This document shows positions 1 through 64,000 of a stretch of DNA of 64,000 bases, in pieces. Location: assembly GCA_011389865.1 (NCBI GenBank), contig JAABTL010000002.1, positions 1-64,000 of the forward strand, given 5' to 3'. A model generated the notes under the pieces. That model was not told the origin of the DNA. It saw only the letters and a list, made by a program, of their open reading frames with translations, and searched no databases. This DNA is from Trueperaceae bacterium. GTDB taxonomy: Bacteria; Deinococcota; Deinococci; Deinococcales; Trueperaceae. How positions within the stretch are numbered: the first letter of the stretch is position 1; each line of letters starts with the position of its first letter. The position numbers and the translations under genes were made by a program.

Positions 1-2
1 CG

Positions 3-1202
3 GCGCTTTCGACCGTGGGGGTGGTGCTCACGGCGTCGACGATGGGTCTGTTCGCGACCTGGGTGCTCGGACTGCCCCTCCTCCAGGGTCTGCTGCTCGG
101 AGCGATCGTCTCGAGCACGGATGCGGCGGCCGTCTTCTCGGTGATGCGGTCGCGCGGGACGGGTCTCAAGGAGCGTTTGAAGCGGGTGCTCGAGCTCGAG
201 TCCGGCAGCAACGACCCCATGGCGATCTTCCTGACGGTCGGGCTCATCACGTTGATCGTGCAGCCCGACGCGAGCGGGTGGAGCTTGCTCCCGCTGTTCT
301 TGCGCCAGATGGTGGTCGGAGCGGCCGTCGGTTGGGGCCTCGGGCGCCTGCTGGTGGTGGTGATCAACCGCATCCACCTGAACTACGACGGCCTGTACCC
401 CGTCTTCACGCTCGCCGCCGTCGCGGTCGTCTACGGCGTCACCGACTGGCTCGGCGGCAACGGCTTCTTGGCCGTCTACCTCGTCGGCCTGGTCATGGGC
501 AACCATCACTTCATCCACAAGCGAAGCATCACGCGTTTCCACGACGGCGTGGCCTGGCTGATGCAGATCACGATGTTCCTCGCGCTCGGGTTACTCGTGT
601 TCCCTTCCGAGCTCGCGCCCGTCGCGTGGACCGGACTGCTGTTGGCGCTCGTGCTGATGTTCGTGGCGCGGCCGCTCGCCGTGTTCGCGACGCTCTGGTT
701 CACCGGGTTACCCCGCCGGGAGGTCGGTCTCGTCGCGTGGGTCGGCCTCCGCGGCGCGGTGCCGATCATCCTGGCCACCTACCCGTTGGTGATGGGCGTG
801 CCGGACGCGAGCCTGATCTTCAACGTCGTGTTCTTCATCGTCCTGACGTCGGTCTTGCTGCAGGGGCCCTCGATCCCGTTCGTTGCCCGCATGCTGGGGG
901 TCGACGTCCCCCTTGCTCGGCCGCTGCGTTACCCGCTCGAGTTCGAGCAGACCGCAGACCTGGACAGCGATCTCGTCGAGGTCGTCGTGCCCGCGGGTTC
1001 GTCCGTCGTCGGTCGCCGGATCCTCGAGATCGGGCTGCCCGAAGGCGCCCTCGTCGTCCTCATCAGCCGCGGCGGCACGTTCGTGGTGCCACGCGGTTCG
1101 ACGATCATGCTGGACGGCGATCGATTGCTGATGCTCGCCGACGACGCCAGCTTGGCTCAGGTGCGGGCGCTCGTCCGGGCTGCTGGCCCGCCGCCGGCCT
1201 AG
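3..1202 (+). CDS. CPA1-type K+(Na+)/H+ antiporter, 5' end cut by window edge
   Basis: The reading frame is open to the window edge, so the N-terminal membrane helices are missing. The visible part (about 399 codons) has some eight hydrophobic helices, including the conserved cation-binding stretch SSTDAAAVFSVMRS near visible residue 35 and ESGSNDPMAIF near residue 65. These are typical of the NhaP2/CvrA branch of monovalent cation/proton antiporters in the inner membrane. From about visible residue 310 it changes to a soluble TrkA_C (RCK_C) domain (VEVVVPAGSSVVGRRILEI), a regulatory nucleotide- or ion-binding module usual in this branch. The stop overlaps the convergent yfiT-like gene by 4 nt. 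The transported ion cannot be read from sequence. Confidence 0.9.
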   Translation, partial: ALSTVGVVLTASTMGLFATWVLGLPLLQGLLLGAIVSSTDAAAVFSVMRSRGTGLKERLKRVLELESGSNDPMAIFLTVGLITLIVQPDASGWSLLPLFLRQMVVGAAVGWGLGRLLVVVINRIHLNYDGLYPVFTLAAVAVVYGVTDWLGGNGFLAVYLVGLVMGNHHFIHKRSITRFHDGVAWLMQITMFLALGLLVFPSELAPVAWTGLLLALVLMFVARPLAVFATLWFTGLPRREVGLVAWVGLRGAVPIILATYPLVMGVPDASLIFNVVFFIVLTSVLLQGPSIPFVARMLGVDVPLARPLRYPLEFEQTADLDSDLVEVVVPAGSSVVGRRILEIGLPEGALVVLISRGGTFVVPRGSTIMLDGDRLLMLADDASLAQVRALVRAAGPPPA

Positions 1203-1714
1203 AGCCCGTAGTGCTCGCGCGCCTGCCGGATCTGGGCCGCGTGGTGGTCGCCGTGCCAGGCGTAGAGCAGGGCGAGCCGCCAGGTCGCGCGTGGTTCCGG
1301 GTCGGCGCGGACGTGCCACGGCCGTTCGAGGTCGGCGGGCGACGCGCTGCGCAGCAGCTCCACCCAACGGAGGTGCAACGCCGCGATGAGGTCGAGGGAG
1401 GCCTCCACCGGCGCCCGGACGTCCGCCGTAGCTGCCCAGGCGTCGACGTCGACGCTCTCGACCAGCGGTGCCTCCTCCGTCAACGCCCGCTTGGTCCGCA
1501 GGAAGGCGTTCATGTGGCTGTCGGCCAGGTGGTGGACGACGGTGCGGATGGGCCAGGCGCCGTCGCGGATCGGGTGGTCCAGGTCGCCGCAGCCGTCGAG
1601 CGTCGCGCGCAGCGCATTCGGCAGCGTCTCGATGCGGTCGATGGCGACCATGACGGCGCCGAGGTCGAGGGCGGGGGGCAGGTCGGGGCGACCGATGGGG
1701 TAGACCTCGAGCAC
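1199..1714 (-). CDS. DinB/YfiT-family putative metal-dependent protein
   Basis: This 171-residue protein belongs to the YfiT branch of the DinB four-helix-bundle superfamily. It has the signature IRTVVHHLADSHMNAFLRTK around residues 57-76 and LLYAWHGDHHAAQI near the C terminus. The His residues of these two segments form the metal triad of the family. Known relatives include bacillithiol S-transferases and uncharacterised YfiT hydrolases; the substrate here is unknown. The start is GTG at 1714, preceded by a good Shine-Dalgarno (GGGAGGT) six bases upstream. The gene converges on the antiporter with a 4-nt overlap, so the two are unlikely to share control. Confidence 0.85.
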   Translation of the reverse strand: MLEVYPIGRPDLPPALDLGAVMVAIDRIETLPNALRATLDGCGDLDHPIRDGAWPIRTVVHHLADSHMNAFLRTKRALTEEAPLVESVDVDAWAATADVRAPVEASLDLIAALHLRWVELLRSASPADLERPWHVRADPEPRATWRLALLYAWHGDHHAAQIRQAREHYGL

Positions 1715-1881
1715 GGTGGAACCTCCCGGGGCGTGCGATGGCCGATGCTACCGCTCCGTCGGCCCGCACGCGTCGGCCATGGGACGTTGCTCAGGCGCGC
1801 CGGGGGCGTCGTGGCGCATATCCTGGGGGCACTGCACGCCATCGCGCCACCGCTCTTCTCTCGCCCGTCGGAGGACCGCTC

Positions 1882-3132
1882 ATGCAACCCAAGCACACCC
1901 AGCCCGACCCGGTCGGCGCGCCGCACGGCCCGCTGCACGGCGTCCGCGTGATCGATCTCAGCCGCGTGCTCGCAGGCCCCTTCGCCACGATGCTCATGGG
2001 CGATCTCGGGGCCGACGTCATCAAGATCGAGGCGCCCGTCGGAGACGACACGCGGCGCTGGGGGCCGCCGTGGGTGGCGGGCGAGAGCGCGTACTACACC
2101 TGCACCAACCGCAACAAGCGGGGCATCGTCCTCGACTTCAGGTTGGACGCCGCCCGCGAGGCGCTCAAGCGGCTCGTCCGGGACGCGGACGTCGTCATCG
2201 AGAACTTCCGCGTCGGCACGATGGAGAAGTGGGGCCTCGGCTATGAGGAGGTCCTGCGGCCCCTCAACCCGCGGCTGGTGTACTGCAGCATCACCGGTTA
2301 CGGGCGCACCGGGCCCGCCGCCCACCTCCCTGGGTACGACCCGATCATCGAGGCCGTGGGCGGGTTCATGGCGATCAACGGCGAGGAGGGCGGACGCCCG
2401 TTGAAGGTCGGGGTCGCGGTCATCGACGAGCTCACGGGTTGCCAGGCGGCCTTCGCCATCACGGCCGCCCTCCTGCACCGGGATCGCACCGGCGAGGGCC
2501 AGCGGGTCGACCTGTCGCTCTTCGAGTCCGGGTTGTCGGCGCTCGCCAACCAAGCCTCCGCCTTCCTGATGGGCGGCGAGGTCCACCCGCGGCTGGGCAA
2601 CGCCCACCCCCACATCGTTCCCACCGACAGCTACGAGACGCGGACGGGACCGCTGATGGTGTGCGTGGGGAACGACCGGCAGTTCCAGCGTCTGTGCGAT
2701 CTGCTCGGCGCCCCGGAGGTCGCCGTCGACGAGCGCTTCGCCAACAACCGGCAGCGCGTGGCGCACCGGCGCGAGCTCGGCGAGGTGCTCGGTGCGCTGT
2801 TCGCCCCCGTCGATGCCACCGCGTTCAGTGAGCGCTGCAACGAGGCGGGCGTGCCGGTGGCGCCGGTGCTCGAGATCGACCAGGTCTTCGAGCACCCGCA
2901 GGTCGAGGCGCGCGACATGCTCATCGAGTTCGAGCACCCGACGGTGGGGCCGATGAAGCAGGTGGGCTTCCCGATCAAGCTGGGCAGCACGCCCGCGGCC
3001 GTGCGCTACCCGCCGCCGCTGCACGGCCAGCACACGGCCGAGGTCCTCGCGGAGATCGGGCTGACCTTGGCGGACGTCGCGCCGGTCGACGCGGCGATCG
3101 ACGCCGACGGCGAGCCCTCCTGCGTCGGCTGA
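1882..3132 (+). CDS. CaiB/BaiF family (class III) CoA-transferase
   Basis: This 416-residue enzyme of the formyl-CoA transferase/carnitine CoA-transferase fold moves CoA between carboxylic acids. N-terminal GVRVIDLSRVLAGPFATMLM and LGADVIKIEAP are the family's hallmark. PGYDPIIEAVGGFM around residue 155 carries the Asp that forms the acyl-anhydride in characterised members. The ATG at 1882 is chosen because a GGAGGA ribosome site lies 7 nt before it and the family's N terminus begins just after; the frame stays open upstream without similarity. A TATCCT box at 1819-1824 could be its -10. The substrate pair cannot be read from sequence, and no partner CoA enzyme is adjacent. Confidence 0.9.
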   Translation: MQPKHTQPDPVGAPHGPLHGVRVIDLSRVLAGPFATMLMGDLGADVIKIEAPVGDDTRRWGPPWVAGESAYYTCTNRNKRGIVLDFRLDAAREALKRLVRDADVVIENFRVGTMEKWGLGYEEVLRPLNPRLVYCSITGYGRTGPAAHLPGYDPIIEAVGGFMAINGEEGGRPLKVGVAVIDELTGCQAAFAITAALLHRDRTGEGQRVDLSLFESGLSALANQASAFLMGGEVHPRLGNAHPHIVPTDSYETRTGPLMVCVGNDRQFQRLCDLLGAPEVAVDERFANNRQRVAHRRELGEVLGALFAPVDATAFSERCNEAGVPVAPVLEIDQVFEHPQVEARDMLIEFEHPTVGPMKQVGFPIKLGSTPAAVRYPPPLHGQHTAEVLAEIGLTLADVAPVDAAIDADGEPSCVG

Positions 3133-3160
3133 TGGGGGCGCTGTTGCGCGGCGCGTAGGG

Positions 3161-3200
3161 GCGCGGCAGGCCGGGCGCGCGGCAGGCCGGGTGCGCGGCC
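3161..3200. repeat. 16-bp tandem repeat, 2.5 copies
   Basis: GCGCGGCAGGCCGGG occurs at 3161-3175 and again at 3177-3191, followed by a partial third copy. It fills most of the space between the CoA-transferase stop and the alcohol dehydrogenase promoter. No function is evident. Confidence 0.8.
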
Positions 3201-3222
3201 GACACGGGCCGTCGTGAGCCCG

Positions 3223-3228
3223 TACGAT
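3223..3228 (+). promoter_or_regulatory. TACGAT -10 box, leaderless start of the alcohol dehydrogenase
   Basis: TACGAT ends 5 nt before the ATG at 3234 and no Shine-Dalgarno precedes that ATG. Transcription would begin at or next to the start codon. This TANNNT-before-ATG layout recurs at about ten genes in the window. Confidence 0.5.
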
Positions 3229-3233
3229 GGCGC

Positions 3234-4313
3234 ATGCGCGCCATCCTGGTCGACGCCCCGCGCGGCGTTCCGACGCCGGCCACCGTCCCCGATCCCGTTC
3301 CCCCGCCGCACGGCGCGGTCGTGCGGGTGCGCGCCACCGGCGTGTGCCGCAGCGACTGGCATGCGTGGGTCGGTCACGACCCGACCGTCCGCTGGCCGCA
3401 CGTGCCCGGCCACGAGTTCGCGGGCGAGGTCGTCGCCGTCGGCGGCGAGGTGCGCGGTGACTGGCTCGGCGCCCGCGTGACGGCGCCCTTCTGCTGCGGT
3501 TGTGGCGCCTGTGGGACCTGCCGCGAGGGCCACACCCACCTCTGCGAGCGCGAGTTCCAGCCGGGGTTCGACGGTTGGGGCAGCTTCGCCGAGTACGTGG
3601 CGGTGCCGTGGGCCGACGCCAACCTGGCGCGCCTCCCGGAGGCCCTCGGTTTCGACGAGGCGGCCTCGCTCGGCTGCCGCTTCATGACCTCCTTCCACGG
3701 CCTCGTCGACCGCGCCGCGCTGCGGCCGGGGGAGACGGTCGCCGTCTTCGGCTGCGGCGGCGTGGGGCTGGCGGCGGTCGCGATCGCGGCGGCTGCGGGC
3801 GCGCGTGTCGTCGCCGTCGACCTGGTGCCCGCGAAGCTGGCGCTCGCCCGCGAGTTGGGCGCGAGCCTCGTCATCGATGCCTCCGAGGAGGATCCGCTGC
3901 CCGCGATCGCGGCGGCGACCGGCGGCGGCGCCGACGTGACGGTCGACGCCCTCGGGAGCCGCGCCACCAGCGCGCAGGGGATCCTGTCGCTGCGGCCGCG
4001 TGGCCGCCACCTCCAGCTCGGCCTACTGCTGGGGCGCGACGCGGATCCGCCGCTGCCGCTGCAGCGGGTGGTGCGCCACGAGCTCACCGTCGTCGGGGGA
4101 CACGGCATGCCCGCGAGCTCGTACCCACGGCTCTTCCGTTTCCTCGAGCGTGGCCGCGTCCCGCTCGGTCGCCTGATCGGCGAGCGGCGTCCGCTGGACG
4201 AGGCGGGCGCGGCGCTCGCCGCGATGGAGCGCTTCGCGCCGGTCGGCGTGACGTTGCTGCATCCGGTGGGGCCGGCCGATGCCCGTTCGAGCACGGGTCG
4301 TGCGTCTGACTAG
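3234..4313 (+). CDS. Zinc-dependent alcohol dehydrogenase (MDR family)
   Basis: This 359-residue medium-chain dehydrogenase/reductase oxidises an alcohol with a nicotinamide cofactor. GVCRSDWHAW near residue 35 and PGHEFAGEV near residue 60 supply the catalytic zinc ligands Cys and His-Glu. Four cysteines in CGCGACGTCREGHTHLC (about residues 87-103) bind the structural zinc. The Rossmann motif GCGGVGLAAVAIAAAAG near residue 175 is followed by an acidic residue after the second strand (VVAVD), which usually indicates NAD+ over NADP+. Closest in style to secondary-alcohol or arabitol-type dehydrogenases. The substrate is unknown. Expression is probably from a leaderless transcript. Confidence 0.9.
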   Translation: MRAILVDAPRGVPTPATVPDPVPPPHGAVVRVRATGVCRSDWHAWVGHDPTVRWPHVPGHEFAGEVVAVGGEVRGDWLGARVTAPFCCGCGACGTCREGHTHLCEREFQPGFDGWGSFAEYVAVPWADANLARLPEALGFDEAASLGCRFMTSFHGLVDRAALRPGETVAVFGCGGVGLAAVAIAAAAGARVVAVDLVPAKLALARELGASLVIDASEEDPLPAIAAATGGGADVTVDALGSRATSAQGILSLRPRGRHLQLGLLLGRDADPPLPLQRVVRHELTVVGGHGMPASSYPRLFRFLERGRVPLGRLIGERRPLDEAGAALAAMERFAPVGVTLLHPVGPADARSSTGRASD

Positions 4314-4485
4314 CCGGACGAACGGGATGGGTGTAGGCTTCACCTCGGCCTCACTGGTTGGTGCGCGAAACAAATGACGTCCGGGTCGCCTTGTCTCGAT
4401 CGTGACCCCGCCGCCCCCGCGCCGGCCGTGGACCGCGGTGCCGGCCCGTGCCGACCGGCGTGTCGCGCTCCCTGGCGGAGCGAGG

Positions 4486-4989
4486 ATGGGGTACATCGTG
4501 CGTCGAACGTGGATCGTAGGGATGATGTCCGTGGTGTTGGGTTGGGTGGCGGTCGCGGCGGCCATGGGTCACGGCCAGGCGACCGACGAGCGCGTCGTGG
4601 TGCGCGTCGAGATGGGGGAGTACTACTTCCAGGTCGAGGGGCACGAGCGCAACGAGCCGATCGTGCTGCTGGCGGGTCAGCCGTACGAGATCGTCTTCGC
4701 CAACGTCGGCATGATGGAGCACGAGGTCCTGATCGGGCGTGACGTCGTCGTCGAGGAGGGCATCCCGGACGGTTACGAGGTCAACCTGCTCGACGCCATC
4801 GAGGTCGACGTCGTCGGCGAGGGCTGGGAGGTGGGCACCAGCGGCTTCGTGGAGGTCGAACTCGAGGCCGGTGAGACCGTGGTCCTGCACTTCACGTTGC
4901 CCGACGAGGCGATCGGCACCTGGGAGATCGGCTGCTTCATCCCGGGTCACTACCAGGCCGGGATGCTCGCGCCCTTCGTCGTCGAGTGA
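4486..4989 (+). CDS. Exported cupredoxin-like copper protein
   Basis: This protein of about 167 residues starts with a twin-arginine-containing, hydrophobic export segment (VRRTWIVGMMSVVLGWVAVAAA). It continues as a single beta-sandwich domain. MMEHEVLIG provides a His, and GCFIPGHYQAGM provides Cys, His and Met: together the four ligands of a type 1 (blue) copper site as in plastocyanin and azurin. It is probably a periplasmic electron carrier or copper-binding protein. Start chosen at ATG 4486 with a GGAG five bases upstream; GTG 4498 is an alternative. A TAGGCT box at 4334-4339 could be a -10 for a long leader. Confidence 0.8.
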   Translation: MGYIVRRTWIVGMMSVVLGWVAVAAAMGHGQATDERVVVRVEMGEYYFQVEGHERNEPIVLLAGQPYEIVFANVGMMEHEVLIGRDVVVEEGIPDGYEVNLLDAIEVDVVGEGWEVGTSGFVEVELEAGETVVLHFTLPDEAIGTWEIGCFIPGHYQAGMLAPFVVE

Positions 4990-5001
4990 CCGTGCGCCGT
5001 C

Positions 5002-5042
5002 GAGGCGGCGCCCACGCGCGTCGCTGAGGCGGCGCCCACGCG
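5002..5042. repeat. Direct repeat of 17 bp in the intergenic region before aacS
   Basis: GAGGCGGCGCCCACGCG appears at 5002-5018 and again at 5026-5042, a period of 24. The rest of the 198-bp intergenic stretch holds only GC-rich sequence. TAGGTT at 5161-5166 is a possible -10 for the next gene. Confidence 0.7.
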
Positions 5043-5187
5043 GGTCGCGCGCTCCGTCCTTCGCCGGTCGGGGTCCGCGGCCCGCCGTCGTTGGGTGCCG
5101 CGCCCGCGGCCGCAGGTCGGCGCTGCCCGGGCGTGGCTTGACCTGCGACCCCGGCGCCGGTAGGTTGCCGCATCGATCGACGTCCCC

Positions 5188-7221
<2,034 letters not shown>

Positions 7222-7264
7222 CGGCCGTGACCGAGCGCGTGCAGCGCCGCCGTGCGCGGTGGGG

Positions 7265-7744
7265 TCAGTTGACGACGGTGCCGATGAAGGCCTCGGTCTC
7301 GGCCGATGCCTTCTGCATGACCTCGTCGATCAGGCCGCCGAACATGCGGGCGACGAGCCCCGAGTTCATCCGCGCGACGTAGGTGGTGCCGTCGCTGGTC
7401 TCGTACACCGACACCCGACAGGGCATCATCGGCGTGACGATGCGCTCGTCGTCGCGTTCGAGGATCTCGATCGAGTACTTCGACGAGCACAGGTCGAACA
7501 CGGTGACGCCGGGTACGTCGGCGCCGTGGCGGGCCACGACGGCCTGCATGTCGGTGTGGTTGAGGATCGACCAGCCCGCGTCGGCCGCGGCCTCGCGGAA
7601 GACGGCGACCGTCTCCTCGTAACCGTACGGGCTCTCGTCCTGCAGCATCATCAGCGAGGGCGCCTGGGTCCAGACCAGGGCGCCCATGACGAGTAGGCCG
7701 GCGAGGAAGCTGACGACGATGGCGGCGATCGCTTTGCTGTTCAT
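7265..7744 (-). CDS. DUF302-domain membrane-anchored protein
   Basis: This 159-residue protein has one N-terminal membrane segment ([20 protein letters not shown]) and an outward-facing DUF302 domain. The domain is shown by [23 protein letters not shown] and [19 protein letters not shown]302 proteins are widespread and often lie near metal- or sulfur-responsive regulators; their biochemical role is not established. The start at 7744 has a perfect AAAGGAG ribosome site 5 nt upstream. That site is itself flanked by a GC-rich hairpin (7756-7773), and a CsoR-like operator over the -10 lies about 100 nt upstream. Regulation by a metal- or persulfide-sensing repressor is therefore likely. The regulator gene is not in the window. 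Confidence 0.85.
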
Positions 7745-7755
7745 GGGGGCTCCTT

Positions 7756-7773
7756 TGGGGGCGCGCGCCCCCA
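7756..7773. promoter_or_regulatory. Perfect 18-nt palindrome in the DUF302 5' leader
   Basis: TGGGGGCGC followed directly by its complement GCGCCCCCA. In the minus-strand transcript it ends right at the AAAGGAG ribosome site of the DUF302 gene. It could therefore protect the message or modulate ribosome access. Confidence 0.6.
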
Positions 7774-7842
7774 GTTCCCTTGGGGCGCGGCGGTCGGGGC
7801 GCTCGCGCCGAGGGGACGCCTGGTGCTTCCCCCCGGGGCTGC

Positions 7843-7862
7843 ATAATACCCCCGTGGGGTAT
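7843..7862 (-). promoter_or_regulatory. CsoR/CstR-type operator overlapping a -10 box
   Basis: ATACCCCCGTGGGGTAT at 7846-7862 is a near-perfect inverted repeat of the ATACCCC...GGGGTAT kind bound by the CsoR family (copper CsoR, persulfide CstR, nickel RcnR types). On the minus strand it overlaps TATTAT (7843-7848), the best -10 for the DUF302 gene, as expected for a repressor site. Confidence 0.65.
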
Positions 7863-7952
7863 GTAGCACGCATCGGGACGAACGTCCCAGCCAGCCTCGT
7901 TCGATCGGGCGCGCGTGGCTACCGCGGCCGCCGTGCGGCGGCGTCCGGGTCC

Positions 7953-9014
7953 TCAGGCGGCTCGCGCGGTCGCGTCGACGACCAGTGGCGCCTCGCCTCG
8001 GCCGCTCACTTCGCCCACCACCGCCACCCGCGGGAAGCGCCCGCGCACGTGCCGCAGCAGCGCGTCGACCGCCTCGGGCGCGACCGCCAGCAGCAGCCCG
8101 CCGCTGGTCTGCGGGTCGACCAGCGACCACCAGGCGACCTCGTCGAGACCCTCGCGGCCCGCGACGTGGGGCGCCACGTAGCGGGTGTTGCTCGTGTGCG
8201 CCTTGGTGAGGATGCCGCGCCGCAGGGTGTCCGCCGCCCCCGGCAGCAACGGCACCGCGGCGGCGTGGATGCGCAGGCTCACGCCCGAGCCCTGCGCCAC
8301 GTGCAGGCCGTGGCCCAGCACGCCGAAGCCGGTAACGTCGGTGGCGGCGTGCACCGCGGCGTGCAGCTCGGGCGGCAGGTCGAGCCGGTTGACCTGCCGC
8401 ATCGAGGCGATGGCGGGCGCCATCGTGGCGGCGTCGATCTCGTCGTTCTTGCGCGCCCCTGCCAGCGTGCCGGTCCCGACCGGTTTGGTCAGCAGCAGCA
8501 CGTCGCCCGGAAGGGCGCCGGCGTTGGTCCACAGCCGCCGCGGGTGGGCGAGGCCGGTGACGGCGAAGCCGAGCTTGAGCGTGTCGTCCTCGATCGAATG
8601 GCCGCCGACCAGGTGGGCGCCCGCCTCGTGGATGACCTCGAGCGCGCCGGTCATCAGCGCCTGCAGCACCTCGGGCGGCAGGGTGTCGAGCGGGTACGCC
8701 AGGATCGTCAGCGCGGTGACCGGCGTGGCGCCCATGGCGAAGACGTCGGAGACGGCGTTGGCGGCGGCGACGGCGCCGAAGTCGTGGGGGTCGTCGAGGA
8801 TCGGCGTGAAGAAGTCGAGCGTCTGGACCATGGCCACGTCGTCCGAGACGCGCCACACGGCGGCGTCGTCGAAGAGGTCGCGGCCCACGAGCAGGTCGGG
8901 GTGGGACGAGAGCGGCAGCGTGCGGAGCAGGTCGGTGAGCGTGCCGGCGGCGATCTTGGCGGCGCAGCCGCCCTTCTTCACCATGTGCGTCAGGCGGACG
9001 GGCGAGGCTTCCAT
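7953..9014 (-). CDS. selD: Selenide, water dikinase (selenophosphate synthetase)
   Basis: This 353-residue enzyme makes selenophosphate, the cell's activated selenium donor, from selenide and ATP. The N-terminal HMVKKGGCAAKI carries the catalytic Cys and Lys; this is a Cys form, not a selenocysteine form. VGGHSIEDDTLKLGFAVTG near the middle and the C-terminal DPQTSGGLLLAV are family signatures of the AIR-synthase fold. It lies 85 nt downstream of mnmH on the same strand, so both are probably co-transcribed. That pairing suggests that the selenophosphate feeds 2-selenouridine in tRNA. No selA, selB or selC is visible in the window. Confidence 0.95.
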   Translation of the reverse strand: MEASPVRLTHMVKKGGCAAKIAAGTLTDLLRTLPLSSHPDLLVGRDLFDDAAVWRVSDDVAMVQTLDFFTPILDDPHDFGAVAAANAVSDVFAMGATPVTALTILAYPLDTLPPEVLQALMTGALEVIHEAGAHLVGGHSIEDDTLKLGFAVTGLAHPRRLWTNAGALPGDVLLLTKPVGTGTLAGARKNDEIDAATMAPAIASMRQVNRLDLPPELHAAVHAATDVTGFGVLGHGLHVAQGSGVSLRIHAAAVPLLPGAADTLRRGILTKAHTSNTRYVAPHVAGREGLDEVAWWSLVDPQTSGGLLLAVAPEAVDALLRHVRGRFPRVAVVGEVSGRGEAPLVVDATARAA

Positions 9015-9099
9015 GGCCCCATCGTCGCATCCGATCGGCGGCGGCGTCGCGTCGGCGGCATCGCGGCCGTCGCGCAGGCGGCCGGGCTCGCTTGCCGTG

Positions 9100-10158
9100 T
9101 CAGGCCGGTCGCGCCAGGTAGCCGATCACGTCGTCGGCGTTGCCGGCGAACGCCCGGGCGCGGCCGCTCGCCTGGAACGCCCGCAGGTAAAGCTTGTCGT
9201 AGTAGTCCTCGAGCAGCGTCGCGATCCAGCCGGCGTGGGCGTCCGGGTCGAACCAGGCGTTGGCGGCCGCTTCCAACGCGCCGAGCACGGCGTCGCAACG
9301 CTGGCCACCCAACCGCTTCCGGACGCGGCGCACGTCGTTCTCGAGCCGCGCGCGCGCGGCCGCGACGCCGTGGCGCTCCGCCGGCGCGTGGACGTACCCG
9401 TCGTACACGCGCCGCACGCGCTCCTGGAGCGGCGCCTCGAGCCACACGACGGGCGCTGCCCGCATCGCCGTCCACAGGGTGTCCGGCACGGTCCGGCGGC
9501 CGACGAAGCGCGACTCGTCCTCGGCGACGATGCGCGGTGCCGGGTCGAGCACCACGGCGGCCGCCACGGCGTTCTCGAAGGTCGCCTGCGCCGGTTGCGG
9601 GTCGTCCTCCGCGCCGAACGCGCTGCCGCGGTGTCGCGCGAGGGCCTCCAGGTCGAGCGCCAGCAGGTCGGGCACGCCGCCCAGCGCCCGCAGCACCTCC
9701 GTCTTCCCGGAGCCGGTGAGGCCGCCGAGGACGACGACGCGCTTCGTGTCGACGGCGCGCCGCAGGCCGGCCATCAGGTGGCGCCGCAGGGCCTTGTAGC
9801 CGCCGGCGACCGTCTCGACGCCCGGCCGCTCGAGGTGACGCACGGCGAGCGCGCTGCGCAGCCCGCCGCGCCAGCAGGCGACCGCGGTCGGTCCGGCGTC
9901 CGCCACGGCCCGCCACGCCTCAGCCCGCGCGGCCAGGTGGGGCCCGGCGAGTTCGTAGCCGAGCGCGATGGCGGCCTCCTGGCCGGCCTCCGCGTAGCGC
10001 AGGCCCACCAGATGGCGCTCGTCGTCGGTCATCAGCGGCAGGGCGTGGGCGCCGGGCAGGGCGCCGCGCGCGACCTCGCCGGGCGAGCGCACGTCGATCA
10101 GCGCGACCGGCGGGGCGCCCGCGCCGGCGGGGTAGACGTCGTCGGGCGACAGCGGCAT
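9100..10158 (-). CDS. mnmH: tRNA 2-selenouridine synthase
   Basis: This 352-residue protein replaces sulfur with selenium in wobble 2-thiouridine of tRNA, using selenophosphate. The N-terminal rhodanese domain runs from IDVRSPGEVARGALPGAHAL to the catalytic-cysteine motif ACWRGGLRS (Cys near residue 95). It is followed by a P-loop domain with VLGGLTGSGKTEVL near residue 145, the fusion specific to MnmH (SelU/YbbB). The gene starts with ATG preceded at 7 nt by TACGCT and lacks a ribosome site, so a leaderless transcript is likely. selD follows on the same strand. Confidence 0.93.
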   Translation of the reverse strand: MPLSPDDVYPAGAGAPPVALIDVRSPGEVARGALPGAHALPLMTDDERHLVGLRYAEAGQEAAIALGYELAGPHLAARAEAWRAVADAGPTAVACWRGGLRSALAVRHLERPGVETVAGGYKALRRHLMAGLRRAVDTKRVVVLGGLTGSGKTEVLRALGGVPDLLALDLEALARHRGSAFGAEDDPQPAQATFENAVAAAVVLDPAPRIVAEDESRFVGRRTVPDTLWTAMRAAPVVWLEAPLQERVRRVYDGYVHAPAERHGVAAARARLENDVRRVRKRLGGQRCDAVLGALEAAANAWFDPDAHAGWIATLLEDYYDKLYLRAFQASGRARAFAGNADDVIGYLARPA

Positions 10159-10165
10159 CGCCGCC

Positions 10166-10171
10166 AGCGTA
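10166..10171 (-). promoter_or_regulatory. TACGCT -10 box, leaderless start of mnmH
   Basis: On the minus strand TACGCT ends 7 nt before the mnmH ATG at 10158. There is no Shine-Dalgarno between. The arrangement matches the TANNNT boxes found before other genes in this window. Confidence 0.5.
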
Positions 10172-10245
10172 ACGCCGGCGGCGATGTGGAAACCACGGCC
10201 GGCGAGACGCCGGCACCGGCATGGCGCGCCTCCGCGGCCGACCGG

Positions 10246-11883
10246 TCAGTTGCCCTGCATCAGCCCCTGGACGGAGCCGTCGGGCCGCAGGCGGACGTTC
10301 TTCGCCGCGGGCTCGCGCGGCAGGCCGGGCATGGTGAAGATGCGGCCCATGCGGGCGACGACGAAGCCGGCACCGGCGGACAGGCGCAGCTCGTGGACGG
10401 TGACCGGGAAGCCGCGGGCCAGGCCGCCGCCCTTCGGGTCGTCGGTGAGCGACAGGTGGGTCTTGGCGATGCACACGGGCAGGCGGTCGAAGCCGGCCTG
10501 GCGCAGCCACGCGAGGTCGGCCTCGGCGGCCTCCGACAGGCGCACCTCGCCGGCGCCGTAGATCGTCGAGGCGACGGCGTGCAGCGCGTCGAGGACGGGC
10601 GCGCCCTCGGGGTAGAGGAAGGTCGGTCGCGGCGGGTCCGCGTCGGTGGCCTCGAGCAGCGCCATGAGCCGCTCGGCCAGCGCCGTCGCGCCCGCGCCGC
10701 CGTCGGTGAAGCCCGTGGAGCGTCCGGAAACGGCGCCGGCGGCCGCCACGAACGCCTCGATCGCGGCGAGCTCCTCCTCCGTGTCGTCGGGGAAGACGTT
10801 GAGCGCCACCAGCGGCGGCAGCCCGAAGGCGCGGACGTTGGCGAGCTGGCGGTCCAGGTGCTGCAGGCCCGGCGTCAGGTCGCCGTCGCCGTGGCTCTTG
10901 AGCGCGCGCACGGTGGCGACGAGCACGACGGCGCGCGGCCACATGCCGGCCTGGCGCATCTTGAGGTCGAGGAACTTCTCGCCGCCGAGGTCGAAGCCGA
11001 AGCCGGCCTCGGTGATGACGACGTCGGCGTGGCGCAGGGCGAGGTCGGTGGCGACCACGCTCGAGCAGCCGTGGGCGATGTTGGCGAAGGGACCGCAGTG
11101 CACGAAGGCGGGCGCCCCCTCGCGCGTCTGCACGAGGTTCGGCCGCAGGGCCTCGCGCAGCAGCACGACCATCGCGTCGGTGGCGCCGAGGTCGTCGGCG
11201 GTCACCGGGACGCCGTCCGCGGTGCGCCCGACGACGATGCGGGCGATGCGGGCGCGCAGGTCGTCCTCCGACGTCGCGAGCGCCATGATCGCCATGACCT
11301 CGCTGGCGGCGGTGATGTCGAAGCGCGTGCTGCGCTCGGCCTTGCCGCCTGCGCCGATCACGACCTTGCGCAGCGCGCGGTCGTTCATGTCGACGACGCG
11401 CGGCCAGGTGGTGGTCTCGGGTGTGAGGCCGCTCGGCCCGCCGAAGTACAGGTCGGTGTCGACCATCGCGGCGAGCAGGTTGTGGGCGCTGGAGATGGCG
11501 TGCAGGTCGCCGGTGAAGTGGAGGTTGATGTCGTCGGCGGGCTCGACCTGCGCCTCGCCGCCGCCGGTGCCGCCGCCCTTGACGCCGAACACGGGGCCCA
11601 GCGAGGGCTCGCGCAAGCACAGGGCCACGCGCGCGCCGATGCGCCGGAGGCCCTGGGTGAGGCCGACGCTGACGGTCGTCTTGCCCTCACCGGCGGGCGT
11701 GGGCGTGATGGCGGAGACGAGCACCAGGCGGCCACGGGCCGAACCGGCGTCGCCGTCGCCCGCGACGGCGTCGCGGGCGACCGGATCGATCTTGGCCTTG
11801 TGGCGGCCGAGGGGCGTGCAGTGGTCGGGGTCGAGGCCGAGGTCACGGGCGACGTCGAGGATGGGGCGCAGGTGGGTGGGCAA
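10246..11883 (-). CDS. fhs: Formate-tetrahydrofolate ligase
   Basis: This 545-residue one-carbon enzyme makes 10-formyl-THF from formate, ATP and THF. The P-loop lies in TPTPAGEGKTTVSVGL near residue 65. It is followed by LREPSLGPVFGVKGGGTGGG and DINLHFTGDLHAISSAHNLL, all diagnostic of FTHFS. Length is normal (about 555). The start codon is TTG at 11883, seven bases after GGAGG. It follows ugpE by 24 nt on the same strand and could be read through from the ugp operon. It feeds purine and formyl-methionine synthesis or formate assimilation. Confidence 0.95.
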   Translation of the reverse strand: MPTHLRPILDVARDLGLDPDHCTPLGRHKAKIDPVARDAVAGDGDAGSARGRLVLVSAITPTPAGEGKTTVSVGLTQGLRRIGARVALCLREPSLGPVFGVKGGGTGGGEAQVEPADDINLHFTGDLHAISSAHNLLAAMVDTDLYFGGPSGLTPETTTWPRVVDMNDRALRKVVIGAGGKAERSTRFDITAASEVMAIMALATSEDDLRARIARIVVGRTADGVPVTADDLGATDAMVVLLREALRPNLVQTREGAPAFVHCGPFANIAHGCSSVVATDLALRHADVVITEAGFGFDLGGEKFLDLKMRQAGMWPRAVVLVATVRALKSHGDGDLTPGLQHLDRQLANVRAFGLPPLVALNVFPDDTEEELAAIEAFVAAAGAVSGRSTGFTDGGAGATALAERLMALLEATDADPPRPTFLYPEGAPVLDALHAVASTIYGAGEVRLSEAAEADLAWLRQAGFDRLPVCIAKTHLSLTDDPKGGGLARGFPVTVHELRLSAGAGFVVARMGRIFTMPGLPREPAAKNVRLRPDGSVQGLMQGN

Positions 11884-11907
11884 GGTGGATCCTCCGTTGG
11901 AACCAGG

Positions 11908-12753
11908 TTACTTCTCGGCGTCGACCAACCCCTTCACGAACCAGCGTTGCATGAAGATGATGATCGCCACGGGCGGCACGAGGGCCAGCATCGCGACCGC
12001 CATGATGAGTTGCCAGTCGGTCTGCGCCTCGCCCGTGCCGATCATGCGCACGATGCCGATGACGATCGTCTCGCGGCCGCGCCCGGTGGTCACGATGAGC
12101 GGCCACAGGTACTGGTTCCAGCCGTAGATGAACATGATGACGAAGAGCGCGGCGACGTTGTTGCGCGAGAGCGGCAGCAGTACGGACCAGAAGAAGCGCA
12201 TCGCGCCGGCGCCGTCGATCTGCGCCGCGTCGACGAGCTCGTCGGCGATCGTCAGGAAGTGCTGCCGGAACAGCAGGGTCGCCGTCGCCGACGCGATCAG
12301 GGGGATGGTGAGGCCCGCGAAGGTGTCGACCATGCCGAGGTTGGAGACGACCGCGTAGGTCGGGATCATGCGGACCTCGACCGGCAGCATCAGGGTGATG
12401 AAGATCATCCAGAAGAAGAACATGCGGCCCGGGAACTCGAAGAACACCACGGCGAACGCCGACAGCAGCGAGATCGAGATCTTGCCGACGACGATCGCCA
12501 GGGCCATGTAGAGGCTGTTGCGCATCATCGTGAGCGCCGGGGTCGCGCGCACGCGCTCGCCCACGGGGCTGAAGAGTGCCTGCTGGTAGTTCTCGATGAG
12601 GTTCGGGCCGATCGTCAGGGGCATGTCCCCGCGGGCGATCGTCGACGCGTCGTGCGAGGAGCCGACGAACGCCAGGTAGATCGGGAAGGCGAAGATCGCG
12701 ACGCCCAGGAGCAGCACGACGTGTGGCAGCCAGCGGTTGCGTCCGATGGCCAT
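11908..12753 (-). CDS. ugpE: sn-glycerol-3-phosphate-type ABC permease, UgpE-like
   Basis: This 281-residue inner-membrane permease has six predicted helices. The cytoplasmic EAA loop ELVDAAQIDGAGAMRFFWSV (about residues 187-206) docks onto the ATPase. The order and wording of segments such as IPTYAVVSNLGMVDTFAGL and GWNQYLWPLIVTT match UgpE rather than maltose permeases. Its ATG overlaps the ugpA stop by one nucleotide (TGATG), so the two are translationally coupled. It works with UgpA as the channel for the UgpB-bound substrate. No UgpC ATPase gene is in this operon. Confidence 0.9.
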   Translation of the reverse strand: MAIGRNRWLPHVVLLLGVAIFAFPIYLAFVGSSHDASTIARGDMPLTIGPNLIENYQQALFSPVGERVRATPALTMMRNSLYMALAIVVGKISISLLSAFAVVFFEFPGRMFFFWMIFITLMLPVEVRMIPTYAVVSNLGMVDTFAGLTIPLIASATATLLFRQHFLTIADELVDAAQIDGAGAMRFFWSVLLPLSRNNVAALFVIMFIYGWNQYLWPLIVTTGRGRETIVIGIVRMIGTGEAQTDWQLIMAVAMLALVPPVAIIIFMQRWFVKGLVDAEK

Positions 12754-13634
12754 CAGTAATGCACCCGCCGTTCGATGTAGCGGAACTGGATCACGGTGAG
12801 CGCGATGACCGCGGTCATCAGCAGCACGGACTGGGCGGACGAGCCGCCGAGGTCGAGGTTGACCCAGCCGTCACGGTAGAGGCGGTACATCAACGTCGTG
12901 GTGGCGCGGCCGGGGCCGCCCTGGGTCTGCGCGTGGATGACGCCGAAGGTGTCGAAGAAGGCGTAGATGATGTTGACGACCAACAGGAAGAAGGTCGTGG
13001 GCGAGAGCAGCGGGAAGATGATCATCCAGAACCTGCGGGTCGGCGAGGCGCCGTCGATGGCGGCCGCCTCGACGATCGTCTTGGGGATCGACTGCAGTCC
13101 GGCGAGGAAGAACAGGAAGTTGTAGCTGACCTGCTTCCAGGCGGACACGAAGATCACCAGGAAGAGCGCCTGCCCGCCGTGGATCCGGTAGTCCCAGGGG
13201 ACGCCCAGCGCGCGCAGGCCCTGGCCGAACTGGCCGATCGTCGGGTGGAAGATGAAGAGCATCAGGACGGCCGCGACGGCGGGCGCGATGGCGTACGGCC
13301 ACACGATGAGCGTGCGGTAGCCGGTGGCGCCCCGGATCACCTGGTCGGCCATGACGGCGAGCAGCAGCGCGGGACCCATGGCGCCGAGGGTGACGGCGAC
13401 GGAGAAGACCACGGTGACGCGAGCGGCCTCGAGATACAGGGGATTGGTGAGGACGGTCTGGAAGTTCTCGAACCAGATGAACTGACTGCGCAGCCCGAAG
13501 GGATCCTCGAACAGCATCGACTGGTAGAGGGCCTGCGCGGCAGGATAGAAGAAGAAGATGACGGTGACGGCGAGCTGGGGCGTCAGGAGCAGGTAGGGAA
13601 GCAGCTTGTTGCGGAAGATGGTGCGCCGGCGCAT
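12753..13634 (-). CDS. ugpA: sn-glycerol-3-phosphate-type ABC permease, UgpA-like
   Basis: This 293-residue permease is the first membrane subunit of the transporter. It has six helices, with the first following the short cytoplasmic start ([20 protein letters not shown]). The EAA loop is [20 protein letters not shown], near residues 185-204. [20 protein letters not shown] is typical of UgpA. Start is ATG 13634 with GAGAGG upstream. It follows ugpB by 81 nt, a gap filled by a strong palindrome that probably separates expression levels of binding protein and permeases. Confidence 0.9.
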
Positions 13635-13676
13635 GGGGCCTCTCGCTTGGTGGGGCGGCGATGCGGGGGGTCGTGG

Positions 13677-13708
13677 CGTCGGGGGGCGCCGCGCGGCGCC
13701 CCCCGACG
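13677..13708. promoter_or_regulatory. Perfect 32-nt palindrome between ugpB and ugpA
   Basis: Sixteen-base arms without mismatch: the left arm runs CGTCGGGGGGCGCCGC and the right arm is its exact complement. Located eight bases after the ugpB stop. It has no T-run, so it is more likely a partial terminator or RNA-stabilising stem (as in the malE-malF gap) than a full terminator. Confidence 0.75.
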
Positions 13709-13715
13709 GATGGAC

Positions 13716-15053
13716 TCATTCGTACGTGCGTTGGAAGCTGCGCAGCACGACGTTGCCGCGCTCGACGGCGCTGTCGAGCGCCTGCTGGGCCGTCTTCTGG
13801 CCCTGCAGCGCGAGTTCGAGCTCCTCGTAGATCATGTCGCGGATCTCGGGCATGTTGCCCAACCGCAGTCCCTGCGAGTTCTCGGTCGGTGGGTTGAGGA
13901 TGAGTTGCTGGTACGGCACGGCGCGACCGGGGTTCTCGACGTAGTAGCCCTCGGCCTCGAGCTTCTCGTAGACGCCGAAGCGGATGGGCAGGTAGCCGGT
14001 GTCGAGGTGCCAGCGCTCGGCCATCTCGAGCGTGCTGATGAAGTTGAGGAACTCGGCGACCGCGCTGTACTCCTCGATCGTCCGGTCGGGGGCCTGCATG
14101 ACCCACAGGCTCGCGCCGCCGATGATCGAGTTCTGCGGCGCGCCCTCGACGTCGGCGTGGTACGGCATGTAGCGGGCCGACCACTCGAAGGTCGACTCAC
14201 GCAGGATCCGGGCCAGCAGGCCGGACGAGGCGACGAGCATGCTGCACTCGCCGGACGAGAACAGCGGGTCGGCGGCGCTGCCGCGCCCCCCATAGGTGAA
14301 GGAGCCCTCGGCCTGCATGTCGACGAGCATCTGCAGGTGCGCCACGTGCAGGGGGCTGTTGATCGTCAGTTCGGTGCCGAGCCCTTCCATGCCGTTCGCC
14401 ATGGTGGCGAGGGGCACGTCGTGCCACGCGCTGAAGTTCTCGTACTGGGTCCAGCTGGGCCACGCGAACGAGACCCCGCAGGGGGCCGCGCCCGCGTCGA
14501 CGACGGCCTTGGCGGCCGTGCGGACCTCGGCCCAGGTGTCGAGCGGCGTGGTGGCCGGGTCGAGGCCCGCGTCGCGCAGCGCGTCGAGGTTCACCCACAT
14601 GATGGGGGTGGAGCTGTTGAACGGCATCGACAGCATGCGCCCGTCGGGCAGGCTGTAGTAGCCCTTGATCGCGGGGATGTAGATCTCCGGGTCGAAGGGG
14701 ACGCCGGTCTCCTCGAACAGCTCGTAGACCGGCTTGATGGCGCCGCCGGCGTACATCATCGTGGCGGTGCCGACCTCGAACATCTGCACGAGGTGGGGCG
14801 CGGTCCCCGCGCGGAAGGCGGCGATGGCCGCGACCATCGTGTCGGCGTAGCTGCCCTTGTAGCTCGGGTTGACCTGGTAGTCCGTCTGGGAGGCGTTGAA
14901 CTCCGCGACGTAGCCCTCGAGGACTTCGCCGAGCGCGCCGGTGAAGCCGTGCCAGAACTCGACCTCGACCGGCTGGGCGTTGGCGGTCGTGCCGAAGGCC
15001 AGGATGGCCGCGAGGATGGCGATGAGAGACCTGTGGAAGAGGCGCATACGCAT
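13716..15053 (-). CDS. ugpB: sn-glycerol-3-phosphate-type ABC substrate-binding protein
   Basis: This 445-residue exported solute-binding protein of the extracellular family 1 type begins with a Sec signal (RSLIAILAAILAFGTTANA, then the mature start QPVEVEFWHGF). No lipobox Cys is visible. FNASQTDYQVNPSYKGSYAD and FRAGTAPHLVQMFEVGTATM are the UgpB signature, and WVNLDALRDAGLDP lies further on. The start at 15053 is set by AAGGAG five bases upstream; an in-frame ATG ten codons earlier has no such site. It is the first gene of ugpBAE. A TGTAT-N5-ATACA site about 190 nt upstream may be its operator. The likely ligand is glycerol-3-phosphate or a glycerophosphodiester. Confidence 0.9.
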   Translation of the reverse strand: MRMRLFHRSLIAILAAILAFGTTANAQPVEVEFWHGFTGALGEVLEGYVAEFNASQTDYQVNPSYKGSYADTMVAAIAAFRAGTAPHLVQMFEVGTATMMYAGGAIKPVYELFEETGVPFDPEIYIPAIKGYYSLPDGRMLSMPFNSSTPIMWVNLDALRDAGLDPATTPLDTWAEVRTAAKAVVDAGAAPCGVSFAWPSWTQYENFSAWHDVPLATMANGMEGLGTELTINSPLHVAHLQMLVDMQAEGSFTYGGRGSAADPLFSSGECSMLVASSGLLARILRESTFEWSARYMPYHADVEGAPQNSIIGGASLWVMQAPDRTIEEYSAVAEFLNFISTLEMAERWHLDTGYLPIRFGVYEKLEAEGYYVENPGRAVPYQQLILNPPTENSQGLRLGNMPEIRDMIYEELELALQGQKTAQQALDSAVERGNVVLRSFQRTYE

Positions 15054-15444
15054 GAGATCTCCTTCGTTCGTGCGGTGGTTCACGATCCTTGGGGCTGACG
15101 TCCGTCGCCGGGTCCGTTCCTGGCCGACAGTTGCCTCGACCTCCTTACTGGGGCGGCTACGGGTGATCCCGGGACCGTCCGCGGCCTGGTCCGTTCCGGT
15201 GCGATGGCCGTTCCTTGGTGGCCGATCACCGGCCGGTCGACGATGTATTCATGATACACGTCGCGCCATCCCGGGGGCCTGACGTGGCCATGACACGGCG
15301 GACAACGCGGGCCGGCGGGGGACCCTCCGGTGGGTCGCTCGGCGCGTCGGCGGGCGCCGGCGCTTGCGTCGCCGGCTGGTCGGCACGATGATGGCAGGAG
15401 CGACGGGCTACGCCACGGCCCGCCGGCACGGAGAAGGAGCCGAG
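15054..15444. other. Divergent 391-bp intergenic region between ugpB and the TelA-like operon
   Basis: No gene is visible on either strand. It carries the ugpB ribosome site at its left end, the TGTAT-N5-ATACA inverted repeat at 15244-15258, and the AGAAGGAG ribosome site of the rightward operon at 15432-15439. The remainder is plain GC-rich sequence. Confidence 0.7.
15244..15258. promoter_or_regulatory. TGTAT-TCATG-ATACA inverted repeat, candidate ugp operator
   Basis: Five-base perfect arms around a 5-nt centre (TCATG). It is the only AT-rich patch in the region and resembles operators of GntR or LacI family regulators. On the minus strand it contains TATCAT, a possible -10 for ugpB. Confidence 0.45.
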
Positions 15445-16611
15445 ATGACCCAGGCCGCCACCCCCCTCGCGTACCTCGACAAGGCGCTCGGCGCCCTGCG
15501 CGACCTGGGCCTGGTGCCCGAGCGCACGGGCGGCCACGAGGCGCCCATCGTCGCCCTGCTGCAGCAGATCAGCCACCTGGACGAGGACCGCATCGTGGCG
15601 ATCACCCGCACGCTGTCGCAGGCGAGCCTGTTCCACGAGGTCGTGCGGGCACAGGTCGAGGCGATGGACATCGGCGATCGCTACGAGCGCCTGACCCGCG
15701 ACTTCGACAGCATCCGCGACGACGCCCGGATGCTCGTCGAGCAGATGGAGGACGGCAAGATCACCACCCGCGAGCGCCTCGAGACGGTGTGGATGAAGGT
15801 CACGCGCGGCGACATCGCCCAGCGCTTCGAGCGCATCAAGGACACCTACCTCGACGTCGCGGCCTCGGCGCGCGACCAGCTCGAGCGCGAGAACGTCATC
15901 CTGGAGGCCTACCAGGACTTCCGCGGGGCGCTCAAGCAGGCGGAGGTGCTCGCGTTCGAGGTGCTGCAGACGGCCAAGGCCGAGCTCGACGCCGCCAAGG
16001 TCGCGGTCGACGCCGCGCTCTCCGAGGTCGACGCCCTGGGCGACGACGCCGACCCGGCGGAGCGGGCCCGCCTGGAGCTGCGGCGCGACGAGCGGGTCCG
16101 CGAGCTGCAGCGCTCCGACCGGCGCTACCAGGTCGCCAAGGACCTGGCCGACAACCTCACGATCGGCTACAACACCTCCGAGGTCGTCATGGCCCGGCTC
16201 ATGCAGTCGCACACCGCCAAGGAGCGCGTCAACGCCCAGGCCGTCAGCTTCTTCGCCACCAACGAGACCGTGCTGACGGCGCTGTCGGCCTCCTTCACCG
16301 GCCTGACCGGCCTGCACGAGAGCACCCGCACGCTCGAGGCCATGAAGGAGGGCGTCAGCCGCTCGCTCGAGACGCTGGCCGACGTCGGCGGGCAGGTGCA
16401 GGAGGAGGCCGTGCGCGCCGGCTACGGACCGACGGTGCGGGCGGACGCGGTGCAGCGGCTGGTCGACTCGGTCGTCGACTTCCAGTTGCGCTCGCGCGAG
16501 ATCATCGAGGAGATGCGCGCCGAGTCGACCCGCAACGCCGAGGAGATCCGCGAGGCGGTCGAGGACGGCAAGCGGCGGCTGGCGCGGCTCGCCCAGCCCG
16601 TGGCGCTGTGA
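15445..16611 (+). CDS. Helical coiled-coil protein, possibly TelA-like; first gene of a three-gene operon
   Basis: This 388-residue, highly charged, almost entirely helical soluble protein has no signal peptide, membrane segment or cysteine-rich motif. The middle (RDQLERENVILEAYQDFRGA ... LELRRDERVRELQRSD) and the following ATNETVLTALSASFTGLTGL recall the overall plan of TelA/KlaA toxic-anion resistance proteins. I see no exact TelA motif, so this is only a suggestion. Start ATG 15445 has AGAAGGAG five bases upstream. A DUF6384-like membrane gene follows after 10 nt and a second coiled-coil gene after that. The three probably act together at the membrane. Confidence 0.75.
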   Translation: MTQAATPLAYLDKALGALRDLGLVPERTGGHEAPIVALLQQISHLDEDRIVAITRTLSQASLFHEVVRAQVEAMDIGDRYERLTRDFDSIRDDARMLVEQMEDGKITTRERLETVWMKVTRGDIAQRFERIKDTYLDVAASARDQLERENVILEAYQDFRGALKQAEVLAFEVLQTAKAELDAAKVAVDAALSEVDALGDDADPAERARLELRRDERVRELQRSDRRYQVAKDLADNLTIGYNTSEVVMARLMQSHTAKERVNAQAVSFFATNETVLTALSASFTGLTGLHESTRTLEAMKEGVSRSLETLADVGGQVQEEAVRAGYGPTVRADAVQRLVDSVVDFQLRSREIIEEMRAESTRNAEEIREAVEDGKRRLARLAQPVAL

Positions 16612-16621
16612 CGGAGCCGGC

Positions 16622-17566
16622 GTGTCCGGCAGCGACGCCACGCTGAAGCCGTCGGCCGCGGCCGCGGACGCGAACGCGACCACCGCCGAGCCCGCGCTCG
16701 ACGAGGTCCTGCTGGCGATGGACGTCGTCGACACCCTGCGCCATCGCGAGGAACTGGTGGCGCAGGAGCTCGCGCGCGGCGACCACGATGCGGCGCTTCT
16801 CGAGCGCCTGCGGCGGACCTACGCGGCGCAGGGCATCGAGGTACCCGAACACGTGCTGCTCGACGGCGTGGCGGCGCTGCGCGAGGACCGCTTCGCCTAC
16901 CGGCCGGCGCCGCCGAGCGTCGCCCGCTCGCTGGCGACCGTCTACGTCAGGCGCGGGCTGTGGCTGCGCCGGCTGCTCGTCGTGCTGGCGGTGGCCGCCG
17001 TCGCGGTGCTGGTGGTCCAGCAGGCGGTGGTGGCCCCGCGCCGCGCGTTGGTCGACGGTCTGACCGAGGCCCACGCCGCGATCGTCGCCCTCGCCAGCGA
17101 ACCCACTGCGCAGACGCGCGCCGCCGCCCTGGTGGCCGACGGGCGGGCCGCCCTCGTCCAAGGCGACCGCGAGGCCGCGGGCAGGGCCCTCGAGGCGCTG
17201 GAGGGCCTGCGGGCCGACCTCGAGCGGGCGTACGAGCTCCGCATCGTCGTCGGCGAGGGCGTGGCCAGCGGCGTCTGGCGCGTGCCGGACGACAACGCCC
17301 GCGCTCGCAACTTCTACCTGATCGTCGAGGCGATCGACCCGAGCGGTCGACGCCTGACGCTGCCGATCCTCAGCGAGGAGACCGGCCGCGTCGAGCGGGT
17401 CACGAACTGGGGCCTGCGGGTCGACGAGGAGACCTGGAACCGGGTCGCCGCGGACAAGGCGGACGACGGCATCATCCAGCAGCGGACCGTCGGGCGCAAG
17501 GTCGCCGGCGAGCTCGAGCCCGCGTACCTGGTCGAGACCACGGGCGGGGCGATCACGCGATGGTGA
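16622..17566 (+). CDS. DUF6384-like single-span membrane protein
   Basis: This 314-residue protein has a soluble N-terminal region of about 110 residues (LDEVLLAMDVVDTLRHREEL, then IEVPEHVLLDGVAALREDRF). One strong membrane helix (LLVVLAVAAVAVLVVQ, near residues 120-137) follows. A helical linker leads to a C-terminal globular domain of about 100 residues (FYLIVEAIDPSGRRLTLPIL ... GDGIIQQRTVGRKV-like). I recognise the N-terminal pattern as the DUF6384 family, whose function is unknown. GTG start at 16622 with CGGAG upstream. Middle gene of the operon; the spacing to both neighbours is 10 nt. Confidence 0.75.
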   Translation: MSGSDATLKPSAAAADANATTAEPALDEVLLAMDVVDTLRHREELVAQELARGDHDAALLERLRRTYAAQGIEVPEHVLLDGVAALREDRFAYRPAPPSVARSLATVYVRRGLWLRRLLVVLAVAAVAVLVVQQAVVAPRRALVDGLTEAHAAIVALASEPTAQTRAAALVADGRAALVQGDREAAGRALEALEGLRADLERAYELRIVVGEGVASGVWRVPDDNARARNFYLIVEAIDPSGRRLTLPILSEETGRVERVTNWGLRVDEETWNRVAADKADDGIIQQRTVGRKVAGELEPAYLVETTGGAITRW

Positions 17567-17576
17567 GGGGGACGCC

Positions 17577-19085
17577 GTGAGTCGATCGGAGATGAGCGGA
17601 CGCGACGCGCTCGGCGTCATCCAGCGGACGATCGAGGAGGAGCGGGCGCGCAGCCGGGCCGTCGAGGCGCAGCTCGAGACCGCCAGCATGGCGCTCGTCG
17701 GCACCGACCAGGAGCGGGCGCGCGCGCTCTCCGAGCTCGCCGCCATCCGGGTCGCCTGGTTGGCCGAGGGCGGCCTCGCCGACCGCCTGAACGAGGCCGA
17801 CCGACGGGCGCTGGCCCTCCTGGAGCGGCGCGAGGCGCTCAGGACCGCGGTGGAGGGCGAGCTGGCCGAGGCCGGGGCCGACCGCGCGCGTCGCGCTGAG
17901 GCGCGGCGGGAGGCGGTCGAGGCGCTCGAACGCGCCGCCGAGCGGCTCGACGAGGCGGAGGCCGCCACCCAGGCGCGGCTGGCGAAGGATCCCGGCTACG
18001 TCGCGTTGCGCGAGGCGGCCGCGGCGGCCGAGCGCATCGCGGTCCATGCCGACGAGAAGGCGACGACGGCCGAGGAGGAGCTGGCGGCCAAGGGCGCGGC
18101 CTACGACGCCGACCCGCTGTTCGCCTACCTGTGGCGGCGGGGCTACGGGACGGCCGCCTACCGCGGCTGGCCGCTGACGCGTTGGCTCGACGGCCGGGTC
18201 GCGCGCCTCATCGGCTACGAGGGGTCCCGCCGCAACTACCACCGCCTCCAGGAGCTACCCCTGCGCCTGCGCGAGCACGCCGACCGGGTCGGCGCGGCAG
18301 CGGACGAGGCGCTCGCCGCCCTGGCCGAGCGCGACGCGGACGAGCGCGAGGCCGACGGCGTGCTGCCACTCGTGGACGCCGTCGAGAGCGCGCGTGAGGG
18401 CCTGCTGGAGATCGACGGCGAGATCGAGCGCGCCGACGCGGCGGCTCGCGGGGTCGAGGAGAGGCTGGCCGCCTTCGCTCGCGGCGAGGACCCGCTCTAC
18501 CTCGAAGCGGTCGCCCTCCTGACCGAGGAGTTCGGGCGCGTGTCGCTGAAGGCGCTCGCGCGCGAGGCGATCGCCACCCCCCTCCCCGAGGACGACCGCG
18601 TCGTGGCGAGGCTGCTCGAGCTCGAGCGTCGCCGCGAGACGCAGACGGTGGCGCAGGCGGAACTGCGCGAGGCGGCCGCGCGCCACAAGGCGCGGACGAC
18701 CGACCTCGAGCGCGTCCGCATCGACTTCACCCGCCGGCGATACGACCAGCCCGGCAGCGTCTTCGCCGAGGGGGCGATGATCGGGACGCTGCTGGCGCAG
18801 CTGCTCGACGGCGCGATGACGCGCGACGCGCTGTGGCGCGTCCTGGAACGGCAGCGGCGGGTGGCGCCGACGCGCAGCGACCCGACGTTCGGCTCGGGTG
18901 GGTTCGGTCGCGGTTCGCCGTGGGGCGGCGGCTCGAGCGGCGGATCGCGGGGCGGCCCGAGCGTGAGCTTCGGGGGGACGAGGCGCGCGGGCGGCATGAA
19001 GACCGGCGGCAGCATCGGTGGCGGAGGCTTCAAGACCGGCGGGCGCATGCGCGGGGGCGGGTTCAAGACCGGCGGCAAGTTCTAG
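17577..19085 (+). CDS. Coiled-coil protein with Gly-rich FKTGG-repeat tail
   Basis: This 502-residue protein is last in the operon. Residues 1 to about 140 are continuous coiled coil rich in Ala, Glu and Arg. Residues 170-215 form a Trp/Tyr-containing patch (LFAYLWRRGYGTAAYRGWPL). Coiled coil resumes to about residue 420. The last 75 residues are disordered and Gly/Arg/Ser-rich, ending in repeated units (GGMKTGGS, GGGFKTGGR, GGGFKTGGK). No signal peptide or membrane helix. GTG start at 17577 after AGGGG. The function is unknown; the tail resembles low-complexity segments that mediate multimer or membrane association. Confidence 0.8.
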   Translation: MSRSEMSGRDALGVIQRTIEEERARSRAVEAQLETASMALVGTDQERARALSELAAIRVAWLAEGGLADRLNEADRRALALLERREALRTAVEGELAEAGADRARRAEARREAVEALERAAERLDEAEAATQARLAKDPGYVALREAAAAAERIAVHADEKATTAEEELAAKGAAYDADPLFAYLWRRGYGTAAYRGWPLTRWLDGRVARLIGYEGSRRNYHRLQELPLRLREHADRVGAAADEALAALAERDADEREADGVLPLVDAVESAREGLLEIDGEIERADAAARGVEERLAAFARGEDPLYLEAVALLTEEFGRVSLKALAREAIATPLPEDDRVVARLLELERRRETQTVAQAELREAAARHKARTTDLERVRIDFTRRRYDQPGSVFAEGAMIGTLLAQLLDGAMTRDALWRVLERQRRVAPTRSDPTFGSGGFGRGSPWGGGSSGGSRGGPSVSFGGTRRAGGMKTGGSIGGGGFKTGGRMRGGGFKTGGKF

Positions 19086-19096
19086 GGGTAGCGACC

Positions 19097-19110
19097 GGCG
19101 GCCCGCCGCC
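19097..19110. terminator. Hairpin between convergent operons
   Basis: GGCGGC-CC-GCCGCC, a six-pair stem between two stop codons of convergent genes. There is no T-run on either strand, so termination is only a possibility. Confidence 0.35.
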
Positions 19111-19649
19111 TAGAGCAGCCAGCCGACGGCGCCGCCCGCGACGATCAGCAGCGCCGGGTGGATCCGTGTCCGTAGGGACAGCACGAGCGCGGCGGCCGCC
19201 AGCGGCCACAGCGGCCACGTGCCCCAACGCAGGTCTGGCGGGTTCATGGCGGTCGGGAGGAAGTCCCAGACCACCAGCGCGAGCAGCGCCACGACGACCG
19301 GGCGCACGCCGTAGAGGAAGCGCTGCACGACGTCGCGCTCCTTGTGGCGCCGGTAGAGCGCGAACAGCACGACCATCGCCACGATCGTCGGCGCCGTGAC
19401 GCCCGCGAGGGCGGCCGCCGCGCCCGCCCAGCCGGCGACCTGGAAGCCCGTGTAGCCGGCCATCTTCGTCGCGATGGGGCCAGGCAGAGCGTTGCCGAAG
19501 GCGAACGCGTCGAGGAACTCGGCGGGCGTGAGCCACGACCGCAGGTCGACGACCTCGACCTGGATCAGCGGGATCATCGCCGGTCCGCCGCCGAAGCCGA
19601 GCAGGCCGACGCGGGCGAAGGCCCAGAAGAGCTCGAGGAGCTCGCTCAC
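19110..19649 (-). CDS. chrA: Half-size chromate transporter (CHR), second of a pair
   Basis: This 179-residue membrane protein is one half of the CHR fold, used in short-chain chromate ion transporters that act as heterodimers. FARVGLLGFGGGPAMIPLIQ near the N terminus and FAFGNALPGPIATKMAGYTG near residue 55 are the CHR signatures. A third conserved block (GVRPVVVALLALVVWDF) precedes the last helices. The start is GTG at 19649, overlapping the upstream partner's stop by 4 nt (GTGA), so the two subunits are made together. The natural substrate may be chromate or another oxyanion. Confidence 0.9.
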   Translation of the reverse strand: MSELLELFWAFARVGLLGFGGGPAMIPLIQVEVVDLRSWLTPAEFLDAFAFGNALPGPIATKMAGYTGFQVAGWAGAAAALAGVTAPTIVAMVVLFALYRRHKERDVVQRFLYGVRPVVVALLALVVWDFLPTAMNPPDLRWGTWPLWPLAAAALVLSLRTRIHPALLIVAGGAVGWLL

Positions 19650-20254
19650 GCTCGCCGCCCCAGCGCGATGCCGGCGACGCCGCCGGCCAGGATGAGCAGG
19701 CCGGGGTGGATGCCGAACGCGATCGCGGCGACGAAGGCGGCGACCGCCAGACCCCAGCGCAGGAGGTTGCTCCGCCACGAGCCGAGGGGCCCCAGCGCGC
19801 GCGGCGCGAAGATCACGACCGTGTACACGAGCAGCCCGATGACGACCGGCCGCAGGCCCGTGAGGAAGCCCTCGACCCAGGGGTCGTCCTGGTACTGCAC
19901 GTAGAGGGCCGCGAGGCCGACCATGGCGAGGATCGTGGGCACGGTCAGCGCCAGCAGCGCGACCAGCGCGCCGGCCCAGCCGGCCACCCGGTAGCCGACG
20001 TAGCCGGCGAGCTTGGTGGCGATGGGTCCGGGCAGGGCGTTGCCGAAGGCGAAGGCGTCGAGGAAGGCCTCGCGCGACAGCCAGCGCCGGGCCTCGACCT
20101 CGCGCTGGATCAGCGGGATGAAGGAGGGGCCGCCGCCGAAGCCGAACAGGCCGACCTTGCCGAACGCGCTCGCCAGGTCCGCGAGCCGGCCGACGAGAGG
20201 GCGGGCCTCGACCGGGTCCGGTGGAGCCGCGGTGGTGGGGGCGCCTGCGGGCAT
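19646..20254 (-). CDS. chrA: Half-size chromate transporter (CHR), first of a pair
   Basis: This 202-residue protein is the partner of the following gene and clearly homologous to it (LFGFGGGPSFIPLIQREVEA, FAFGNALPGPIATKLAGYVG, GLRPVVIGLLVYTVVIF). About 25 extra residues precede the first CHR motif. The starting ATG at 20254 has no ribosome site but is preceded at 7 nt by TAGGAT, so it is probably leaderless. The pair encodes antiparallel halves that together make one transporter of ten or so helices. Confidence 0.9.
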   Translation of the reverse strand: MPAGAPTTAAPPDPVEARPLVGRLADLASAFGKVGLFGFGGGPSFIPLIQREVEARRWLSREAFLDAFAFGNALPGPIATKLAGYVGYRVAGWAGALVALLALTVPTILAMVGLAALYVQYQDDPWVEGFLTGLRPVVIGLLVYTVVIFAPRALGPLGSWRSNLLRWGLAVAAFVAAIAFGIHPGLLILAGGVAGIALGRRA

Positions 20255-20261
20255 CGGCGCG

Positions 20262-20267
20262 ATCCTA
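20262..20267 (-). promoter_or_regulatory. TAGGAT -10 box, leaderless start of the chr pair
   Basis: Minus-strand TAGGAT ends 7 nt before the ATG at 20254. The box overlaps the TAG stop codon of the upstream Na/Pi symporter gene (20265-20267). Confidence 0.5.
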
Positions 20268-21857
20268 CCGGTCCGGCTGCATTCGGGCGGCTTCCTCGGC
20301 GAGGACCAGCCCCGCGACGCGGGTCACGCTGGCGTCGATCTGCCGCAACAGCGCGAGGATCTCGAGGTGCTGCATGTGCGACATGCGGGTGGCGGGGAGT
20401 CTCGCCTCGAGGCGGGCCAGGTGCGCGAGGCGCAGCTCCGCGATCAGCCGCTCGAACCCCGGGCGTCCGTCCACCACCTGTCGCGCCAGTCCCTTGTGGC
20501 CCACCGCCATCGCGGTGAAGGCGTTGCGCATCCGCGCCAGGAGCGCGTCACAGGCGTCGGCGAGCTCGCGCCGCCCCGCGCGGCTGAACGCCACGCCCGC
20601 GTCCCGCAGCCGGTCCTCCCGCTCCTCGACGCGGCGGATGAGGCGCCCCACGGTCTCGAGTTCGGTCACCCACGTGAACAACCACTCCGACGTGGGATCC
20701 GCCCCGTGCCGCTCACGCACGTCCGCCAGGTAGCGGATCACCGCCCGAGCGAGGCGGTCGGTGCGCGTCTCGCGCGCGACGATGGCGCCGCCGTCCCACT
20801 GCCCGCGACGGATCTCGCGGGCCGTCAGCTCGGTCATCACCAGGACCTCGTCGCTGATCCTGACGACCTCCCGGCGGGCCAGGCCGAGCGCCCAGCGCGG
20901 CTCGTCCAAGACGGCGGTGTCGAGGTACCGCGGTCCGGTCTCCTCCTGCGGCGCGGGCATGACGCTCTCGGCGACGCGCCCCGTCAGTCCGGCGAGGAAG
21001 GTGCCCGGGATGGCGACCAGGATGTTGAACACGGTGTGGGCGTTGGCGACCTGGCGTGCCCCGTCGCCGCCCATCGACTGCACGAGGACCGCGAACGGCT
21101 GCGCGACGAAGGCGACGACGAACGCGGAGAGGAGCTTGACGGCGGTGTGCATGACCGCCACGCGGATGGCGCCCATGCCGAGCTCGCGCGCCGCGACGAT
21201 CGAGATGACCGTGGCCCCCGCGTTGCCGCCCGCGACGAAGGCGATGGCCGCCGGCAGGTTGCTGCCGCCGGCGGCGACCAGGCCGAGCGCGAGGGCGGTG
21301 GTGGCGTTGCTGCTGGTCAGGAAGGTGCCGATGACGAACCCCACGGTGGTCATGGCCAGCGGCGAGGCGCCCAACGTCGTCAGGACGAGGACGAAGGTCT
21401 CGCTCTCGAGCATCGCCGCCATCGAGTCGGTGATCAGCGACAGGCCCAGGAACAGCAGGCCCGCCCCCAGGAGCAGCTCCCCGCCGGTGCGCGCGCGTGG
21501 CCAGCGCGCGAGGAAGAAGCCGACGCCGATCATCGGCAGCGCGTAGGCGGAGATGCGGAAGGCGGCGAGCTGGATCGCCAGCGTCGCGCCGATCTGCGCC
21601 CCGTAGGAGTAGGCGATGCCCTCACGCACGGCCATCACGCCGCCGGCGACGAAGCCGAGGGCGCTGATGGCGGTGGCCGTCCCGCTCTGGCTGAACGCGC
21701 CCATGGCGGTGCCCGTCGCCAGCGCCCGCCAGGGCGAGCGCGTGGCGCTCTCGAGCACGCGGCGCGTGCCGGCCACGGCGAGCTGGTCGAGGCTGGTCAC
21801 GATGCGCCGTAGGCCCAGCAGGAAGAGCGCCAAGCCGCCGAGCGTCAAGAGCAGCAT
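20265..21857 (-). CDS. Na+/phosphate symporter with C-terminal PhoU-like domain
   Basis: This protein of about 530 residues belongs to the NptA/YjbB family. Two inverted membrane repeats carry the family's QSS-type signatures: GAFSQSGTATAISALGFVAG in the first and GTFLTSSNATTALALGLVAA in the second. After about residue 310 the protein is a soluble helical bundle of the PhoU kind, with paired heptads (WLFTWVTELETVGRLIRRVE). It imports or exports phosphate across the inner membrane using the sodium gradient. The start is uncertain: ATG 21857 has GAGGG six bases upstream; ATG 21884 is nine codons earlier with a weaker site. Confidence 0.88.
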   Translation of the reverse strand: MLLLTLGGLALFLLGLRRIVTSLDQLAVAGTRRVLESATRSPWRALATGTAMGAFSQSGTATAISALGFVAGGVMAVREGIAYSYGAQIGATLAIQLAAFRISAYALPMIGVGFFLARWPRARTGGELLLGAGLLFLGLSLITDSMAAMLESETFVLVLTTLGASPLAMTTVGFVIGTFLTSSNATTALALGLVAAGGSNLPAAIAFVAGGNAGATVISIVAARELGMGAIRVAVMHTAVKLLSAFVVAFVAQPFAVLVQSMGGDGARQVANAHTVFNILVAIPGTFLAGLTGRVAESVMPAPQEETGPRYLDTAVLDEPRWALGLARREVVRISDEVLVMTELTAREIRRGQWDGGAIVARETRTDRLARAVIRYLADVRERHGADPTSEWLFTWVTELETVGRLIRRVEEREDRLRDAGVAFSRAGRRELADACDALLARMRNAFTAMAVGHKGLARQVVDGRPGFERLIAELRLAHLARLEARLPATRMSHMQHLEILALLRQIDASVTRVAGLVLAEEAARMQPDR

Positions 21858-21974
21858 GGCCGCCCTCGTGGGGTCATGCCCCATGGTCGCACCCGGAACG
21901 CCTCGATGTGTCCCGCCTGCGCGGTGGGGTTCGGGACTCCAGTCGTCGGCGCGGTCCTGTAGCATGCTGAAGTC

Positions 21975-22034
21975 ATGCGTACAGACCGCGCCCCCATCTC
22001 CTGCCGCAGCCGGCGACCGGGTCCCGTCTCTTGA
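21975..22034 (+). CDS. Possible 19-aa upstream ORF coupled to the radical SAM gene
   Basis: ATG at 21975 opens a 19-codon frame (MRTDRAPISCRS...) whose TGA overlaps the TTG start of the radical SAM gene (TTGA at 22031-22034). TAGCAT at 21960-21965 would put the transcript start within a few bases of this ATG. A coupling leader is possible; chance cannot be excluded. Confidence 0.3.
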   Translation: MRTDRAPISCRSRRPGPVS

Positions 22035-23362
22035 TCGCCGAGCGCTTGCTCACGCGCCGCCTGCGCGGGATGCGGTCGCAGCAACTGGTTCTCGAGCCGC
22101 ATCGCCCCGGCGATCTGCCGAGCCCCCGGCGCGACGGCGGCTACATGCTGTACGCCCACGTGCCGTTCTGCGAGGTGCTCTGCCCGTACTGCTCGTTCAA
22201 CCGCTTCCCGCACCGCGAGGACAAGGCCACGGCCTACTTCTCTTCGCTGCGCGAGGAGATGCGCATGGTCGCCGACCTCGGCTACCGCTTCTCCTCCATG
22301 TACATCGGCGGCGGTACGCCGACGGTGATGGTCGACGAACTCGTCAAGACGATCCGCCTGGCCCGCGAGCTGTTCGACATCGAGGAGGTCTCGACCGAGA
22401 CCAACCCCAACCACCTCATCGACGCGGTGCTGGGGCCGCTCGAGGGCGAGGTGCAGCGCCTGTCGGTCGGCGTGCAGAGCCTCGACGACGACCTCCTGCG
22501 GCAGATGCGCCGCTACGACAAGTACGGCTCGGCGGCGCAGATCCTGCGCGGGCTGGAGGCGGCGCGCGGGCGACTGCCGACGTTCAACGTCGACATGATC
22601 TTCAACCTGCCGTCGCTGACCGAAGAGGTGCTGCGCCGCGACCTCGAGACGCTGATCGCCAGTGGAGCCGACCAGGTGACCTACTACCCGCTCATGGTCT
22701 CGCCGGCGGTGGAGCGCCCGCTGGAGAAGGCGCTCGGACGCGTCGACTACGCCCGCGAGGAGCGGCAGTACCGGCTGATCTCGCAGACGCTGGCCCCGAC
22801 CTACCGGCCGACGTCGGCCTGGGCCTTCTCGCGCAGCGACGCCACCATGATCGACGAGTACATCGTCGACCATGACGAGTACGTGGGCATCGGCAGCGGC
22901 TCGTTCAGCTACCTCGGTGGCGAGATCTACGCCAACACGTTCTCCTTGCGCCACTACGCGGACGCCATCGAGCGGGGTCACCCGAGCGTCGACGCCCGCA
23001 TGCGCCTGCACCGGCGTGACCAGCTGCGCTACCGGCTCATGATGGACCTCTTCGGTCTGCGGCTCGACAAGCGCGCCTTCGCGGAGAAGAACGGCGCCCC
23101 CCTCGAGCGGGCGCTGCCGGTCGAGTACTTGTTCCTCAAGGCGGCGGGCGCCTTCGCCCGCGACGATGCCGAGGCGATCGAGCTCACCGAGACCGGTCGC
23201 TACCTGCTCGTCGTGATGATGCGCGAGTTCTTCATCGGGGTCAACGGCATCCGCGACCTCGCGCGCGCCAGCCTGCCCGAAGCGGAGCGGGCGCTCTTCG
23301 CCGACGAGCCCGCGTGTGGGCGTCCGATGCGCATGCCGCAACCGGTGTTGGCCGGCGACTGA
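22031..23362 (+). CDS. Radical SAM enzyme, HemW/coproporphyrinogen III oxidase-like
   Basis: This 443-residue protein has the radical SAM cluster motif in YAHVPFCEVLCPYCSFNRFP near residue 40. Its CxxxCxxC cysteines bind a 4Fe-4S cluster. MYIGGGTPTVM and SVGVQSLDDDLLRQMRRYDK follow in HemN/HemW order, and DEYVGIGSGSFSYLGGEIYA matches the HemW C-terminal half. The N-terminal CNIPFC-like signature of true HemN is absent, so a heme-chaperone or related role is likelier than oxygen-independent coproporphyrinogen oxidation. The start is uncertain: TTG 22031 overlaps a short upstream frame, and ATG 22070 is an alternative. Confidence 0.8.
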   Translation: MIAERLLTRRLRGMRSQQLVLEPHRPGDLPSPRRDGGYMLYAHVPFCEVLCPYCSFNRFPHREDKATAYFSSLREEMRMVADLGYRFSSMYIGGGTPTVMVDELVKTIRLARELFDIEEVSTETNPNHLIDAVLGPLEGEVQRLSVGVQSLDDDLLRQMRRYDKYGSAAQILRGLEAARGRLPTFNVDMIFNLPSLTEEVLRRDLETLIASGADQVTYYPLMVSPAVERPLEKALGRVDYAREERQYRLISQTLAPTYRPTSAWAFSRSDATMIDEYIVDHDEYVGIGSGSFSYLGGEIYANTFSLRHYADAIERGHPSVDARMRLHRRDQLRYRLMMDLFGLRLDKRAFAEKNGAPLERALPVEYLFLKAAGAFARDDAEAIELTETGRYLLVVMMREFFIGVNGIRDLARASLPEAERALFADEPACGRPMRMPQPVLAGD

Positions 23363-23568
23363 ACGCCCCCCAGGCGAAGGCGTGAGCTGAGCCCGGCGCG
23401 TCCGGGGCCTCGGTGGGGGTCCGTCGCGAGGCGTTGGGCCCCGTGCCTGACGGTATGCCGATGGACGTTTGTTCCTGGTGGCGTCCGCGGCCGGGTGTTC
23501 GAATGGCGCGAAGTCGCACCGTTCGGTGGCCCACCGCCGACGGGCGTTCCCTTGCCGGGGGTCGCGGT

Positions 23569-23584
23569 CCGGAGTTCGCTCCGG
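23569..23584 (+). promoter_or_regulatory. UUCG-loop hairpin in the V-ATPase leader
   Basis: CCGGAG-TTCG-CTCCGG, a perfect six-pair stem with a UUCG loop, about 30 nt before the first V-ATPase start codon. The 250-bp region upstream of the operon shows no other clear signal. Confidence 0.45.
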
Positions 23585-23613
23585 CGTGCAAGAGGGGGGC
23601 AGAGAGGTTTCCC

Positions 23614-24270
23614 ATGCCCGAGGATCTCCAGGCCCTGATCGACCGCCTGCAGCGCGACGCCGTCGAGGAAGGCCAACGCCGTGCGCAAGCCATCGTCGCG
23701 GAGGCCGAGACGAAGGCCGAAGCGCTGGTGCGCGAAGCCGAGGACAAGGGCGCGCGCCTGCTGGAACGCGCCGAGCGCGACGCCGAGGCCTACACCGAGC
23801 GCAGCGCGCACGCGCTGGAGCAGGCGGGCCGCGACCTGCTGATCGCGGTGAGCCATGCCGTCGAGAGACTGCTCTCCGGGCTCGTGAAGGAGTCGCTCGA
23901 GGAGGAGCTGAAGCCGGAGCTGCTCACGGAGATGCTCCTCAAGATGAGCGAGGCGTACGTCGCCCGCGGCGGGCGCGAGCGGCGGATGCACGTCCTGCTG
24001 AACGAGACCGACCTCGAGGCGCTGGTGAGCCTCTACGCCAAGCGCTACCGCGATCGGCTGGTCGACGGGGTGGAACTGAAGCTCGACAACGACATCGTCA
24101 AGGGGTTCCGCGTGGTGATGGTCGAGGACCACGTCGAGCACGACTTCACGATCGACTCGATCGCCGAGGCCCTGACCCACCACCTGCGACCCCACCTGGC
24201 GCGCATCCTGCCGCGTGTGGCGCCGAAGGCCCTGGAGCTCCTGGACAAGACGCCGGCGGAGCCCGGCTGA
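23614..24270 (+). CDS. ntpE: V/A-type ATPase subunit E (peripheral stalk)
   Basis: This 218-residue subunit has an N-terminal half that is a long charged helix (EGQRRAQAIVAEAETKAEAL ... LLERAERDAEAYTERSAHAL), typical of the E stalk. The C-terminal half is a globular domain ending LARILPRVAPKALELL. Start ATG 23614 is preceded by AGAGAGG. It is the first gene of the rotary ATPase operon and overlaps the next gene by one base (TGATG). It normally pairs with subunit G or H to hold the catalytic head; no G/H gene is present here. Confidence 0.88.
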   Translation: MPEDLQALIDRLQRDAVEEGQRRAQAIVAEAETKAEALVREAEDKGARLLERAERDAEAYTERSAHALEQAGRDLLIAVSHAVERLLSGLVKESLEEELKPELLTEMLLKMSEAYVARGGRERRMHVLLNETDLEALVSLYAKRYRDRLVDGVELKLDNDIVKGFRVVMVEDHVEHDFTIDSIAEALTHHLRPHLARILPRVAPKALELLDKTPAEPG

Positions 24271-24866
24271 TGATCGCGTACCTCCTGGCGAGCCTGCCGA
24301 CGCCCCGCCTCGGCGACACCCCCGACGTCCCGCTCGCCGCCGTCCTGGAACGCTGCGCGGGGTTCGTGGGGGAGGAACGCGCCCGCGACCTCGCGTGGGT
24401 CCTCGGCGTCCGGCCCGCGAACGAGCGCGCCGGCGCGGAGGACGACGCTCAGGGCGAAACGAGCCCCGTCCAGGAGCCTCGGCCGCCACTGAGCGACCCG
24501 GCGACGCAGGCCTGGGCTCAGTTCTCGGACCTGGTCGACGACGCCGTCGTGCTCGAGCGGTGCACCAGGTCGAAGGTCGACCCCCAGCCCTACCTCCGCA
24601 AGCCCGCCGGGTTCCGCGTCGACGTCTCCGAGGGCGTGGCGGCCGCCTTCGACCAGCCACACCCCGGCGCCCGCGAGCGCCATCTCGACGAGCTGCGCTG
24701 GCGGCTGGCCGACGAACTGCGGGTCGGCGATCCCGACGGCTTCGGGGCGCTCGTCGCCCGCGCCATCCAACTGCGGCTCGCTTGGCGGCGGGCCGGCTGG
24801 AACGAGGACGACGGCTGGCGCGTCCTGGAGAGCGCGCAGCGCCGCATCGAGGAGCGCCATGCCTAA
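24270..24866 (+). CDS. DUF2764-like V-ATPase operon protein
   Basis: This 198-residue soluble protein opens with IAYLLASLPTPRLGDTPDVP. That matches the start of DUF2764 proteins, which sit between subunits E and A in the V-ATPase operons of Bacteroidetes, chlamydiae and spirochetes. It takes the position that subunit C or F holds in other bacteria. It may be a central-stalk or assembly component, but no biochemical role is proven for the family. Its start overlaps the ntpE stop, and its stop overlaps the subunit A start by 8 nt, so it is firmly part of the operon. Confidence 0.7.
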   Translation: MIAYLLASLPTPRLGDTPDVPLAAVLERCAGFVGEERARDLAWVLGVRPANERAGAEDDAQGETSPVQEPRPPLSDPATQAWAQFSDLVDDAVVLERCTRSKVDPQPYLRKPAGFRVDVSEGVAAAFDQPHPGARERHLDELRWRLADELRVGDPDGFGALVARAIQLRLAWRRAGWNEDDGWRVLESAQRRIEERHA

Positions 24867-26589
24867 CGTCGGACGCATCGTCGCGGTGAGTGGTCCGCTG
24901 GTGACCGCCGCCTTCGAACAGCCCGTGGTTCAGAACGAGGTCGGCTACGCCGAGGTCGACGGCCTGCGGCTGAAGGCCGAGCTCATCCGCGTCCGTGGCG
25001 ACACCGCGGACCTTCAGGTCTTCGAGGACACCACCGGCCTGTTCGTCGGCGGCCGGCTCGAGTTCACCGGCGAGATGCTGTCCGCCGAGCTCGGCCCCGG
25101 GCTGCTCGGGCTGGTGGTCGATGGCCTGCAGAACCCACTGGTGGAACTCGCGGAGGCGAGCGGCTACTTCCTGGCGCGCGGGCAGTACCTCGCGCCGATC
25201 GACCGCGAGCGGTTCTGGGCCTTCACGCCGAGCGTCGAGGCCGGTGCCTCGGTGCGCGCCGGCGACGCGCTGGGGACCGTCCCCGAGGGCGTGGTCGAAC
25301 ACCGGATCATGGTGCCGTTCGGCTGGACCGGCTGGTGGACCGTGCGCGAGGTGGCAGAGGCCGGCGACCAGCGGGTCGACGACGTCGTCGCGACCCTCGA
25401 GGACGAGGCCGGCCGCACGCGACAGGTCACGATGGTGCAGCGCTGGCCGGTCAAGGTGCCCATCCAGGCGTACCGCGAACGCCTCCGGCCCGACCGACCG
25501 CTCGTCACCAAGATCCGCATCGTCGACACCCTGTTCCCGGTCGCGCGCGGCGGCACCTACTGCATCCCGGGTCCCTTCGGGGCGGGGAAGACGGTGCTGC
25601 AGCAGCTGACCAGCCGCCACGCCGAGGTCGACGTGGTGATCGTCGCGGCCTGCGGCGAGCGCGCCGGCGAGGTCGTCGAGACCCTGCGTGAGTTCCCCGA
25701 GATCGTCGACCCGCGCACCGGGCGGAGCCTGATGGAGCGCACGGTCATCGTCTGCAACACCAGTTCGATGCCGGTGGCGGCGCGCGAGGCGAGCGTGTAC
25801 ACGGCGGTCACCGTGGCCGAGTACTACCGCCAGATGGGCCTCCACGTGCTGCTCTTGGCCGATTCCACCAGCCGCTGGGCGCAGGCGCTCCGCGAGGTGT
25901 CGGGGCGGCTCGAGGAGATCCCCGGCGAGGAGGCCTTCCCGGCCTACCTCGAGTCCGTCGTCGCGGCGTTCTACGAGCGCGGCGGCCTGGTGTCGCTGCG
26001 CGATGGCTCGACGGGTTCGGTCACGATCGGCGGCACCGTCAGCCCGGCCGGCGGCAACTTCGAGGAGCCCGTCACGCAGGCGACGCTCAAGGTCGTCGGC
26101 GCCTTCCACGGGCTGTCGCGCGCCCGCTCGGACGCCCGGCGCTACCCGGCGATCGATCCGCTCGAGAGCTGGAGCCACTACGCGGGCGTCGTCGACGCCG
26201 ACGACATCGCCCTCGCCCGGACCGTGCTGCAGGAGGGCAACGAGGTCGCCCAGATGATGAAGGTCGTGGGTGAGGAGGGCACGGGCCTCGACGACTTCGT
26301 CAGCTACCTCAAGGCCGAGTACCTCGATGGCGCCTACCTGCAGCAGGACGCCTTCGACGACGTCGACGGCGCCAGCAGCGCCGAGCGGCAGGCGGTCGTC
26401 TTCGGCGAGATCGCCCGGGTGCTGCGCGCCGCGCTGCGCCTCGACGGCAAGGACGCCGCACGGCGCTGGTTCCAGACGCTGACGCAGGCGACCAAGGAGT
26501 GGAACCGGGCGCCGTGGGGCGAGGAGGCCTTCGACGCGGGGCGCGATCGCGTGCGCGAGCTGCTCGAGGGGGTGCGGGGCGATGCATAA
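24859..26589 (+). CDS. ntpA: V/A-type ATPase catalytic subunit A
   Basis: This 576-residue subunit is the ATP-hydrolysing/synthesising subunit of the V1 head. The N-terminal beta-barrel starts [14 protein letters not shown]. The V-type insertion follows ([19 protein letters not shown]). The P-loop is [13 protein letters not shown] near residue 235. [20 protein letters not shown] and [12 protein letters not shown] complete the catalytic region. Length equals the family norm. It overlaps DUF2764 by 8 nt and subunit B by 8 nt, keeping A and B at equal dose. Confidence 0.95.
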
Positions 26590-27877
26590 GGCGTACACAC
26601 GACTCGAGCGCATCGCCGGCAGCGTGGTCGCCGTGAAGGCGCCCGACGCGACCTACCGCGAGCTGGCCCAGGTCAGCTGGCCGGGGGGGACGTCGCTCGC
26701 CCAGGTCATCCGCCTCGACGGCGAACGCGCCTTCCTGCAGGTCTTCGCCGGCGGGCGCGGCCTGCCGACCGACGCGCGTGTCCGCTTCCTCGGTCGACCC
26801 ATGCGGGTCCCGGCGTCCGATGCCCTGCTCGGCCGCGTCTTCGACGGCGCCGGGCGGCCCCGCGACCGCGGCCCCGAGATCGAGGAGGAGGGCGTCGACA
26901 TCGCCGGCCCGTCGGTCAACCCCGCCAAGCGCATCATCCCGCGGACGATGGTGCGGACGGGCATCCCGATGATCGACGTGTTCAACACGCTGGTCGAGAG
27001 CCAGAAGCTCCCGATCTTCTCGGTCCCGGGCGAGCCCTACCACGAGCTCCTGGCCCGCATCGCGCTGCAGGCGGAGGTCGACCGCATCGTCCTGGGGGGG
27101 ATGGGCCTCAAGCACGACGACTACCTCTACTTCCGCGACACGCTCGAGGAGGCCGGCGCCCTGGCGCGCACGGTGGCGTTCATCCACACGGCCGCCGACC
27201 CGACGGTCGAGTGCCTGCTGGTGCCCGACATGGTCCTGGCGGTCGCGGAGCGCTTCGCGCTGCGGGGCGAACGCGTGCTGGTGTTGCTCTCCGACATGAC
27301 CAACTTCGCCGACGCGCTCAAGGAGGTGGCCATCACGATGGAGCAGATCCCGTCGAACCGCGGCTACCCGGGCGACCTCTACAGCCAGCTGGCGGCCCGC
27401 TACGAGAAGGCGGTCGACTTCGACGACGCGGGCTCGATCACGATCCTGGCCGTGACGACGATGCCCGGCGACGACGTCACGCACCCGGTGCCGGACAACA
27501 CGGGTTACATCACCGAGGGGCAGTTCTACCTGCGGGACGGCCGCATCGAGCCCTTCGGCAGCCTCAGCCGCCTCAAGCAGCTGGTCAACGGGACCACCCG
27601 CGACGACCACCGGGCGCTCATGAACACGATGATCCAGCTCTACGCCGCCTACCGCGAGACGCTCGAGAAGCGCGCCATGGGCTTCCGCATGAGCGAGTGG
27701 GACGAACAGCTGCTCCGCTACGGGGTCGGCTTCGAGGAGCGATTGATGGACCTCGAGGTCGATCTGCCCCTCGAGTCCGCGCTGGACGTCGGCTGGGCGC
27801 TGCTGGCCGAGTGCTTCGAGCCCGAGCAGACCGGCCTGGCCTCGGCGCTGATCGAGCGCCATTGGCCCGCGCGATGA
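26582..27877 (+). CDS. ntpB: V/A-type ATPase regulatory subunit B
   Basis: This 431-residue non-catalytic head subunit alternates with A. It lacks a P-loop, having [17 protein letters not shown] where A has [25 protein letters not shown] and [20 protein letters not shown] are B-type hallmarks. [18 protein letters not shown] and [15 protein letters not shown] are also conserved. Start ATG lies inside the end of ntpA; the stop forms ATGA with the start of ntpD. Confidence 0.95.
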
Positions 27878-28479
27878 GCCGCGTTCGCGCCAGCAAGTCC
27901 GAGCTCAAGCGCCAGCGCGACGCGCTCGCGCGCTTCGAGCGCTACCTGCCGACCCTGCGCCTGAAGCAGCAGCAGCTGCAGCTCGAGCTCCGCCGGGTCG
28001 AGGTCGCCATCCACGAGGTCGGTGAGGAGGAGACCGAGCTGCTCCGTGGGCTGGGCTCCTGGATCGACCTCTGGGCGGAGCCGCAACCCCTCCTCGCCTT
28101 CGTCACGCTGGCCGAGGTGCATGAGGGCGAGACCAGCGTCGCCGGCGTGACCCTGCCCACCGTCGAGGGCTTCCGCTGGCAGCGGCGGATGCCGCCGCCC
28201 GACCGGACGCCGCCGTGGGTCGACGAGGCCGTCGAACTGCTCGAGCGACTCACGGAACTGCGCTGGCGCCGGCAGGTTCTGGCCGAACAGCGGAGCCGGC
28301 TCGCCGACGAGCTGCGCCTGACGAGCCAACGCGTCAACCTCTTCGAGAAGGTGAAGATCCCCGAGGCGCAAGAGGCGCTGCGCATCATCCGCATCGCGCT
28401 CGGCGACCAGCAGGCGGCCGAGGTCGTGCGCGCCAAGATCGCGAAGGCGAAGAGCCTCGAGCGGGAGCGGACCGCGTGA
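27874..28479 (+). CDS. ntpD: V/A-type ATPase subunit D (central rotor shaft)
   Basis: This 201-residue protein is an antiparallel coiled coil: N-terminal [20 protein letters not shown] and C-terminal [20 protein letters not shown]. The latter is the strongest signature of subunit D. It turns inside the A3B3 head. Start ATG 27874 overlaps the ntpB stop by 4 nt (ATGA), and its own stop overlaps the GTG of ntpI by 4 nt. No subunit F gene, the usual partner of D, is found. Confidence 0.92.
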
Positions 28480-30332
28480 TCGTGCCCATGCGCGAGGTGG
28501 CGATCGTCACCGCCAGGTCCGACCAGGCCTCGGCGCTCGCCGCCTTGCAGGAGGCTGGCGTCCTGCACGTCGCCGAGGTAGCGTCCGGCGGCAGCGATGC
28601 GCTCTCGGTGGCGCGGGCCCGCCTCGACCGGGCGCACCACGCGGTGGACGTCCTGGCGCGCGTCGAAGGCGACGACGGGGAGGCGCGAACCGCGGGTTCG
28701 GATGACGCCGACGGCGGCTCGCCCGACGCGCAGCGCGCCAGGTCGAGGCATCGTCCCGAGGAACTCGTCGCCGAGGTCGAGCGGCTGGCCGAACGCCTCG
28801 CCGACCTCGAGCAGACACGGGATGAACTCGAGGCGGAGCGGCAGCGCCTGGCGCCGTTCGGCCCCTTCGATCCGGCGTCCCTGCGCCGCCTCAAGGCCGA
28901 GGGGCTCGCGGTCCGGCTCGCACGCGTGCCGCTGCGCCGGTGGCCCGAGCCGGTGGAGGGCGCGGTCTGGGTCGACCTCGGTCACGACCGACGGCGGCAG
29001 TCGCTGGCGCTCGTCGGGCCGACCGACGTCGTCGCCGCGGCTGAGGTGCCGGACGAGGTCGCCCCGCCGGACGAGCCGCCCGAGCGGTTGGCCCACGAGA
29101 TCGCCGACGTCGAGGCCGAGGCGAGCCACGCACGCGAGCGGCTGGCGCGGCTGGCGCGGTCGCGGCCGCTCCTCGAGGCGTGGCGGCGACGGACCGAGGA
29201 CGAGGTGCGCTTCGAGGAGGCACGCGCGTCCATGGAGACCGTCGGCACCGTCGCCGTCTTGCGCGGCTTCGTCCCGGCGGACGAGGTCGACCGGGTCGCG
29301 AAGCTCGCGGCCGACCGCAGCTGGGGCCTGTGGGTCTCGGAGGTGGAGGACCCGGCCGCGGCCCCGACCCTGATCCGCAACCCCCGCTGGGTGCAGCCGA
29401 TCGAACCGCTCTTCTCCTTCCTGGGCGTCGTGCCCGGCTACGGGCAGGTCGACATCAGCGCCTCCTTCCTCGTGTTCTTCGGCCTCTTCTTCGCGATCAT
29501 CGTCGGCGACGCCGGCTACGGCCTGCTGTTCCTCCTCCTGAGCGAGGTCGCGCGCCGGCGGTTGCCGGACGCCCCGGGCCGGGTGATCACGCTGCTGCGC
29601 GCGCTGTCGGTCGCGACGATCGCCTGGGGCCTGGCCTCGGGCAACTTCTTCGGCGTCGCCGCGCTCCCGTCCGCCCTCGCCGCCCTGCGTCTCGACTGGC
29701 TGACGGAGGAGCGGAACGTGATGACGCTGGCGTTCACGATCGGTGTCGTGCACCTGACGCTGGCCCACGCCTGGAACGTCGTGCGCTTCTTCAACTCGAC
29801 CCGCGCGCTCGTCGAGGTGGGCTGGATCGCGACCACCTGGACGATGTACTTCCTGGCGCGCCAGCTGGTGCTCGGCGATCCGTTCCCGCCGCTGGCGTGG
29901 GTGTCGTTCGGCGTCGGTGTCGTGCTCATCGCCGCCTTCATCACGCCGTGGAACAAGCTGCGCAGCGAGTGGTTCACCCACGCCATGCTGCCGCTGAACC
30001 TCGTGAGCAACTTCGTCGACGTCGTCTCGTACGTCAGGTTGTTCGCGGTCGGGGCGGCCACCTACGCCGTCGCCGAATCGTTCAACGCGCTGGCCGCATC
30101 GATCGAACTGGGAGGCTTCCTGGGTGCCGCCGCCAGCGCGCTGGTGCTGCTCTTCGGACACACGCTGAACGTCCTGCTGGCGGCGATGGGCGTCCTGGTG
30201 CACGGTGTGCGCCTCAACACGCTCGAGTTCGCCAGCCATCTGAGCCTGTCCTGGACCGGGCATCCGTACCGGCCGCTCGCTCGTTCGGCCCCCCTGGACA
30301 CGGAAGGAGAACCCGCATGGACCCCGAGATGA
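28476..30332 (+). CDS. ntpI: V/A-type ATPase subunit I (membrane stator, a-like)
   Basis: This 618-residue subunit has a soluble N-terminal half of about 320 residues with coiled-coil arms (LVAEVERLAERLADLEQTRD). The C-terminal half carries seven or eight membrane helices. The essential arginine lies in DVVSYVRLFAVGAATYAVAE near residue 520. The family segment FLVFFGLFFAIIVGDAGYGL opens the membrane domain. It forms the half-channels through which ions reach the K ring. GTG start at 28476, overlapping ntpD (GTGA); the last 16 nt overlap the start of ntpK. Confidence 0.92.
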   Translation: MIVPMREVAIVTARSDQASALAALQEAGVLHVAEVASGGSDALSVARARLDRAHHAVDVLARVEGDDGEARTAGSDDADGGSPDAQRARSRHRPEELVAEVERLAERLADLEQTRDELEAERQRLAPFGPFDPASLRRLKAEGLAVRLARVPLRRWPEPVEGAVWVDLGHDRRRQSLALVGPTDVVAAAEVPDEVAPPDEPPERLAHEIADVEAEASHARERLARLARSRPLLEAWRRRTEDEVRFEEARASMETVGTVAVLRGFVPADEVDRVAKLAADRSWGLWVSEVEDPAAAPTLIRNPRWVQPIEPLFSFLGVVPGYGQVDISASFLVFFGLFFAIIVGDAGYGLLFLLLSEVARRRLPDAPGRVITLLRALSVATIAWGLASGNFFGVAALPSALAALRLDWLTEERNVMTLAFTIGVVHLTLAHAWNVVRFFNSTRALVEVGWIATTWTMYFLARQLVLGDPFPPLAWVSFGVGVVLIAAFITPWNKLRSEWFTHAMLPLNLVSNFVDVVSYVRLFAVGAATYAVAESFNALAASIELGGFLGAAASALVLLFGHTLNVLLAAMGVLVHGVRLNTLEFASHLSLSWTGHPYRPLARSAPLDTEGEPAWTPR

Positions 30333-30784
30333 TGCTGTCGCTAGGGCAGGCAGGTGCGGCTACGGTGCTCGGCATCGCCGCCGTGGGCTCGGCCCTCGGC
30401 ACCGCCGCCGCAGGACTCGCCGCCGTCGGCGTGTGGAAGCGCTGCTACGCGCAGGAGAAGCCGGTTCCGTTCATCCTCGTCACCTTCATCGGCGCGCCGC
30501 TGTCGCAGACGATCTACGGCATGATCCTGATGAACACGATCGTGCGCGTCGCTAACGAGCGCTTCGTCACGGGCGACTTCGTCGGCTTCCCGGCCATGAT
30601 GGCGGCGGGCCTGTTCGGCGGCCTCGGGATGGCGGCCTCCGCGTACGGCCAAGGGCGCGTGGGGGCGGCGGCGGCCGACGCGCTGGGCGACACCGGCAAG
30701 GGGCTGGGCAACTACCTCATGGCGATCGGCATCGTCGAGACCGTCGCCCTGTTCGTCCTGGTGTTCATCCAAGCGACGCTCTAG
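30317..30784 (+). CDS. ntpK: V/A-type ATPase subunit K (membrane rotor ring)
   Basis: This 155-residue proteolipid has four membrane helices, i.e. a duplicated hairpin of the 16-kDa kind. The first hairpin has a glutamine at the ion site (GAPLSQTIYGMILM) and only the second has the carboxylate (GIVETVALFVLVF). This is usual for bacterial V-type K rings. The S-Q pair resembles sodium-binding K subunits, but the ion cannot be decided by eye. ATG at 30317 with GGAAGGA upstream. Last gene of the operon; a hairpin follows. Confidence 0.92.
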   Translation: MDPEMMLSLGQAGAATVLGIAAVGSALGTAAAGLAAVGVWKRCYAQEKPVPFILVTFIGAPLSQTIYGMILMNTIVRVANERFVTGDFVGFPAMMAAGLFGGLGMAASAYGQGRVGAAAADALGDTGKGLGNYLMAIGIVETVALFVLVFIQATL

Positions 30785-30786
30785 CA

Positions 30787-30850
30787 CCCGAGCCGGCCGA
30801 CTCGACCTTAACGCCCGAGCCGGCCGACTCGACCTTATCGGTCGAGTCGG
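30787..30850. repeat. 24-bp direct repeat with 11-bp hairpin after ntpK
   Basis: CCCGAGCCGGCCGACTCGAC plus CTTA occurs at 30787-30810 and again at 30814-30837. The second copy's CCGACTCGACC (30824-30834) pairs perfectly with GGTCGAGTCGG (30840-30850) around a TTATC loop. It is a likely two-way transcription stop or barrier between the V-ATPase operon and the opposing small gene. Confidence 0.7.
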
Positions 30851-31002
30851 GCGCGCATCGTGACGCCGAGGATCAGGTCCACGACCGCGACGAGCATGAC
30901 CAGCCCGGCCATGAGGGTGTTGTCGAGGACGAAGAGGATGAGCAGCGAGGCGACACCCAGGAACGCGCCCGTGGCGATGATCAGGCTCGAGGTTCGGGGC
31001 AT
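30835..31002 (-). CDS. Small two-helix membrane protein, 55 aa
   Basis: The frame runs from ATG 31002 to TAA 30835. It encodes two hydrophobic helices (SLIIATGAFLGVASLLILFV and LMAGLVMLVAVVDLILGVTM) joined by a short LDN turn, with a positively charged end (RARLDR). This is a sensible inner-membrane hairpin topology. Its stop codon lies in the loop of the hairpin that ends the V-ATPase operon. No strong ribosome site is visible. No family is recognised; it could be a small hypothetical protein of the kind found beside many membrane complexes. Confidence 0.6.
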   Translation of the reverse strand: MPRTSSLIIATGAFLGVASLLILFVLDNTLMAGLVMLVAVVDLILGVTMRARLDR

Positions 31003-31035
31003 GGGGACCAACCTAGCACCGCGACGCCGACGGCG

Positions 31036-31452
31036 CTAGCGCGGCGCAGCCCCCAGGGGGGAGGACGCCGCAGGCCCCCTCTCGGCCGGCGCAGCGGCCG
31101 GCGGATCGGCCGCAGCGTGCGCGGCGGCGGTCGTGCAGCGCTTCAGGTGGGTGCGTGCCCAGTCCCCGATGGCGTCGATGACGGCCTGGAGCGCCACCCC
31201 GCCTTCGGTGAGCTCGTAGCGAGTCCGTGGCGGCATGGTCGATTCCACGGTCCTGCTGACGACGCCCTCGCGCTCGAGACGCTCGAGGCGCGCCGCGAGC
31301 GTCGTGGTGTTGACCCCGCCGACGGCGCGCGAGAGTTCGTTGAACCCACGCGGTCCGTCCAGCAAAGCCCGGACGATGTGCAGCACCCACTTCTCCTGGA
31401 GGAGTTCGATGCTGTCGTACACCGGGCAGAGGGCGTGCTTCGCGACGCTCAT
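31036..31452 (-). CDS. HxlR-family winged-helix regulator
   Basis: This 138-residue DNA-binding protein has the HxlR core: LLQEKWVLHIVRALLDGPRG, FNELSRAVGGVNTTTLAARL as the recognition helix region, and RTRYELTEGGVALQAV as the wing. A single N-terminal Cys (ALCPVYDSI, residue 9) is at the position used as redox switch by YodB/HypR-type members. The last 30 residues are a low-complexity Ala/Pro tail. Start at ATG 31452, preceded at 5 nt by TAGCAT and no ribosome site, so leaderless. It is divergent from the yceI-like gene and probably controls it and itself. Confidence 0.85.
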   Translation of the reverse strand: MSVAKHALCPVYDSIELLQEKWVLHIVRALLDGPRGFNELSRAVGGVNTTTLAARLERLEREGVVSRTVESTMPPRTRYELTEGGVALQAVIDAIGDWARTHLKRCTTAAAHAAADPPAAAPAERGPAASSPLGAAPR

Positions 31453-31457
31453 GCCGC

Positions 31458-31474
31458 ATGCTACCACACGTGGT
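31458..31474 (-). promoter_or_regulatory. HxlR promoter (TAGCAT) and ACCAC-N2-GTGGT inverted repeat
   Basis: On the minus strand TAGCAT (31458-31463) ends 5 nt before the HxlR gene start. It is abutted by ACCAC-AC-GTGGT (31463-31474), a perfect 5+5 inverted repeat between -10 and -35. This is a plausible autoregulatory operator in the 113-bp divergent region. Confidence 0.5.
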
Positions 31475-31565
31475 GCTTGGTATCCTCGACTACACCACAA
31501 TCTCAAGTACAGCAGGATATGGTGCGCCAGGCGCGCATGACCGCGCCCACCCCGAGGAGATCACC

Positions 31566-32114
31566 ATGACCACCTGGACCATCGACACCCTGCACACCCA
31601 GATCGAGTTCTCCGTCCGCCACATGGGCCTGTCCACCGTCCGCGGCCGCTTCAAGGACTTCGGCGGCACCGTCGAAACGGACGAGAACGGCGTGCCCACC
31701 GCGGTCAACGTCGACGTCGAGACCGTCTCGATCGACACGAACGGCGCGGACCGCGACGCCCACCTCCGCAGTCCGGACTTCTTCGATGCGATCGCTCACC
31801 CCACCATCACCTTCCGCAGCACCGGCGTGCGGGCCATCGGCGGCGAGCGGTTCGAGGTCGTCGGCGACCTGACGATGCACGGCGTCACCCGCCCGATCGC
31901 GCTCGAGGCCGAGATCGGCGAGCCGATCCGCGACCCCTGGGGTCAGCTGCGGCGGGCCGCGGTCGTGGCGGGGAAGCTGAACCGCAAGGACTTCGGGCTG
32001 ACCTGGAACCAGGTCCTCGAGGCCGGCGCGCTGCTCGTCGGCGAGGAGGTCCGGCTCAGCTTCGACGTCCAGGTGACCTCGAGCGAAGCGGTGGCCGAGA
32101 CGGTCGGCGCCTGA
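31566..32114 (+). CDS. YceI-family lipocalin-like protein
   Basis: This 182-residue single-domain protein has the YceI beta-barrel, which binds isoprenoids or similar lipids in characterised members. TWTIDTLHTQIEFSVRHMGL at the N terminus, VRGRFKDFGGTV, ADRDAHLRSPDFFDAIAHPT and LTMHGVTRPIALEAEI follow in the canonical order. No signal peptide, so it is cytoplasmic here. ATG 31566 with GAGGAGA upstream. Divergent from an HxlR regulator across a palindromic region, a common partnership that suggests stress-inducible expression. Confidence 0.9.
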   Translation: MTTWTIDTLHTQIEFSVRHMGLSTVRGRFKDFGGTVETDENGVPTAVNVDVETVSIDTNGADRDAHLRSPDFFDAIAHPTITFRSTGVRAIGGERFEVVGDLTMHGVTRPIALEAEIGEPIRDPWGQLRRAAVVAGKLNRKDFGLTWNQVLEAGALLVGEEVRLSFDVQVTSSEAVAETVGA

Positions 32115-32255
32115 GCATCCGCCTTCGGTCGAGGCGCGCCGCAGACCCTCCGCTGGGTCTGCGGCGTACCATGGAGGCAACGAGCTCGCTCTGGCGGCCC
32201 CACGGGCAGCGCCTCACCGCCCCCGGCCGCCTCCGACGATCGACGGGAGGATTCC

Positions 32256-33299
32256 GTGGCTGGCACCGAACGACTCCGCTGGGGGGTGCTGAGCACCGCC
32301 CGCATCGGCCGCAAGGCCGTGGCTCCCGCCATCGTGCGGTCGTCGAACGGAACGCTGCTGGCGATCGCGTCGCGCGACGCCGAGCGGGCCGGCGAGATGG
32401 CGGCAGAACTCCGTCAGGAGCTCGAGCCCTCCGTCGGCACGGACCTCGGGTCGCTGCGGACCTGTGGCTCGTACCAGGCCCTGATCGACGACCCCGAGAT
32501 CGACGCGCTCTACGTGCCGTTGCCCAACGCCCAGCACGCAGAGTGGACGATCCGCGCCGCCGAGGCCGGCAAGCACGTGCTCTGCGAGAAGCCGCTGGCG
32601 ATGACGGCGTCCGAGTGCCGCGCCATGCACGATGCGGCCTCCGCGCACGGGGTCGTGCTGATGGAGGCCTTCATGTACCGCTTCCATCCCCGCATCGAGC
32701 GGCTGATCGCGGCGGTGCGCGAGGGCGATCTCGGCCAGCTTCGCTTCGTCCAGGCCAGCTTCACGTTCACGGTCGCCGATCCTGCCAACATCCGGCTCAA
32801 CCTCGAGCTGGGCGGCGGCGCGCTCATGGACGTGGGTTGCTACGCCGTGAACGCCGCCCGCACGCTGATGGGCGTGGAGCCTGGCGAGGTTCAGGCGCGG
32901 GCGCGCTGGAGCAAGAGCGGGGTCGACGAGCAGTTGCTGGGAACGCTGCGCTTCGAGGGCGGCGGCGTCGCACAGATCGCCTGCTCGCTCGCCGCCGCGC
33001 GCAGCGAGGACCTCTTGGTGGTCGGCGAGAAGGGGGTCGCCCGTTTGCGGCACGCCTTCGTTCCGACCGGCCAGACCGTCGCGCTCGAGTTCCAGCGGCC
33101 CCCTTCGCCGCCGGAGGTCATCGCGTTCGAGCCGGTCGACTCCTACCAGCGGATGGTCGAGCATTTCGGCGCCTGCGCCCTGCAGGGCGTGGCGCCCCGG
33201 TACGACGCCTTGGAGGCCGCGGCGAACCTCGCTGCGATCGAGGCGCTTTACGCGTCGGCGCGCGGCGGCGGCGTGGCCGTGGACGTGCCACCCGCCTGA
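32256..33299 (+). CDS. Gfo/Idh/MocA-family NAD(P)-dependent oxidoreductase
   Basis: This 347-residue protein has an N-terminal Rossmann domain (RWGVLSTARIGRKAVAPAI) and the catalytic-lysine motif HVLCEKPLAMTASECR near residue 105. The C-terminal substrate domain has MEAFMYRFHPRIERL and GGGALMDVGCYAVNAARTLM, resembling dimeric dihydrodiol or glucose-fructose oxidoreductase relatives. GTG start at 32256 preceded by GGGAGGA; TACCAT at 32167-32172 may be its -10. Substrate is probably a sugar or polyol; unknown. Confidence 0.9.
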   Translation: MAGTERLRWGVLSTARIGRKAVAPAIVRSSNGTLLAIASRDAERAGEMAAELRQELEPSVGTDLGSLRTCGSYQALIDDPEIDALYVPLPNAQHAEWTIRAAEAGKHVLCEKPLAMTASECRAMHDAASAHGVVLMEAFMYRFHPRIERLIAAVREGDLGQLRFVQASFTFTVADPANIRLNLELGGGALMDVGCYAVNAARTLMGVEPGEVQARARWSKSGVDEQLLGTLRFEGGGVAQIACSLAAARSEDLLVVGEKGVARLRHAFVPTGQTVALEFQRPPSPPEVIAFEPVDSYQRMVEHFGACALQGVAPRYDALEAAANLAAIEALYASARGGGVAVDVPPA

Positions 33300-33309
33300 T
33301 CCGTCGTCC

Positions 33310-34881
33310 TCACGGCGCTTCCAGCAGGCGGTCGCGCACGGCTTGGCGGAGCAGTTTGCCCATCGCGTTGCGCGGTAGCTCCTCGACGAACGCGATGGTG
33401 CGTGGCGCCTTGAAGCCGGCGAGCTGCAGCTGGCAGTGGGCGACGACGCCCTCCGCGTCGACCGCTGGTCCCTCGGGGGCGACGACGATCGCCGCCGCGA
33501 CGCGTTCGCCCAAGTCGGGATCCGGGAGCCCCACCACGGCGACCTCGCGCACGCCCGGCAGGGAGGCGACCGCCTCTTCGACCTCGCGCGGGTACACGTT
33601 GAAACCGCCGCTGATGATCAGCTCCCTGGCCCGGCCGCTGAGCGTCAGGTAACCGTCCGCGTCCAACACGCCCAGGTCACCGGTCCGGAACCACCCGTCG
33701 GGCGTGAACGAGGCAGCCGTCGCGTCGGCATCCTTCCAGTAACCGCTCGTCACCGAGGGCCCGCGCACCTGGACCTCGGCGGCAGCGCCGCTGGTGTCGA
33801 CCGCGCCGCCGTCGGGTCCCGCCGTCGCGGTCACGGCCACCAGGCGCAGCTCGACGCCGTCGAAGGGCAGCCCCACGGTCCCCGCCTTGCGTGGCCCGTC
33901 GTAGGGGTTGCCGGTCAGCATCACCGTCTCCGTCATGCCGTAGCGCTCTAGGATGCGCTGGCCGAACACGTGCTCGACGCGCTCGAGCGTGTCGGCCGCG
34001 AGCGGCGCCGATCCGGAGACGAGGAGGCGGACGCGGGCGAAACGGCGGCCGGCGCCCCGTCGGGCACGCTCACCCGCCTCGTTCAGCAGCCTGCCGTACA
34101 TCGTGGGGACACCGAAGAAGAGCGTCGCCGGTCCGTTCTCGAGCGCTTCGAGCACGGCCGTCGCGTCGAAACGCCGGTGCAGCGTGAGGGCCGCACCGTG
34201 CGCGAGCGTGCCGTGGAAGCCGACGCCCAGGCCGTGGATGTGGAACAGGGGCAGGGTCAGGAGCAGGTGGTCCTCCGCCGCCCAGCGCCACGCGCGACCG
34301 ACGGCGCGTGCGTTCGCGAGCAGGTTGCCGTGCGTCAGCATCGCGCCCTTGCTCTTGCCCGTGGTGCCGGAGGTGTAGGCGATCAGCGCCAGCGTGTCGT
34401 TCCCCGCGGCGACGGCGGGCGGGCGTGGGTCACCTTCCGACGGCGCCAGGCCCGCCCAGATGCGCCGGTCCTCGTCCGGCGCCCCGGTGAGCGTCACGAC
34501 GGCGTCGATCGACGGCGTCGCGGTCCTCACCGTGGCCACCAGCGCGTCGCCCTCGCCGTCCGTCACCACCAGCCGTACCTCGGCGTCGTGCAGCAGGTGC
34601 TGCAACTCGGCTTCGCGGTAGCGGGTGTTGGCCGGGACGACGGCGGCGCCGCACCACAATGCGGCGAGGTAGGCGACGAGGTAGCTCGGGGTGTTGCCTA
34701 GGTAGAGCGCGACGCGGTCCCCCGGACACAGGCCCCAGTCGCGGAGGGCGGCCGCCGCGGCGCCGACGTGCTCCGCGAACGAGGCGTAGCTGTAGGCGTT
34801 GCCCTCGAACGACAGGAAGCGGCGCGCCGGGTGCCGCGCGGCGGCGTCGATCAGGAGGTGGGGGAGCGAGCTCGGGGTCAC
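33310..34881 (-). CDS. AMP-forming acyl-CoA synthetase, malonyl-CoA synthetase (MatB)-like
   Basis: This 523-residue ANL enzyme has the phosphate loop AYTSGTTGKSKGAMLTHGN near residue 167. LPLFHIHGLGVGFHGTL, FFGVPTMYGRLLNEA and ERYGMTETVMLTGNPYDGPR closely follow MatB. The C-terminal hinge is GWFRTGDLGVLDADGYL and the catalytic lysine is in PRNAMGKLLRQAVR. It would activate malonate, methylmalonate or a similar acid. GTG start at 34881 without a clear ribosome site. Its stop is 10 nt from the convergent oxidoreductase gene. Confidence 0.85.
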   Translation of the reverse strand: MTPSSLPHLLIDAAARHPARRFLSFEGNAYSYASFAEHVGAAAAALRDWGLCPGDRVALYLGNTPSYLVAYLAALWCGAAVVPANTRYREAELQHLLHDAEVRLVVTDGEGDALVATVRTATPSIDAVVTLTGAPDEDRRIWAGLAPSEGDPRPPAVAAGNDTLALIAYTSGTTGKSKGAMLTHGNLLANARAVGRAWRWAAEDHLLLTLPLFHIHGLGVGFHGTLAHGAALTLHRRFDATAVLEALENGPATLFFGVPTMYGRLLNEAGERARRGAGRRFARVRLLVSGSAPLAADTLERVEHVFGQRILERYGMTETVMLTGNPYDGPRKAGTVGLPFDGVELRLVAVTATAGPDGGAVDTSGAAAEVQVRGPSVTSGYWKDADATAASFTPDGWFRTGDLGVLDADGYLTLSGRARELIISGGFNVYPREVEEAVASLPGVREVAVVGLPDPDLGERVAAAIVVAPEGPAVDAEGVVAHCQLQLAGFKAPRTIAFVEELPRNAMGKLLRQAVRDRLLEAP

Positions 34882-34905
34882 GCGGATGGCGGCGAGCTAG
34901 GGCGC

Positions 34906-35904
34906 TCAGCGGCGCTCGAGCAGGGCGTCCAATACGGCCTGGGTCCGGAGCGCGCTGACGCCCGTGCTCGGGCTGGGCCCGCCGCGGCCGAGCAGCTCGT
35001 CGACGACCGTGCGAATCAGCGGCTCCTGCACGTGCGTCGGATGTGCGATCGCGTGCTCGACGAAGGCGCCGTGCTCGTCGCAGACGCGGACGGGAGCGTC
35101 GGCGAAGAGCGGCACCGACACCGAACCGGCGGATCCGACGACGGTGATGCGATCGGCCCGCGTCGGCCCCGCGAAGCCCCATGCCGCGCTGCCCAGGACG
35201 CCGCCGTCGAAACGCAGCGCCGCGACGATCTCGTCGGTGACGTCCGCCCACGGGAGGCGGCGGGCGGTGAACGACCGCGCCTCGACGATCGGGCCCAGCC
35301 AGTGGTCGAGGAGGTCGAGGCCGTGGCTGCCGAGATCCATCAGCAGGCCATCGCCCCCGATGTCGGCCCTCCAGCGCCAGCCCGGCGCCGCCGGATCGTT
35401 CGGCGGTGGCTGGTGGAGCTCGCACTGCACCATCGTCGGCTCGCCGATGCTGCCGTCCTGCAGGCGCGCCCGAACGAACTCGAAACGGGGGAGCGCACGC
35501 CGGTAGTAGGCGACGAAGAGCGGGACGCCCGCGGCCTCGCACGCCGCGACCACCGCCTCGCCCTCGGTGCGGTCGAGCGCCAGCGGCTTCTCGACGTAGA
35601 CGGGCTTGCCGGCGGCCGCCGCCTGCAGCGCGTAGGTCGCGTGGCTCGAAGGCGGCGTCGCCACGTACACGGCATCGACGTCGTCGGACTCGATGACCTC
35701 GGTCGCGTCGGTCGTCCAGCGCGGCACCTGGTGGCGGGCGGCGTAGTCGCGCGCCTTCTCGGCGTCGCGGCGCATGACGACGCTGACCGAGCTGCCCGGG
35801 ATGCGGGCGAACGCCGGACCCGACTTCACCTCTGTGACGTCGCCGCAGCCGACGAAACCCCAACGGACGTGACCGCGCTGACGGATGCGCTCCAGGCTCG
35901 ACAT
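34906..35904 (-). CDS. Gfo/Idh/MocA-family NAD(P)-dependent oxidoreductase (second)
   Basis: This 332-residue protein has the Rossmann start VRWGFVGCGDVTEVKSGPAF, then VYVATPPSSHATYALQAAAA and YVEKPLALDRTEGE with the catalytic Lys. Active-site histidine region is DLGSHGLDLLDHWLG near residue 195. It is a different subfamily from the 32256 gene, with a WRWRADIGGDGLLMD block. Probably co-transcribed with the following acyl-CoA synthetase gene, 24 nt away. ATG preceded at 6 nt by TAGGCT with no ribosome site, so leaderless. Confidence 0.9.
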   Translation of the reverse strand: MSSLERIRQRGHVRWGFVGCGDVTEVKSGPAFARIPGSSVSVVMRRDAEKARDYAARHQVPRWTTDATEVIESDDVDAVYVATPPSSHATYALQAAAAGKPVYVEKPLALDRTEGEAVVAACEAAGVPLFVAYYRRALPRFEFVRARLQDGSIGEPTMVQCELHQPPPNDPAAPGWRWRADIGGDGLLMDLGSHGLDLLDHWLGPIVEARSFTARRLPWADVTDEIVAALRFDGGVLGSAAWGFAGPTRADRITVVGSAGSVSVPLFADAPVRVCDEHGAFVEHAIAHPTHVQEPLIRTVVDELLGRGGPSPSTGVSALRTQAVLDALLERR

Positions 35905-35910
35905 GCGTCG

Positions 35911-35916
35911 AGCCTA
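35911..35916 (-). promoter_or_regulatory. TAGGCT -10 box, leaderless start of the second Gfo/Idh gene
   Basis: Minus-strand TAGGCT ends 6 nt before ATG 35904; no ribosome site intervenes. Confidence 0.5.
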
Positions 35917-35994
35917 GCACCGGCGCGGGAGGCATGCCCGTTGGGCCACGGGCTCGGCGAGCGCTGGGAGCGAGCGGGGCCCGGTGACACGTCA

Positions 35995-36022
35995 TCACGA
36001 GCGCCTCGTTCGTGATCTCGTG
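35995..36022 (-). repeat. Copy 1 of a dispersed 28-bp palindromic element
   Basis: Read on the minus strand it starts CACGAGATCACGA and ends CGCTCGTGA. It matches the copy at 49474-49501 except for about four central bases. It lies in the divergent gap between an oxidoreductase and the helicase gene. Confidence 0.65.
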
Positions 36023-36078
36023 CACGATCTCGGTGCTGCGTGCCGCCCGCCGCCCTAGCGGTACCATCGCGCTCGAGC

Positions 36079-38124
36079 ATGTCCAGCGACGAGACACCCA
36101 CGCTCAACCGTGCCCAACGCGAGGCCAGCGAACGCCTCGACGGCCCGCTGCTCGTCGTGGCCGGCGCGGGCACGGGCAAGACGCGCGTCATCGAGGAGCG
36201 CACGGCACGGCTCCTGGAGCGCGGCGTGCCGCCCGAGCGCGTGCTGCTCATGACCTTCACCCGCAAGGCCGCGGCCGAGATGCTCGAGCGCGCGGCGCTC
36301 CGTCACCCGCTCGCCCGGCGCGTCGACGGCGGCACCTTCCACCACGTCGCGTACCGCATCGTCGCTCGCAACTTCCGCGCGCTCGGGCTCCCCAGGCCGC
36401 CGACGGTCATCGATCCCGACGACGCCGCCAACGCCGTGGCCGCGGTCGTCCAGCGGCTCGGTCTGCAGCGCGATCGCCGCCGCCGGCTGCCGCGCAAGGG
36501 CGCGCTGCAGGCGGCGTTCAGCCGGGCCACCAACCTGCGCGCCCCGCTGGCCGACGTCATCGCGCGCGACCTGCCGGACTTCGTCGAAGAGGTCGAGACG
36601 CTGCAACGGGTCCGGCGGGCGTGGGCCGCCTACAAGCTCGAGCGCGGGTACGTCGACTACGACGACGTCCTCGTCATGGCGGCCAAGCTGCTCGGGCTGC
36701 CCGACGTCCGCGACCGCGTCGCCGCCGCCTGGAGCTACGTCCTCGTGGACGAGTACCAGGACGTCAACGCCTGGCAGGCCGACATCGCCAGCGCACTCGC
36801 CGCCCCGCACGGCAACCTCATGGTCGTCGGTGACCCGAAGCAGAGCATCTACGGCTTCCGCGGCGCGCGGCACGAGAAGATCGCCGGCTTCGCAGACGAC
36901 GTGCCCGGCGCCGGGGTGGTGCACCTGACCGACAACTACCGCAGCACGCAGGCGATCCTCGACGTCGCCAACGCGGTCATGGCCCAGATGGAGAGCCGCA
37001 TCGACCGGCCGCTGCGGGCCGCCGCCCGTCCCGGCGGCGAGCGCCCGCGCCTCACCGTGGTCGAGGACGAGCGCGCGGTGGCGGACCTGGTGGCCGACGC
37101 CCTGCAGGAGCGCCTCGGCGAGCCGGGCGCGCTCGGCGGTCACGCCGTGCTCGTGCGCAACGCCTACCTCAGCGTGCCGCTGCAGGGCGAGCTGCTGCGC
37201 CGCAAGATCCCCTTCGCCGTCTTCGGCGGCCTGCGCTTCACCGAGGCGGCCCACGTCAAGGACCTTCTGGCCGGGCTGCGCGTCCTCCACAACGGTTTCG
37301 ACGAGCTCGCCTGGTTGCGGCTGTTGCAGCTGCTCGACGGCGTGGGGGAGACCACGGCCGCCCGGCTGTTCGCCGACTTCTCCGATCCCGACGCGCTGGC
37401 GGCGACCGGCGATGCCAGCCCGCTCGCCCGCGCCCGCCGGCGCGGGGAGCAGGCCGCGACCGGCAAGGCGCGCGCGGCGCTGCAGGGCCTCCTCGCGGCG
37501 TTCGAGCGCGCGGAGCGGGCCGCGTCGGTCGCCGAAAGCTACGACCACCTCCTCGCCTGGTACCTGCCGGTGCTGGCACGCCGTCACCCCCACGAGCCCT
37601 ACCGGCAGCAGGACCTCGCCTTCTTCCGTGTCGTGGTCGAGCGCTACGCCGACCTGGGCTCGCTGCTCGCCGACCTGGCCCTCGACCCGGAGACCACCCG
37701 CCAGGCGGTCAACGCCGGCGCGCCGGACGCCACCGAGGGGCTGCGCCCCGTCACGATCTCGACGGTGCACTCCGCGAAGGGGCTCGAGTGGGACCACGTC
37801 GTGCTCGTCGGGGTCGACGATCGCACCCTGCCGAGCCCGTGGGCGGTGCGCCGGGCCGCCCGCGACGGCGACGATGGCGAGCTCGAGGAGGAGAAACGAC
37901 TGCTCTACGTCGCCGTGACGCGGGCGCGTGAGCGGCTCGACGTCGTCCACGCGTTGTTCGGCCGCCAGGGGCTGCAGCGGTTGTCGCGCTTCCTCGAGGA
38001 CCCCGGCGTGCAGGCGACGCTGGAGGTCACGGTGACGCAGCGAGCCACCTTCGCGGACGAGGGAGGGCCCACGCTCGATCGCGGCGGCTTGCTCGCGGCG
38101 CTCGCGGGAGACGAGGACGCCTGA
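36079..38124 (+). CDS. UvrD/PcrA-like superfamily 1 DNA helicase
   Basis: This 681-residue ATP-dependent helicase has motifs in order: Q-motif and Walker A (LNRAQREA, VVAGAGTGKTRVIEERT, near residue 30), Ia TFTRKAAAEM, Walker B LVDEYQDVNAWQ near residue 220, III VGDPKQSIYGFRGA, IV LTDNYRSTQAIL, V STVHSAKGLEWDHVVLVGVD near residue 565, and VI LLYVAVTRARERLDV. A 2A/2B split is normal. The last 40 residues are acidic and unstructured. ATG 36079 chosen as the first Met before the Q-motif; TACCAT lies 11 nt upstream. Role: repair or replication restart. Confidence 0.93.
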   Translation: MSSDETPTLNRAQREASERLDGPLLVVAGAGTGKTRVIEERTARLLERGVPPERVLLMTFTRKAAAEMLERAALRHPLARRVDGGTFHHVAYRIVARNFRALGLPRPPTVIDPDDAANAVAAVVQRLGLQRDRRRRLPRKGALQAAFSRATNLRAPLADVIARDLPDFVEEVETLQRVRRAWAAYKLERGYVDYDDVLVMAAKLLGLPDVRDRVAAAWSYVLVDEYQDVNAWQADIASALAAPHGNLMVVGDPKQSIYGFRGARHEKIAGFADDVPGAGVVHLTDNYRSTQAILDVANAVMAQMESRIDRPLRAAARPGGERPRLTVVEDERAVADLVADALQERLGEPGALGGHAVLVRNAYLSVPLQGELLRRKIPFAVFGGLRFTEAAHVKDLLAGLRVLHNGFDELAWLRLLQLLDGVGETTAARLFADFSDPDALAATGDASPLARARRRGEQAATGKARAALQGLLAAFERAERAASVAESYDHLLAWYLPVLARRHPHEPYRQQDLAFFRVVVERYADLGSLLADLALDPETTRQAVNAGAPDATEGLRPVTISTVHSAKGLEWDHVVLVGVDDRTLPSPWAVRRAARDGDDGELEEEKRLLYVAVTRARERLDVVHALFGRQGLQRLSRFLEDPGVQATLEVTVTQRATFADEGGPTLDRGGLLAALAGDEDA

Positions 38125-38211
38125 GCGGTGCGCGGGCCGCTTCGGGACCGGGGTCCCGGCCGCCTTACCTTCTCTTGACGCACGCTTCACCGACCGACGA
38201 TCGGCTCCATC

Positions 38212-38217
38212 TATCCT
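38212..38217 (+). promoter_or_regulatory. TATCCT -10 box, leaderless start of the CueP gene
   Basis: TATCCT ends 5 nt before ATG 38223 and shares the GGCGC spacer seen before the alcohol dehydrogenase ATG at 3234. There is no ribosome site. Confidence 0.5.
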
Positions 38218-38222
38218 GGCGC

Positions 38223-38780
38223 ATGGCCACGCTTCCGATCGCCGCCCGCATGTCCCGCCTCATCGCCCTCGCCCTCGCCTTCGGGGCCCTGGCCCATGCG
38301 CAGGTGCCCGCCGCGACACCGTCCGCGCTCGACGGCGTCGACGCCTACGCAGCCATGGACCTCGCCAACGCCTGGAAGGGACAGGCCGTCACCAGCTACG
38401 TGACGCCGCAGGCGGTCCACTTCGCCTTCCCGGACGGTCGCCAGGTCGAGGTCGCCCTGCCCGACGACGTGATGCTGGTCTCGGTGGCGCCCTTCCTGGT
38501 GAACACCCATCCCTGCCTCACCCACTACATGTCGGGCTGCCAGGGCGAGCTCGTCGACGCGCCGTTCCACGTCCGCGCCGTGCTCGGCGACGGGACCGTC
38601 GTCATCGACGAGGTGCGGGCGACGATGGCCAACGGCTTCGTCGATCTGTGGCTGCCGCGCGGCCAGGCGATCGAGCTGACCTTCGAGCTCGACGGCTACC
38701 AGACCGTCGGTCTCGTGACGACCCACGGCGACAGCCCGACCTGCATCACGACGCTGCAGCTGTCTCGCGCGGGTGGCTGA
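38223..38780 (+). CDS. cueP: CueP-family periplasmic copper-binding protein
   Basis: This 185-residue protein has a Sec signal (LIALALAFGALAHA, cleaved before QVPAATP). The mature domain has the CueP cysteine block HPCLTHYMSGCQGEL near residue 105 and a third Cys in DSPTCITTLQL near the C terminus. CueP in Salmonella binds periplasmic copper and supplies it to a superoxide dismutase. VNTHPC and FVDLWLPRG also match the family. Converges with the MOCOS-like gene. No other copper gene adjoins it. Confidence 0.82.
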   Translation: MATLPIAARMSRLIALALAFGALAHAQVPAATPSALDGVDAYAAMDLANAWKGQAVTSYVTPQAVHFAFPDGRQVEVALPDDVMLVSVAPFLVNTHPCLTHYMSGCQGELVDAPFHVRAVLGDGTVVIDEVRATMANGFVDLWLPRGQAIELTFELDGYQTVGLVTTHGDSPTCITTLQLSRAGG

Positions 38781-38831
38781 GGGCCGGCCTGGACGTCGGC
38801 GGTCGTGCGGTACGCCAGCGGCAGCCGCGGC

Positions 38832-40253
38832 CTAGGCCCGAAAGCCCTCCAGCAGCCGAACCAGGGCGAAGGCATCGGCGAAGGTGCTCGCGTGCCCGAA
38901 GGACACCCGCACGGCGCCACTGCCCTTGTCGCTGAGGCAACTGCGGAAGGTGTCGATCGTCATGCGCTCGTGGGCGCCGAAGCAGCTGGCGAGCTCGTTG
39001 CCCGAGATGCCCAACGCCGCCTCGCCGGCGCCGGGGTTGCAGAAACAACCCGTGCGCAGCGAGATCCTCGCGCCGTTCGCCCGCTGCTCCACCTCGCGGT
39101 GGTCGATCAGCGCACCGTCGGCCTCCTGTAGGTTGAAGGCGATCGTGCCGCCACGCGCGACCGTGTCGAGTGGCCCGTACACCTGCACCAGCGGCCTACC
39201 GTTGCCGTGCCGGAGCGCCACGAGCCGTCCGAGCGTCCACCCCGTCAGCGCCATGGTGCGGGCGTCGATGGTCGCCTGCCTGCCTTGCGCCAGGCGCCGC
39301 CGCCCCGCCTCGACGGCCGGCAGCGCCAGGTAGTTGAGGGTGCCGTCCTCGAAGGCCTCCGCGCCCTCGTGCAGGTCGTGGCGCGGCTCGCTCACCGAGG
39401 CGTAGGCGATGGTGCCGCCGGCGAACCACGGGCGTCGCAGCCGGCCGAGGGCCTCGCGGCGCGCCAGCAGGGCGCCGACGCCGGTGGGGTAGCCGAACAT
39501 CTTGTAGAAGGACAGCGAGACGAAGTCGGGGCGCACCGTGCCGAGGTCGAGCGCGTGCGTCGGCGCGAACGCCGCGGCGTCGAGCAGCACGTCCCAGCCC
39601 CGCTCCTTGGCGCGGTCGACCCAAGCCAGCGGGTGCAGGACGCCCGAGAAGTTCGACTGCGCAGGGAAGGCGAACAGTCGTCGGGCGCCGCCGTGAGGGG
39701 CGTCGAGCGCGCGCCACAGCGCGACGTCGTCGATGCGCATGTCGGGCGGGCGCACCGGCGCGTACGCCACCTCGGCCCCGCGCGCGTGGGCGAACTCGCG
39801 GATGCCGTTCACCGAGTTGTGGTTGTCGTACGTGAGCAGGAAGGCGCCGCCGGGCGCGAAGGGGTAGGACTCGGCCACCAGCTTGAGCGCGCCGCTGGCG
39901 TTCGGGGTGAAGATCGCGACGTACTCGCCGGGATCGGCCCCGAAGTGCGCGAGGACCGCGCGGCGCGCCGACTCGGTGCGCTCGGTCATCGCGAGCGAGG
40001 TGGGGTTGGTCGAATGCGGGTTGCCGAACACCCCGCCCGTGAGCAGCTCGGCGTGCTCGCGCACGTGCGACTCGGCATAGATGCCGCCGCCCGTGTAGTC
40101 GAGGTAGACGTCGCCGCTGCGGTCGAGGCGGGAGAAGTCGGCCGCGCGCTCGGCGTCGAGCTCCGCGGACGCGTAGCCCGGGTGGTCGCGCTCGAAGGCG
40201 GCGTACGCCTCGGCGTAGGTGGGATCCTCCCTCACGGGGATGGCGCTCGGCAT
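38832..40253 (-). CDS. Class V aminotransferase, molybdenum-cofactor-sulfurase (MOCOS N-domain)-like
   Basis: This 473-residue PLP enzyme of the cysteine desulfurase fold matches the N-terminal domain of Moco sulfurase. Motifs are VYLDYTGGGIYAESHVREH, FGNPHSTNPTSLAM, FPAQSNFSGVLHPLAW and LLDAAAFAPTHALDLG. The PLP lysine lies in LSFYKMFGYPTGVGALL, and SLRTGCFCNPGAGE carries the persulfide cysteine. No C-terminal MOSC domain is attached. Start ATG 40253 has GGGAGGA upstream; an ATG five codons earlier does not. It could sulfurate a molybdoenzyme cofactor or act as a general sulfur donor; no Mo-enzyme gene is nearby. Confidence 0.85.
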   Translation of the reverse strand: MPSAIPVREDPTYAEAYAAFERDHPGYASAELDAERAADFSRLDRSGDVYLDYTGGGIYAESHVREHAELLTGGVFGNPHSTNPTSLAMTERTESARRAVLAHFGADPGEYVAIFTPNASGALKLVAESYPFAPGGAFLLTYDNHNSVNGIREFAHARGAEVAYAPVRPPDMRIDDVALWRALDAPHGGARRLFAFPAQSNFSGVLHPLAWVDRAKERGWDVLLDAAAFAPTHALDLGTVRPDFVSLSFYKMFGYPTGVGALLARREALGRLRRPWFAGGTIAYASVSEPRHDLHEGAEAFEDGTLNYLALPAVEAGRRRLAQGRQATIDARTMALTGWTLGRLVALRHGNGRPLVQVYGPLDTVARGGTIAFNLQEADGALIDHREVEQRANGARISLRTGCFCNPGAGEAALGISGNELASCFGAHERMTIDTFRSCLSDKGSGAVRVSFGHASTFADAFALVRLLEGFRA

Positions 40254-40347
40254 CGGGTCCTCCCGCACGTCGCGGCATCCTACCGTCCCGTCGTGGCCGA
40301 CTGCACCGCCGGCGGCGGTGGGCGTGACGGGCCGTCGCGAGCGACCA

Positions 40348-41703
40348 TCAGCTCGCGGGCTCCACGCCGCGGGGCAGCCGGGACGATGCCGCGGCCGCCA
40401 CGCCCGCGGCGATCACCAGTAGGGCGAACAGCAGTCGGAAGGCCCGCTCGTCGTCGGCCGCGCCGAGGATCGCGGCCATGCCCGCCGCCCCGAGGATGCT
40501 GCCCAGGTAGCGCATGGTCGAGAACATGCCCGCCGCCTGGCCCGCCTCGCCCGCCCGCGCGGCCTGCATCGCGGCGGCCTGAACGGGTGCACCCGCCAGG
40601 CCGATGCCGCTGCCGACGACCACCAGCGGGACGAGGTAGGCCGACCACGTCCAACCGGTCGACACGGCCACGAGCGGCGCCGTGCCGGCCATCGCGATCA
40701 GCGTCCCCGCGAGGGCGGGCGCGCGGCGGCCCACCCGGTCGGAGAGCCAGCCGCCGACCGGGCCGAAGACCAACATGAGCAGCGACATGCCCGCCAGCAG
40801 CAGCCCGACGTCGCGAGCGCCCCAGCCGACGAGTTGGGCGAGGAACACCGGCAGGGCGAGCAGGATCGTGTACATCGTCAGGTTCGAGGCGAGGATGGAC
40901 ACCCCTGCCGCCAGAAAGCCCGGCCGCGCCAGCAGGCGCAGGTCCACGACGGGCGACGGATGGCGCGCGACGTGGCGACGCAGCAGCCCGGCCGCAACGA
41001 GCGCGGTCAGCGCGAGCGCCGCGACCGCCGGCCACGGCACCCCGGGCACGCGCCAGACGGTGGCGGTGAGAGCCAGGCTCACGAGCGCGATCAGCAGGAG
41101 GCCCGCCCCCGCTAGGTCGAAGCGGCCGTCCGCCGAGCGCCGCCCCGGATCCGCGATACGCGAGGCCAGTGCGACCGCCGGGCCGAGCGCGAGCAGGTTG
41201 AGCGCGAAGATCCAGCGCCACCCGAACGCTTCGGTCACCAGCCCCCCGAGGGGCGGCCCGATCGCCGCCGCCACGCCGATGCCGGCGCCAATCAGGCCGA
41301 ACGCGCGGCCCTGCGCGCGGATGGGGATGAGCGTCCGCACCAGCGCGGTTGCGTTGGGGATGGCGCTGGCGCCGGTGATCGCCTGGGCCGTACGGGCGGC
41401 GATCAGGATCTCCACGGTCGGCGCGAACGCTGCCGCGGCGCTGGCGATGGCAAAGCCGCCGAGCCCAAGCAGCATGAGCCGGCGGCGACCGAACCGGTCG
41501 CCGAGCGAGCCACCGAGCGGCTGCACGGCGGCCATCGCCACGAGGTACGAGACGACGATCCAACTCCCCCAGGTCAGCGAGGCGCCCAGGTCGGCGAGCA
41601 CCTCGGGGAGCGCGACGACGATCATCGTCGAGTTGAGGGGCGCCAACACGCCGGCGAACAGTGCCGCGGCGATCACATCCCCAGCCTCCGGACGCCCCGC
41701 CAC
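40348..41703 (-). CDS. MFS efflux transporter, intact copy of a duplicated module
   Basis: This 451-residue transporter has 12-14 membrane helices, in the style of the EmrB/QacA drug:H+ antiporters. [20 protein letters not shown] lies in helix 1. Loop 2-3 motif A is [17 protein letters not shown]. Motif C-like GAGIGVAAAIGPPLGGLVTE lies near residue 140. GTG start at 41703 only 5 nt after the stop of the phosphotransferase gene, so the two form an operon. A deleted copy of this gene is at 44502-45079, with roughly 90% identity in the retained parts by eye. Substrate unknown; pairing with a Rph-like enzyme hints at a drug or xenobiotic. Confidence 0.88.
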   Translation of the reverse strand: MAGRPEAGDVIAAALFAGVLAPLNSTMIVVALPEVLADLGASLTWGSWIVVSYLVAMAAVQPLGGSLGDRFGRRRLMLLGLGGFAIASAAAAFAPTVEILIAARTAQAITGASAIPNATALVRTLIPIRAQGRAFGLIGAGIGVAAAIGPPLGGLVTEAFGWRWIFALNLLALGPAVALASRIADPGRRSADGRFDLAGAGLLLIALVSLALTATVWRVPGVPWPAVAALALTALVAAGLLRRHVARHPSPVVDLRLLARPGFLAAGVSILASNLTMYTILLALPVFLAQLVGWGARDVGLLLAGMSLLMLVFGPVGGWLSDRVGRRAPALAGTLIAMAGTAPLVAVSTGWTWSAYLVPLVVVGSGIGLAGAPVQAAAMQAARAGEAGQAAGMFSTMRYLGSILGAAGMAAILGAADDERAFRLLFALLVIAAGVAAAASSRLPRGVEPAS

Positions 41704-41708
41704 GGGTA

Positions 41709-44231
41709 TCAGGCCTCGGACACGATGCGCACCGTGCCGCGGTCGCCGTCGACCTCGAGCAGCATGCCGTCGCGGATGCGGCGGGTGCCGACGCGGGTGT
41801 CGACGACGGCGGGAAGCCCGTACTCGCGTGCGATGACGGCGGTGTGGCTCAGGACGCCTCCGGTGTCGGTCACCAGGCCCGCGGCGATCCCGAAGAGTGG
41901 CGTCCAGGGCTGCGAGGTGGTGGTCGCGATGAGGATCTCGCCCGGGCGCAGTTGCCCCGCATCGCGCAGGTCGCGCAGGACCCTGGCGCGCCCGCGCGCG
42001 AGGCCGCGTGCGCCGGGTGTGCCGGTGACGACGTCGGGCTCGCGGGTCTCGGGCGGCGGGCGGCCGGCGTAGGTGTCGCCCGCGGTGGCCGCCGAGCTGG
42101 GCGGCGTGCCCAGCGACTCGGGCGGGTCGACGTCTGCGAACTCGCGCAACTCGCGCTGCCGTTGGGCGATCAGAGCGCGCCTATCGAGCGTGGGGGAGGC
42201 CGCCCACGTCGCGCGCAACTCATCGAAGGTGAGGTGGGCCACGTCCTCGGGTGCGGCGATGGAGGTAGCGTCCGCGAGTCGTCGACCGACCTCGAGAAAG
42301 ACGCGCCGGACGGCGGCGGTGGTCTTGTAGTCGATCAGGAAGTTGTGGTCTTCCGAGACCACGAACGCGGACCAGCCGGCGGCGAGGCGTTGCTCGAACG
42401 CCGCGCGCACCGGCTCGGGATAGCCGCTCAGCCGTTCGCGGGCCGCGGCGACCCGGCGCTCCCGGTCCACCGCCACCTCCGCGTGGCGGGCGCGGGCGTC
42501 ATTGCCGGGGCGCCGCAGCGCGTCCTGGAGCATGGCGATCACGGGGGTCGGGTCCTCGACCAGGCTGGGGGCGCTCAGCGCCAGGTAGAGGGTGCGGCGC
42601 CCGAAGTCGGCCAGGTAGGCGTCGAGGGCCTCTCGCACGGCGGTGGCGTCGTCGCGCCGTGCCAACGCCCCTGGGACCTCGGCGGCCGGCAGGGCGACGA
42701 GCTCCTCGCCCAACCCCGGCACCGCCTCGACCGCGTCCCGCACGGCCCACAGCGCCGCCCCGGCGCGGGTCGTCAGGGTTTCCCGGCCCTGTAGGAGGCC
42801 GGCGGCGTCGAGTTCACTGACGTCCTCGAAGAGCTCGCGGTGGAGCGCCACGAAGGCGTCGCCGGCCCGACCTACGGGGATGACGATCTCGAAGTGCAAC
42901 CGCCAGACGCGCACCAGGCGCTCGCACGTCTCGTCGAGGTGGGCGAGCAGCGCTGCGTCGTCGGCGCCACGCAGGTCGAAGCCGTCCCAGAAGGCGAGAT
43001 GGGCCTCGATCTCCGGCCGCCAGCGCCAGGTCCAGACGTTCTCCAGCCCCGCATCGGTCTCGGCGTACGCGGCCTCGCCGCGCGCACTCCAGGCGGTGCG
43101 CTCCGCCTCGGACAGCTCCAGCCGGTGTCGCGACGAGTAGAAGCGCGTCCAGAAGCGTCGGGTGTGGAAGGTAGTCGGGATGCCGTAGATGTGGGCGCCG
43201 TGCGTGAAGCCCACCTCGTACACCAGGCGCGTGAGTTCGTCGTCGAGCACCGTGGTCTGACCGGGGAAGTGCACGCGGTCGCGCGTCCAGTACCGCGTCG
43301 CGTCGTCGTCCTCACGCCAGGGTGTCGGCAACCCGCCCAGCGGGTCGTCCGGCGTCGCCACCGAGCCCGGCGTGGGGTCCGGCAGCGCGGTCACGGGACG
43401 GCACTGCAGCAGCTGGAGTTCGCCGCCGGCAATCGCGAACTCGACGTCCACGGGCCATCCCTGAAGCGTCTCCAGGTCGCGCGTCAGCGTCGCCACGGCG
43501 GCCAGGTCACCGTCCGCGAGGGCCGGCCGTTCGCGCAGGAACTTCGGCACCCCCAGTTCGACGGTACGGTCGCCGGCGAGGACGGTCATCTTGGCCTTGT
43601 CGCTAGGCCGGGCCTCGACGACCCGGAGGCTTGCCTTGTCGAGCGTCCAGCCGTCGGGGGTGACGTGACCTGCGACCAGGCTCTCGCCCAGCCCCCAGGT
43701 GGCGTTGACCACCATCCGGTCACGCCGGCCCGAGACCGGGTCGGCGCTGAAGGCCACCCCCGACGCGTCCGCGACCACCAGGCGCTGGACGAGCACGGCG
43801 AGCGCGAGGCCGTCCTCCGGCAATCCGTGGTCGCGCCGGTAGGCGAGCGCGGTGTCGCTCCGCAGCGAGGCCCAGGTGCGCTCGATCGCCTCGAGCACGG
43901 CGTCGAGGCCGACAACCCCGAGGATCGTCTCGTGCTGGCCCGCGAAGGAGGAGGCCGGGCCGTCCTCGTCGAGCGCCGAGGAGCGCACCGCGACGGGTGC
44001 CGGCGCTGTGTCATCGCCGACGAGGTGCGTGTACGCGTCGACGATGGCGCGGCTCAGCTCCGGATCGATGCTGCCCTCGCGTTCGGCTCGTCGGTAGGCC
44101 TCGGCAGTGAGACAGAAGCCCGGCGGCACCGGGTGGGATGCCGCGAGGGCGCTCAGGTGGGCCGCCTTCGGGCCGACGAGCGCGGGGTCCGCGGCGCGGG
44201 GATCGCCGAGGAAGAGGACGAATGGGGTCAC
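41709..44231 (-). CDS. Rph/PEP-synthase-like phosphotransferase, copy 1
   Basis: This 840-residue enzyme has three parts. An N-terminal ATP-grasp domain of about 290 residues has [40 protein letters not shown] and VDVEFAIAGGELQLLQCRPV. A helical middle region covers about 300-730. A C-terminal swivelling domain carries the phosphohistidine ([20 protein letters not shown]). This order and length fit rifampicin phosphotransferase and related PEP-utilising enzymes that move the beta-phosphate of ATP to a small molecule. The substrate is not known. GTG start at 44231 overlaps the stop of an 8-codon leader ORF. Paralog of the 45079-47580 gene. Confidence 0.85.
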   Translation of the reverse strand: MTPFVLFLGDPRAADPALVGPKAAHLSALAASHPVPPGFCLTAEAYRRAEREGSIDPELSRAIVDAYTHLVGDDTAPAPVAVRSSALDEDGPASSFAGQHETILGVVGLDAVLEAIERTWASLRSDTALAYRRDHGLPEDGLALAVLVQRLVVADASGVAFSADPVSGRRDRMVVNATWGLGESLVAGHVTPDGWTLDKASLRVVEARPSDKAKMTVLAGDRTVELGVPKFLRERPALADGDLAAVATLTRDLETLQGWPVDVEFAIAGGELQLLQCRPVTALPDPTPGSVATPDDPLGGLPTPWREDDDATRYWTRDRVHFPGQTTVLDDELTRLVYEVGFTHGAHIYGIPTTFHTRRFWTRFYSSRHRLELSEAERTAWSARGEAAYAETDAGLENVWTWRWRPEIEAHLAFWDGFDLRGADDAALLAHLDETCERLVRVWRLHFEIVIPVGRAGDAFVALHRELFEDVSELDAAGLLQGRETLTTRAGAALWAVRDAVEAVPGLGEELVALPAAEVPGALARRDDATAVREALDAYLADFGRRTLYLALSAPSLVEDPTPVIAMLQDALRRPGNDARARHAEVAVDRERRVAAARERLSGYPEPVRAAFEQRLAAGWSAFVVSEDHNFLIDYKTTAAVRRVFLEVGRRLADATSIAAPEDVAHLTFDELRATWAASPTLDRRALIAQRQRELREFADVDPPESLGTPPSSAATAGDTYAGRPPPETREPDVVTGTPGARGLARGRARVLRDLRDAGQLRPGEILIATTTSQPWTPLFGIAAGLVTDTGGVLSHTAVIAREYGLPAVVDTRVGTRRIRDGMLLEVDGDRGTVRIVSEA

Positions 44232-44254
44232 CTGTGCCGCACGACGTGGGTCAT
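44228..44254 (-). CDS. Leader peptide MTHVVRHR, coupled to copy 1
   Basis: Eight codons from ATG 44254 to TGA 44228-44230. The best ribosome site of the transcript (GGAGGCGG) is in front of this ORF, not the enzyme. The TGA overlaps the enzyme's GTG (GTGA), so translation of the enzyme probably depends on the leader. A leader of equal length, MTHVVRRS, precedes the paralog. Confidence 0.55.
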   Translation of the reverse strand: MTHVVRHR

Positions 44255-44292
44255 TGCCGCCTCCGGTTAGAGCCTGTGGGGTCGAAGGCGGA

Positions 44293-44298
44293 AGTATA
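44293..44298 (-). promoter_or_regulatory. TATACT -10 box of phosphotransferase copy 1
   Basis: Minus-strand GACATCCGCTATACT is shared exactly with the copy 2 promoter. Transcription would start about 30 nt before the leader peptide. The -35 is weak. Confidence 0.55.
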
Positions 44299-44375
44299 GC
44301 GGATGTCGCCTGACAATGCCATGACGCAGGGACAGGGCGGATGGCGCGTCAGGGCGCCGCGATGGTGCCGGCGGC

Positions 44376-44501
44376 TCAGCGCCGCTGCACCGCCACGAAG
44401 TCGCGGTACCACAGCGCGCTGGACTTCGGCGTGCGCGCCTGCGTGGCGAAGTCGACGTGGATCAACCCGAAGCGCTTGCCGTAACCGTGCGCCCATTCGA
44501 A
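44376..44501 (-). pseudogene. C-terminal remnant of a GH1 beta-glucosidase
   Basis: The last 42 codons read [20 protein letters not shown] then [19 protein letters not shown]. That is the C-terminal end of family 1 glycosidases, including the conserved Glu-Trp aglycone-site region. The rest of the enzyme, with both catalytic glutamates, is gone. It is fused in frame to the MFS remnant, so a deletion joined the two genes. Confidence 0.85.
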
Positions 44502-45079
44502 GATCGATACGCCCGCCGGGAGGAAGCCCGGCCGCTCGTGGAGCCGCAGGCCGACGACGGGCGACGGCGTGCGCGCGACGTGGCGACGCAGCAGCCCGAC
44601 CGCAACGAACGAGGTCAGCGCGAGCGCGGCCACCGCCGGCCACGGTACCCCCGGCACGCGCCAGACGGTGGCGGCGAGGGCGAGGGTCACGAGCCCGGTC
44701 AGCAGCAGCGCGGTCGCGTTGGGGATGGCGCTCGCGCCGGTGATCGCCTGGGCGGTGCGGGCGGCGATCAGGACCTCGACCGTGGGCGCGAACGCGGCCA
44801 CGGCGCTGGCGACGGCGAAGCCGCCGAGCCCGAGCAGCATGAGCCGGCGGCGGCCGAAGCGATCGCCGAGCGAGCCGCCGAGCGGCTGGACCGCGGCCAT
44901 CGCCACCAGGTACCACACGACGATCCAGCTTCCCCACGTCAGCGAGGCGCCGAGGTCGGCCAGCACCTCGGGGAGGGCGACCACGATCATCGTCGAGTCG
45001 AGTGGCGCGAGGACGCCGGCGAACAGCGCCGCGGCGAGGCGATCACGTCGCCGGTCGGCGGGCGCGCCGGCCCGGGCAT
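44502..45079 (-). pseudogene. Deleted and frameshifted copy of the MFS transporter
   Basis: It begins [14 protein letters not shown] right at the stop of phosphotransferase copy 2 (TGATG). A 5-nt insertion (TCGCC) relative to the intact copy then shifts the frame. From 44990 the reading continues as [20 protein letters not shown], matching residues 27-121 of the intact copy. About 83 residues are then missing, and it resumes as [20 protein letters not shown] up to [11 protein letters not shown]. The remaining 180 residues are replaced by a GH1 tail. A functional transporter is not possible. Confidence 0.88.
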
Positions 45080-47580
45080 CAGGCCTCGGACACGATGCGC
45101 ACCGTGCCGCGGTCGCCGTCGACCTCGAGCAGCATGCCGTCTCGGAAGCGGCGGGTGGCGATGCGGGTGCCGACGACGGCGGGGAGCCCGTACTCGCGCG
45201 CCACCACGGCCGTGTGGCTCAAGACGCCGCCGGCGTCGGTCACCAGGCCCGCGGCGATGCCGAACAGCGGCGTCCACGGTTGCGAGGTGGTGGTCGCGAC
45301 GAGCACCTCGCCGGGCCGCAATGCGCCAGCGTCGTTCAGGTCCCTCAGGATCCGTGCGCGCCCGCGCGCGCGGCCCCGCGATCCGGCGTTGCCGGTCACG
45401 ACGTCGGGTTCGCGTGTCTCGGCCGGCGGTCGTCCGGCGAGATCGTTGCCGGCGGATGCCGCGGCGTCCGGTGGGGCGCCCACGTGCTCGGGCGGGTCGG
45501 CGTCCGCGAAGCGCCGCATCTCGTCGCGTCGTGCTCCGATGAGCGATGTGAGATCGCCGCCGCCGGCGAGCGCGGCGCGCAGTTCGGCCCACGACAGCAG
45601 GAACACGTCGTCGGCCGCGGCGAGGGCCCCCGAGGCTACCAGGCGTCGGCCGACCTCGAGCACGACCCGCCGGACGGCGGCGCTGCCGCCGTAGTCGAGC
45701 AGGTAGGCGTGGTCCTCGTCGAGCTTCGCGGCGAACTGCGCCTTCGCCAGCTGAGCGTCGAACTCGCGTCGCACGGGTGCGGGGTACCCGGCGAGCCGCG
45801 CACGGGTCTCCGCGACCCGGCGCTCGCGGTCGGCCACCACCTGCGGATGCCGACGGCGCGGGTCGCCATCGGGGTGAGCCAGCGCGTCCTGCAGCATGGC
45901 CGCGACCGGGGTCGGGTCCTCGGCGAGGCTCGGCGCGGTCAGGGCGAGGTAGAGCGTGCGACGCCCATGTTCGTGAAGGTACGCGTCGAAGGCGGCGGCC
46001 GCGACCGCCGCCTCGGGCCAGGTGCGCAGCGCCGCGGCAACGCCCTCGGGTGGCAACGCGCGGAGGCGCTCGGGCAGCCCAGGGACGCTGGCCACCGTGT
46101 CGCGCACGTCCCACAGGGCGGCGCCGGCACGTGTGGTCAGGCTGTCCTGGCCCTGCAGGAGGTCGACGGCGTCGAGCTCGTCGGCGTCGGGGAACAGCTC
46201 GCGGTAGAACGGCAGGAACTGGCCGCGGGCGCGCAGGAGCGGGATCCCGAGCTCGAAGTGGAGGCGCCAGAGCCGCGCGAGGCGCGCGTGGGTCTCGTCG
46301 AGGTGCGCGAGGAGTCCGGCGTCCGAGGCGGCGGCGAGGTCGAAGGTGTCCCAGAACGCCAGGTGCCCCTCGAGCTCCGGCCGCCAGCGCGTGCGCCAGG
46401 TACCCTCGAAGTCGGCCATCACGGCCCGGTACGCGGCCTCGCCCGACGCCTTGACCTCCAGTGCCTCGGACGGCGGCAGGTCGGGCGTCAGGTTGCACTC
46501 GTAGTAGTAGGTCCAGAAGCGTCGGCTCAGGGAGGCGACCGGGATGCCGTAGTGTCGCGCTCCGTGGGTGATGCCCTCCTCGACCGCCAGGCGCATGAGC
46601 TCGAAGTCGAGGGGGGTGATCTGGCCGGGGACGTGCATCCGGTCGCGCCGCCACGCGCGCGTGGGATCCTCCGCTTCGACCCACGGGGCCGGCAGCTCGC
46701 CCAGCGCCTCGTCCGCGGTGGTGTCGTCGGGCAGCGCGGTCACGGGGCGGCACTGCAGGAGGTGGAGTTCGCCGTCCGCGACGGCGAACTCGACGTCCAC
46801 CGGCCATCCCTGGAGCGTCTCGAGGTCGCAAGTCAGCTTGGCCACGGCGGCGAGCTCGGCGTCCGACAGCGCCGGCCGTTCGCGCAGGAACGTCGGCACC
46901 GCCAGTTCGACGGTGCGATCGCCGGCGAGGACGGTCATCTTGCCCTTCTCGCTGGGTCGCGTCTCGACGACGTGGAGGTCGGTCTTGGCGAGCGTCCAGC
47001 CGTCGGGCGTGACGTGCCCGGCGACCAGGCTCTCGCCCAGGCCCCAGGTGGCGTTGACGATCATCCGGTCGCGACGACCGGAGACCGGGTCGGCGCTGAA
47101 CGCGACCCCCGAGGCGTCCGCGACGACGAGGCGCTGGACGAGCACGGCGAGCGCGAGGCCGTCCTCCGGGAGCCCGTGGTCGCGCCGGTAGGCGAGCGCG
47201 ACCTCGCTGCGGAGCGAGGCCCAGGTGCGCTCGATCGCCTCGAGCACGGCGTCGAGCCCGACGACCCCGAGGATCGTCTCGTGCTGGCCGGCGAAGGACG
47301 CGGCCGGGCCGTCCTCGTCGAGCGCCGAGGAGCGGACGGCGACGGGCGGCGGCGGCGAGGCGTCGCCCACGAGTCGCGCGTAGGCGTCGACGATGTCGCG
47401 GCTCAGGTGCGGGTCGATGCCGCCCGCGCGTTCGGCGCGCCGGTACGCCTCCGCGGTCAGGCAGAAGCCGGGCGGCACCGGGTGGGATCGCGCGAGCGCG
47501 CTGAGGTGCGCGGCCTTGGGGCCGACGAGCGCGGGGTCCGTGGCACGGGGATCGCCGAGAAGGAGGACGTAGGGGGTCAA
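45079..47580 (-). CDS. Rph/PEP-synthase-like phosphotransferase, copy 2
   Basis: This 833-residue enzyme is a paralog of the 41709-44231 gene with the same three parts. The ATP-grasp domain is nearly the same ([40 protein letters not shown]). The phosphohistidine domain is [20 protein letters not shown]. The middle region (about residues 300-700), which binds the acceptor in Rph, is much more divergent, e.g. [16 protein letters not shown] instead of FWTRFYSSRHRLELSE. The acceptor may therefore differ. TTG start at 47580 overlaps the stop of the leader peptide. Its own transporter gene is destroyed. Confidence 0.85.
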
Positions 47581-47603
47581 CTGCGCCTCACGACATGGGT
47601 CAT
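47577..47603 (-). CDS. Leader peptide MTHVVRRS, coupled to copy 2
   Basis: Eight codons from ATG 47603 to TGA 47577-47579, overlapping the TTG start of the enzyme (TTGA). GGAGGCGA precedes the ATG. Compared with copy 1 the first six residues are kept, including one synonymous change (CAC/CAT). Confidence 0.55.
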   Translation of the reverse strand: MTHVVRRS

Positions 47604-47641
47604 CGTCGCCTCCGGGTCGGGCCTGTGGGATCGAGGGCGGC

Positions 47642-47647
47642 AGTATA
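47642..47647 (-). promoter_or_regulatory. TATACT -10 box of phosphotransferase copy 2
   Basis: Same GACATCCGCTATACT block as copy 1. The downstream CCCACAGGC, just before the leader ribosome site, is conserved too. Confidence 0.55.
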
Positions 47648-47729
47648 GCGGATGTCGCGATGACACGGCCATGACGTGATGGCGGAGCGAGCCGCGCCTC
47701 GAGCGCTGCCGGCGGGGTGGAGCTGTGGC

Positions 47730-48962
47730 TCAGCGATCGTCTGCGTCGTCGAGGTAGGCGGCGTACAGCCGCCGGGCATGGCCGGTGGGGTCCGCGTAGT
47801 AGTCGTCGGGCGAGACGTCGAGGTCGACGCGACGCGTTGCCGCCCGGACCCGTGGTCGCGTGCGGGCGAAGGCGCGAACGGCCGCCGCGTGCGGCTTGAG
47901 CGAGCCGTCGGGCCGGACGAACCCGAAGAAGCGCTCGTGTTGCGCCTCGTCGCACGGCGGCCGGTCCCACAGGGCCTCCGCGTAGTCGGCGAAGCACCAC
48001 AGCATCGCGCCGGTGGCGCCGACCTCGACCAGCCGCGGGAGGACCGCCGCGACGTAGTCCGCGAGGTCGTCTTCGGAGGCCATGAACTGCGTGCGCTCGA
48101 TGCCGCCGAAGCGCCAGCGCATGACGTGCGAGGGCTCGCCGGGCGCCGCCGTGCAGCCGCCCCACTCCTCCATGAGCGTCGGCTTGCCGCTCAGCGCGGT
48201 CGTGAGGGCGCAGGTGAACGGGACGTAGTCGGGATCGAGCGGTCCCTCGGCCCAGTCCGCGTACATCGGGTAGCCGTGCATGACGGCGACGTCCGTCTCG
48301 GCGAAGACGTCGCTCACGCGCAGTCCGTTGTCCTGCAGCAGGCTCTCGACGTGCAGGCCGCAGGTGACCGGGTGGTGAGGGTCGAGCTCGCGGATGATGG
48401 CGGTCATGCGCCGGACCCACGCCCGTCCGTCGGCGGGCGACGCGGGCCAGGCGAAGAGGTCGGGCTCGTTGCCCAGGTTCCACAGCCACACGCCGGGGTG
48501 GTCGCGGTAACGCCCCACCACCGCGCGCAGCAGCGCCTCGGCCGCGCGCAACGCCTCGGGGTCGTGGAACGGGTTGCGGTAGGCGAGGTCCACGCGCCGG
48601 CCGCCGCTGACCACCGTCCGGGGGGCGGGCCCGGGGTCGCGCGGTCCGTCGCGCAGCAGCCAGCCGGGTGCCCAGTTCGGGCCGCTCATGTGCCCGGTGA
48701 AGAAGGTGACGTCGAGGCCCAGGCCGAGCTCGGCGGCGATATCCAGGACGCTGCCGAGGTTCGTCAGGCACGCCTCGGAGACGGTGTCGGGCGAGGGCTG
48801 CCAGTCGTCCCACAGCAGGAACACGCGCACGACGTCGAGGCCGAGGTCGGCGATCACGCCGAACTCGGCGCGGACCTCGTCGGCATCGAAGTCGGACCAC
48901 CAGCCCATCGCCTTGCGTCGTGGCCAGTAGTTGACCCCGAGGACGAACGCGTCGTCGCGCAT
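47730..48962 (-). CDS. GH5-like glycoside hydrolase (cellulase/mannanase fold)
   Basis: This 410-residue TIM-barrel protein has the start FVLGVNYWPRRKAMGWWSDF. The acid/base motif is LWNLGNEPDLF near residue 165, and the nucleophile glutamate is in PTLMEEWGG near residue 265. A Trp-rich aglycone region (AMLWCFADYAEALWDRPPC) follows. It resembles GH5-type beta-mannosidase/mannanase-like enzymes. No signal peptide, so it should act inside the cell on imported oligosaccharides or glycosides. ATG 48962 is preceded by GGAGGTGG. It sits upstream of the phosphotransferase array on the same strand and near a GH1 remnant, suggesting an older sugar-use locus. Confidence 0.82.
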   Translation of the reverse strand: MRDDAFVLGVNYWPRRKAMGWWSDFDADEVRAEFGVIADLGLDVVRVFLLWDDWQPSPDTVSEACLTNLGSVLDIAAELGLGLDVTFFTGHMSGPNWAPGWLLRDGPRDPGPAPRTVVSGGRRVDLAYRNPFHDPEALRAAEALLRAVVGRYRDHPGVWLWNLGNEPDLFAWPASPADGRAWVRRMTAIIRELDPHHPVTCGLHVESLLQDNGLRVSDVFAETDVAVMHGYPMYADWAEGPLDPDYVPFTCALTTALSGKPTLMEEWGGCTAAPGEPSHVMRWRFGGIERTQFMASEDDLADYVAAVLPRLVEVGATGAMLWCFADYAEALWDRPPCDEAQHERFFGFVRPDGSLKPHAAAVRAFARTRPRVRAATRRVDLDVSPDDYYADPTGHARRLYAAYLDDADDR

Positions 48963-49107
48963 GCGCCACCTCCAACGTCGCGTCCGGCGGCGGCCCGCGT
49001 CCACCGACACGCCGCACGCCTGCGCGCCGCGGGCCGTGGTACGCGGTGCCGGACGGTGCCTCGATCGTACGTCGCCAGCCGCGGGAGCCGTGCCCCGCGG
49101 GTGCGGG

Positions 49108-49113
49108 TAGCAT
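49108..49113 (+). promoter_or_regulatory. TAGCAT -10 box for the carboxymuconolactone decarboxylase-like gene
   Basis: TAGCAT lies 33 nt before ATG 49147. That start has its own AAGGAGG ribosome site, so this transcript has a normal leader. Confidence 0.4.
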
Positions 49114-49146
49114 GGAGGTGGCCCGCGTCGGGCCCAAGGAGGCAGC

Positions 49147-49458
49147 ATGAGCAAGCCGGCACCCTACCTGCGTCTGCACCGCGAGCACCCCGAGCTGGCC
49201 GAGGCTTACGAGCGGTTCGCGTCCGTCGCTCACGAGGCCGGCCCGCTCTCCGAGCGCGAGCGCCGGCTCGTGAAGCTGGCCCTGGCGCTCGCCGCCGGGT
49301 CGGAGGGCGCGACCCACAGCCACACGCGCCAGGCGCTCGAGGCCGGCGTCGGCGTCGAGGACGTGCGCCACGTGGCCTTCCTGGCCGCCACCACGCTTGG
49401 CTTCCCGGCGATGATGAAGGGCCTGTCGTGGATCGAGGACGTGACGGACGAGGACTGA
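49147..49458 (+). CDS. Carboxymuconolactone decarboxylase/AhpD-fold protein
   Basis: This 103-residue helical protein has LSERERRLVKLALALAAGSE, GATHSHTRQALEAGVGVEDV and VAFLAATTLGFPAMMKGLSW in family order. The CxxC pair of AhpD-type peroxidases is absent; HSHTR occupies the position, as in many non-redox members. The function is therefore unclear. Start ATG 49147 with AAGGAGG six bases upstream. Convergent with the membrane-protein gene. Confidence 0.85.
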   Translation: MSKPAPYLRLHREHPELAEAYERFASVAHEAGPLSERERRLVKLALALAAGSEGATHSHTRQALEAGVGVEDVRHVAFLAATTLGFPAMMKGLSWIEDVTDED

Positions 49459-49473
49459 GGGCGCGCCCGCCGG

Positions 49474-49501
49474 CACGAGATCACGAGCGGATCGCTCGTG
49501 A
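49474..49501 (+). repeat. Copy 2 of a dispersed 28-bp palindromic element
   Basis: CACGAGATCACGAGCGGATC followed by GCTCGTGA. The inner TCACGAGCG-GAT-CGCTCGTGA is a perfect nine-pair hairpin between two convergent genes. It matches 35995-36022 on the opposite strand. Confidence 0.65.
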
Positions 49502-49510
49502 ATTCGTGAG

Positions 49511-50578
49511 CTAAGTCGCTGACCGGGTCGACGACGTCGCGACACCGCGCCGGCGCGAACGCCGTCGGCGCCGGGGGCGGGCCGCCAGCGCCAGCAGGGC
49601 CAGGACGCCCGACGCCAGCAGCACCCACGGCCAGGTCAGCCAGCGCAGCAGCCAGGTCGCCCACCTCGCGAGCAGCCTCGCCAGCTCGTCGGGGTGCTTC
49701 ACCACGGCCTTGCCGAGCGTGATCAGCAGCGGTTGTCGGGCGAGCAGTGCGCGCCCGCCGCGCTCGGCGGCGAGTCGCAGGCCGTCCGGGCCGCGGCTCA
49801 AGGCCGTGCGGTAGAGCGCGTCGTCGTCGGCCAGCCGCAGCGTCTGCTTGCCGCCCCAACGCAGCGCGACCAGCGGTGCCGGCGCCCGTTCGACGAAGCG
49901 GGCGAGGTCGGCGAGTTCGGTCGCGTCGTCCGCGTACGCCAGCGCCCGCGTACCGCGCGCCACACCGAGCTTCGTCGAGACGCGAGCCGCGTCCGTCGAG
50001 AGTCCGGCCACCGCGCCCCATGCGCCCCGGCGCAGCAGCGTGAGCAGCTGATCGGCCAGGCCGCGCGTCAGGCTGCCGGCGCGGCGCGCGGCCTTGAGGA
50101 GCGCGTTGCCGACGCCCACGTGGGGCGCGAAGGTCAGCACGATGCCGGCGGTCGACAGTCCGATCAGCAGGGGATCGGTCGCCTCGCCGCGACCCCAGGC
50201 GACGCCCTGGCGGGTCAGGTCGCGGACGTCGCCGAAGACCAGCAGGTCGCTCGCCACCGCGCAGGCGACGCCGGCGGCGTCCTCGCCGAAGCCGGTCCAT
50301 ACCCCCGCCGCGCAGCGCTCGAAGGTGGCCAGCGGTGCGTTCCAGCGCGCCTCCGCCGCCGCCAGCACCGCCGGGCATGCGCCCGCCTCGGCGAGCTCCA
50401 GCGCTTCGAGCAGGCGGTCGTCGGCCAGAGCAGCCTCGGCCTCGGCGCAGTAGGGGTAGGGAGGGAGGGCCTCGAGGTAAGGGCCGCTCACGGAGAGCCA
50501 GGCCCTGCCCGCGACGAGCGCGATCGCCGCGGCGAGCAGGAGCCCGGCGAGCAGGTGGCGGAGCGGACGCCGCAGCAT
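49511..50578 (-). CDS. Unrecognised membrane protein
   Basis: This 355-residue protein has an N-terminal hydrophobic segment (HLLAGLLLAAAIALVAGRAW), an exterior-like region with several cysteines (PYCAEAEAAL, AGACPAV, ERCAAGV, VACAV), and a middle hydrophobic stretch (LLIGLSTAGIVLTFA). A strong C-terminal helix (WPWVLLASGVLALLALAA) is followed by an Arg-rich tail. No family is recognised. The paired cysteines suggest disulfides outside the membrane. Start set at ATG 50578; an ATG seven codons earlier is possible. Confidence 0.6.
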   Translation of the reverse strand: MLRRPLRHLLAGLLLAAAIALVAGRAWLSVSGPYLEALPPYPYCAEAEAALADDRLLEALELAEAGACPAVLAAAEARWNAPLATFERCAAGVWTGFGEDAAGVACAVASDLLVFGDVRDLTRQGVAWGRGEATDPLLIGLSTAGIVLTFAPHVGVGNALLKAARRAGSLTRGLADQLLTLLRRGAWGAVAGLSTDAARVSTKLGVARGTRALAYADDATELADLARFVERAPAPLVALRWGGKQTLRLADDDALYRTALSRGPDGLRLAAERGGRALLARQPLLITLGKAVVKHPDELARLLARWATWLLRWLTWPWVLLASGVLALLALAARPRRRRRSRRRGVATSSTRSAT

Positions 50579-50717
50579 CGCCACATCATCGCAGCCCATC
50601 GCGGTGGCGCCCGGCAACGCGCGCGACCCACGGCCGACCGGCCCGGCGACACGCGCCCGCGTCGCGGTAACCTGGCGCCCGTGTCGTGCCCAGCACGGCG
50701 CAGGGAGGTGGCGGGCC

Positions 50718-51398
50718 ATGCGCGGAACGCCCGAGGTCGGTGCGGTCCTCTTCGACATGGACGGCGTGCTGCTCGACAGCGAGCGTCCCAGCCTGGCGCT
50801 GTTGCAGGCTCGACTGCGCGCGCACGGTGTCGAGGTCGACGACCACGTGCTGCGGTCCGTGTGCGGTCGCCCCCGGGCCTACCTGCGGGGCCTGCTGTCG
50901 CCGCGTCTGCAGGGCGTCGGAGTGGAGACGGACGACTTCGTGGCCGACTACGACGCGCGCAAGGAGATCGCTTTGCAGGCCGGCGAGATCCGCCCGTTTC
51001 CCGCGGCGGTGCCGCTCCTGCGGGGCCTCCGGGCGCGGGGTTGGCGTCTGGCGCTGGCGACGTCGACCGAGCGCCCGCGGATGGCCGCTAGATTGGCGAA
51101 CACGGGCATCCTCGAGCTGTTCGACGCCGCCGTGACCGGCGAGGAGGTCGTGAACGGGAAGCCTGCGCCGGACATCTTCCTGCTCGCCGCGGAACGGGTC
51201 GGCGTGAGGCCCGACCGCTGCTGGGTCGTGGAGGACTCGCTCGCCGGCGTCGAGGCCGGGCGAGCCGGCGGGATGCGGGTGGCCGCGGTCGCCGGGACCT
51301 TCGACGCCGAGGCGCTCATGGCCGCCGACCGCGTCTTCGGCGACCTCGCGGAACTCGCCGCGGCGGTCGACGTGTGGGGCGAGCCCGCGGTCCCCTAG
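50718..51398 (+). CDS. HAD-superfamily phosphatase, beta-phosphoglucomutase-like
   Basis: This 226-residue protein has the HAD motif I VLFDMDGVLLDSE with both aspartates. The helical cap follows. Motif II is LALATSTER, and the motif III lysine is in VNGKPAPDIFLLAAE. Motif IV is WVVEDSLAGVEAG. This subfamily hydrolyses small phosphorylated sugars or isomerises them. ATG 50718 has GGGAGG nine bases upstream; TAACCT at 50668-50673 is a possible -10. Confidence 0.9.
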   Translation: MRGTPEVGAVLFDMDGVLLDSERPSLALLQARLRAHGVEVDDHVLRSVCGRPRAYLRGLLSPRLQGVGVETDDFVADYDARKEIALQAGEIRPFPAAVPLLRGLRARGWRLALATSTERPRMAARLANTGILELFDAAVTGEEVVNGKPAPDIFLLAAERVGVRPDRCWVVEDSLAGVEAGRAGGMRVAAVAGTFDAEALMAADRVFGDLAELAAAVDVWGEPAVP

Positions 51399-51492
51399 GG
51401 GACCGCGAGACGTGATCGCCGCGACGCAGCCGGCGGTGCACGGCTGCCGCGGGACCGGAGCCAGGGACGCAGACGATCGGGTGCCCGTCGAG

Positions 51493-51498
51493 TACCGT
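51493..51498 (+). promoter_or_regulatory. TACCGT -10 box, leaderless start
   Basis: TACCGT ends 6 nt before ATG 51505, with no ribosome site between. Confidence 0.45.
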
Positions 51499-51504
51499 CG
51501 CTGC

Positions 51505-52677
51505 ATGACGACCCCGGCGGCAGCCTCGATGCCCGCGCTCACGTATGCCCGCGCGCGTTTGTTCCTGGGGACCTCGGCCGTCGGCACGGTCACCGTCCTC
51601 TCCGCGGCCGCCCTGCTGCTGGACGTGCCCGGCCGGCTGTGGCCGACGGCGCCAGGGCCGTGGGCGGCGGATGCGGCCTGGATCGCGCTGGCGGTGGCGC
51701 TGCAGGCCGCCGTCCTGGCGCCCTTCGACCTGTTCGCCGGGTTCCTCATCCCGCGCGAGTACGGGCGCACGACCGAGCGTCTCGCCGGTTTCCTGCGGCG
51801 CTGGTGGCGCGGCGCGCTGATGCACGGCCTCGCCCTCACGCTCGCCGCCACCGGCCTCATGCTCGCCGCGCGCGGAGGCGGCGCCTGGGGAACCTGGGCC
51901 GCCTATCTGGCCCTGGTGCTGGCGCTCCTCACCTGGCAGCCGCGGATCGCGGCCGCGGTAGGGAAGACCCGTCTCCGCCGAGCCGACGGACGCGAGCCAT
52001 GGGGCGACCTCGGTCCTCGGACGTGGGTGATCGAGACGCCGCATGCCCACGTCACCGGCGGCGCGTACGGCGCGCCGCTCGCGACCGCGTGGGTGTGGGC
52101 CGACCGCTGGTCGTCGGCGCCGGAGCGATCGGCCCTCGACGCCCAGGCCGTGCGCCGGTCGTGGATCGCGCGCTCGGGCGCGCGGGATCGCGGGCTGTGG
52201 CTCGCACTCTTCTGGAACGCGTTGCCCGTGGCGGTGGCCGTGGCGGCCTGGGGACCGCCGGTCGCGGCCGCCGACGTCCTGCGGCTGGCGCTCCTCGCGA
52301 CGCTGGGCTCCTTCGTCGGCGTGTTGCTGCTGCCGACCCCATCGCGTTGGGCGGTTCACCACGCCGACCTCGCGGCGGTCGCGGCGGGCGCCGACCCGCT
52401 GCGGCTGGCGACCGCGCTCGAGGCCCTCGATCGCGACCAGGACGATGAACCGGCCCGGTCCGAGGCGGTTGAGGCGATCTTCCATCCCATTCCCTCCCTG
52501 GCCCATCGACTGGCCGTGCTGAACGGCACTCGGGCGCCCGGACCGGCGGTCGGGGCGGCGTGGCACGCGGCCCGCGTGGCGCTCTACCTGTCGTGGGCGT
52601 CCGGCGGACTCCTCGGTCGCGCGGTGCACTGCAACCTGGGTCGCCCGGAGGCCTGGGTCTTCTTGCCGTCCGATTGA
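51505..52677 (+). CDS. Multi-helix membrane protein, perhaps a degenerate M48-type peptidase
   Basis: This 390-residue protein has about six hydrophobic helices. A soluble stretch reads WVIETPHAHVTGGAYGAPLA then WVWADRW. That resembles the segment of M48 peptidases (HtpX/Ste24) just before the zinc site. IFHPIPSLAHRLAVLNG near residue 345 resembles the THP...R..L region after it. The HExxH zinc motif itself is missing, so if related it is catalytically dead. This is an inference from two short patterns only. Probably leaderless (TACCGT at 6 nt). Confidence 0.6.
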   Translation: MTTPAAASMPALTYARARLFLGTSAVGTVTVLSAAALLLDVPGRLWPTAPGPWAADAAWIALAVALQAAVLAPFDLFAGFLIPREYGRTTERLAGFLRRWWRGALMHGLALTLAATGLMLAARGGGAWGTWAAYLALVLALLTWQPRIAAAVGKTRLRRADGREPWGDLGPRTWVIETPHAHVTGGAYGAPLATAWVWADRWSSAPERSALDAQAVRRSWIARSGARDRGLWLALFWNALPVAVAVAAWGPPVAAADVLRLALLATLGSFVGVLLLPTPSRWAVHHADLAAVAAGADPLRLATALEALDRDQDDEPARSEAVEAIFHPIPSLAHRLAVLNGTRAPGPAVGAAWHAARVALYLSWASGGLLGRAVHCNLGRPEAWVFLPSD

Positions 52678-52715
52678 GCGGATGACCGGCCCTGGCCCAG
52701 CGGCGCCGGCGGCGC

Positions 52716-52721
52716 TAAGCT
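52716..52721 (+). promoter_or_regulatory. TAAGCT -10 box, leaderless start
   Basis: TAAGCT ends 6 nt before ATG 52728. Confidence 0.45.
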
Positions 52722-52727
52722 AGGGCC

Positions 52728-53354
52728 ATGCTTCAGTTCTATGGTAATCAGCCGCCCGCGCCGCTGAACGCGTTGCGCGTCGGCGGCACCTGCCCGCACT
52801 GCGGGCAGCGGTCGAGTTTCACCCGCATGCAGGACCTCATCGAGAACGTCGCCCGCTCGGCGAAGCTGCGCGAGATCATGGTCGTGTACCACTGCGACGC
52901 CTGCCTCGCCCCCGTGCCGGTTGCCTACGACGTCGTCGACTGGGACCCGGTGCGGGTCGACCGGCCCCGCATGGCGCTTCCCGTGGTCGAGGCCTACGAC
53001 TTCGAGCACGTGCCAGAGCCGGTGGCCCAGGCGATCAAGGAGGCGCTCGACTGCCTCTCGGTGCAGGCGTACCGCGGCTTCGGCGCCATGGTGAGGCGCG
53101 CGGTGCGGGCCATGGTGGAGGACCTCGCGCCGGACGGCGAGGCGCGCGTCGAACGACACGTCGAGGAGATCCTGGACCTCACCGGCCTCGACGACGACTG
53201 GAAGGACAGGGCACGGCAGGCGTTGCGACCGGCGCCAGGGGTGGCGGATCCCGACGTCGACGCCCGTGAGGCCAAGGTGCTGCTGTCGCTGCTGCGCGAC
53301 CTGACCTACCAGATCTACACACGGCCTGGACGGGTGCGCTGGGCGGCGGAGTGA
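52728..53354 (+). CDS. Zinc-ribbon DUF4145-like protein
   Basis: This 208-residue protein has an N-terminal zinc ribbon formed by CPHCGQ and CDAC (about residues 23-63). A helical domain of the DUF4145 type follows (EALDCLSVQAYRGFGAMVRR, then AVRAMVEDL). DUF4145 often occurs in restriction, toxin or defence proteins but also alone, and its role is unknown. Probably leaderless. The stop overlaps the next gene's GTG by 4 nt (GTGA). Confidence 0.75.
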   Translation: MLQFYGNQPPAPLNALRVGGTCPHCGQRSSFTRMQDLIENVARSAKLREIMVVYHCDACLAPVPVAYDVVDWDPVRVDRPRMALPVVEAYDFEHVPEPVAQAIKEALDCLSVQAYRGFGAMVRRAVRAMVEDLAPDGEARVERHVEEILDLTGLDDDWKDRARQALRPAPGVADPDVDAREAKVLLSLLRDLTYQIYTRPGRVRWAAE

Positions 53355-53911
53355 TCGAACGGGCGCGGCGCCTGGCGGCGCGCCTCTCCCCGCTGGTCCT
53401 GGCGTGCGCGCTGTCGCTGGCGTCGCTGGCCCGGGCGGCCGAGCCATCGACGGTGTACCTCCCGCCCTCACCCGTTCACCCGGCGACGGCGGCGGGCGCG
53501 GGGGTGGGGGAGGGTGCCGATCTCCTGCTCATCGCGTTCTCCGGGCGGTGCGCGCTACGATCCTGCACGCCGCCCGACGAGAACGTCGATGCCCTCGCGC
53601 GGCGGTTGGTGCCGGCGGCGCTGGCGGTCTGGCGGGCGTCCGGCCTCGACGTCGAGGCGTGGACGTACCGCAGCCACGTCGACGACCATCCGGAGCGCGG
53701 CCGCGGCTACCTGTCCGCCGCCGAGGACCTTAGAAACGCCGTCCAGGACAATGTTCTTGGGCCGGATAGCGACACCCGTGTCGTCCTGCTCGGGTACTCG
53801 CACGGGACCCAGTTCGCCCACCTGCTCGCCTTCGAGCATCCCGAGGTGCCCTTCGCCGCGGCGTTCGCTGCGTGGACGGCTTGGGTGCTCGAGGTGATGG
53901 GCGAGCGGTGA
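53351..53911 (+). CDS. Exported alpha/beta-hydrolase-like protein, C-terminally truncated
   Basis: This 186-residue protein starts with a Sec signal (LSPLVLACALSLASLARA). The nucleophile elbow is VVLLGYSHGTQFAHLLAF near residue 150. In alpha/beta-hydrolases the catalytic Asp and His lie 80-130 residues further on, but this frame stops 35 residues after the elbow. It is either a decayed gene or a much reduced member. GTG start overlaps the DUF4145 stop. The AT-rich sequence directly behind it suggests a rearrangement end point. Confidence 0.6.
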   Translation: MIERARRLAARLSPLVLACALSLASLARAAEPSTVYLPPSPVHPATAAGAGVGEGADLLLIAFSGRCALRSCTPPDENVDALARRLVPAALAVWRASGLDVEAWTYRSHVDDHPERGRGYLSAAEDLRNAVQDNVLGPDSDTRVVLLGYSHGTQFAHLLAFEHPEVPFAAAFAAWTAWVLEVMGER

Positions 53912-53932
53912 TGGTCGTGGGTAAACGAAGTG

Positions 53933-53950
53933 TGATAAGACAACTTATCA
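53933..53950. promoter_or_regulatory. TGATAAG-ACAA-CTTATCA palindrome in an AT-rich island
   Basis: Seven-base perfect arms around ACAA, in a stretch of about 30 bases far richer in A/T than anything nearby. It lies between two convergent genes. It looks like a transcription-factor operator (TetR/MarR size) or a residue of inserted DNA. Confidence 0.5.
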
Positions 53951-53999
53951 AACCCAGCGGCACTTGGGCATCGGCGTGCACCGTCCGGCCCGTGCACTC

Positions 54000-54383
54000 T
54001 CAGCCCGACGTGCCGTGACCCCCGAGGATGTCACTGCTGTAGACGTTGATCCGGTCGATGACGTCGTGGATGTCGCGGTCGTCCAGGCCCTGCCCCTCGA
54101 GGGTGGCGAGCAGGTGGTCGGTGAACCGCTGCAGGTGGCGGCGCTCGATGTTGCGGCCGCGGTGGGCGTACGCGAGCGGTTGCCCGAAGTAGGTGACGGG
54201 CCCGCCGAGCGCGACCGAGAAGAACTCGCGCTGCATCGCCCGCAGCTTGTCGACGTCCGATTTGGCGAAGAACGGGGCGAGCTCGGGATCGGCCAGGACG
54301 CGTTCGTAGAACGCGTCGACCAGGTGGGCGACGACCTCGGCGCCGCCGATGCGCGCGTACAGCGAGGGCTGCGGGTAGGTCAT
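54000..54383 (-). CDS. glbN: Truncated hemoglobin, group I
   Basis: This 127-residue 2-on-2 globin has SLYARIGGAEVVAHLVDAFY with the B-helix Tyr of the distal pocket. ELAPFFAKSDVDKLRAMQRE lies in the C-E region. PLAYAHRGRNIERRHLQRF carries the proximal His (F8). Group I proteins bind O2 and NO and usually detoxify NO. ATG 54383 has CAGGAG seven bases upstream. A perfect 32-nt palindrome lies 35 bases before the start. Confidence 0.9.
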   Translation of the reverse strand: MTYPQPSLYARIGGAEVVAHLVDAFYERVLADPELAPFFAKSDVDKLRAMQREFFSVALGGPVTYFGQPLAYAHRGRNIERRHLQRFTDHLLATLEGQGLDDRDIHDVIDRINVYSSDILGGHGTSG

Positions 54384-54418
54384 GGCGAGCTCCTGTTCCG
54401 CGCCGCTGCCGGCGCTGG

Positions 54419-54450
54419 CGCAGCTTCCGGCGCGCGCGCCGGAAGCTGCG
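54419..54450. promoter_or_regulatory. Perfect 32-nt palindrome upstream of the globin gene
   Basis: The left arm CGCAGCTTCCGGCGCG is followed directly by its exact complement. It lies between smc (upstream, same strand) and the globin ribosome site. It may be a terminator-like barrier, or a leader structure if a promoter lies further upstream (TATATA at 54584-54589). Confidence 0.7.
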
Positions 54451-54618
54451 GACGGGTTCGTGGACAGCATCGCCGCTGAGCCGCCGCCGGCGCAAGGTAC
54501 GAGAGGCCGAGGTCGTGCGAGCCGCCGATCCGGGCCGTTGGCGAGCGGCGTCCTGGCCAAGCATGCCGACGTGGTGACGCCGTTATATAGGTCTCACGCT
54601 GTTGCACGGGTGTCGCGG

Positions 54619-57600
54619 TCACGCCGTCGTGGCGCCGACGCCTGCGAGCCCGTTCGGCTCCTCGCGCCGGATCGAGAAGACCCTGCTCACGCCATCGTCG
54701 GAGGTCACCCCCCACAGCGTGTCCGCCACCTCGAAGGTGGCCTTCTGGTGGGTGATCAGCACGAACTGGGTGCCGAGCGACGACAGCGTCTCGATGAAGC
54801 CGCAGAAGCGGCGGATGTTGGCCTCGTCCAACGGGGCATCGACCTCGTCCAGGACGGCGATGGGCAGGTTGCCGATGTCGCCGGCCATCAGGGCGAAGAG
54901 GAAGGCCATCGCCCCCATCGTTCGCTCCCCCACCGACAGCAGGTTGAGTGATTCGGTGCGCTTGCCCGGCGGCTGCAGGCGGATGCGCACGCCGACCGGG
55001 CGCTCCCCCTCGCGCTCGACGTCGATCGAACCGAGGGCCGTCGGACCGAAGAGCTGCCTGACGTGCTCGGCGAAGCCCTCCTGGAGCCCCTTCAGGGCGG
55101 TGTTCAGCCTCCCGGTGGTCTCGGCGTCGATGGTCGCCAGGGTACCCGCCAGCTCGGCCACGGCCTCCGCGGCCTGCGCCCCCTCGTCCTCGAGCTCGCT
55201 CAGGCGCTCCGACTGCGTCGCGTGGTCGATCGCCGCCCGCTGGTTGACCGGGCCGAGGGCCTCTAGCGCCGCCTCCACCTCGCGCCACTTCGCGCGCGCC
55301 ACGCGCTCGCTCAGGGGGAGGGGCTCGACGCCCGCCGGCAGGGCCGCGCGCTCGTCCAGGGCCAGCTCGAGGGCAGCCTCGCGGCGGGCGAGGGCCAGCC
55401 GCGCGGTCTCCAGGTCGTCGCCAGCGCGCGCCTGCCCCTCGGTGTGCTCGCGCAGCCTCGCCTCCGCGCGCTCCAGCGCCTCGTCCGCTTGCTCGAACGC
55501 CTGCCGACGGGCGTCGAGGTCCCGCGGTAGCGCCGCCTCGGCCGCCTGCCGGCGCGCCTGGGCGGCGGTCTCCTCCGCGCTCCAGCGCGCCACCTCCTCC
55601 CCGTGGGACGCCGACTCGGCGCGCAGGCGCTCGGCACGTTCGAGCGCCCGGCGATGGGCGATGCGGGCCGCCTCGAAGGCGAGCAGCCGCTCGCCGCCGA
55701 CCTCGGCCTCGCGGCGTGCCTCCGCCGCCGCAGCCAGGGTCGCCTCCGTCACCGACCGGGCCTCCGCGACGGTGGCGCGCGCCTCGTTCTCGGCCGCGAC
55801 CCAGACCGTCACGTCGGCGTCGCCCTCCGCCCTCTCCGGCGGCGCCAGCTCGTCGCGGGCGGAACGCCAGCGGGCCTCGCGGGCGTCGATCGCCGCGAAG
55901 CGCTCGACCCGCCGCTCGCGCAGCGCCTCGGCCGCGCGCCAGGCGGCGTCGGTCTCCTCCGCCCGGCGCCGCAGGTCGCCGGCCCGGGCCTGGATCTCGC
56001 GGACGCGTTCCTGGGCGGCCGTCCGCTGGGCCAACGCGGTCGCCACCCGCTCCTGTGCGACCGCGGCGTCGCGTTCGGCGTGCTCCAGGTCGCGACCGAG
56101 CCCCAGGACGGTGGCGCCCCCGGTGCGCCGGCCACCGGAGATCGCGCCACCGGCTTCGAGGACGTCGCCGTCCAGCGTCACCAGCCGCGGGCGGTCGGCG
56201 TGCCGTCGCGCGATCGCGGTCGCGCCCGCGAGGTCCTCGACGAGCCACGTGTTCGCCAGCAGCTGGCCGACGACGGCCCGGAACTCCGGGGCCACGTCGA
56301 CGACGTCGGCCGCCCGGCCGAGCAGCCCCTGGATGCCCCGGTCGCCGTCGGCGTCGACGCGCGGCGGGCGCAGGAGGTCGAGGGGCAGCAGCGTCACCCA
56401 GCCCCCGGCCGCGCGAACGGTCGCCAGGACCTGCGCCGCCGTCTCGGCCGTGTCGACGACCACGTACTCGGCGCGGCGTCCCAGGGCGCCCGCGATCGCG
56501 GCACGATGGTCGGGCGCCACCCGCAGGAGGTCCGCGACGCTGCCGTGGACGCCGGCGATCCCGGACGTCAGGGCGACCCTCGGCCCCTGGGCGTACCCGC
56601 GCCTGGCCTCGTATGCCGCGCGCGCCTGCTGCGCGCTGCGCGTGGCGGCCACCGACTCGCCATGCGCCGTCGCGTGGAGCTCGTGGGCCGACTGCAGGTC
56701 GCGGCGCGCCCCATCGAGCTCTGCCTCGGCCTCCACCACCGCGTTCCGCGCGACCTCGCGCGCGGCGGCCAAGGCGGCGGTGTCGGGGCCGGGCTCCTCG
56801 GCCCCGAGAAGCGCTCGCTCTCGCGAGAGCGAGGCGTGCTCCTCGTCGAGCGCGGCCGCTCGCGCCCGATAGGCCGACCAGGCGGCCCGCAACGTCGCCT
56901 CGCGGGCCCTCGCCGCCTCGAGGTCGGCGCGCACCCTCTCGAGCTCGGCCTCCGCGGCCGTTCGCAGTTCGAGCGACTCGGCCACGCCTGCCTCGGCGTC
57001 GTCGACCCGCCGCTGGAGGGCAGGCAGGTCGACGGCGGGATCCTTCGGTTCCGGCGTCGCCGCCAGGGACGCGGCCTCACGCTCCGCGCTCGCCTGCGCC
57101 CGCAGCGCCGCTGCGCGCCCCTCGGCCGCCCGCTGGACGCCGGCCCGCGCCAGCGCCAGCACGCCCTGCGCCCGCTCGGCGGCCGCCAGCGACTCGCGGT
57201 ACGCGCGCTCCGCCTCGGTCCGCCGGCCGCGGGTCTCCTCGACCGCGGCGCGCGCCTCGGCGAGCCGTTCGCGGCCCTCGAGGATGCGCTGCTCGGCGCT
57301 GCCGACCTCCTGACGGAGTCCGCCGACCTCGGCCTCGAGGGACGCCACCCGCGCGTGTCCGGCGGTCACGCGCAGCGCCAGCGCCTCGCGGGTCAGTTCG
57401 GTGTGACGGGTCGCGACCTGGGCCTCGTGCCGCAGGTGTTCGATCCGCTCGCGAAGCTCGACGAGCACGTCCTCGAGCCGCGTCAGGTGCGCCTGTGCGG
57501 CGTCGAGCCGGGATTGGGTCTGCTCCCGACGGCTCGCCAGCCGGGCGACGCCGGCGGCCTCCGCGACGTAGCGCAGCAGCGTCGCCGGATCGGCCATCAG

Positions 57601-58026
57601 GACGCCGGCGACCTCGCCCTGCCCGATCATCGCGACCCCCGCGGTGCCCAGGCCCGAGCCCGCCAGCGCCTCGTCGACGTCGAGGAAGCGCGCCGCCCGG
57701 CCGTCGAGGCGCAGGCGGCTGGCACCGGACCGGTCGAGATCACGGCGCACCTTGACGCTGCGACGGCCGTCGCTCAGTTCGACCTCGACCTCCGCGAAGC
57801 CGACGCCGCGCTTGCCCGCGGCCCCATGGAAGATGAGGTCGGTCCTCGTCTCGGCCCGGAACTCCCGCGCGCGGCCGCCGCCGGTCACCCACTTCAGCGC
57901 GTCGAGCAGGTTCGACTTGCCCGATCCGTTGGGGCCGACGACGGCCGTCACCCCGGGCGAGAACTCGATGGCGGTCCGGTTCCCGAACGACTTGAAGCCC
58001 TGCAGCGTCAGGCTGGTCAGCCGCAC
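54619..58026 (-). CDS. smc: Chromosome partition ATPase SMC
   Basis: This 1135-residue condensin core has the N-terminal ATPase lobe KSFGNRTAIEFSPGVTAVVG and Walker A PNGSGKSNLLDAL at residue 30-45. Two long coiled-coil arms follow (about 160-470 and 640-960). Between them is a hinge around residue 490-620 (GALGRRAEYVVVDTAETAAQ). The C-terminal lobe has the signature LNLLSVGERTMGAMAFLFAL and Walker B PIAVLDEVDAPLDEAN. SVGE replaces the more common SGGE. GTG start at 58026. It organises and segregates the nucleoid with ScpA/ScpB, not encoded here. Confidence 0.95.
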   Translation of the reverse strand: MRLTSLTLQGFKSFGNRTAIEFSPGVTAVVGPNGSGKSNLLDALKWVTGGGRAREFRAETRTDLIFHGAAGKRGVGFAEVEVELSDGRRSVKVRRDLDRSGASRLRLDGRAARFLDVDEALAGSGLGTAGVAMIGQGEVAGVLMADPATLLRYVAEAAGVARLASRREQTQSRLDAAQAHLTRLEDVLVELRERIEHLRHEAQVATRHTELTREALALRVTAGHARVASLEAEVGGLRQEVGSAEQRILEGRERLAEARAAVEETRGRRTEAERAYRESLAAAERAQGVLALARAGVQRAAEGRAAALRAQASAEREAASLAATPEPKDPAVDLPALQRRVDDAEAGVAESLELRTAAEAELERVRADLEAARAREATLRAAWSAYRARAAALDEEHASLSRERALLGAEEPGPDTAALAAAREVARNAVVEAEAELDGARRDLQSAHELHATAHGESVAATRSAQQARAAYEARRGYAQGPRVALTSGIAGVHGSVADLLRVAPDHRAAIAGALGRRAEYVVVDTAETAAQVLATVRAAGGWVTLLPLDLLRPPRVDADGDRGIQGLLGRAADVVDVAPEFRAVVGQLLANTWLVEDLAGATAIARRHADRPRLVTLDGDVLEAGGAISGGRRTGGATVLGLGRDLEHAERDAAVAQERVATALAQRTAAQERVREIQARAGDLRRRAEETDAAWRAAEALRERRVERFAAIDAREARWRSARDELAPPERAEGDADVTVWVAAENEARATVAEARSVTEATLAAAAEARREAEVGGERLLAFEAARIAHRRALERAERLRAESASHGEEVARWSAEETAAQARRQAAEAALPRDLDARRQAFEQADEALERAEARLREHTEGQARAGDDLETARLALARREAALELALDERAALPAGVEPLPLSERVARAKWREVEAALEALGPVNQRAAIDHATQSERLSELEDEGAQAAEAVAELAGTLATIDAETTGRLNTALKGLQEGFAEHVRQLFGPTALGSIDVEREGERPVGVRIRLQPPGKRTESLNLLSVGERTMGAMAFLFALMAGDIGNLPIAVLDEVDAPLDEANIRRFCGFIETLSSLGTQFVLITHQKATFEVADTLWGVTSDDGVSRVFSIRREEPNGLAGVGATTA

Positions 58027-58051
58027 GTGGCCCCCCGCGATCGGGAAGCGA

Positions 58052-59482
58052 TCAACGCGTGCCCAGGGCGGCGGCGAGCGTTCGCAGGGTCACGGCAGAC
58101 GCCCGGATGCCCTGGAGGTAGTTGCGCACCTCGAACTTCTCGTTGGGGGCGTGCAGGCGATCGTCCTCGAGGCCCATGTCGAGCAGGACCGGTACGGCGC
58201 CCAACACGCGCTGGAGCTCGACGACGACCGGGATCGACCCGCCGCTACGGGCGAACACCGCCGGCCGGCCCCAGACGGCCTCCAGCGCGCGGGCGGTCGC
58301 CGCGACCGCCGGATGGTCGAGCGGCGTGAGCGCTGGTTCTCCCCCGCCCTCCACGGCGACGTCGACCGCGACCCCCTCGGGTGCCGATCGCCGCAGGTGC
58401 GCCTCGAGGAGCTGCGCGATTCGCTCCGGATCCTGCTTCGCGACCAGTCGGCAGCTGAGCTTGGCGACGCCCTCGGCCGGGATGACCGTCTTCGTCCCCT
58501 CGCCGACGAAGCCGCCGCCGAGGCCGTGGACGTCGAGCGTGGGCCGAGCCCACAATCGCTCCAGGAGCCCGTAGCCCGCCTCGCCGGGCGTCGCCGCGAT
58601 GCCGGCGTCCGCCATGAAGGCGTCGCGATCGAAAGGGACCGCGGCCAGGCGCTCCCGCTCGGCGTCGTCCAGCTCGACGACGTCGTCGTAGAAGCCCGCG
58701 ACCGCGATGCGGCCATCGGCACCCTTCAGGCCCGCCAGCATCGACGCCAGGGCGCCCAGTGGGTTCGCGACGCCCCCGCCGTAGGCACCGGAGTGCAGGT
58801 CGCGGCCCGCCGTCCGGACGCGGACGGTCAGGTAGGTGAGCCCACGGAGGCCGTAGGTGATCGTCGGCGTCTCCGGGGCCACCATGGCGCCGTCCGACAC
58901 CAGGGCCACGTCGGCCGCCAGCTCCGCCCGGTGCTCCCGGAGGAACGACGCGAGGTTCGGGCTCCCGATCTCCTCCTCACCCTCGATGACGAAGCGGACG
59001 TTGAGCGGCAGGCCGCCGTCGAGGTCGCGCAGCGCCTCGACCGCCTTGACGTGTGCGAAGAACTGACCCTTGTCGTCGGACGCGCCGCGGCCGACGATCC
59101 GCCCGTCGACATCGAGCGGCTCGAACGGGGGCGTCGCCCACGCTTCCAGCGGTTCGGCGGGCTGGACGTCGTAGTGCCCGTAGATGACGACCGTCGGCGC
59201 GCCCGCGACCGGCGGGGACGCCGCCGTGACCACCGGGTGCCCCGCCGTCGGATGCACCTCCGCCTCGAGGCCCGCCCGGCGAAGCGCCTCCGCGACGAAG
59301 TCGGCGGCGCGCGCCACGTCGCCGGCCCGCTGCGGATCGGTCGAGACCGAGGGGATGCGCAACAGGTCGAGGAGCTCCGCGAGCACGCGCTCGCGGTTCG
59401 CGTCGAGGTACGCGTCGACGTCGGCCGTCCGGCCGACGGGGGACGCCGAATCGGTCTCCGAGCGCTGGAGGGCGGGCGACAT
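58052..59482 (-). CDS. M20-family dipeptidase
   Basis: This 476-residue zinc peptidase has metal ligands in TVVIYGHYDVQPAEP (His and Asp near residue 100), GRGASDDKGQ (bridging Asp) and VIEGEEEIGSPNL (Glu pair). A dimerisation domain sits between about residues 210 and 370. The layout and length match the ArgE/DapE/CPG2 dipeptidase subgroup used for peptide scavenging. ATG 59482 is preceded at 7 nt by TACGCT without a ribosome site, so it is probably leaderless. smc begins 25 nt downstream and may be co-transcribed. Confidence 0.92.
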   Translation of the reverse strand: MSPALQRSETDSASPVGRTADVDAYLDANRERVLAELLDLLRIPSVSTDPQRAGDVARAADFVAEALRRAGLEAEVHPTAGHPVVTAASPPVAGAPTVVIYGHYDVQPAEPLEAWATPPFEPLDVDGRIVGRGASDDKGQFFAHVKAVEALRDLDGGLPLNVRFVIEGEEEIGSPNLASFLREHRAELAADVALVSDGAMVAPETPTITYGLRGLTYLTVRVRTAGRDLHSGAYGGGVANPLGALASMLAGLKGADGRIAVAGFYDDVVELDDAERERLAAVPFDRDAFMADAGIAATPGEAGYGLLERLWARPTLDVHGLGGGFVGEGTKTVIPAEGVAKLSCRLVAKQDPERIAQLLEAHLRRSAPEGVAVDVAVEGGGEPALTPLDHPAVAATARALEAVWGRPAVFARSGGSIPVVVELQRVLGAVPVLLDMGLEDDRLHAPNEKFEVRNYLQGIRASAVTLRTLAAALGTR

Positions 59483-59489
59483 GGGCGCG

Positions 59490-59495
59490 AGCGTA
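59490..59495 (-). promoter_or_regulatory. TACGCT -10 box, leaderless start of the M20 dipeptidase
   Basis: Minus-strand TACGCT ends 7 nt before ATG 59482. Confidence 0.5.
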
Positions 59496-59535
59496 CCACG
59501 CGCAGCGCGCGTCCCCGACGCGAACTAGGCCGCGA

Positions 59536-60027
59536 TCAGAGGTCGTCCTCCAGGTGCTCGAGGCCGCGTCGCAGCGCCGCGTCGTCCTCTCCGGCGCCGG
59601 GCGCCTCACCCGCGGGCGGGACGTCGTCGGCGCCCGCCGGCGGCGCCGGCAGCGCGCGGGCGCCCTTGAGCTCGAGCTGCAGGCGCTCCTGCAGGGTGCC
59701 GATGCGGTCCTCGATGCGCTGCTGCAGGACGTCGAGCTTCTGCCGCAGGCGGATGATCTCCTCCACGCCGGCGAGGTTGACCCCGAGTTCCTGGGTGAGG
59801 CGGCGGATCTCGCGCAGCTGTTCGATGTTGCGCTGCGAGTACAGGCGGGTCTTCCCCGCGCTCCGCGATGGCTCGATGAGGCCCTTGCGCTCGTACAGCC
59901 GCAGCGTCTGCGGGTGCATGTCGACGAGCTCGGCGGCGACACTGATCACGTACAGCGGCTTGTCCTTGTCCAGCGTCGGATCGGCGGACTCCGCCTCGCC
60001 GCGCCGGCGCTCGTCGTTGTCGCTCAT
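59536..60027 (-). CDS. hspR: MerR-family heat-shock repressor HspR
   Basis: This 163-residue protein has a MerR helix-turn-helix in [20 protein letters not shown] and [20 protein letters not shown], then the dimer helix [16 protein letters not shown]. The C-terminal 50 residues are acidic and Pro-rich. HspR represses chaperone genes at HAIR sites, often with DnaK as co-repressor. Its ATG overlaps the dnaJ stop by 4 nt (ATGA), the operon order known from actinobacteria and Deinococcus. The HAIR-like site upstream of dnaJ implies autoregulation. Confidence 0.9.
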
Positions 60028-61037
60028 GCCTTCCTCCCGGCCGTGGCGAGCCGGCGCCAAGCCGCCGCCGTCTCGCTCCACAGCCCCGCGACGCCCTCGG
60101 CGAGCGTCCGCGCCACCCCGCGCCACACGTCCTCACGCAACGTCAGATGCAGATCGCCGCCGCCCAGGCCGCCGCCCGCCACCCGCAGGCGCTGGCCGTC
60201 ACGGGCACCGGCCGCGACGCGCACGGGCATCCCGGCCACGTGCAAGACCGTGCCCCGGGCCGCCTCCAGCGGCGTGACGAAGGCCTCGGCGACGAGGTCG
60301 CGACCCTGCCGGCGCACCCCGGCGGGGAGCGCCACGTCGATGTCGACGAGGGCGTCGCCGGGCGGCCGACCCGGGCCACCCATGCGCTGGAGGCGGAGCC
60401 GCTGCCCGGGGCGCACGCCGGCCGGCACGCGCACGTCGACGTCGAGACCGCGGCGCAGGACGCCGGTGCCGCCGCAGGTGGCGCACGGCGCGCCCTGGAC
60501 GCGGCAGTCGGGGCACACGACCGGGCCCGGAACGTGCACGCGGCGTACGCCCCCGCGCCGGGCCGCCGCGAGGTCGAGCCGGAGCGGCACCTGGCGGTCC
60601 TCTCCGGGAAGCAGGCCAGCTTGCCGGAACGCCCGGGTGACGCCCCGGAACAGCACGTCGAAGACGACGTGCCCCGTCGTCGGGACGGCGCCCGTCGATC
60701 CGTAGCGGCTCCAGTCGAGCGGCACGTCGGCCTCCTGGAACACGCTGCGCCAGTCGACCGTGGAGAAGTCCGGGCGCGGCGCCGCCCCGCGCGACGCCTG
60801 GCCCGCCACGCCACCCGCGGCCACGAACGCGTCGTAGCGCCGACGCGCGTCGGGGTCGCGCAGGGTCGCATACGCCTCGGACGCGTCCTTGAAGCGCTCC
60901 TCGGCGGCGGCGTCGCCCGGGTTGCGGTCCGGGTGGTCGCGCAGCGCCCGCTCGCGGTAGGCGCGTTTGATCGCGTTGGCGTCGGCGTCGCGGGCCACGC
61001 CCAGCACCTGGTAGGGGTCACGACGCGGCGGGGTCAC
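60024..61037 (-). CDS. dnaJ: DnaJ-type chaperone with a reduced zinc finger
   Basis: This 337-residue protein has a J-domain at residues 7-75 with the HPD motif ([10 protein letters not shown]) that stimulates DnaK. A linker follows, then a central cysteine region with only two CxxC pairs (VCPDCRVQ and PCATCGGTG) instead of the usual four. Two beta-sandwich substrate-binding domains end at about residue 300. GTG start at 61037, directly after TAGACT at 6 nt, so the message is leaderless. First gene of the dnaJ-hspR operon; no dnaK or grpE in the window. Confidence 0.9.
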
Positions 61038-61043
61038 GCGCGG

Positions 61044-61075
61044 AGTCTAGCAGATGTGAGTGCCCCAGACTCAAG
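61044..61075 (-). promoter_or_regulatory. dnaJ promoter with HAIR-like operator
   Basis: CTTGAGT-N7-ACTCACA on the minus strand (61055-61075) matches the HspR HAIR consensus CTTGAGT-N7-ACTCAAG at 7 of 7 and 5 of 7 positions. TAGACT (61044-61049), with an extended TGC, ends 6 nt before the dnaJ GTG. Repressor bound here would block the promoter. Confidence 0.75.
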
Positions 61076-61256
61076 TCGGCCCGACGCCGTGGCGTCGGGC
61101 TCCCGGTCGCGGGTGGCCGGATCGCCGCCACCGATGACGGTCGTGTGACGGCGACGCTCATCCGCCCGCGTCGCACCGTCGTACCCTGGATGGTGGGCCG
61201 AGGAACCGGCGTGTCGACGACCCGGCGGGCCGACGGCCCGATGTAGAGGAGTCACC

Positions 61257-61766
61257 ATGCAACCGCGTCGAATCGCGATCCTCCTGGCCGCCGCCGCCGC
61301 GGTGGGCCTCAGCGCCTGCACCATCACCTTCTTCCCCGACGTGGCGGTCGATCGGCCGCGTCCGGTCCGGAGCGCGGTGATCGAGAGCTTCGAGTCGTTC
61401 GCGTCGAGCTACTGGGTGGGCAGCCAGGTGTCGTTCCGCATCCGCACCAACCAGCCGGGCTACGTGACGCTGACGGCGTTCGATCCCGACGGCAGCGTCT
61501 ACGTCATCGCGCGCAACGTCGCCGTCCGTGGCAACCGATGGGAGTCGATCCCGGGCCCGTCCGGGCGTACGGTGTTCGTCGCCGTGCCGCCGACCGGCGT
61601 GCACCTGGTGCGGGCGCACTTCACCCCCGAACCCACGCCCGAGCGCGTCCGCTTCGTCGGCATCGGTTCACTCGACCGTTGGTTGGCCCAGATCGTCCTG
61701 GAGATCCGCCCCTACGGCTACGGCGCCGACGACGTGGCCCAGACGCGGTTCGAGATCCGCCGCTGA
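61257..61766 (+). CDS. DUF4384-like lipoprotein (first)
   Basis: This 169-residue exported lipoprotein has the lipobox LSAC at residue 17-20 (AAAAAVGLSACTITFFPDVA). A single domain follows with SFRIRTNQPGYVTLTAFDPD and GSVYVIARNVAVRGNRW, the DUF4384 pattern often seen in Deinococcus surface proteins. ATG 61257 with GAGGAG upstream. The downstream gene is a paralog. Function unknown; probably envelope-associated. Confidence 0.8.
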   Translation: MQPRRIAILLAAAAAVGLSACTITFFPDVAVDRPRPVRSAVIESFESFASSYWVGSQVSFRIRTNQPGYVTLTAFDPDGSVYVIARNVAVRGNRWESIPGPSGRTVFVAVPPTGVHLVRAHFTPEPTPERVRFVGIGSLDRWLAQIVLEIRPYGYGADDVAQTRFEIRR

Positions 61767-61813
61767 AGCGCCGGCAGCCACTGGCTGGCGCAGCGTCCCC
61801 CGGAGGTTCGCCC

Positions 61814-62401
61814 ATGCTCACCCGTCGACCGCTGACCATCGCGCTCGCCGTCGCCTTCGTCCTCCTCGCCTCCGGCTGCAGCGTGACCTTCCTGCCGCCG
61901 ATCGACGGGGGTGGCGGTGTCACCGTCGATCGGCCGCGACCCCCGACCGACGAGAGCTCGTCGACCGTCGACCGACCGCGGCCGCCGAAGCCTAGCCCGC
62001 TGCTCCCCGACGACGAGGGCTTCAGGATCTTCGAGATCGCCCCGCTCAGCATCTACCCGGGTTCGCAGATGTACTTCCGGGTGTCGGTGCGGCGCAGCGG
62101 CTACCTGACGATCAGCGCGCTGGACCCCGAGGGTCGCGTGTCGGTCCTGGTCCGCGACTACGCGATCGAGGCCGGCGGCAGCCCCGTCCGCGTGCCTCCG
62201 GTCGGCACCTCGGAGCCCGTCCAGGGCCGCACGCCCGAGGGCGAATGGCGGCTCCGCGCCTCGTGGTCGCCACGGCCGATCGGCGCCCGCTACGACGGCC
62301 TGCGGGGCCTGGACGCGTGGACGGACGCGATCCGCGACGACCTGGCCCGGTTCGACGACGCCAGCGTGTTCGAGGACGTGTACGAAGTGAAGCGTCGCTG
62401 A
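61814..62401 (+). CDS. DUF4384-like lipoprotein (second)
   Basis: This 195-residue lipoprotein has the lipobox LASGC (residue 18-22). A Pro/Ser-rich linker carries a repeated VDRPRPP motif. The domain then reads SQMYFRVSVRRSGYLTISAL and LDPEGRVSVLVRDYAIEAGG, parallel to the preceding gene. ATG 61814 with GGAGGTT upstream. The two genes are a tandem duplication whose linkers have diverged; VDRPRP is also found once in the first protein. Confidence 0.8.
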   Translation: MLTRRPLTIALAVAFVLLASGCSVTFLPPIDGGGGVTVDRPRPPTDESSSTVDRPRPPKPSPLLPDDEGFRIFEIAPLSIYPGSQMYFRVSVRRSGYLTISALDPEGRVSVLVRDYAIEAGGSPVRVPPVGTSEPVQGRTPEGEWRLRASWSPRPIGARYDGLRGLDAWTDAIRDDLARFDDASVFEDVYEVKRR

Positions 62402-62430
62402 CGCGGCGTCTGCCCGCCACGTCCCTGGGG

Positions 62431-62436
62431 TACAAT
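62431..62436 (+). promoter_or_regulatory. TACAAT -10 box for yebC or its upstream ORF
   Basis: TACAAT ends 6 nt before ATG 62443, the same spacing as the leaderless starts elsewhere in the window. Confidence 0.5.
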
Positions 62437-62442
62437 CGCCTC

Positions 62443-62532
62443 ATGAGTACGCCCCCTTGGTGGTGCCGATCGCGCGGCGTTCGGCCCGACCCGGGGGGCG
62501 TGATGGAAGGCAGGCAACGTGGCGGGCCATAA
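62443..62532 (+). CDS. Possible 29-aa upstream ORF overlapping the yebC start
   Basis: A leaderless-looking ATG opens MSTPPWWCRSRGVRPDPGG..., ending at TAA inside the first codons of yebC. It may couple translation to yebC or be non-functional. Only promoter spacing supports it. Confidence 0.3.
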   Translation: MSTPPWWCRSRGVRPDPGGVMEGRQRGGP

Positions 62533-63256
62533 CAAGTGGTCGCAGATCAAACGCAAGAAGGCTGCGAACGACAACCAGCGTGGCAAGGCGATCAGCAAGC
62601 ACATCCGCGCCATCCAGAGCGCGGTGCGCGAGGGGGGTGGCGGGGACCCCGGCGCGAACCTGCCGCTGAAGAACGCGCTTGCCGCCGCCAAGAGCGACAA
62701 CGTCCCGGTCGACAACATCGATCGCGCGATCGAGCGGGCGCTCGGCGGCGCCGAGGGTGGCGCCGCCTTCGAGACGGTCATGTACGAGGGCTACGGCCCC
62801 GGTGGGGTCGCCGTCCTGGTCGAGGCCCTGACCGACAACCGCAACCGCACGGTCGGCGAGGTGCGCCACGTGTTCTCCAAGCGCGGCGGGAACCTCTCCG
62901 GCAGCGTGGCCTGGCAGTTCGAGACGAAGGGCCTCATCGTCGTCGAGCGTGACGACGAGGACGTCGCGGAGGCCGCCATCGAGGCCGGCGCGGAGGACAT
63001 CGAGGTCGAGGAGGGCGCCACCACCATCTACACGGCGCCGACGGCCCTGTACGACGTCGTCGACGCCATGCAGAGCGCCGGCTTCGAGCCACAGGTGAGC
63101 CAGCTCACCAAGGTCCCCCAGACGACCACCGCGTTGGCCGCGGACGCCGCCGCCCGCGTGGTGAGCTTCCTCGAGGCGCTCGAGGAGCTCGACGACGTCC
63201 AGAACGTGTACAGCACCGCCGACCTCTCGGCCTTCGCCGAGTCGGTCGCCGGCTGA
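62519..63256 (+). CDS. yebC: YebC/TACO1-family regulator
   Basis: This 245-residue protein has the unmistakable N terminus AGHNKWSQIKRKKAANDNQR and then GGGDPGANLPLKNALAAAKS. YEGYGPGGVAVLVEALTDNR NRT-type sequence and the KRGGNLSGSVAWQFETKG block follow. Members bind DNA or assist ribosomes at proline stretches. GTG start at 62519 with GGAAGG upstream. Confidence 0.95.
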   Translation: MAGHNKWSQIKRKKAANDNQRGKAISKHIRAIQSAVREGGGGDPGANLPLKNALAAAKSDNVPVDNIDRAIERALGGAEGGAAFETVMYEGYGPGGVAVLVEALTDNRNRTVGEVRHVFSKRGGNLSGSVAWQFETKGLIVVERDDEDVAEAAIEAGAEDIEVEEGATTIYTAPTALYDVVDAMQSAGFEPQVSQLTKVPQTTTALAADAAARVVSFLEALEELDDVQNVYSTADLSAFAESVAG

Positions 63257-63266
63257 GGAGGGACCG

Positions 63267-63983
63267 ATGAGCTTCCCGACCGTCTCGTGGGACGCCGTAC
63301 CCCGGATCACCGGCAGCCAGATGCAGCAGCTGATCATGCTCGCGACCGGCAAGTACGGTCTGGACAGCCGCCTGCTGGTGGAACACACGGCGCGCAACGT
63401 CGTGGCGTTGGTCGACGCCCATGCCCCCGAGGGCACCATCCTGGTGGTGGCGGGCCGCGGCAACAACGGCTCCGGCGGGCTCGCCGCCGCGCGGCTGCTG
63501 GCGGCGCGCGGCAGGCGCGTCTGGGTCGTGCCCACCCACGAGGCAGAGAACTACTCCGGGACGCCCAAGGAGCAGCTCGAGCACCTGCGGCACTACGAGA
63601 CGGTCAAGGTGCGCACCAGCCTCCCCAAGATGAAGTTCTCGGTGGTGATCGACAGCGCCATCGGTACCAACCTCGAGGGGCCGCCGCGCGGCCGCACCCT
63701 CGACGTCATCACGGTCGTCAACCAGCTCGTGGCCCAGGGCAGTTGCGTCATCTCGCTCGACGTCCCGACGGGGCTGAAGGCCGATGACGGCACGCTGCCG
63801 GGCGACGTCGTGAACGCGACCATGACCCTCGCGATCGGTCTCGCCAAGCGTGGCGCCGCCCCGGGGGAGCACGTCGGCCGCCTGTTCGTCGGCGATCTGG
63901 CGCTCCCCGACGGCCTCTACGAGGGCATGGGACTCGACGCACCCCGGATGCCGAACTTCGTCACGGAGGTCGTGGCGGGCTGA
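63267..63983 (+). CDS. nnrE: NAD(P)H-hydrate epimerase (YjeF N-domain)
   Basis: This 238-residue protein has the Rossmann-like YjeF_N domain: ITGSQMQQLIMLAT at the start, LVEHTARNVVALV, and the nucleotide loop VVAGRGNNGSGGLAAARLLA near residue 65. The catalytic Asp is in VVIDSAIGTNLEGPPRG, and the C-terminal half has VISLDVPTGLKADDGTLPG. It repairs hydrated NADH/NADPH by epimerisation. The dehydratase domain usually fused or adjacent (NnrD) is not present. ATG 63267 with GAGGAGG upstream, 10 nt after yebC. Confidence 0.88.
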   Translation: MSFPTVSWDAVPRITGSQMQQLIMLATGKYGLDSRLLVEHTARNVVALVDAHAPEGTILVVAGRGNNGSGGLAAARLLAARGRRVWVVPTHEAENYSGTPKEQLEHLRHYETVKVRTSLPKMKFSVVIDSAIGTNLEGPPRGRTLDVITVVNQLVAQGSCVISLDVPTGLKADDGTLPGDVVNATMTLAIGLAKRGAAPGEHVGRLFVGDLALPDGLYEGMGLDAPRMPNFVTEVVAG

Positions 63984-64000
63984 AGGCCCAACGATCGGCC

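Follow-up and report, generated by a model that had tools for sequence, protein, structure and literature searches.

A conserved three-gene operon encoding a DUF6384 membrane protein and two coiled-coil proteins in Trueperaceae, Proteobacteria, megaplasmids and a jumbo phage

Organisation of the A-B-C locus

The window analysed comprises 64,000 nucleotides of a Trueperaceae bacterium (assembly GCA_011389865.1, contig JAABTL010000002.1, positions 1 to 64,000). It contains three co-directional genes, termed A, B, and C (Table 1), separated by two gaps of 10 nt each (A/B, 16612-16621; B/C, 17567-17576). The ribosome binding site of A is complemented by Shine-Dalgarno-like sites for B (GGAG at 16613-16616) and C (GAGGGGGA at 17565-17572), both read directly from the sequence. 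A preliminary description of this DNA had proposed a three-gene operon with 10-nt spacing and matched ribosome sites, and this layout is borne out at exactly the coordinates it gave. Translation of C could alternatively begin at the in-frame ATG of position 17592, with which the starts of its homologues align. Scans of the operon region for Rfam families, promoters, and terminators gave no match. The upstream flank is a divergent sugar-type ABC transporter, and two chromate-transporter halves lie downstream as a pair on the opposite strand. When 45 loci with long flanks were compared by homology, both transporters fell outside the unit, and no fourth gene recurring across lineages came to light. 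The flanks of A-B-C vary and elsewhere include housekeeping genes.

Table 1. Coordinates of the A-B-C genes and of their principal features in the window.
Feature	Position	Strand	Description
Ribosome binding site, gene A	15430..15439	+	GGAGAAGGAG, ATG 5 nt on; read off the sequence
Gene A	15445..16611	+	388 aa, ATG start; soluble, all-helical
A residues 259-335	16219..16449	+	Region of highest conservation in the operon (F269 F270 T272 N273 E274 ... G289 ... Y327); candidate contact surface
Gene B	16622..17566	+	314 aa, GTG start; DUF6384 (PF19911), one-span inner-membrane protein
B residues 26-95	16697..16906	+	Conserved cytoplasmic helical hairpin (DEVLLAMDVVDTLRH...); alignment and model
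B residues 119-137	16976..17032	+	Transmembrane span, peak KD 2.69; predicted N-in by the positive-inside rule
B residues 204-314	17231..17563	+	Predicted extracytoplasmic beta domain ending in TTGGAITRW-COOH; alignment and model
Gene C	17577..19085	+	502 aa, GTG start (497 aa from ATG 17592); coiled coil
C residues 176-238	18102..18290	+	Conserved core (DPLFAYLWRRGYGT...LTRWLDGRVARLIGYEGSRRNYHRL)
C Gly-rich tail	18876..19082	+	Repeated GGGFKTGG units; direct reading
C-terminal peptide	19053..19082	+	GGGFKTGGKF-COOH; conserved among homologues, unique in the genome

The three proteins

B is the only one of the three to fall into a named family. As the preliminary description had suggested, it is a DUF6384 protein, matching PF19911 over its whole length (359.7 bits against a gathering cut-off of 25, profile positions 3-308 of 308), and the same holds for the family assignment of all aligned B homologues (48/48). 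To our knowledge, no function has been assigned to DUF6384, and a search of the open literature found no paper naming it. The structural model (pLDDT 85.9) displays the helical hairpin at residues 26-87 and a span at ~119-137 that runs into a long helix, followed by more helices up to residue 201 and by a well-predicted beta domain. In 41 of 52 homologues the span is flanked by more positive charge on its N-terminal than on its C-terminal side (10 others are ties), which argues for an N-in topology; from this charge pattern we infer that the hairpin is cytoplasmic and the beta domain lies outside. In megaplasmids and phage, B is 100-190 residues longer, mostly between the span and the beta domain. 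A fold search with B in the PDB gave no match at E below 1e-3.

A has no hydrophobic span (peak KD 1.06). It is modelled as entirely helical and extended (pLDDT 73.6), with two long antiparallel helices (residues 123-196 and 204-298). Its conservation is very strong, the mean column identity reaching 63% in the homologue alignment. The most conserved part of the protein coincides with a part of low model confidence (residues 287-333), and residues 259-335 may for this reason form a contact surface. Searches of Pfam, NCBIfam, PHROGs, and PADLOC assign A to no family, and no fold match with E below 1e-3 was obtained in BFVD or the PDB. The 30 best BFVD matches include four phage TelA/tellurite proteins, weak in each case (TM 0.28-0.37, none with E below 1e-3). 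These fold searches used single-chain models of A and B built from 34-35 related sequences, the plasmid and phage rows being left out, so that a failed match constitutes weak evidence of a new fold.

C likewise lacks a hydrophobic span (peak KD 1.23) and has no family in Pfam, NCBIfam, PHROG, or PADLOC searches. Comparison of its profile with the PDB yields coiled-coil noise and nothing else, and PDB sequence searches with A, B, and C return generic coiled-coil or designed-helix matches alone. A and C were considered as mutual duplicates; this was rejected, the comparison giving a probability of 7.6% carried by the coiled-coil signal alone. The hallmark of C is its end, conserved as F-x-[T/S]-[G/S]-[G/D]-x-F-COOH. 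The broader pattern [FWY]-x-[TSR]-[GSTRD]-[GDEN]-x-[FILM]-COOH is found at the extreme end of 41 out of 47 homologues, Deinococcota and phage proteins included. Searched in a strict form at the DNA level, the motif has a single occurrence in the 3.05-Mb genome, which is C itself, and no other protein encoded there ends in it. Three matches to the motif in viral contigs were discarded, as no reading frame ends with it.

Hydropathy and the reading of the tail agree with the earlier picture of a soluble coiled coil, a one-span protein, and a coiled coil with a low-complexity tail. The parts of a membrane-anchored assembly, also anticipated there, are present, with one span in B and none in A or C.

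Co-occurrence and gene order

Across 370 gammaproteobacterial genomes, the B profile matches 15. The A profile finds the same 15 along with a 107-aa fragment that lies at the end of a contig. The C profile is strong in these 15, with three further weak coiled-coil matches. Among 151 sampled genomes of Deinococcota, A-B-C is confined to Trueperaceae, roughly half of which carry it. Here, A is over the cut-off in 21 genomes and B in 18; judging by the tabulated matches, the differences stem from assemblies that are incomplete or in fragments. Alphaproteobacteria are poorer in the cassette, with 2 of 337 genomes over the cut-off, one of which harbors two complete copies. Every complete locus, whether from Trueperaceae, Alpha- or Gammaproteobacteria, or megaplasmids, presents the genes in the order A-B-C with short gaps. 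Given these counts, the three families cannot be said to occur together rarely, and the conserved neighbourhood that the preliminary description had suggested looking for is there, with co-occurrence in the same genome (15/15 gammaproteobacteria) and a fixed order. In addition, A, B, and C show correlated pairwise distances (r 0.84-0.90, the largest of 2000 permutations being 0.48). The arrangement is far beyond chance, since the same order is kept across phyla and shuffling of the window gives an expected count of 0.00 for the C-terminal pattern. A-B-C is almost certainly an obligate unit.

Two loci depart from the complete form. The Dolichospermum cyanophage Dfl-JY45 carries B-C with no detectable A, and a search beside these genes for a divergent A found none. 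A Rhodanobacter plasmid carries B alone, A being undetectable and a search for C beside it equally negative. These loci suggest that some forms may do without A.

Chromosomes, megaplasmids, and a jumbo phage

The Trueperaceae copies form one clade in the tree (support 95/92), consistent with vertical inheritance within this family. A-B-C is also found on megaplasmids of Pseudomonas, Bradyrhizobium, Methylorubrum, Microvirga, and Rhizobium. The laboratory strain Methylorubrum extorquens AM1 is among the carriers of the operon. Moreover, the Yersinia jumbo phage phiR1-37 possesses the whole cassette, in the same order, as g190-g192. Its A is 42% identical, its B matches DUF6384 at 4.7e-26, and its C is recognised by profile comparison (E 1.4e-6) as well as by its GGGFSSSDSF end. 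The phage proteins differ by a longer extracytoplasmic stalk in B and a Ser-rich tail in C. In the tree, phiR1-37 A groups with the Pseudomonas megaplasmid copies (support 100/97), its exact place being unsure because of a long branch. Phage phiR1-37 has no chimallin (PMC10299810), and the cassette is therefore not part of a phage nucleus.

The three phage genes are annotated as hypothetical alone, and public annotation labels such as "cell surface protein" or "merozoite surface protein 3b" are misleading. The viral contigs L065 and L067-L069 resemble Pseudomonas chromosome next to an integrase, and their genes are not taken as belonging to phages.

Proposed assembly and alternative explanations

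A, B, and C probably form a membrane-anchored complex. B would reside in the inner membrane, exposing its hairpin to the cytoplasm and its helical stalk and beta domain to the outside. A and C would be cytoplasmic coiled coils assembling on the hairpin, presumably in direct contact with it, while the flexible Gly-rich tail of C would dock onto a partner through its terminal F-x-T-G-G-x-F peptide. B would thereby link a sub-membrane A/C scaffold to an extracytoplasmic beta domain. As proposed for Ter/TelA, the assembly may stabilise or guard the envelope when it is challenged by stress, incoming foreign DNA, or superinfection. In its full form, namely an inner-membrane A/C scaffold anchored by B that guards or stabilises the envelope, this statement is put forward tentatively, at somewhat less than an even chance. 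An envelope-protection role resembling that of Ter is plausible by analogy. Such a role is supported indirectly by a neighbouring StiP+PELOTA gene (see below), by carriage on megaplasmids and a jumbo phage, and by the four non-significant phage TelA/tellurite fold matches of A. The failed TelA sequence tests, the own genome devoid of StiP and TelA, and the varied chromosomal settings argue against it.

Other readings share part of this evidence. A-B-C could represent an undescribed class of coiled-coil machine that has three parts, spans the membrane, and bears no relation to Ter, PSP, or solved folds. The C peptide would be a docking signal specific to it, and jumbo phages and megaplasmids would use it in conflicts with rivals or hosts; this is conceivable but rather doubtful. 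Its carriage by megaplasmids of five genera and by phiR1-37, together with the grouping of the phage copy with those of Pseudomonas megaplasmids and the similar action proposed for Ter loci (PMC7824862), would fit a superinfection or plasmid-entry exclusion system of mobile elements that blocks DNA entry at the inner membrane and was later domesticated on chromosomes. This is unlikely, however, in view of the single Trueperaceae clade fitting vertical inheritance, its stable chromosomal settings, the recurrent neighbours, which show no defence island, and the PADLOC models, which match neither the three window proteins nor those of phiR1-37. The strongly conserved, helical, and extended A and the coiled-coil C could instead polymerise into a sub-membrane skeleton organising the envelope during growth, apart from any defence or stress, and the chromosomal, housekeeping settings in several gammaproteobacteria agree with this. 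A patchy distribution (15/370 gammaproteobacteria, 2/337 alphaproteobacteria, about half of the Trueperaceae) and carriage on mobile elements are nevertheless ill-suited to a core structural role, and such a skeleton appears improbable.

Two further explanations start from the fold matches of A. Its weak resemblance to phage TelA and the StiP genes of two megaplasmids might indicate a true TelA/Ter toxic-anion resistance operon. PF05816 (TelA) nonetheless gives no match to A at E<=1 (cut-off 30 bits) and none in the own genome, and it is absent from the 25 families most matched by 46 A homologues. An hhalign comparison of the A family with nine gammaproteobacterial TelA proteins yields a probability of 0.3%, and TelA neighbourhoods encode no B or C homologues. 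By sequence, these profile and profile-profile tests reject membership of A in the TelA family, and the TelA-like label of the preliminary description is wrong or unproven, a weak structural echo remaining; a true TelA/Ter operon is very improbable. Chains of AhlB, SmhB, XaxA, and NheA among the weak fold matches of A, and the presence of three co-transcribed genes for extended helical proteins, recall tripartite alpha-helical pore-forming toxins of the ClyA type. Against this, no fold match of A is better than E 1e-2 and A alone resembles such folds, while B belongs to another family and is integral to the membrane, and A and C have no span-like segment. A toxin of this kind is scarcely credible.

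Taken as one system, A-B-C renders three DUF-level unknowns jointly testable. Although one of its proteins belongs to a DUF and the other two to no named family, the three are passed on as a single block in different phyla, on megaplasmids, and in a jumbo phage. The invariant stretch of A, the hairpin of B, and the terminal peptide of C provide concrete handles. If protective, the scaffold would represent a further Ter-like envelope system in use by mobile elements.

Comparison with known systems

The PHROG library gave no useful match for the operon proteins. At the inner membrane, phage shock protein (PSP) systems pair a peripheral coiled coil with a small membrane partner (PMC11237479), and in this general plan they are similar to A-B-C. 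In contrast to the PSP coiled coil, A and C are not PspA_IM30 proteins. No protein with a PspA_IM30 domain was found in the operon, and the corresponding model touches 1 of 48 B homologues, marginally (E 8e-4).

According to a published proposal, TelA builds structures beneath the membrane that counter the entry of phages or xenobiotics, and Ter genes are carried by jumbo phages (PMC7824862). A differs from TelA by having no sequence relation to it, and TelA loci are devoid of B and C. Both proteins are, however, of similar size, soluble, and built on a long helical hairpin, and A has the weak, non-significant fold matches to phage TelA given above. A StiP/PELOTA module, of the Ter-type biosynthetic kind, lies near A in two related megaplasmids and is absent in other contexts, with no StiP match in the own genome. 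In the Pseudomonas megaplasmid pMPPla107, the StiP+PELOTA gene (248 bits) is located 2.3 kb upstream of A, and the related Pseudomonas megaplasmid pBASL58 has, by annotation, a counterpart upstream of A. By analogy, based on this neighbour in two megaplasmids and on the weak TelA fold echo, a role of A-B-C in envelope stress or toxic-anion tolerance is possible.

Genomic neighbourhoods and distribution of the operon

The genes that surround A-B-C are diverse. One jumbo phage carries the complete set and one cyanophage the B-C pair, and one alphaproteobacterial genome (G229) harbors two complete A-B-C operons (L039 and L041) that clearly differ from each other. In the Pseudomonas megaplasmids pMPPla107 and pBASL58, the operon is followed by an unknown gene of ~220 residues and by dcd; the upstream group of pMPPla107 also includes a metallophosphoesterase gene.

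Partial sets are found as well. No A homologue is detectable with the B-C pair of phage Dfl-JY45, and neither A nor C is detectable beside the DUF6384 gene of the Rhodanobacter denitrificans plasmid. Phage phiR1-37 g190-g192 are annotated as hypothetical.

Features of the operon's neighbourhoods and of related loci (L, locus handle, with coordinates counted within that locus)
Feature	Source	Coordinates	Strand	Remark
Solute-binding protein and two permeases of a sugar-type ABC transporter	Window	11908-15083	-	Divergent from A-B-C
Two chromate-transporter halves, overlapping frames	Window	19110-20254	-	Directly downstream of C
StiP+PELOTA, unknown upstream and PTH2-like genes	pMPPla107	L033 3677-7827		Immediately 5' of A-B-C
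Same three genes, the StiP counterpart by annotation	pBASL58	L034 3594-7001		Immediately 5' of A-B-C
g190-g192, complete A-B-C set	Yersinia phage phiR1-37	NC_016163.1 128018-131849 (L037 7971-11802)		Jumbo phage
Adjacent B and C homologues	Dolichospermum phage Dfl-JY45	L060 4978-7709		209-kb cyanophage
DUF6384 (B-type) gene	R. denitrificans plasmid	L061 6900-8962		Adjoins PRTRC replication/partition module

Public labels and comparison with TelA loci

Pseudomonas plasmid A proteins (L031, L032, L064) are publicly labelled "merozoite surface protein 3b", and other records read "cell surface protein"; both names are misleading for A, a soluble cytoplasmic protein.

TelA genes of gammaproteobacterial loci (L074-L079) likewise sit in tight multi-gene rows, preceded by ORFs of ~290-340 residues and followed, in several of them, by an ORF of ~360 residues. 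The sequences of these rows do not resemble A-B-C.

What the first reader, a model, noticed from the sequence alone, without database searches (positions are those of the whole stretch)
41709..47603. Duplicated phosphotransferase genes, each with a conserved 8-codon leader ORF overlapping its start
Both Rph-like genes are preceded by MTHVVR-type leaders (44228-44254 and 47577-47603). Each has a strong ribosome site, and its TGA overlaps the enzyme's GTG or TTG start. The enzyme start itself has no separate strong site, so its translation should depend on the leader. Leader-controlled translation is a known mode for antibiotic-resistance genes. With an MFS exporter directly downstream of copy 1, this looks like a possible modify-and-export unit that senses its substrate or a stalled ribosome. 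The substrate is unknown.
Basis: partly seen in the sequence, partly recalled or inferred. Interest (0 to 1): 0.75.

Follow-up and report, generated by a model that had tools for sequence, protein, structure and literature searches.

The report
Short leader ORFs coupling enzyme translation
Two neighbouring enzyme genes in an environmental Trueperaceae bacterium each start inside the stop codon of a tiny 8-codon reading frame that probably just hands them its ribosomes; this is a tidy new example of a known arrangement, not evidence of an antibiotic sensor.

Summary
Two tandem RPH-like dikinase genes (840 and 833 aa) each follow a GGAGG-led 8-codon ORF whose TGA overlaps the enzyme's GTG or TTG start. 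In the 3.05-Mb genome this pattern occurs only at these two places. All four scorable loci of the genus have it: both window copies, the orthologue in G004, and a decayed copy in G001. Ribosome site, ATG, length and stop/start overlap are kept; the peptide drifts ([32 protein letters not shown]). The likeness of the two window leaders is not independent evidence: the copies are mosaics whose 5' ends are younger than their middles. An acetolactate-synthase-like gene of the genus shows the same layout with unrelated peptides of 5 or 6 codons. Examined homologues outside the genus lack an SD-led leader. Best reading: a ribosome-delivering minicistron (termination-reinitiation), like the coupled RTGA small ORFs of mycobacteria. 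Sensing of substrate or stalled ribosomes has no support. The enzyme has the RPH fold and catalytic-His motif; its substrate is open. The enzyme-MFS pair is conserved in G004; the second MFS copy is broken.

The parts
44228..44254 (-). leader ORF 1, MTHVVRHR*, 8 codons; TGA overlaps the GTG of enzyme 1
44260..44264 (-). Shine-Dalgarno GGAGG of leader 1
   Evidence: invariant in 4 of 4 leaders
44293..44298 (-). -10-like TATACT of copy 1 (read by eye)
41709..44231 (-). enzyme 1: RPH-type small-molecule dikinase, GTG start, 840 aa
40348..41703 (-). MFS exporter (DHA2/EmrB-like, below the family cut-off), 5 nt after enzyme 1
   Evidence: same pair in G004
47577..47603 (-). leader ORF 2, MTHVVRRS*, 8 codons; TGA overlaps the TTG of enzyme 2
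47609..47613 (-). Shine-Dalgarno GGAGG of leader 2
47642..47647 (-). -10-like TATACT of copy 2 (read by eye)
45079..47580 (-). enzyme 2: RPH-type small-molecule dikinase, TTG start, 833 aa; predicted fold aligns with RPH from end to end
44376..44990 (-). ORF made of part of a broken second MFS copy fused to the C-terminal end of a GH1 glycosidase

Best explanation
Each leader is a ribosome-delivering minicistron. A ribosome binds the strong GGAGG site, translates 8 codons, terminates at the TGA and reinitiates on the overlapping GTG or TTG of the enzyme, which has little or no ribosome site of its own. The peptide is largely irrelevant; what is kept is the ribosome site, the ATG, the short length and the 4-nt overlap. 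Shown: the layout, its rarity in the genome, its conservation in the genus without evident peptide conservation, and a similar layout at an acetolactate-synthase-like gene. Inferred: that reinitiation rather than independent initiation makes the enzyme.
For: 4 of 4 genus loci with a 5' end keep SD, ATG, 8 codons, TGA and the NTGA overlap. Of 42 aligned columns 23 are invariant, and all 11 SD/ATG/TGA columns are among them: hypergeometric P 3e-4, or 1e-3 without the TG that the enzyme start also needs (the sequences are related, so P is a guide). Peptides drift: 17 of 27 nt and 4 of 8 residues identical between copy 1 and G004. The pattern is unique to these loci in the own genome. The enzyme starts have no SD (copy 1, G001, G004; read by eye) or a weak one (copy 2). 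An ilvB-like gene shows the same layout in 4 of 4 matched genomes of the genus with MQRGIG, MQRGIG, MQRGNG and MGGSA. 4-nt overlaps at a possible start are common on this contig: 51 of 183 same-strand neighbours. In sister genus g12 the two halves of the same enzyme meet in ATGA or GTGA in 4 of 4 genomes. Precedent: coupled RTGA small ORFs in mycobacteria (PMC4633059, passages).
Against: No expression data. Four loci in one genus is a small sample, and two are tandem copies. Three of four leaders share MTxVVR, so weak selection on the peptide is not excluded (lowest P 0.076). Copy 2 has a weak GAGG before its own start. The ilvB-like start has its own GAGGT inside the leader, so that case shows the layout but not a need for coupling. 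The examined homologues outside the genus do without an SD-led leader, so the enzyme as such does not need it.
Confidence: 0.75

Rival explanations
1. Regulatory leader: the nascent peptide or a paused ribosome on the leader senses a drug or metabolite and gates enzyme translation, as in erm or cat leaders.
For: Three of four leaders share MTxVVR, with some synonymous changes; RPH-type fold and MFS neighbour.
Against: G004 reads MTLAVCVR; no pair shows significant excess amino-acid identity, P 0.076-0.72. No structure beyond shuffles (z +0.7, +2.8, +1.2; 3 of 4 leaders folded) and no Rfam match. No strong second SD to mask. Rifamycins act on RNA polymerase, not the ribosome (recalled). A metabolic gene has the same layout.
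Confidence: 0.09
2. Relic of an N-terminal frameshift: the leader ATG is the ancestral enzyme start, an indel put the first codons out of frame, and the overlapping GTG/TTG rescued translation; the 'leader' is a scar that now works by reinitiation.
For: g12 and Solirubrobacteraceae homologues have in-frame N-terminal extensions whose starts lie 36-48 nt before the conserved LG/LE block; the leader ATG lies 44 nt before it (distances counted by hand).
Against: G022 (same family) and two Chloroflexi (L024, L044) start at or near the window's enzyme start without an extension, and L022 lies between. Eight codons are too few to test homology.
Confidence: 0.1
3. Programmed -1 frameshifting fuses leader and enzyme into one protein.
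For: The enzyme frame is -1 relative to the leader and overlaps its stop.
Against: No slippery heptamer and no shared sequence before the stop: CACAGGTGA, CGCAGTTGA, CGCGCTTGA, GTCCGTTGA. The NTG at the overlap is GTG or TTG in all four.
Confidence: 0.02
4. Chance: the short frame is not used and the enzyme is translated on its own.
For: Across the 39 family genomes the bare 8-codon pattern is no commoner than its reversed control (52 against 46).
Against: In the genus it is 4 against 0, all before this enzyme; 4 of 248 starts against about 0.15 expected; kept between genomes that differ at 6-11 of the 27 leader positions; no adequate alternative ribosome site in 3 of 4.
Confidence: 0.04

Closest known systems
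Coupled RTGA small ORFs of mycobacteria (Shell et al. 2015, PMC4633059; passages read)
   [quoted passage not shown] in their Fig. 6B example the peptide is not conserved but the linkage is.
   Different: Their enrichment test concerns leaderless transcripts; these leaders have a strong SD. Here three of four overlaps are TTGA. Different phylum.
Termination-reinitiation at overlapping gene pairs (Huber et al. 2019, PMC6728339, passages; review PMC12548453, passages)
   Same: 4-nt stop/start overlap; the review names short upstream ORFs that 'deliver' a ribosome.
   Different: The usual upstream partner is a full gene; here it has 8 codons.
Synthetic short leader ORFs (PMC13255528, start of abstract in the listing; bicistronic design, recalled)
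   Same: A meaningless short ORF in front of a gene raises its translation.
   Different: Engineered, with an internal strong ribosome site; these leaders have none, or a weak GAGG in copy 2.
Antibiotic-sensing leaders (toiL, PMC12121999, passages; ermC and cat, recalled)
   Same: Short ORF upstream of a gene that could give resistance.
   Different: toiL acts through RNA structure over a separate ribosome site; here no such structure was found and the peptide drifts.
Rifampin phosphotransferase RPH (PMC4844700, passages)
   Same: ATP-grasp, middle substrate domain, C-terminal His swivel; aligned over 727 residues, Z 29.1, rmsd 12.7.
   Different: About 25% identity; 343 and 350 bits against the RPH cut-off of 999; substrate untested.
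Two-component dikinase HpeHI (PMC12167813, abstract and passages)
   Same: Same domains and T/SxxGGxxxH motif; HpeI matches the ATP-grasp part (9goj). The g12 and Solirubrobacteraceae homologues are likewise split.
   Different: HpeHI is split and acts on phenols; the window enzymes are single chains of unknown substrate.

Membership tests
Coupled small ORF (RTGA/NTGA minicistron) | Short ORF whose TGA overlaps the downstream start by 4 nt | tested here: met
   4 of 4 scorable genus loci
Coupled small ORF (RTGA/NTGA minicistron) | Linkage conserved more than the peptide | tested here: met
   four related sequences only
Coupled small ORF (RTGA/NTGA minicistron) | Downstream translation depends on the small ORF | not testable with these tools
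   Needs reporters or ribosome profiling
Antibiotic-sensing leader peptide | Conserved arrest or codon motif in the peptide | tested here: not met
   [32 protein letters not shown]; only M, T and V5 in all four; P 0.076-0.72 by pair. Small sample; three of four share MTxVVR
Antibiotic-sensing leader peptide | Alternative RNA structures that mask the downstream start | tested here: inconclusive
   118-nt pieces of 3 of 4 loci: z +0.7, +2.8, +1.2 against shuffles; G001 not folded, G004's upstream region cut by the contig end
Rifampin phosphotransferase (RPH) | ATP-grasp, substrate domain, C-terminal His swivel in one chain | tested here: met
   (model of copy 2, pLDDT 78, pTM 0.58)
Rifampin phosphotransferase (RPH) | Catalytic His in T/SxxGGxxxH | tested here: met
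   TDTGGVLSH and TDAGGVLSH; this His invariant in 7 of 7 aligned
Rifampin phosphotransferase (RPH) | NCBIfam RPH equivalog cut-off (999 bits) | tested here: not met
   343 and 350 bits
Rifampin phosphotransferase (RPH) | Phosphorylates rifampin | not testable with these tools
   Needs an enzyme assay

The most novel reading that the evidence does not exclude
Trueperaceae of this genus use SD-led minicistrons with disposable peptides as an interchangeable translation module in front of otherwise unrelated genes (two tandem dikinases and an acetolactate synthase so far). Enzyme output would then be set by reinitiation and would respond to the state of termination and ribosome recycling, a global rather than a substrate signal.
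Probability: 0.17. Interest if true: 0.5.

Novelty: new member of a known kind. Interest (0 to 1): 0.33.

Why it matters
It gives a clean natural case, in a lineage not named in the passages I read, where the linkage of a tiny ORF to a gene is kept while its peptide drifts. That separates 'leader as ribosome loader' from 'leader as sensor', a distinction easily missed when a short ORF is found before a resistance-like gene. It also warns that likeness between tandem copies can come from recent shared origin rather than selection on the peptide.

Tried and rejected
Peptide-level conservation of the leader: tested for all six pairs, not supported. RNA structure: no excess over shuffles in the 3 leaders folded; Rfam: none in the window. 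A pairing over the leader SD appears in the predicted fold of copy 1 only. Frameshifting: no slippery site. Sequencing error: rejected, as the same frame relation is seen in three separately assembled genomes. Leaders in more distant homologues: I examined 13 of the 26 loci; L019 (= G004) has the leader, the other 12 have no SD-led one. Against a clean contrast, 3 of these 12 (L021, L025, L043) have a short GTG-led frame ending in ATGA at a possible enzyme start, and L044 a 24-codon ATG frame ending in TGATG, all without a GGAGG-type SD. Not examined: L020 (= G003, 5' end beyond the contig) and 12 archaeal loci. G035 lacks the 5' end of its first half. Leaders of other lengths in the own genome: 141 pattern places against 16 for the control, of which 100 were listed; I read 94 after dropping 6 overlapping rows; 10 are in-frame minicistrons. 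Two are the leaders here and one is ilvB. Of the other seven, four (C20:1780, C10:19839, C25:6526, C5:76114) have ORFs of 86-405 codons with positive coding score behind and were not resolved; C26:19248 has 36 codons behind, and C22:141736 and C30:9390 have negative coding scores. In the fold comparison the first row is PEP synthase 2ols (Z 30.0, 268 residues), tied with RPH 5hv1 (Z 29.1, 727 residues). RPH's rifampin-contact residues were not checked, for want of a safe alignment there. Literature: rifampin phosphotransferase with leader peptide, 0 papers in the held library; other searches. In checking this report I corrected an earlier wording that copies 1 and 2 are each other's closest relatives over codons 1-300 (copy 2 is as near to G004 there) and lowered confidence slightly, also because the ilvB-like start has its own GAGGT.

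Full report
Observation. Both leaders are present at the stated coordinates and read MTHVVRHR* and MTHVVRRS*; the TGA of each overlaps the enzyme's GTG (44231) or TTG (47580) in the tetranucleotides GTGA and TTGA. GGAGGCG sits just upstream of each leader ATG, and a TATACT box further upstream. Copy 1 has no Shine-Dalgarno (SD) before the enzyme start; copy 2 has a weak GAGG. The enzyme frame plausibly begins at the overlap: RPH aligns from its third residue with the second residue of the query used, which begins one residue after that start.

Chance. The pattern GGAGG-N3-7-ATG-N20-DTGA occurs at 2 places in the 3.05-Mb genome, both here, with 0 for the reversed control. In the five genomes of the genus it occurs 4 times against 0, each time before this enzyme or its remnant; in all 39 family genomes 52 times against 46, i.e. 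at chance level elsewhere (sums by hand). On the 283-kb contig I called 248 genes with a simple codon model. Four start in the stop codon of a strong-SD ATG minicistron of 3-30 codons; all NTG triplets give 10 of 16,373, or 0.15 per 248, and 0 of 3,828 internal in-frame NTG codons qualify. One of the four is a ParE-like gene overlapping its upstream neighbour; the others are the two window copies and an acetolactate-synthase-like gene.

Relatives. The two best-matching named records are Trueperaceae MAGs. The enzyme is patchy: 8 of 39 family genomes, the window's own included, at E <= 1e-60. G004, same genus, 83% identical to copy 1, has ATGACCCTGGCCGTTTGCGTCCGTTGA, MTLAVCVR*, overlapping a TTG start. 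Its enzyme is followed directly by an MFS gene and, after other ORFs, by relatives of the window's aminotransferase and helicase genes (recognised by eye). The family pattern search turned up a fourth leader in G001, MTPVVRRA*, before a decayed enzyme and MFS remnant. There the single remnant lies between a glycosidase-like gene like the one upstream of copy 2 and the aminotransferase that lies downstream of copy 1 (by eye). G002 has no match and G003 lacks the 5' end. So 4 of 4 scorable loci in the genus carry the layout.

Outside the genus. In sister genus g12 the three genomes with a 5' end (G015, G037, G038) start the enzyme in frame behind an SD-like site, and G022 starts at a TTG (by eye). 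Of the 13 loci examined only G004's has an SD-led leader; 3 of the other 12 have SD-less GTG frames ending in ATGA at a possible start, and one a frame ending in TGATG. In g12 the enzyme is split into an ATP-grasp ORF and a substrate/swivel ORF that meet in a 4-nt overlap in 4 of 4 genomes (G015 GTGA, G037 ATGA, G038 GTGA, G035 ATGA, the last two read by eye).

What is conserved. Of 42 aligned columns around the four leaders 23 are invariant, and all 11 SD, ATG and TGA columns are among them (P 3e-4; 1e-3 without the TG that the enzyme start also needs). These sequences are related, so P is only a guide. In amino acids no pair of leaders is significantly more alike than its nucleotide differences predict (P 0.076 to 0.72). 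Three of the four share MTxVVR, so weak selection is not excluded.

The tandem copies are mosaics. Between copies 1 and 2, pS is 0.24-0.34 over codons 1-300 and 0.17 over the last 60, but 0.42-0.54 between, where copy 1 is nearer to G004 (0.24-0.39). Over codons 1-300 copy 2 is about as near to G004 (0.19-0.39) as to copy 1. The switch in third-position sharing (copy 1 with copy 2, against copy 1 with G004) is significant: Fisher P 3.6e-7 for codons 1-300 and 5e-4 for the last 60. Either the ends were homogenised between the copies or copy 2 acquired a divergent middle; the direction was not settled. The diverged middle corresponds to RPH's substrate-binding domain (residues 327-754 there). 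Either way the 5' ends, leaders included (23 of 27 nt), are of recent common origin, so the shared MTHVVR is not two independent cases of conservation.

A second instance. The acetolactate-synthase-like gene of this genome (C22:127635-129326; TPP-enzyme domains) has GGAGG, ATG and MQRGIG* with GTGA overlap. The same place reads MQRGIG in G001, MQRGNG in G002 and MGGSA (5 codons, ATGA) in G004; G003 had no match (these three translated by eye). Here length changes too, and the peptides are not rich in branched-chain residues as an ilv attenuator's would be (recalled). Its start has a GAGGT of its own inside the leader in the own genome, so this case shows the layout, not a need for coupling.

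Mechanism. The simplest account is delivery of ribosomes by the minicistron followed by termination-reinitiation. No structure beyond shuffles was found (z +0.7, +2.8, +1.2 for copy 1, copy 2 and G004) and no Rfam family, which argues against attenuation. Short ORFs that deliver ribosomes, and coupled RTGA small ORFs with drifting peptides, are already described (PMC12548453, passages; PMC4633059, passages). That reinitiation, rather than separate initiation, makes the enzyme is inferred.

The enzyme. Pfam shows PPDK_N and PEP-utilizers domains in both copies. An AlphaFold model of copy 2 from seven sequences (pLDDT 78, pTM 0.58) aligns with RPH over 727 residues (5hv1, Z 29.1, rmsd 12.7, which may reflect another domain arrangement or model error) and with PEP synthase 2ols (Z 30.0) and HpeI over the ATP-grasp part. 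The TxxGGxxSH motif is present in both copies. NCBIfam scores fall far below the RPH cut-off, and the best score is to undecylprodigiosin ligase RedH, also far below its cut-off. The substrate could be an antibiotic, a phenol or something else.

The exporter. Copy 1 is followed after 5 nt by an intact DHA2/EmrB-like MFS gene, a pair also seen in G004. The MFS after copy 2 is broken and fused to a GH1 fragment.

Verdict. A genuine, rare and conserved layout, best explained by a known kind of translational coupling. The sensor reading is not supported.

Noticed in passing
C22:127635-129326 of the window's genome (L048:3635-5326, minus strand): Acetolactate-synthase-like gene with the same SD-led minicistron and stop/start overlap; peptide and even length vary within the genus.
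   Followed up: partly
L007/L014 (G015), L008/L013 (G037), L010/L012 (G038), L009 (G035): In sister genus g12 the dikinase is split into two ORFs at the ATP-grasp/substrate-domain border, meeting in ATGA or GTGA, like the two-component HpeHI family; the first ORFs of the Solirubrobacteraceae homologues L021, L025 and L042 also end there.
   Followed up: partly
window 41709-47580: Tandem paralogues are mosaics: ends alike, substrate domain (codons about 300-780) strongly diverged, suggesting different substrates.
   Followed up: partly
window 44376-44990: Part of a broken second MFS copy fused to the C-terminal end of a GH1 glycosidase.
   Followed up: partly
L068 (G001): Decayed enzyme and MFS remnant with the leader and stop/start overlap still intact; the -10-like box is altered (by eye).
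   Followed up: partly
L006 (G022): Dikinase homologue with two in-frame TAG codons reported by the search; not looked into.
   Followed up: no
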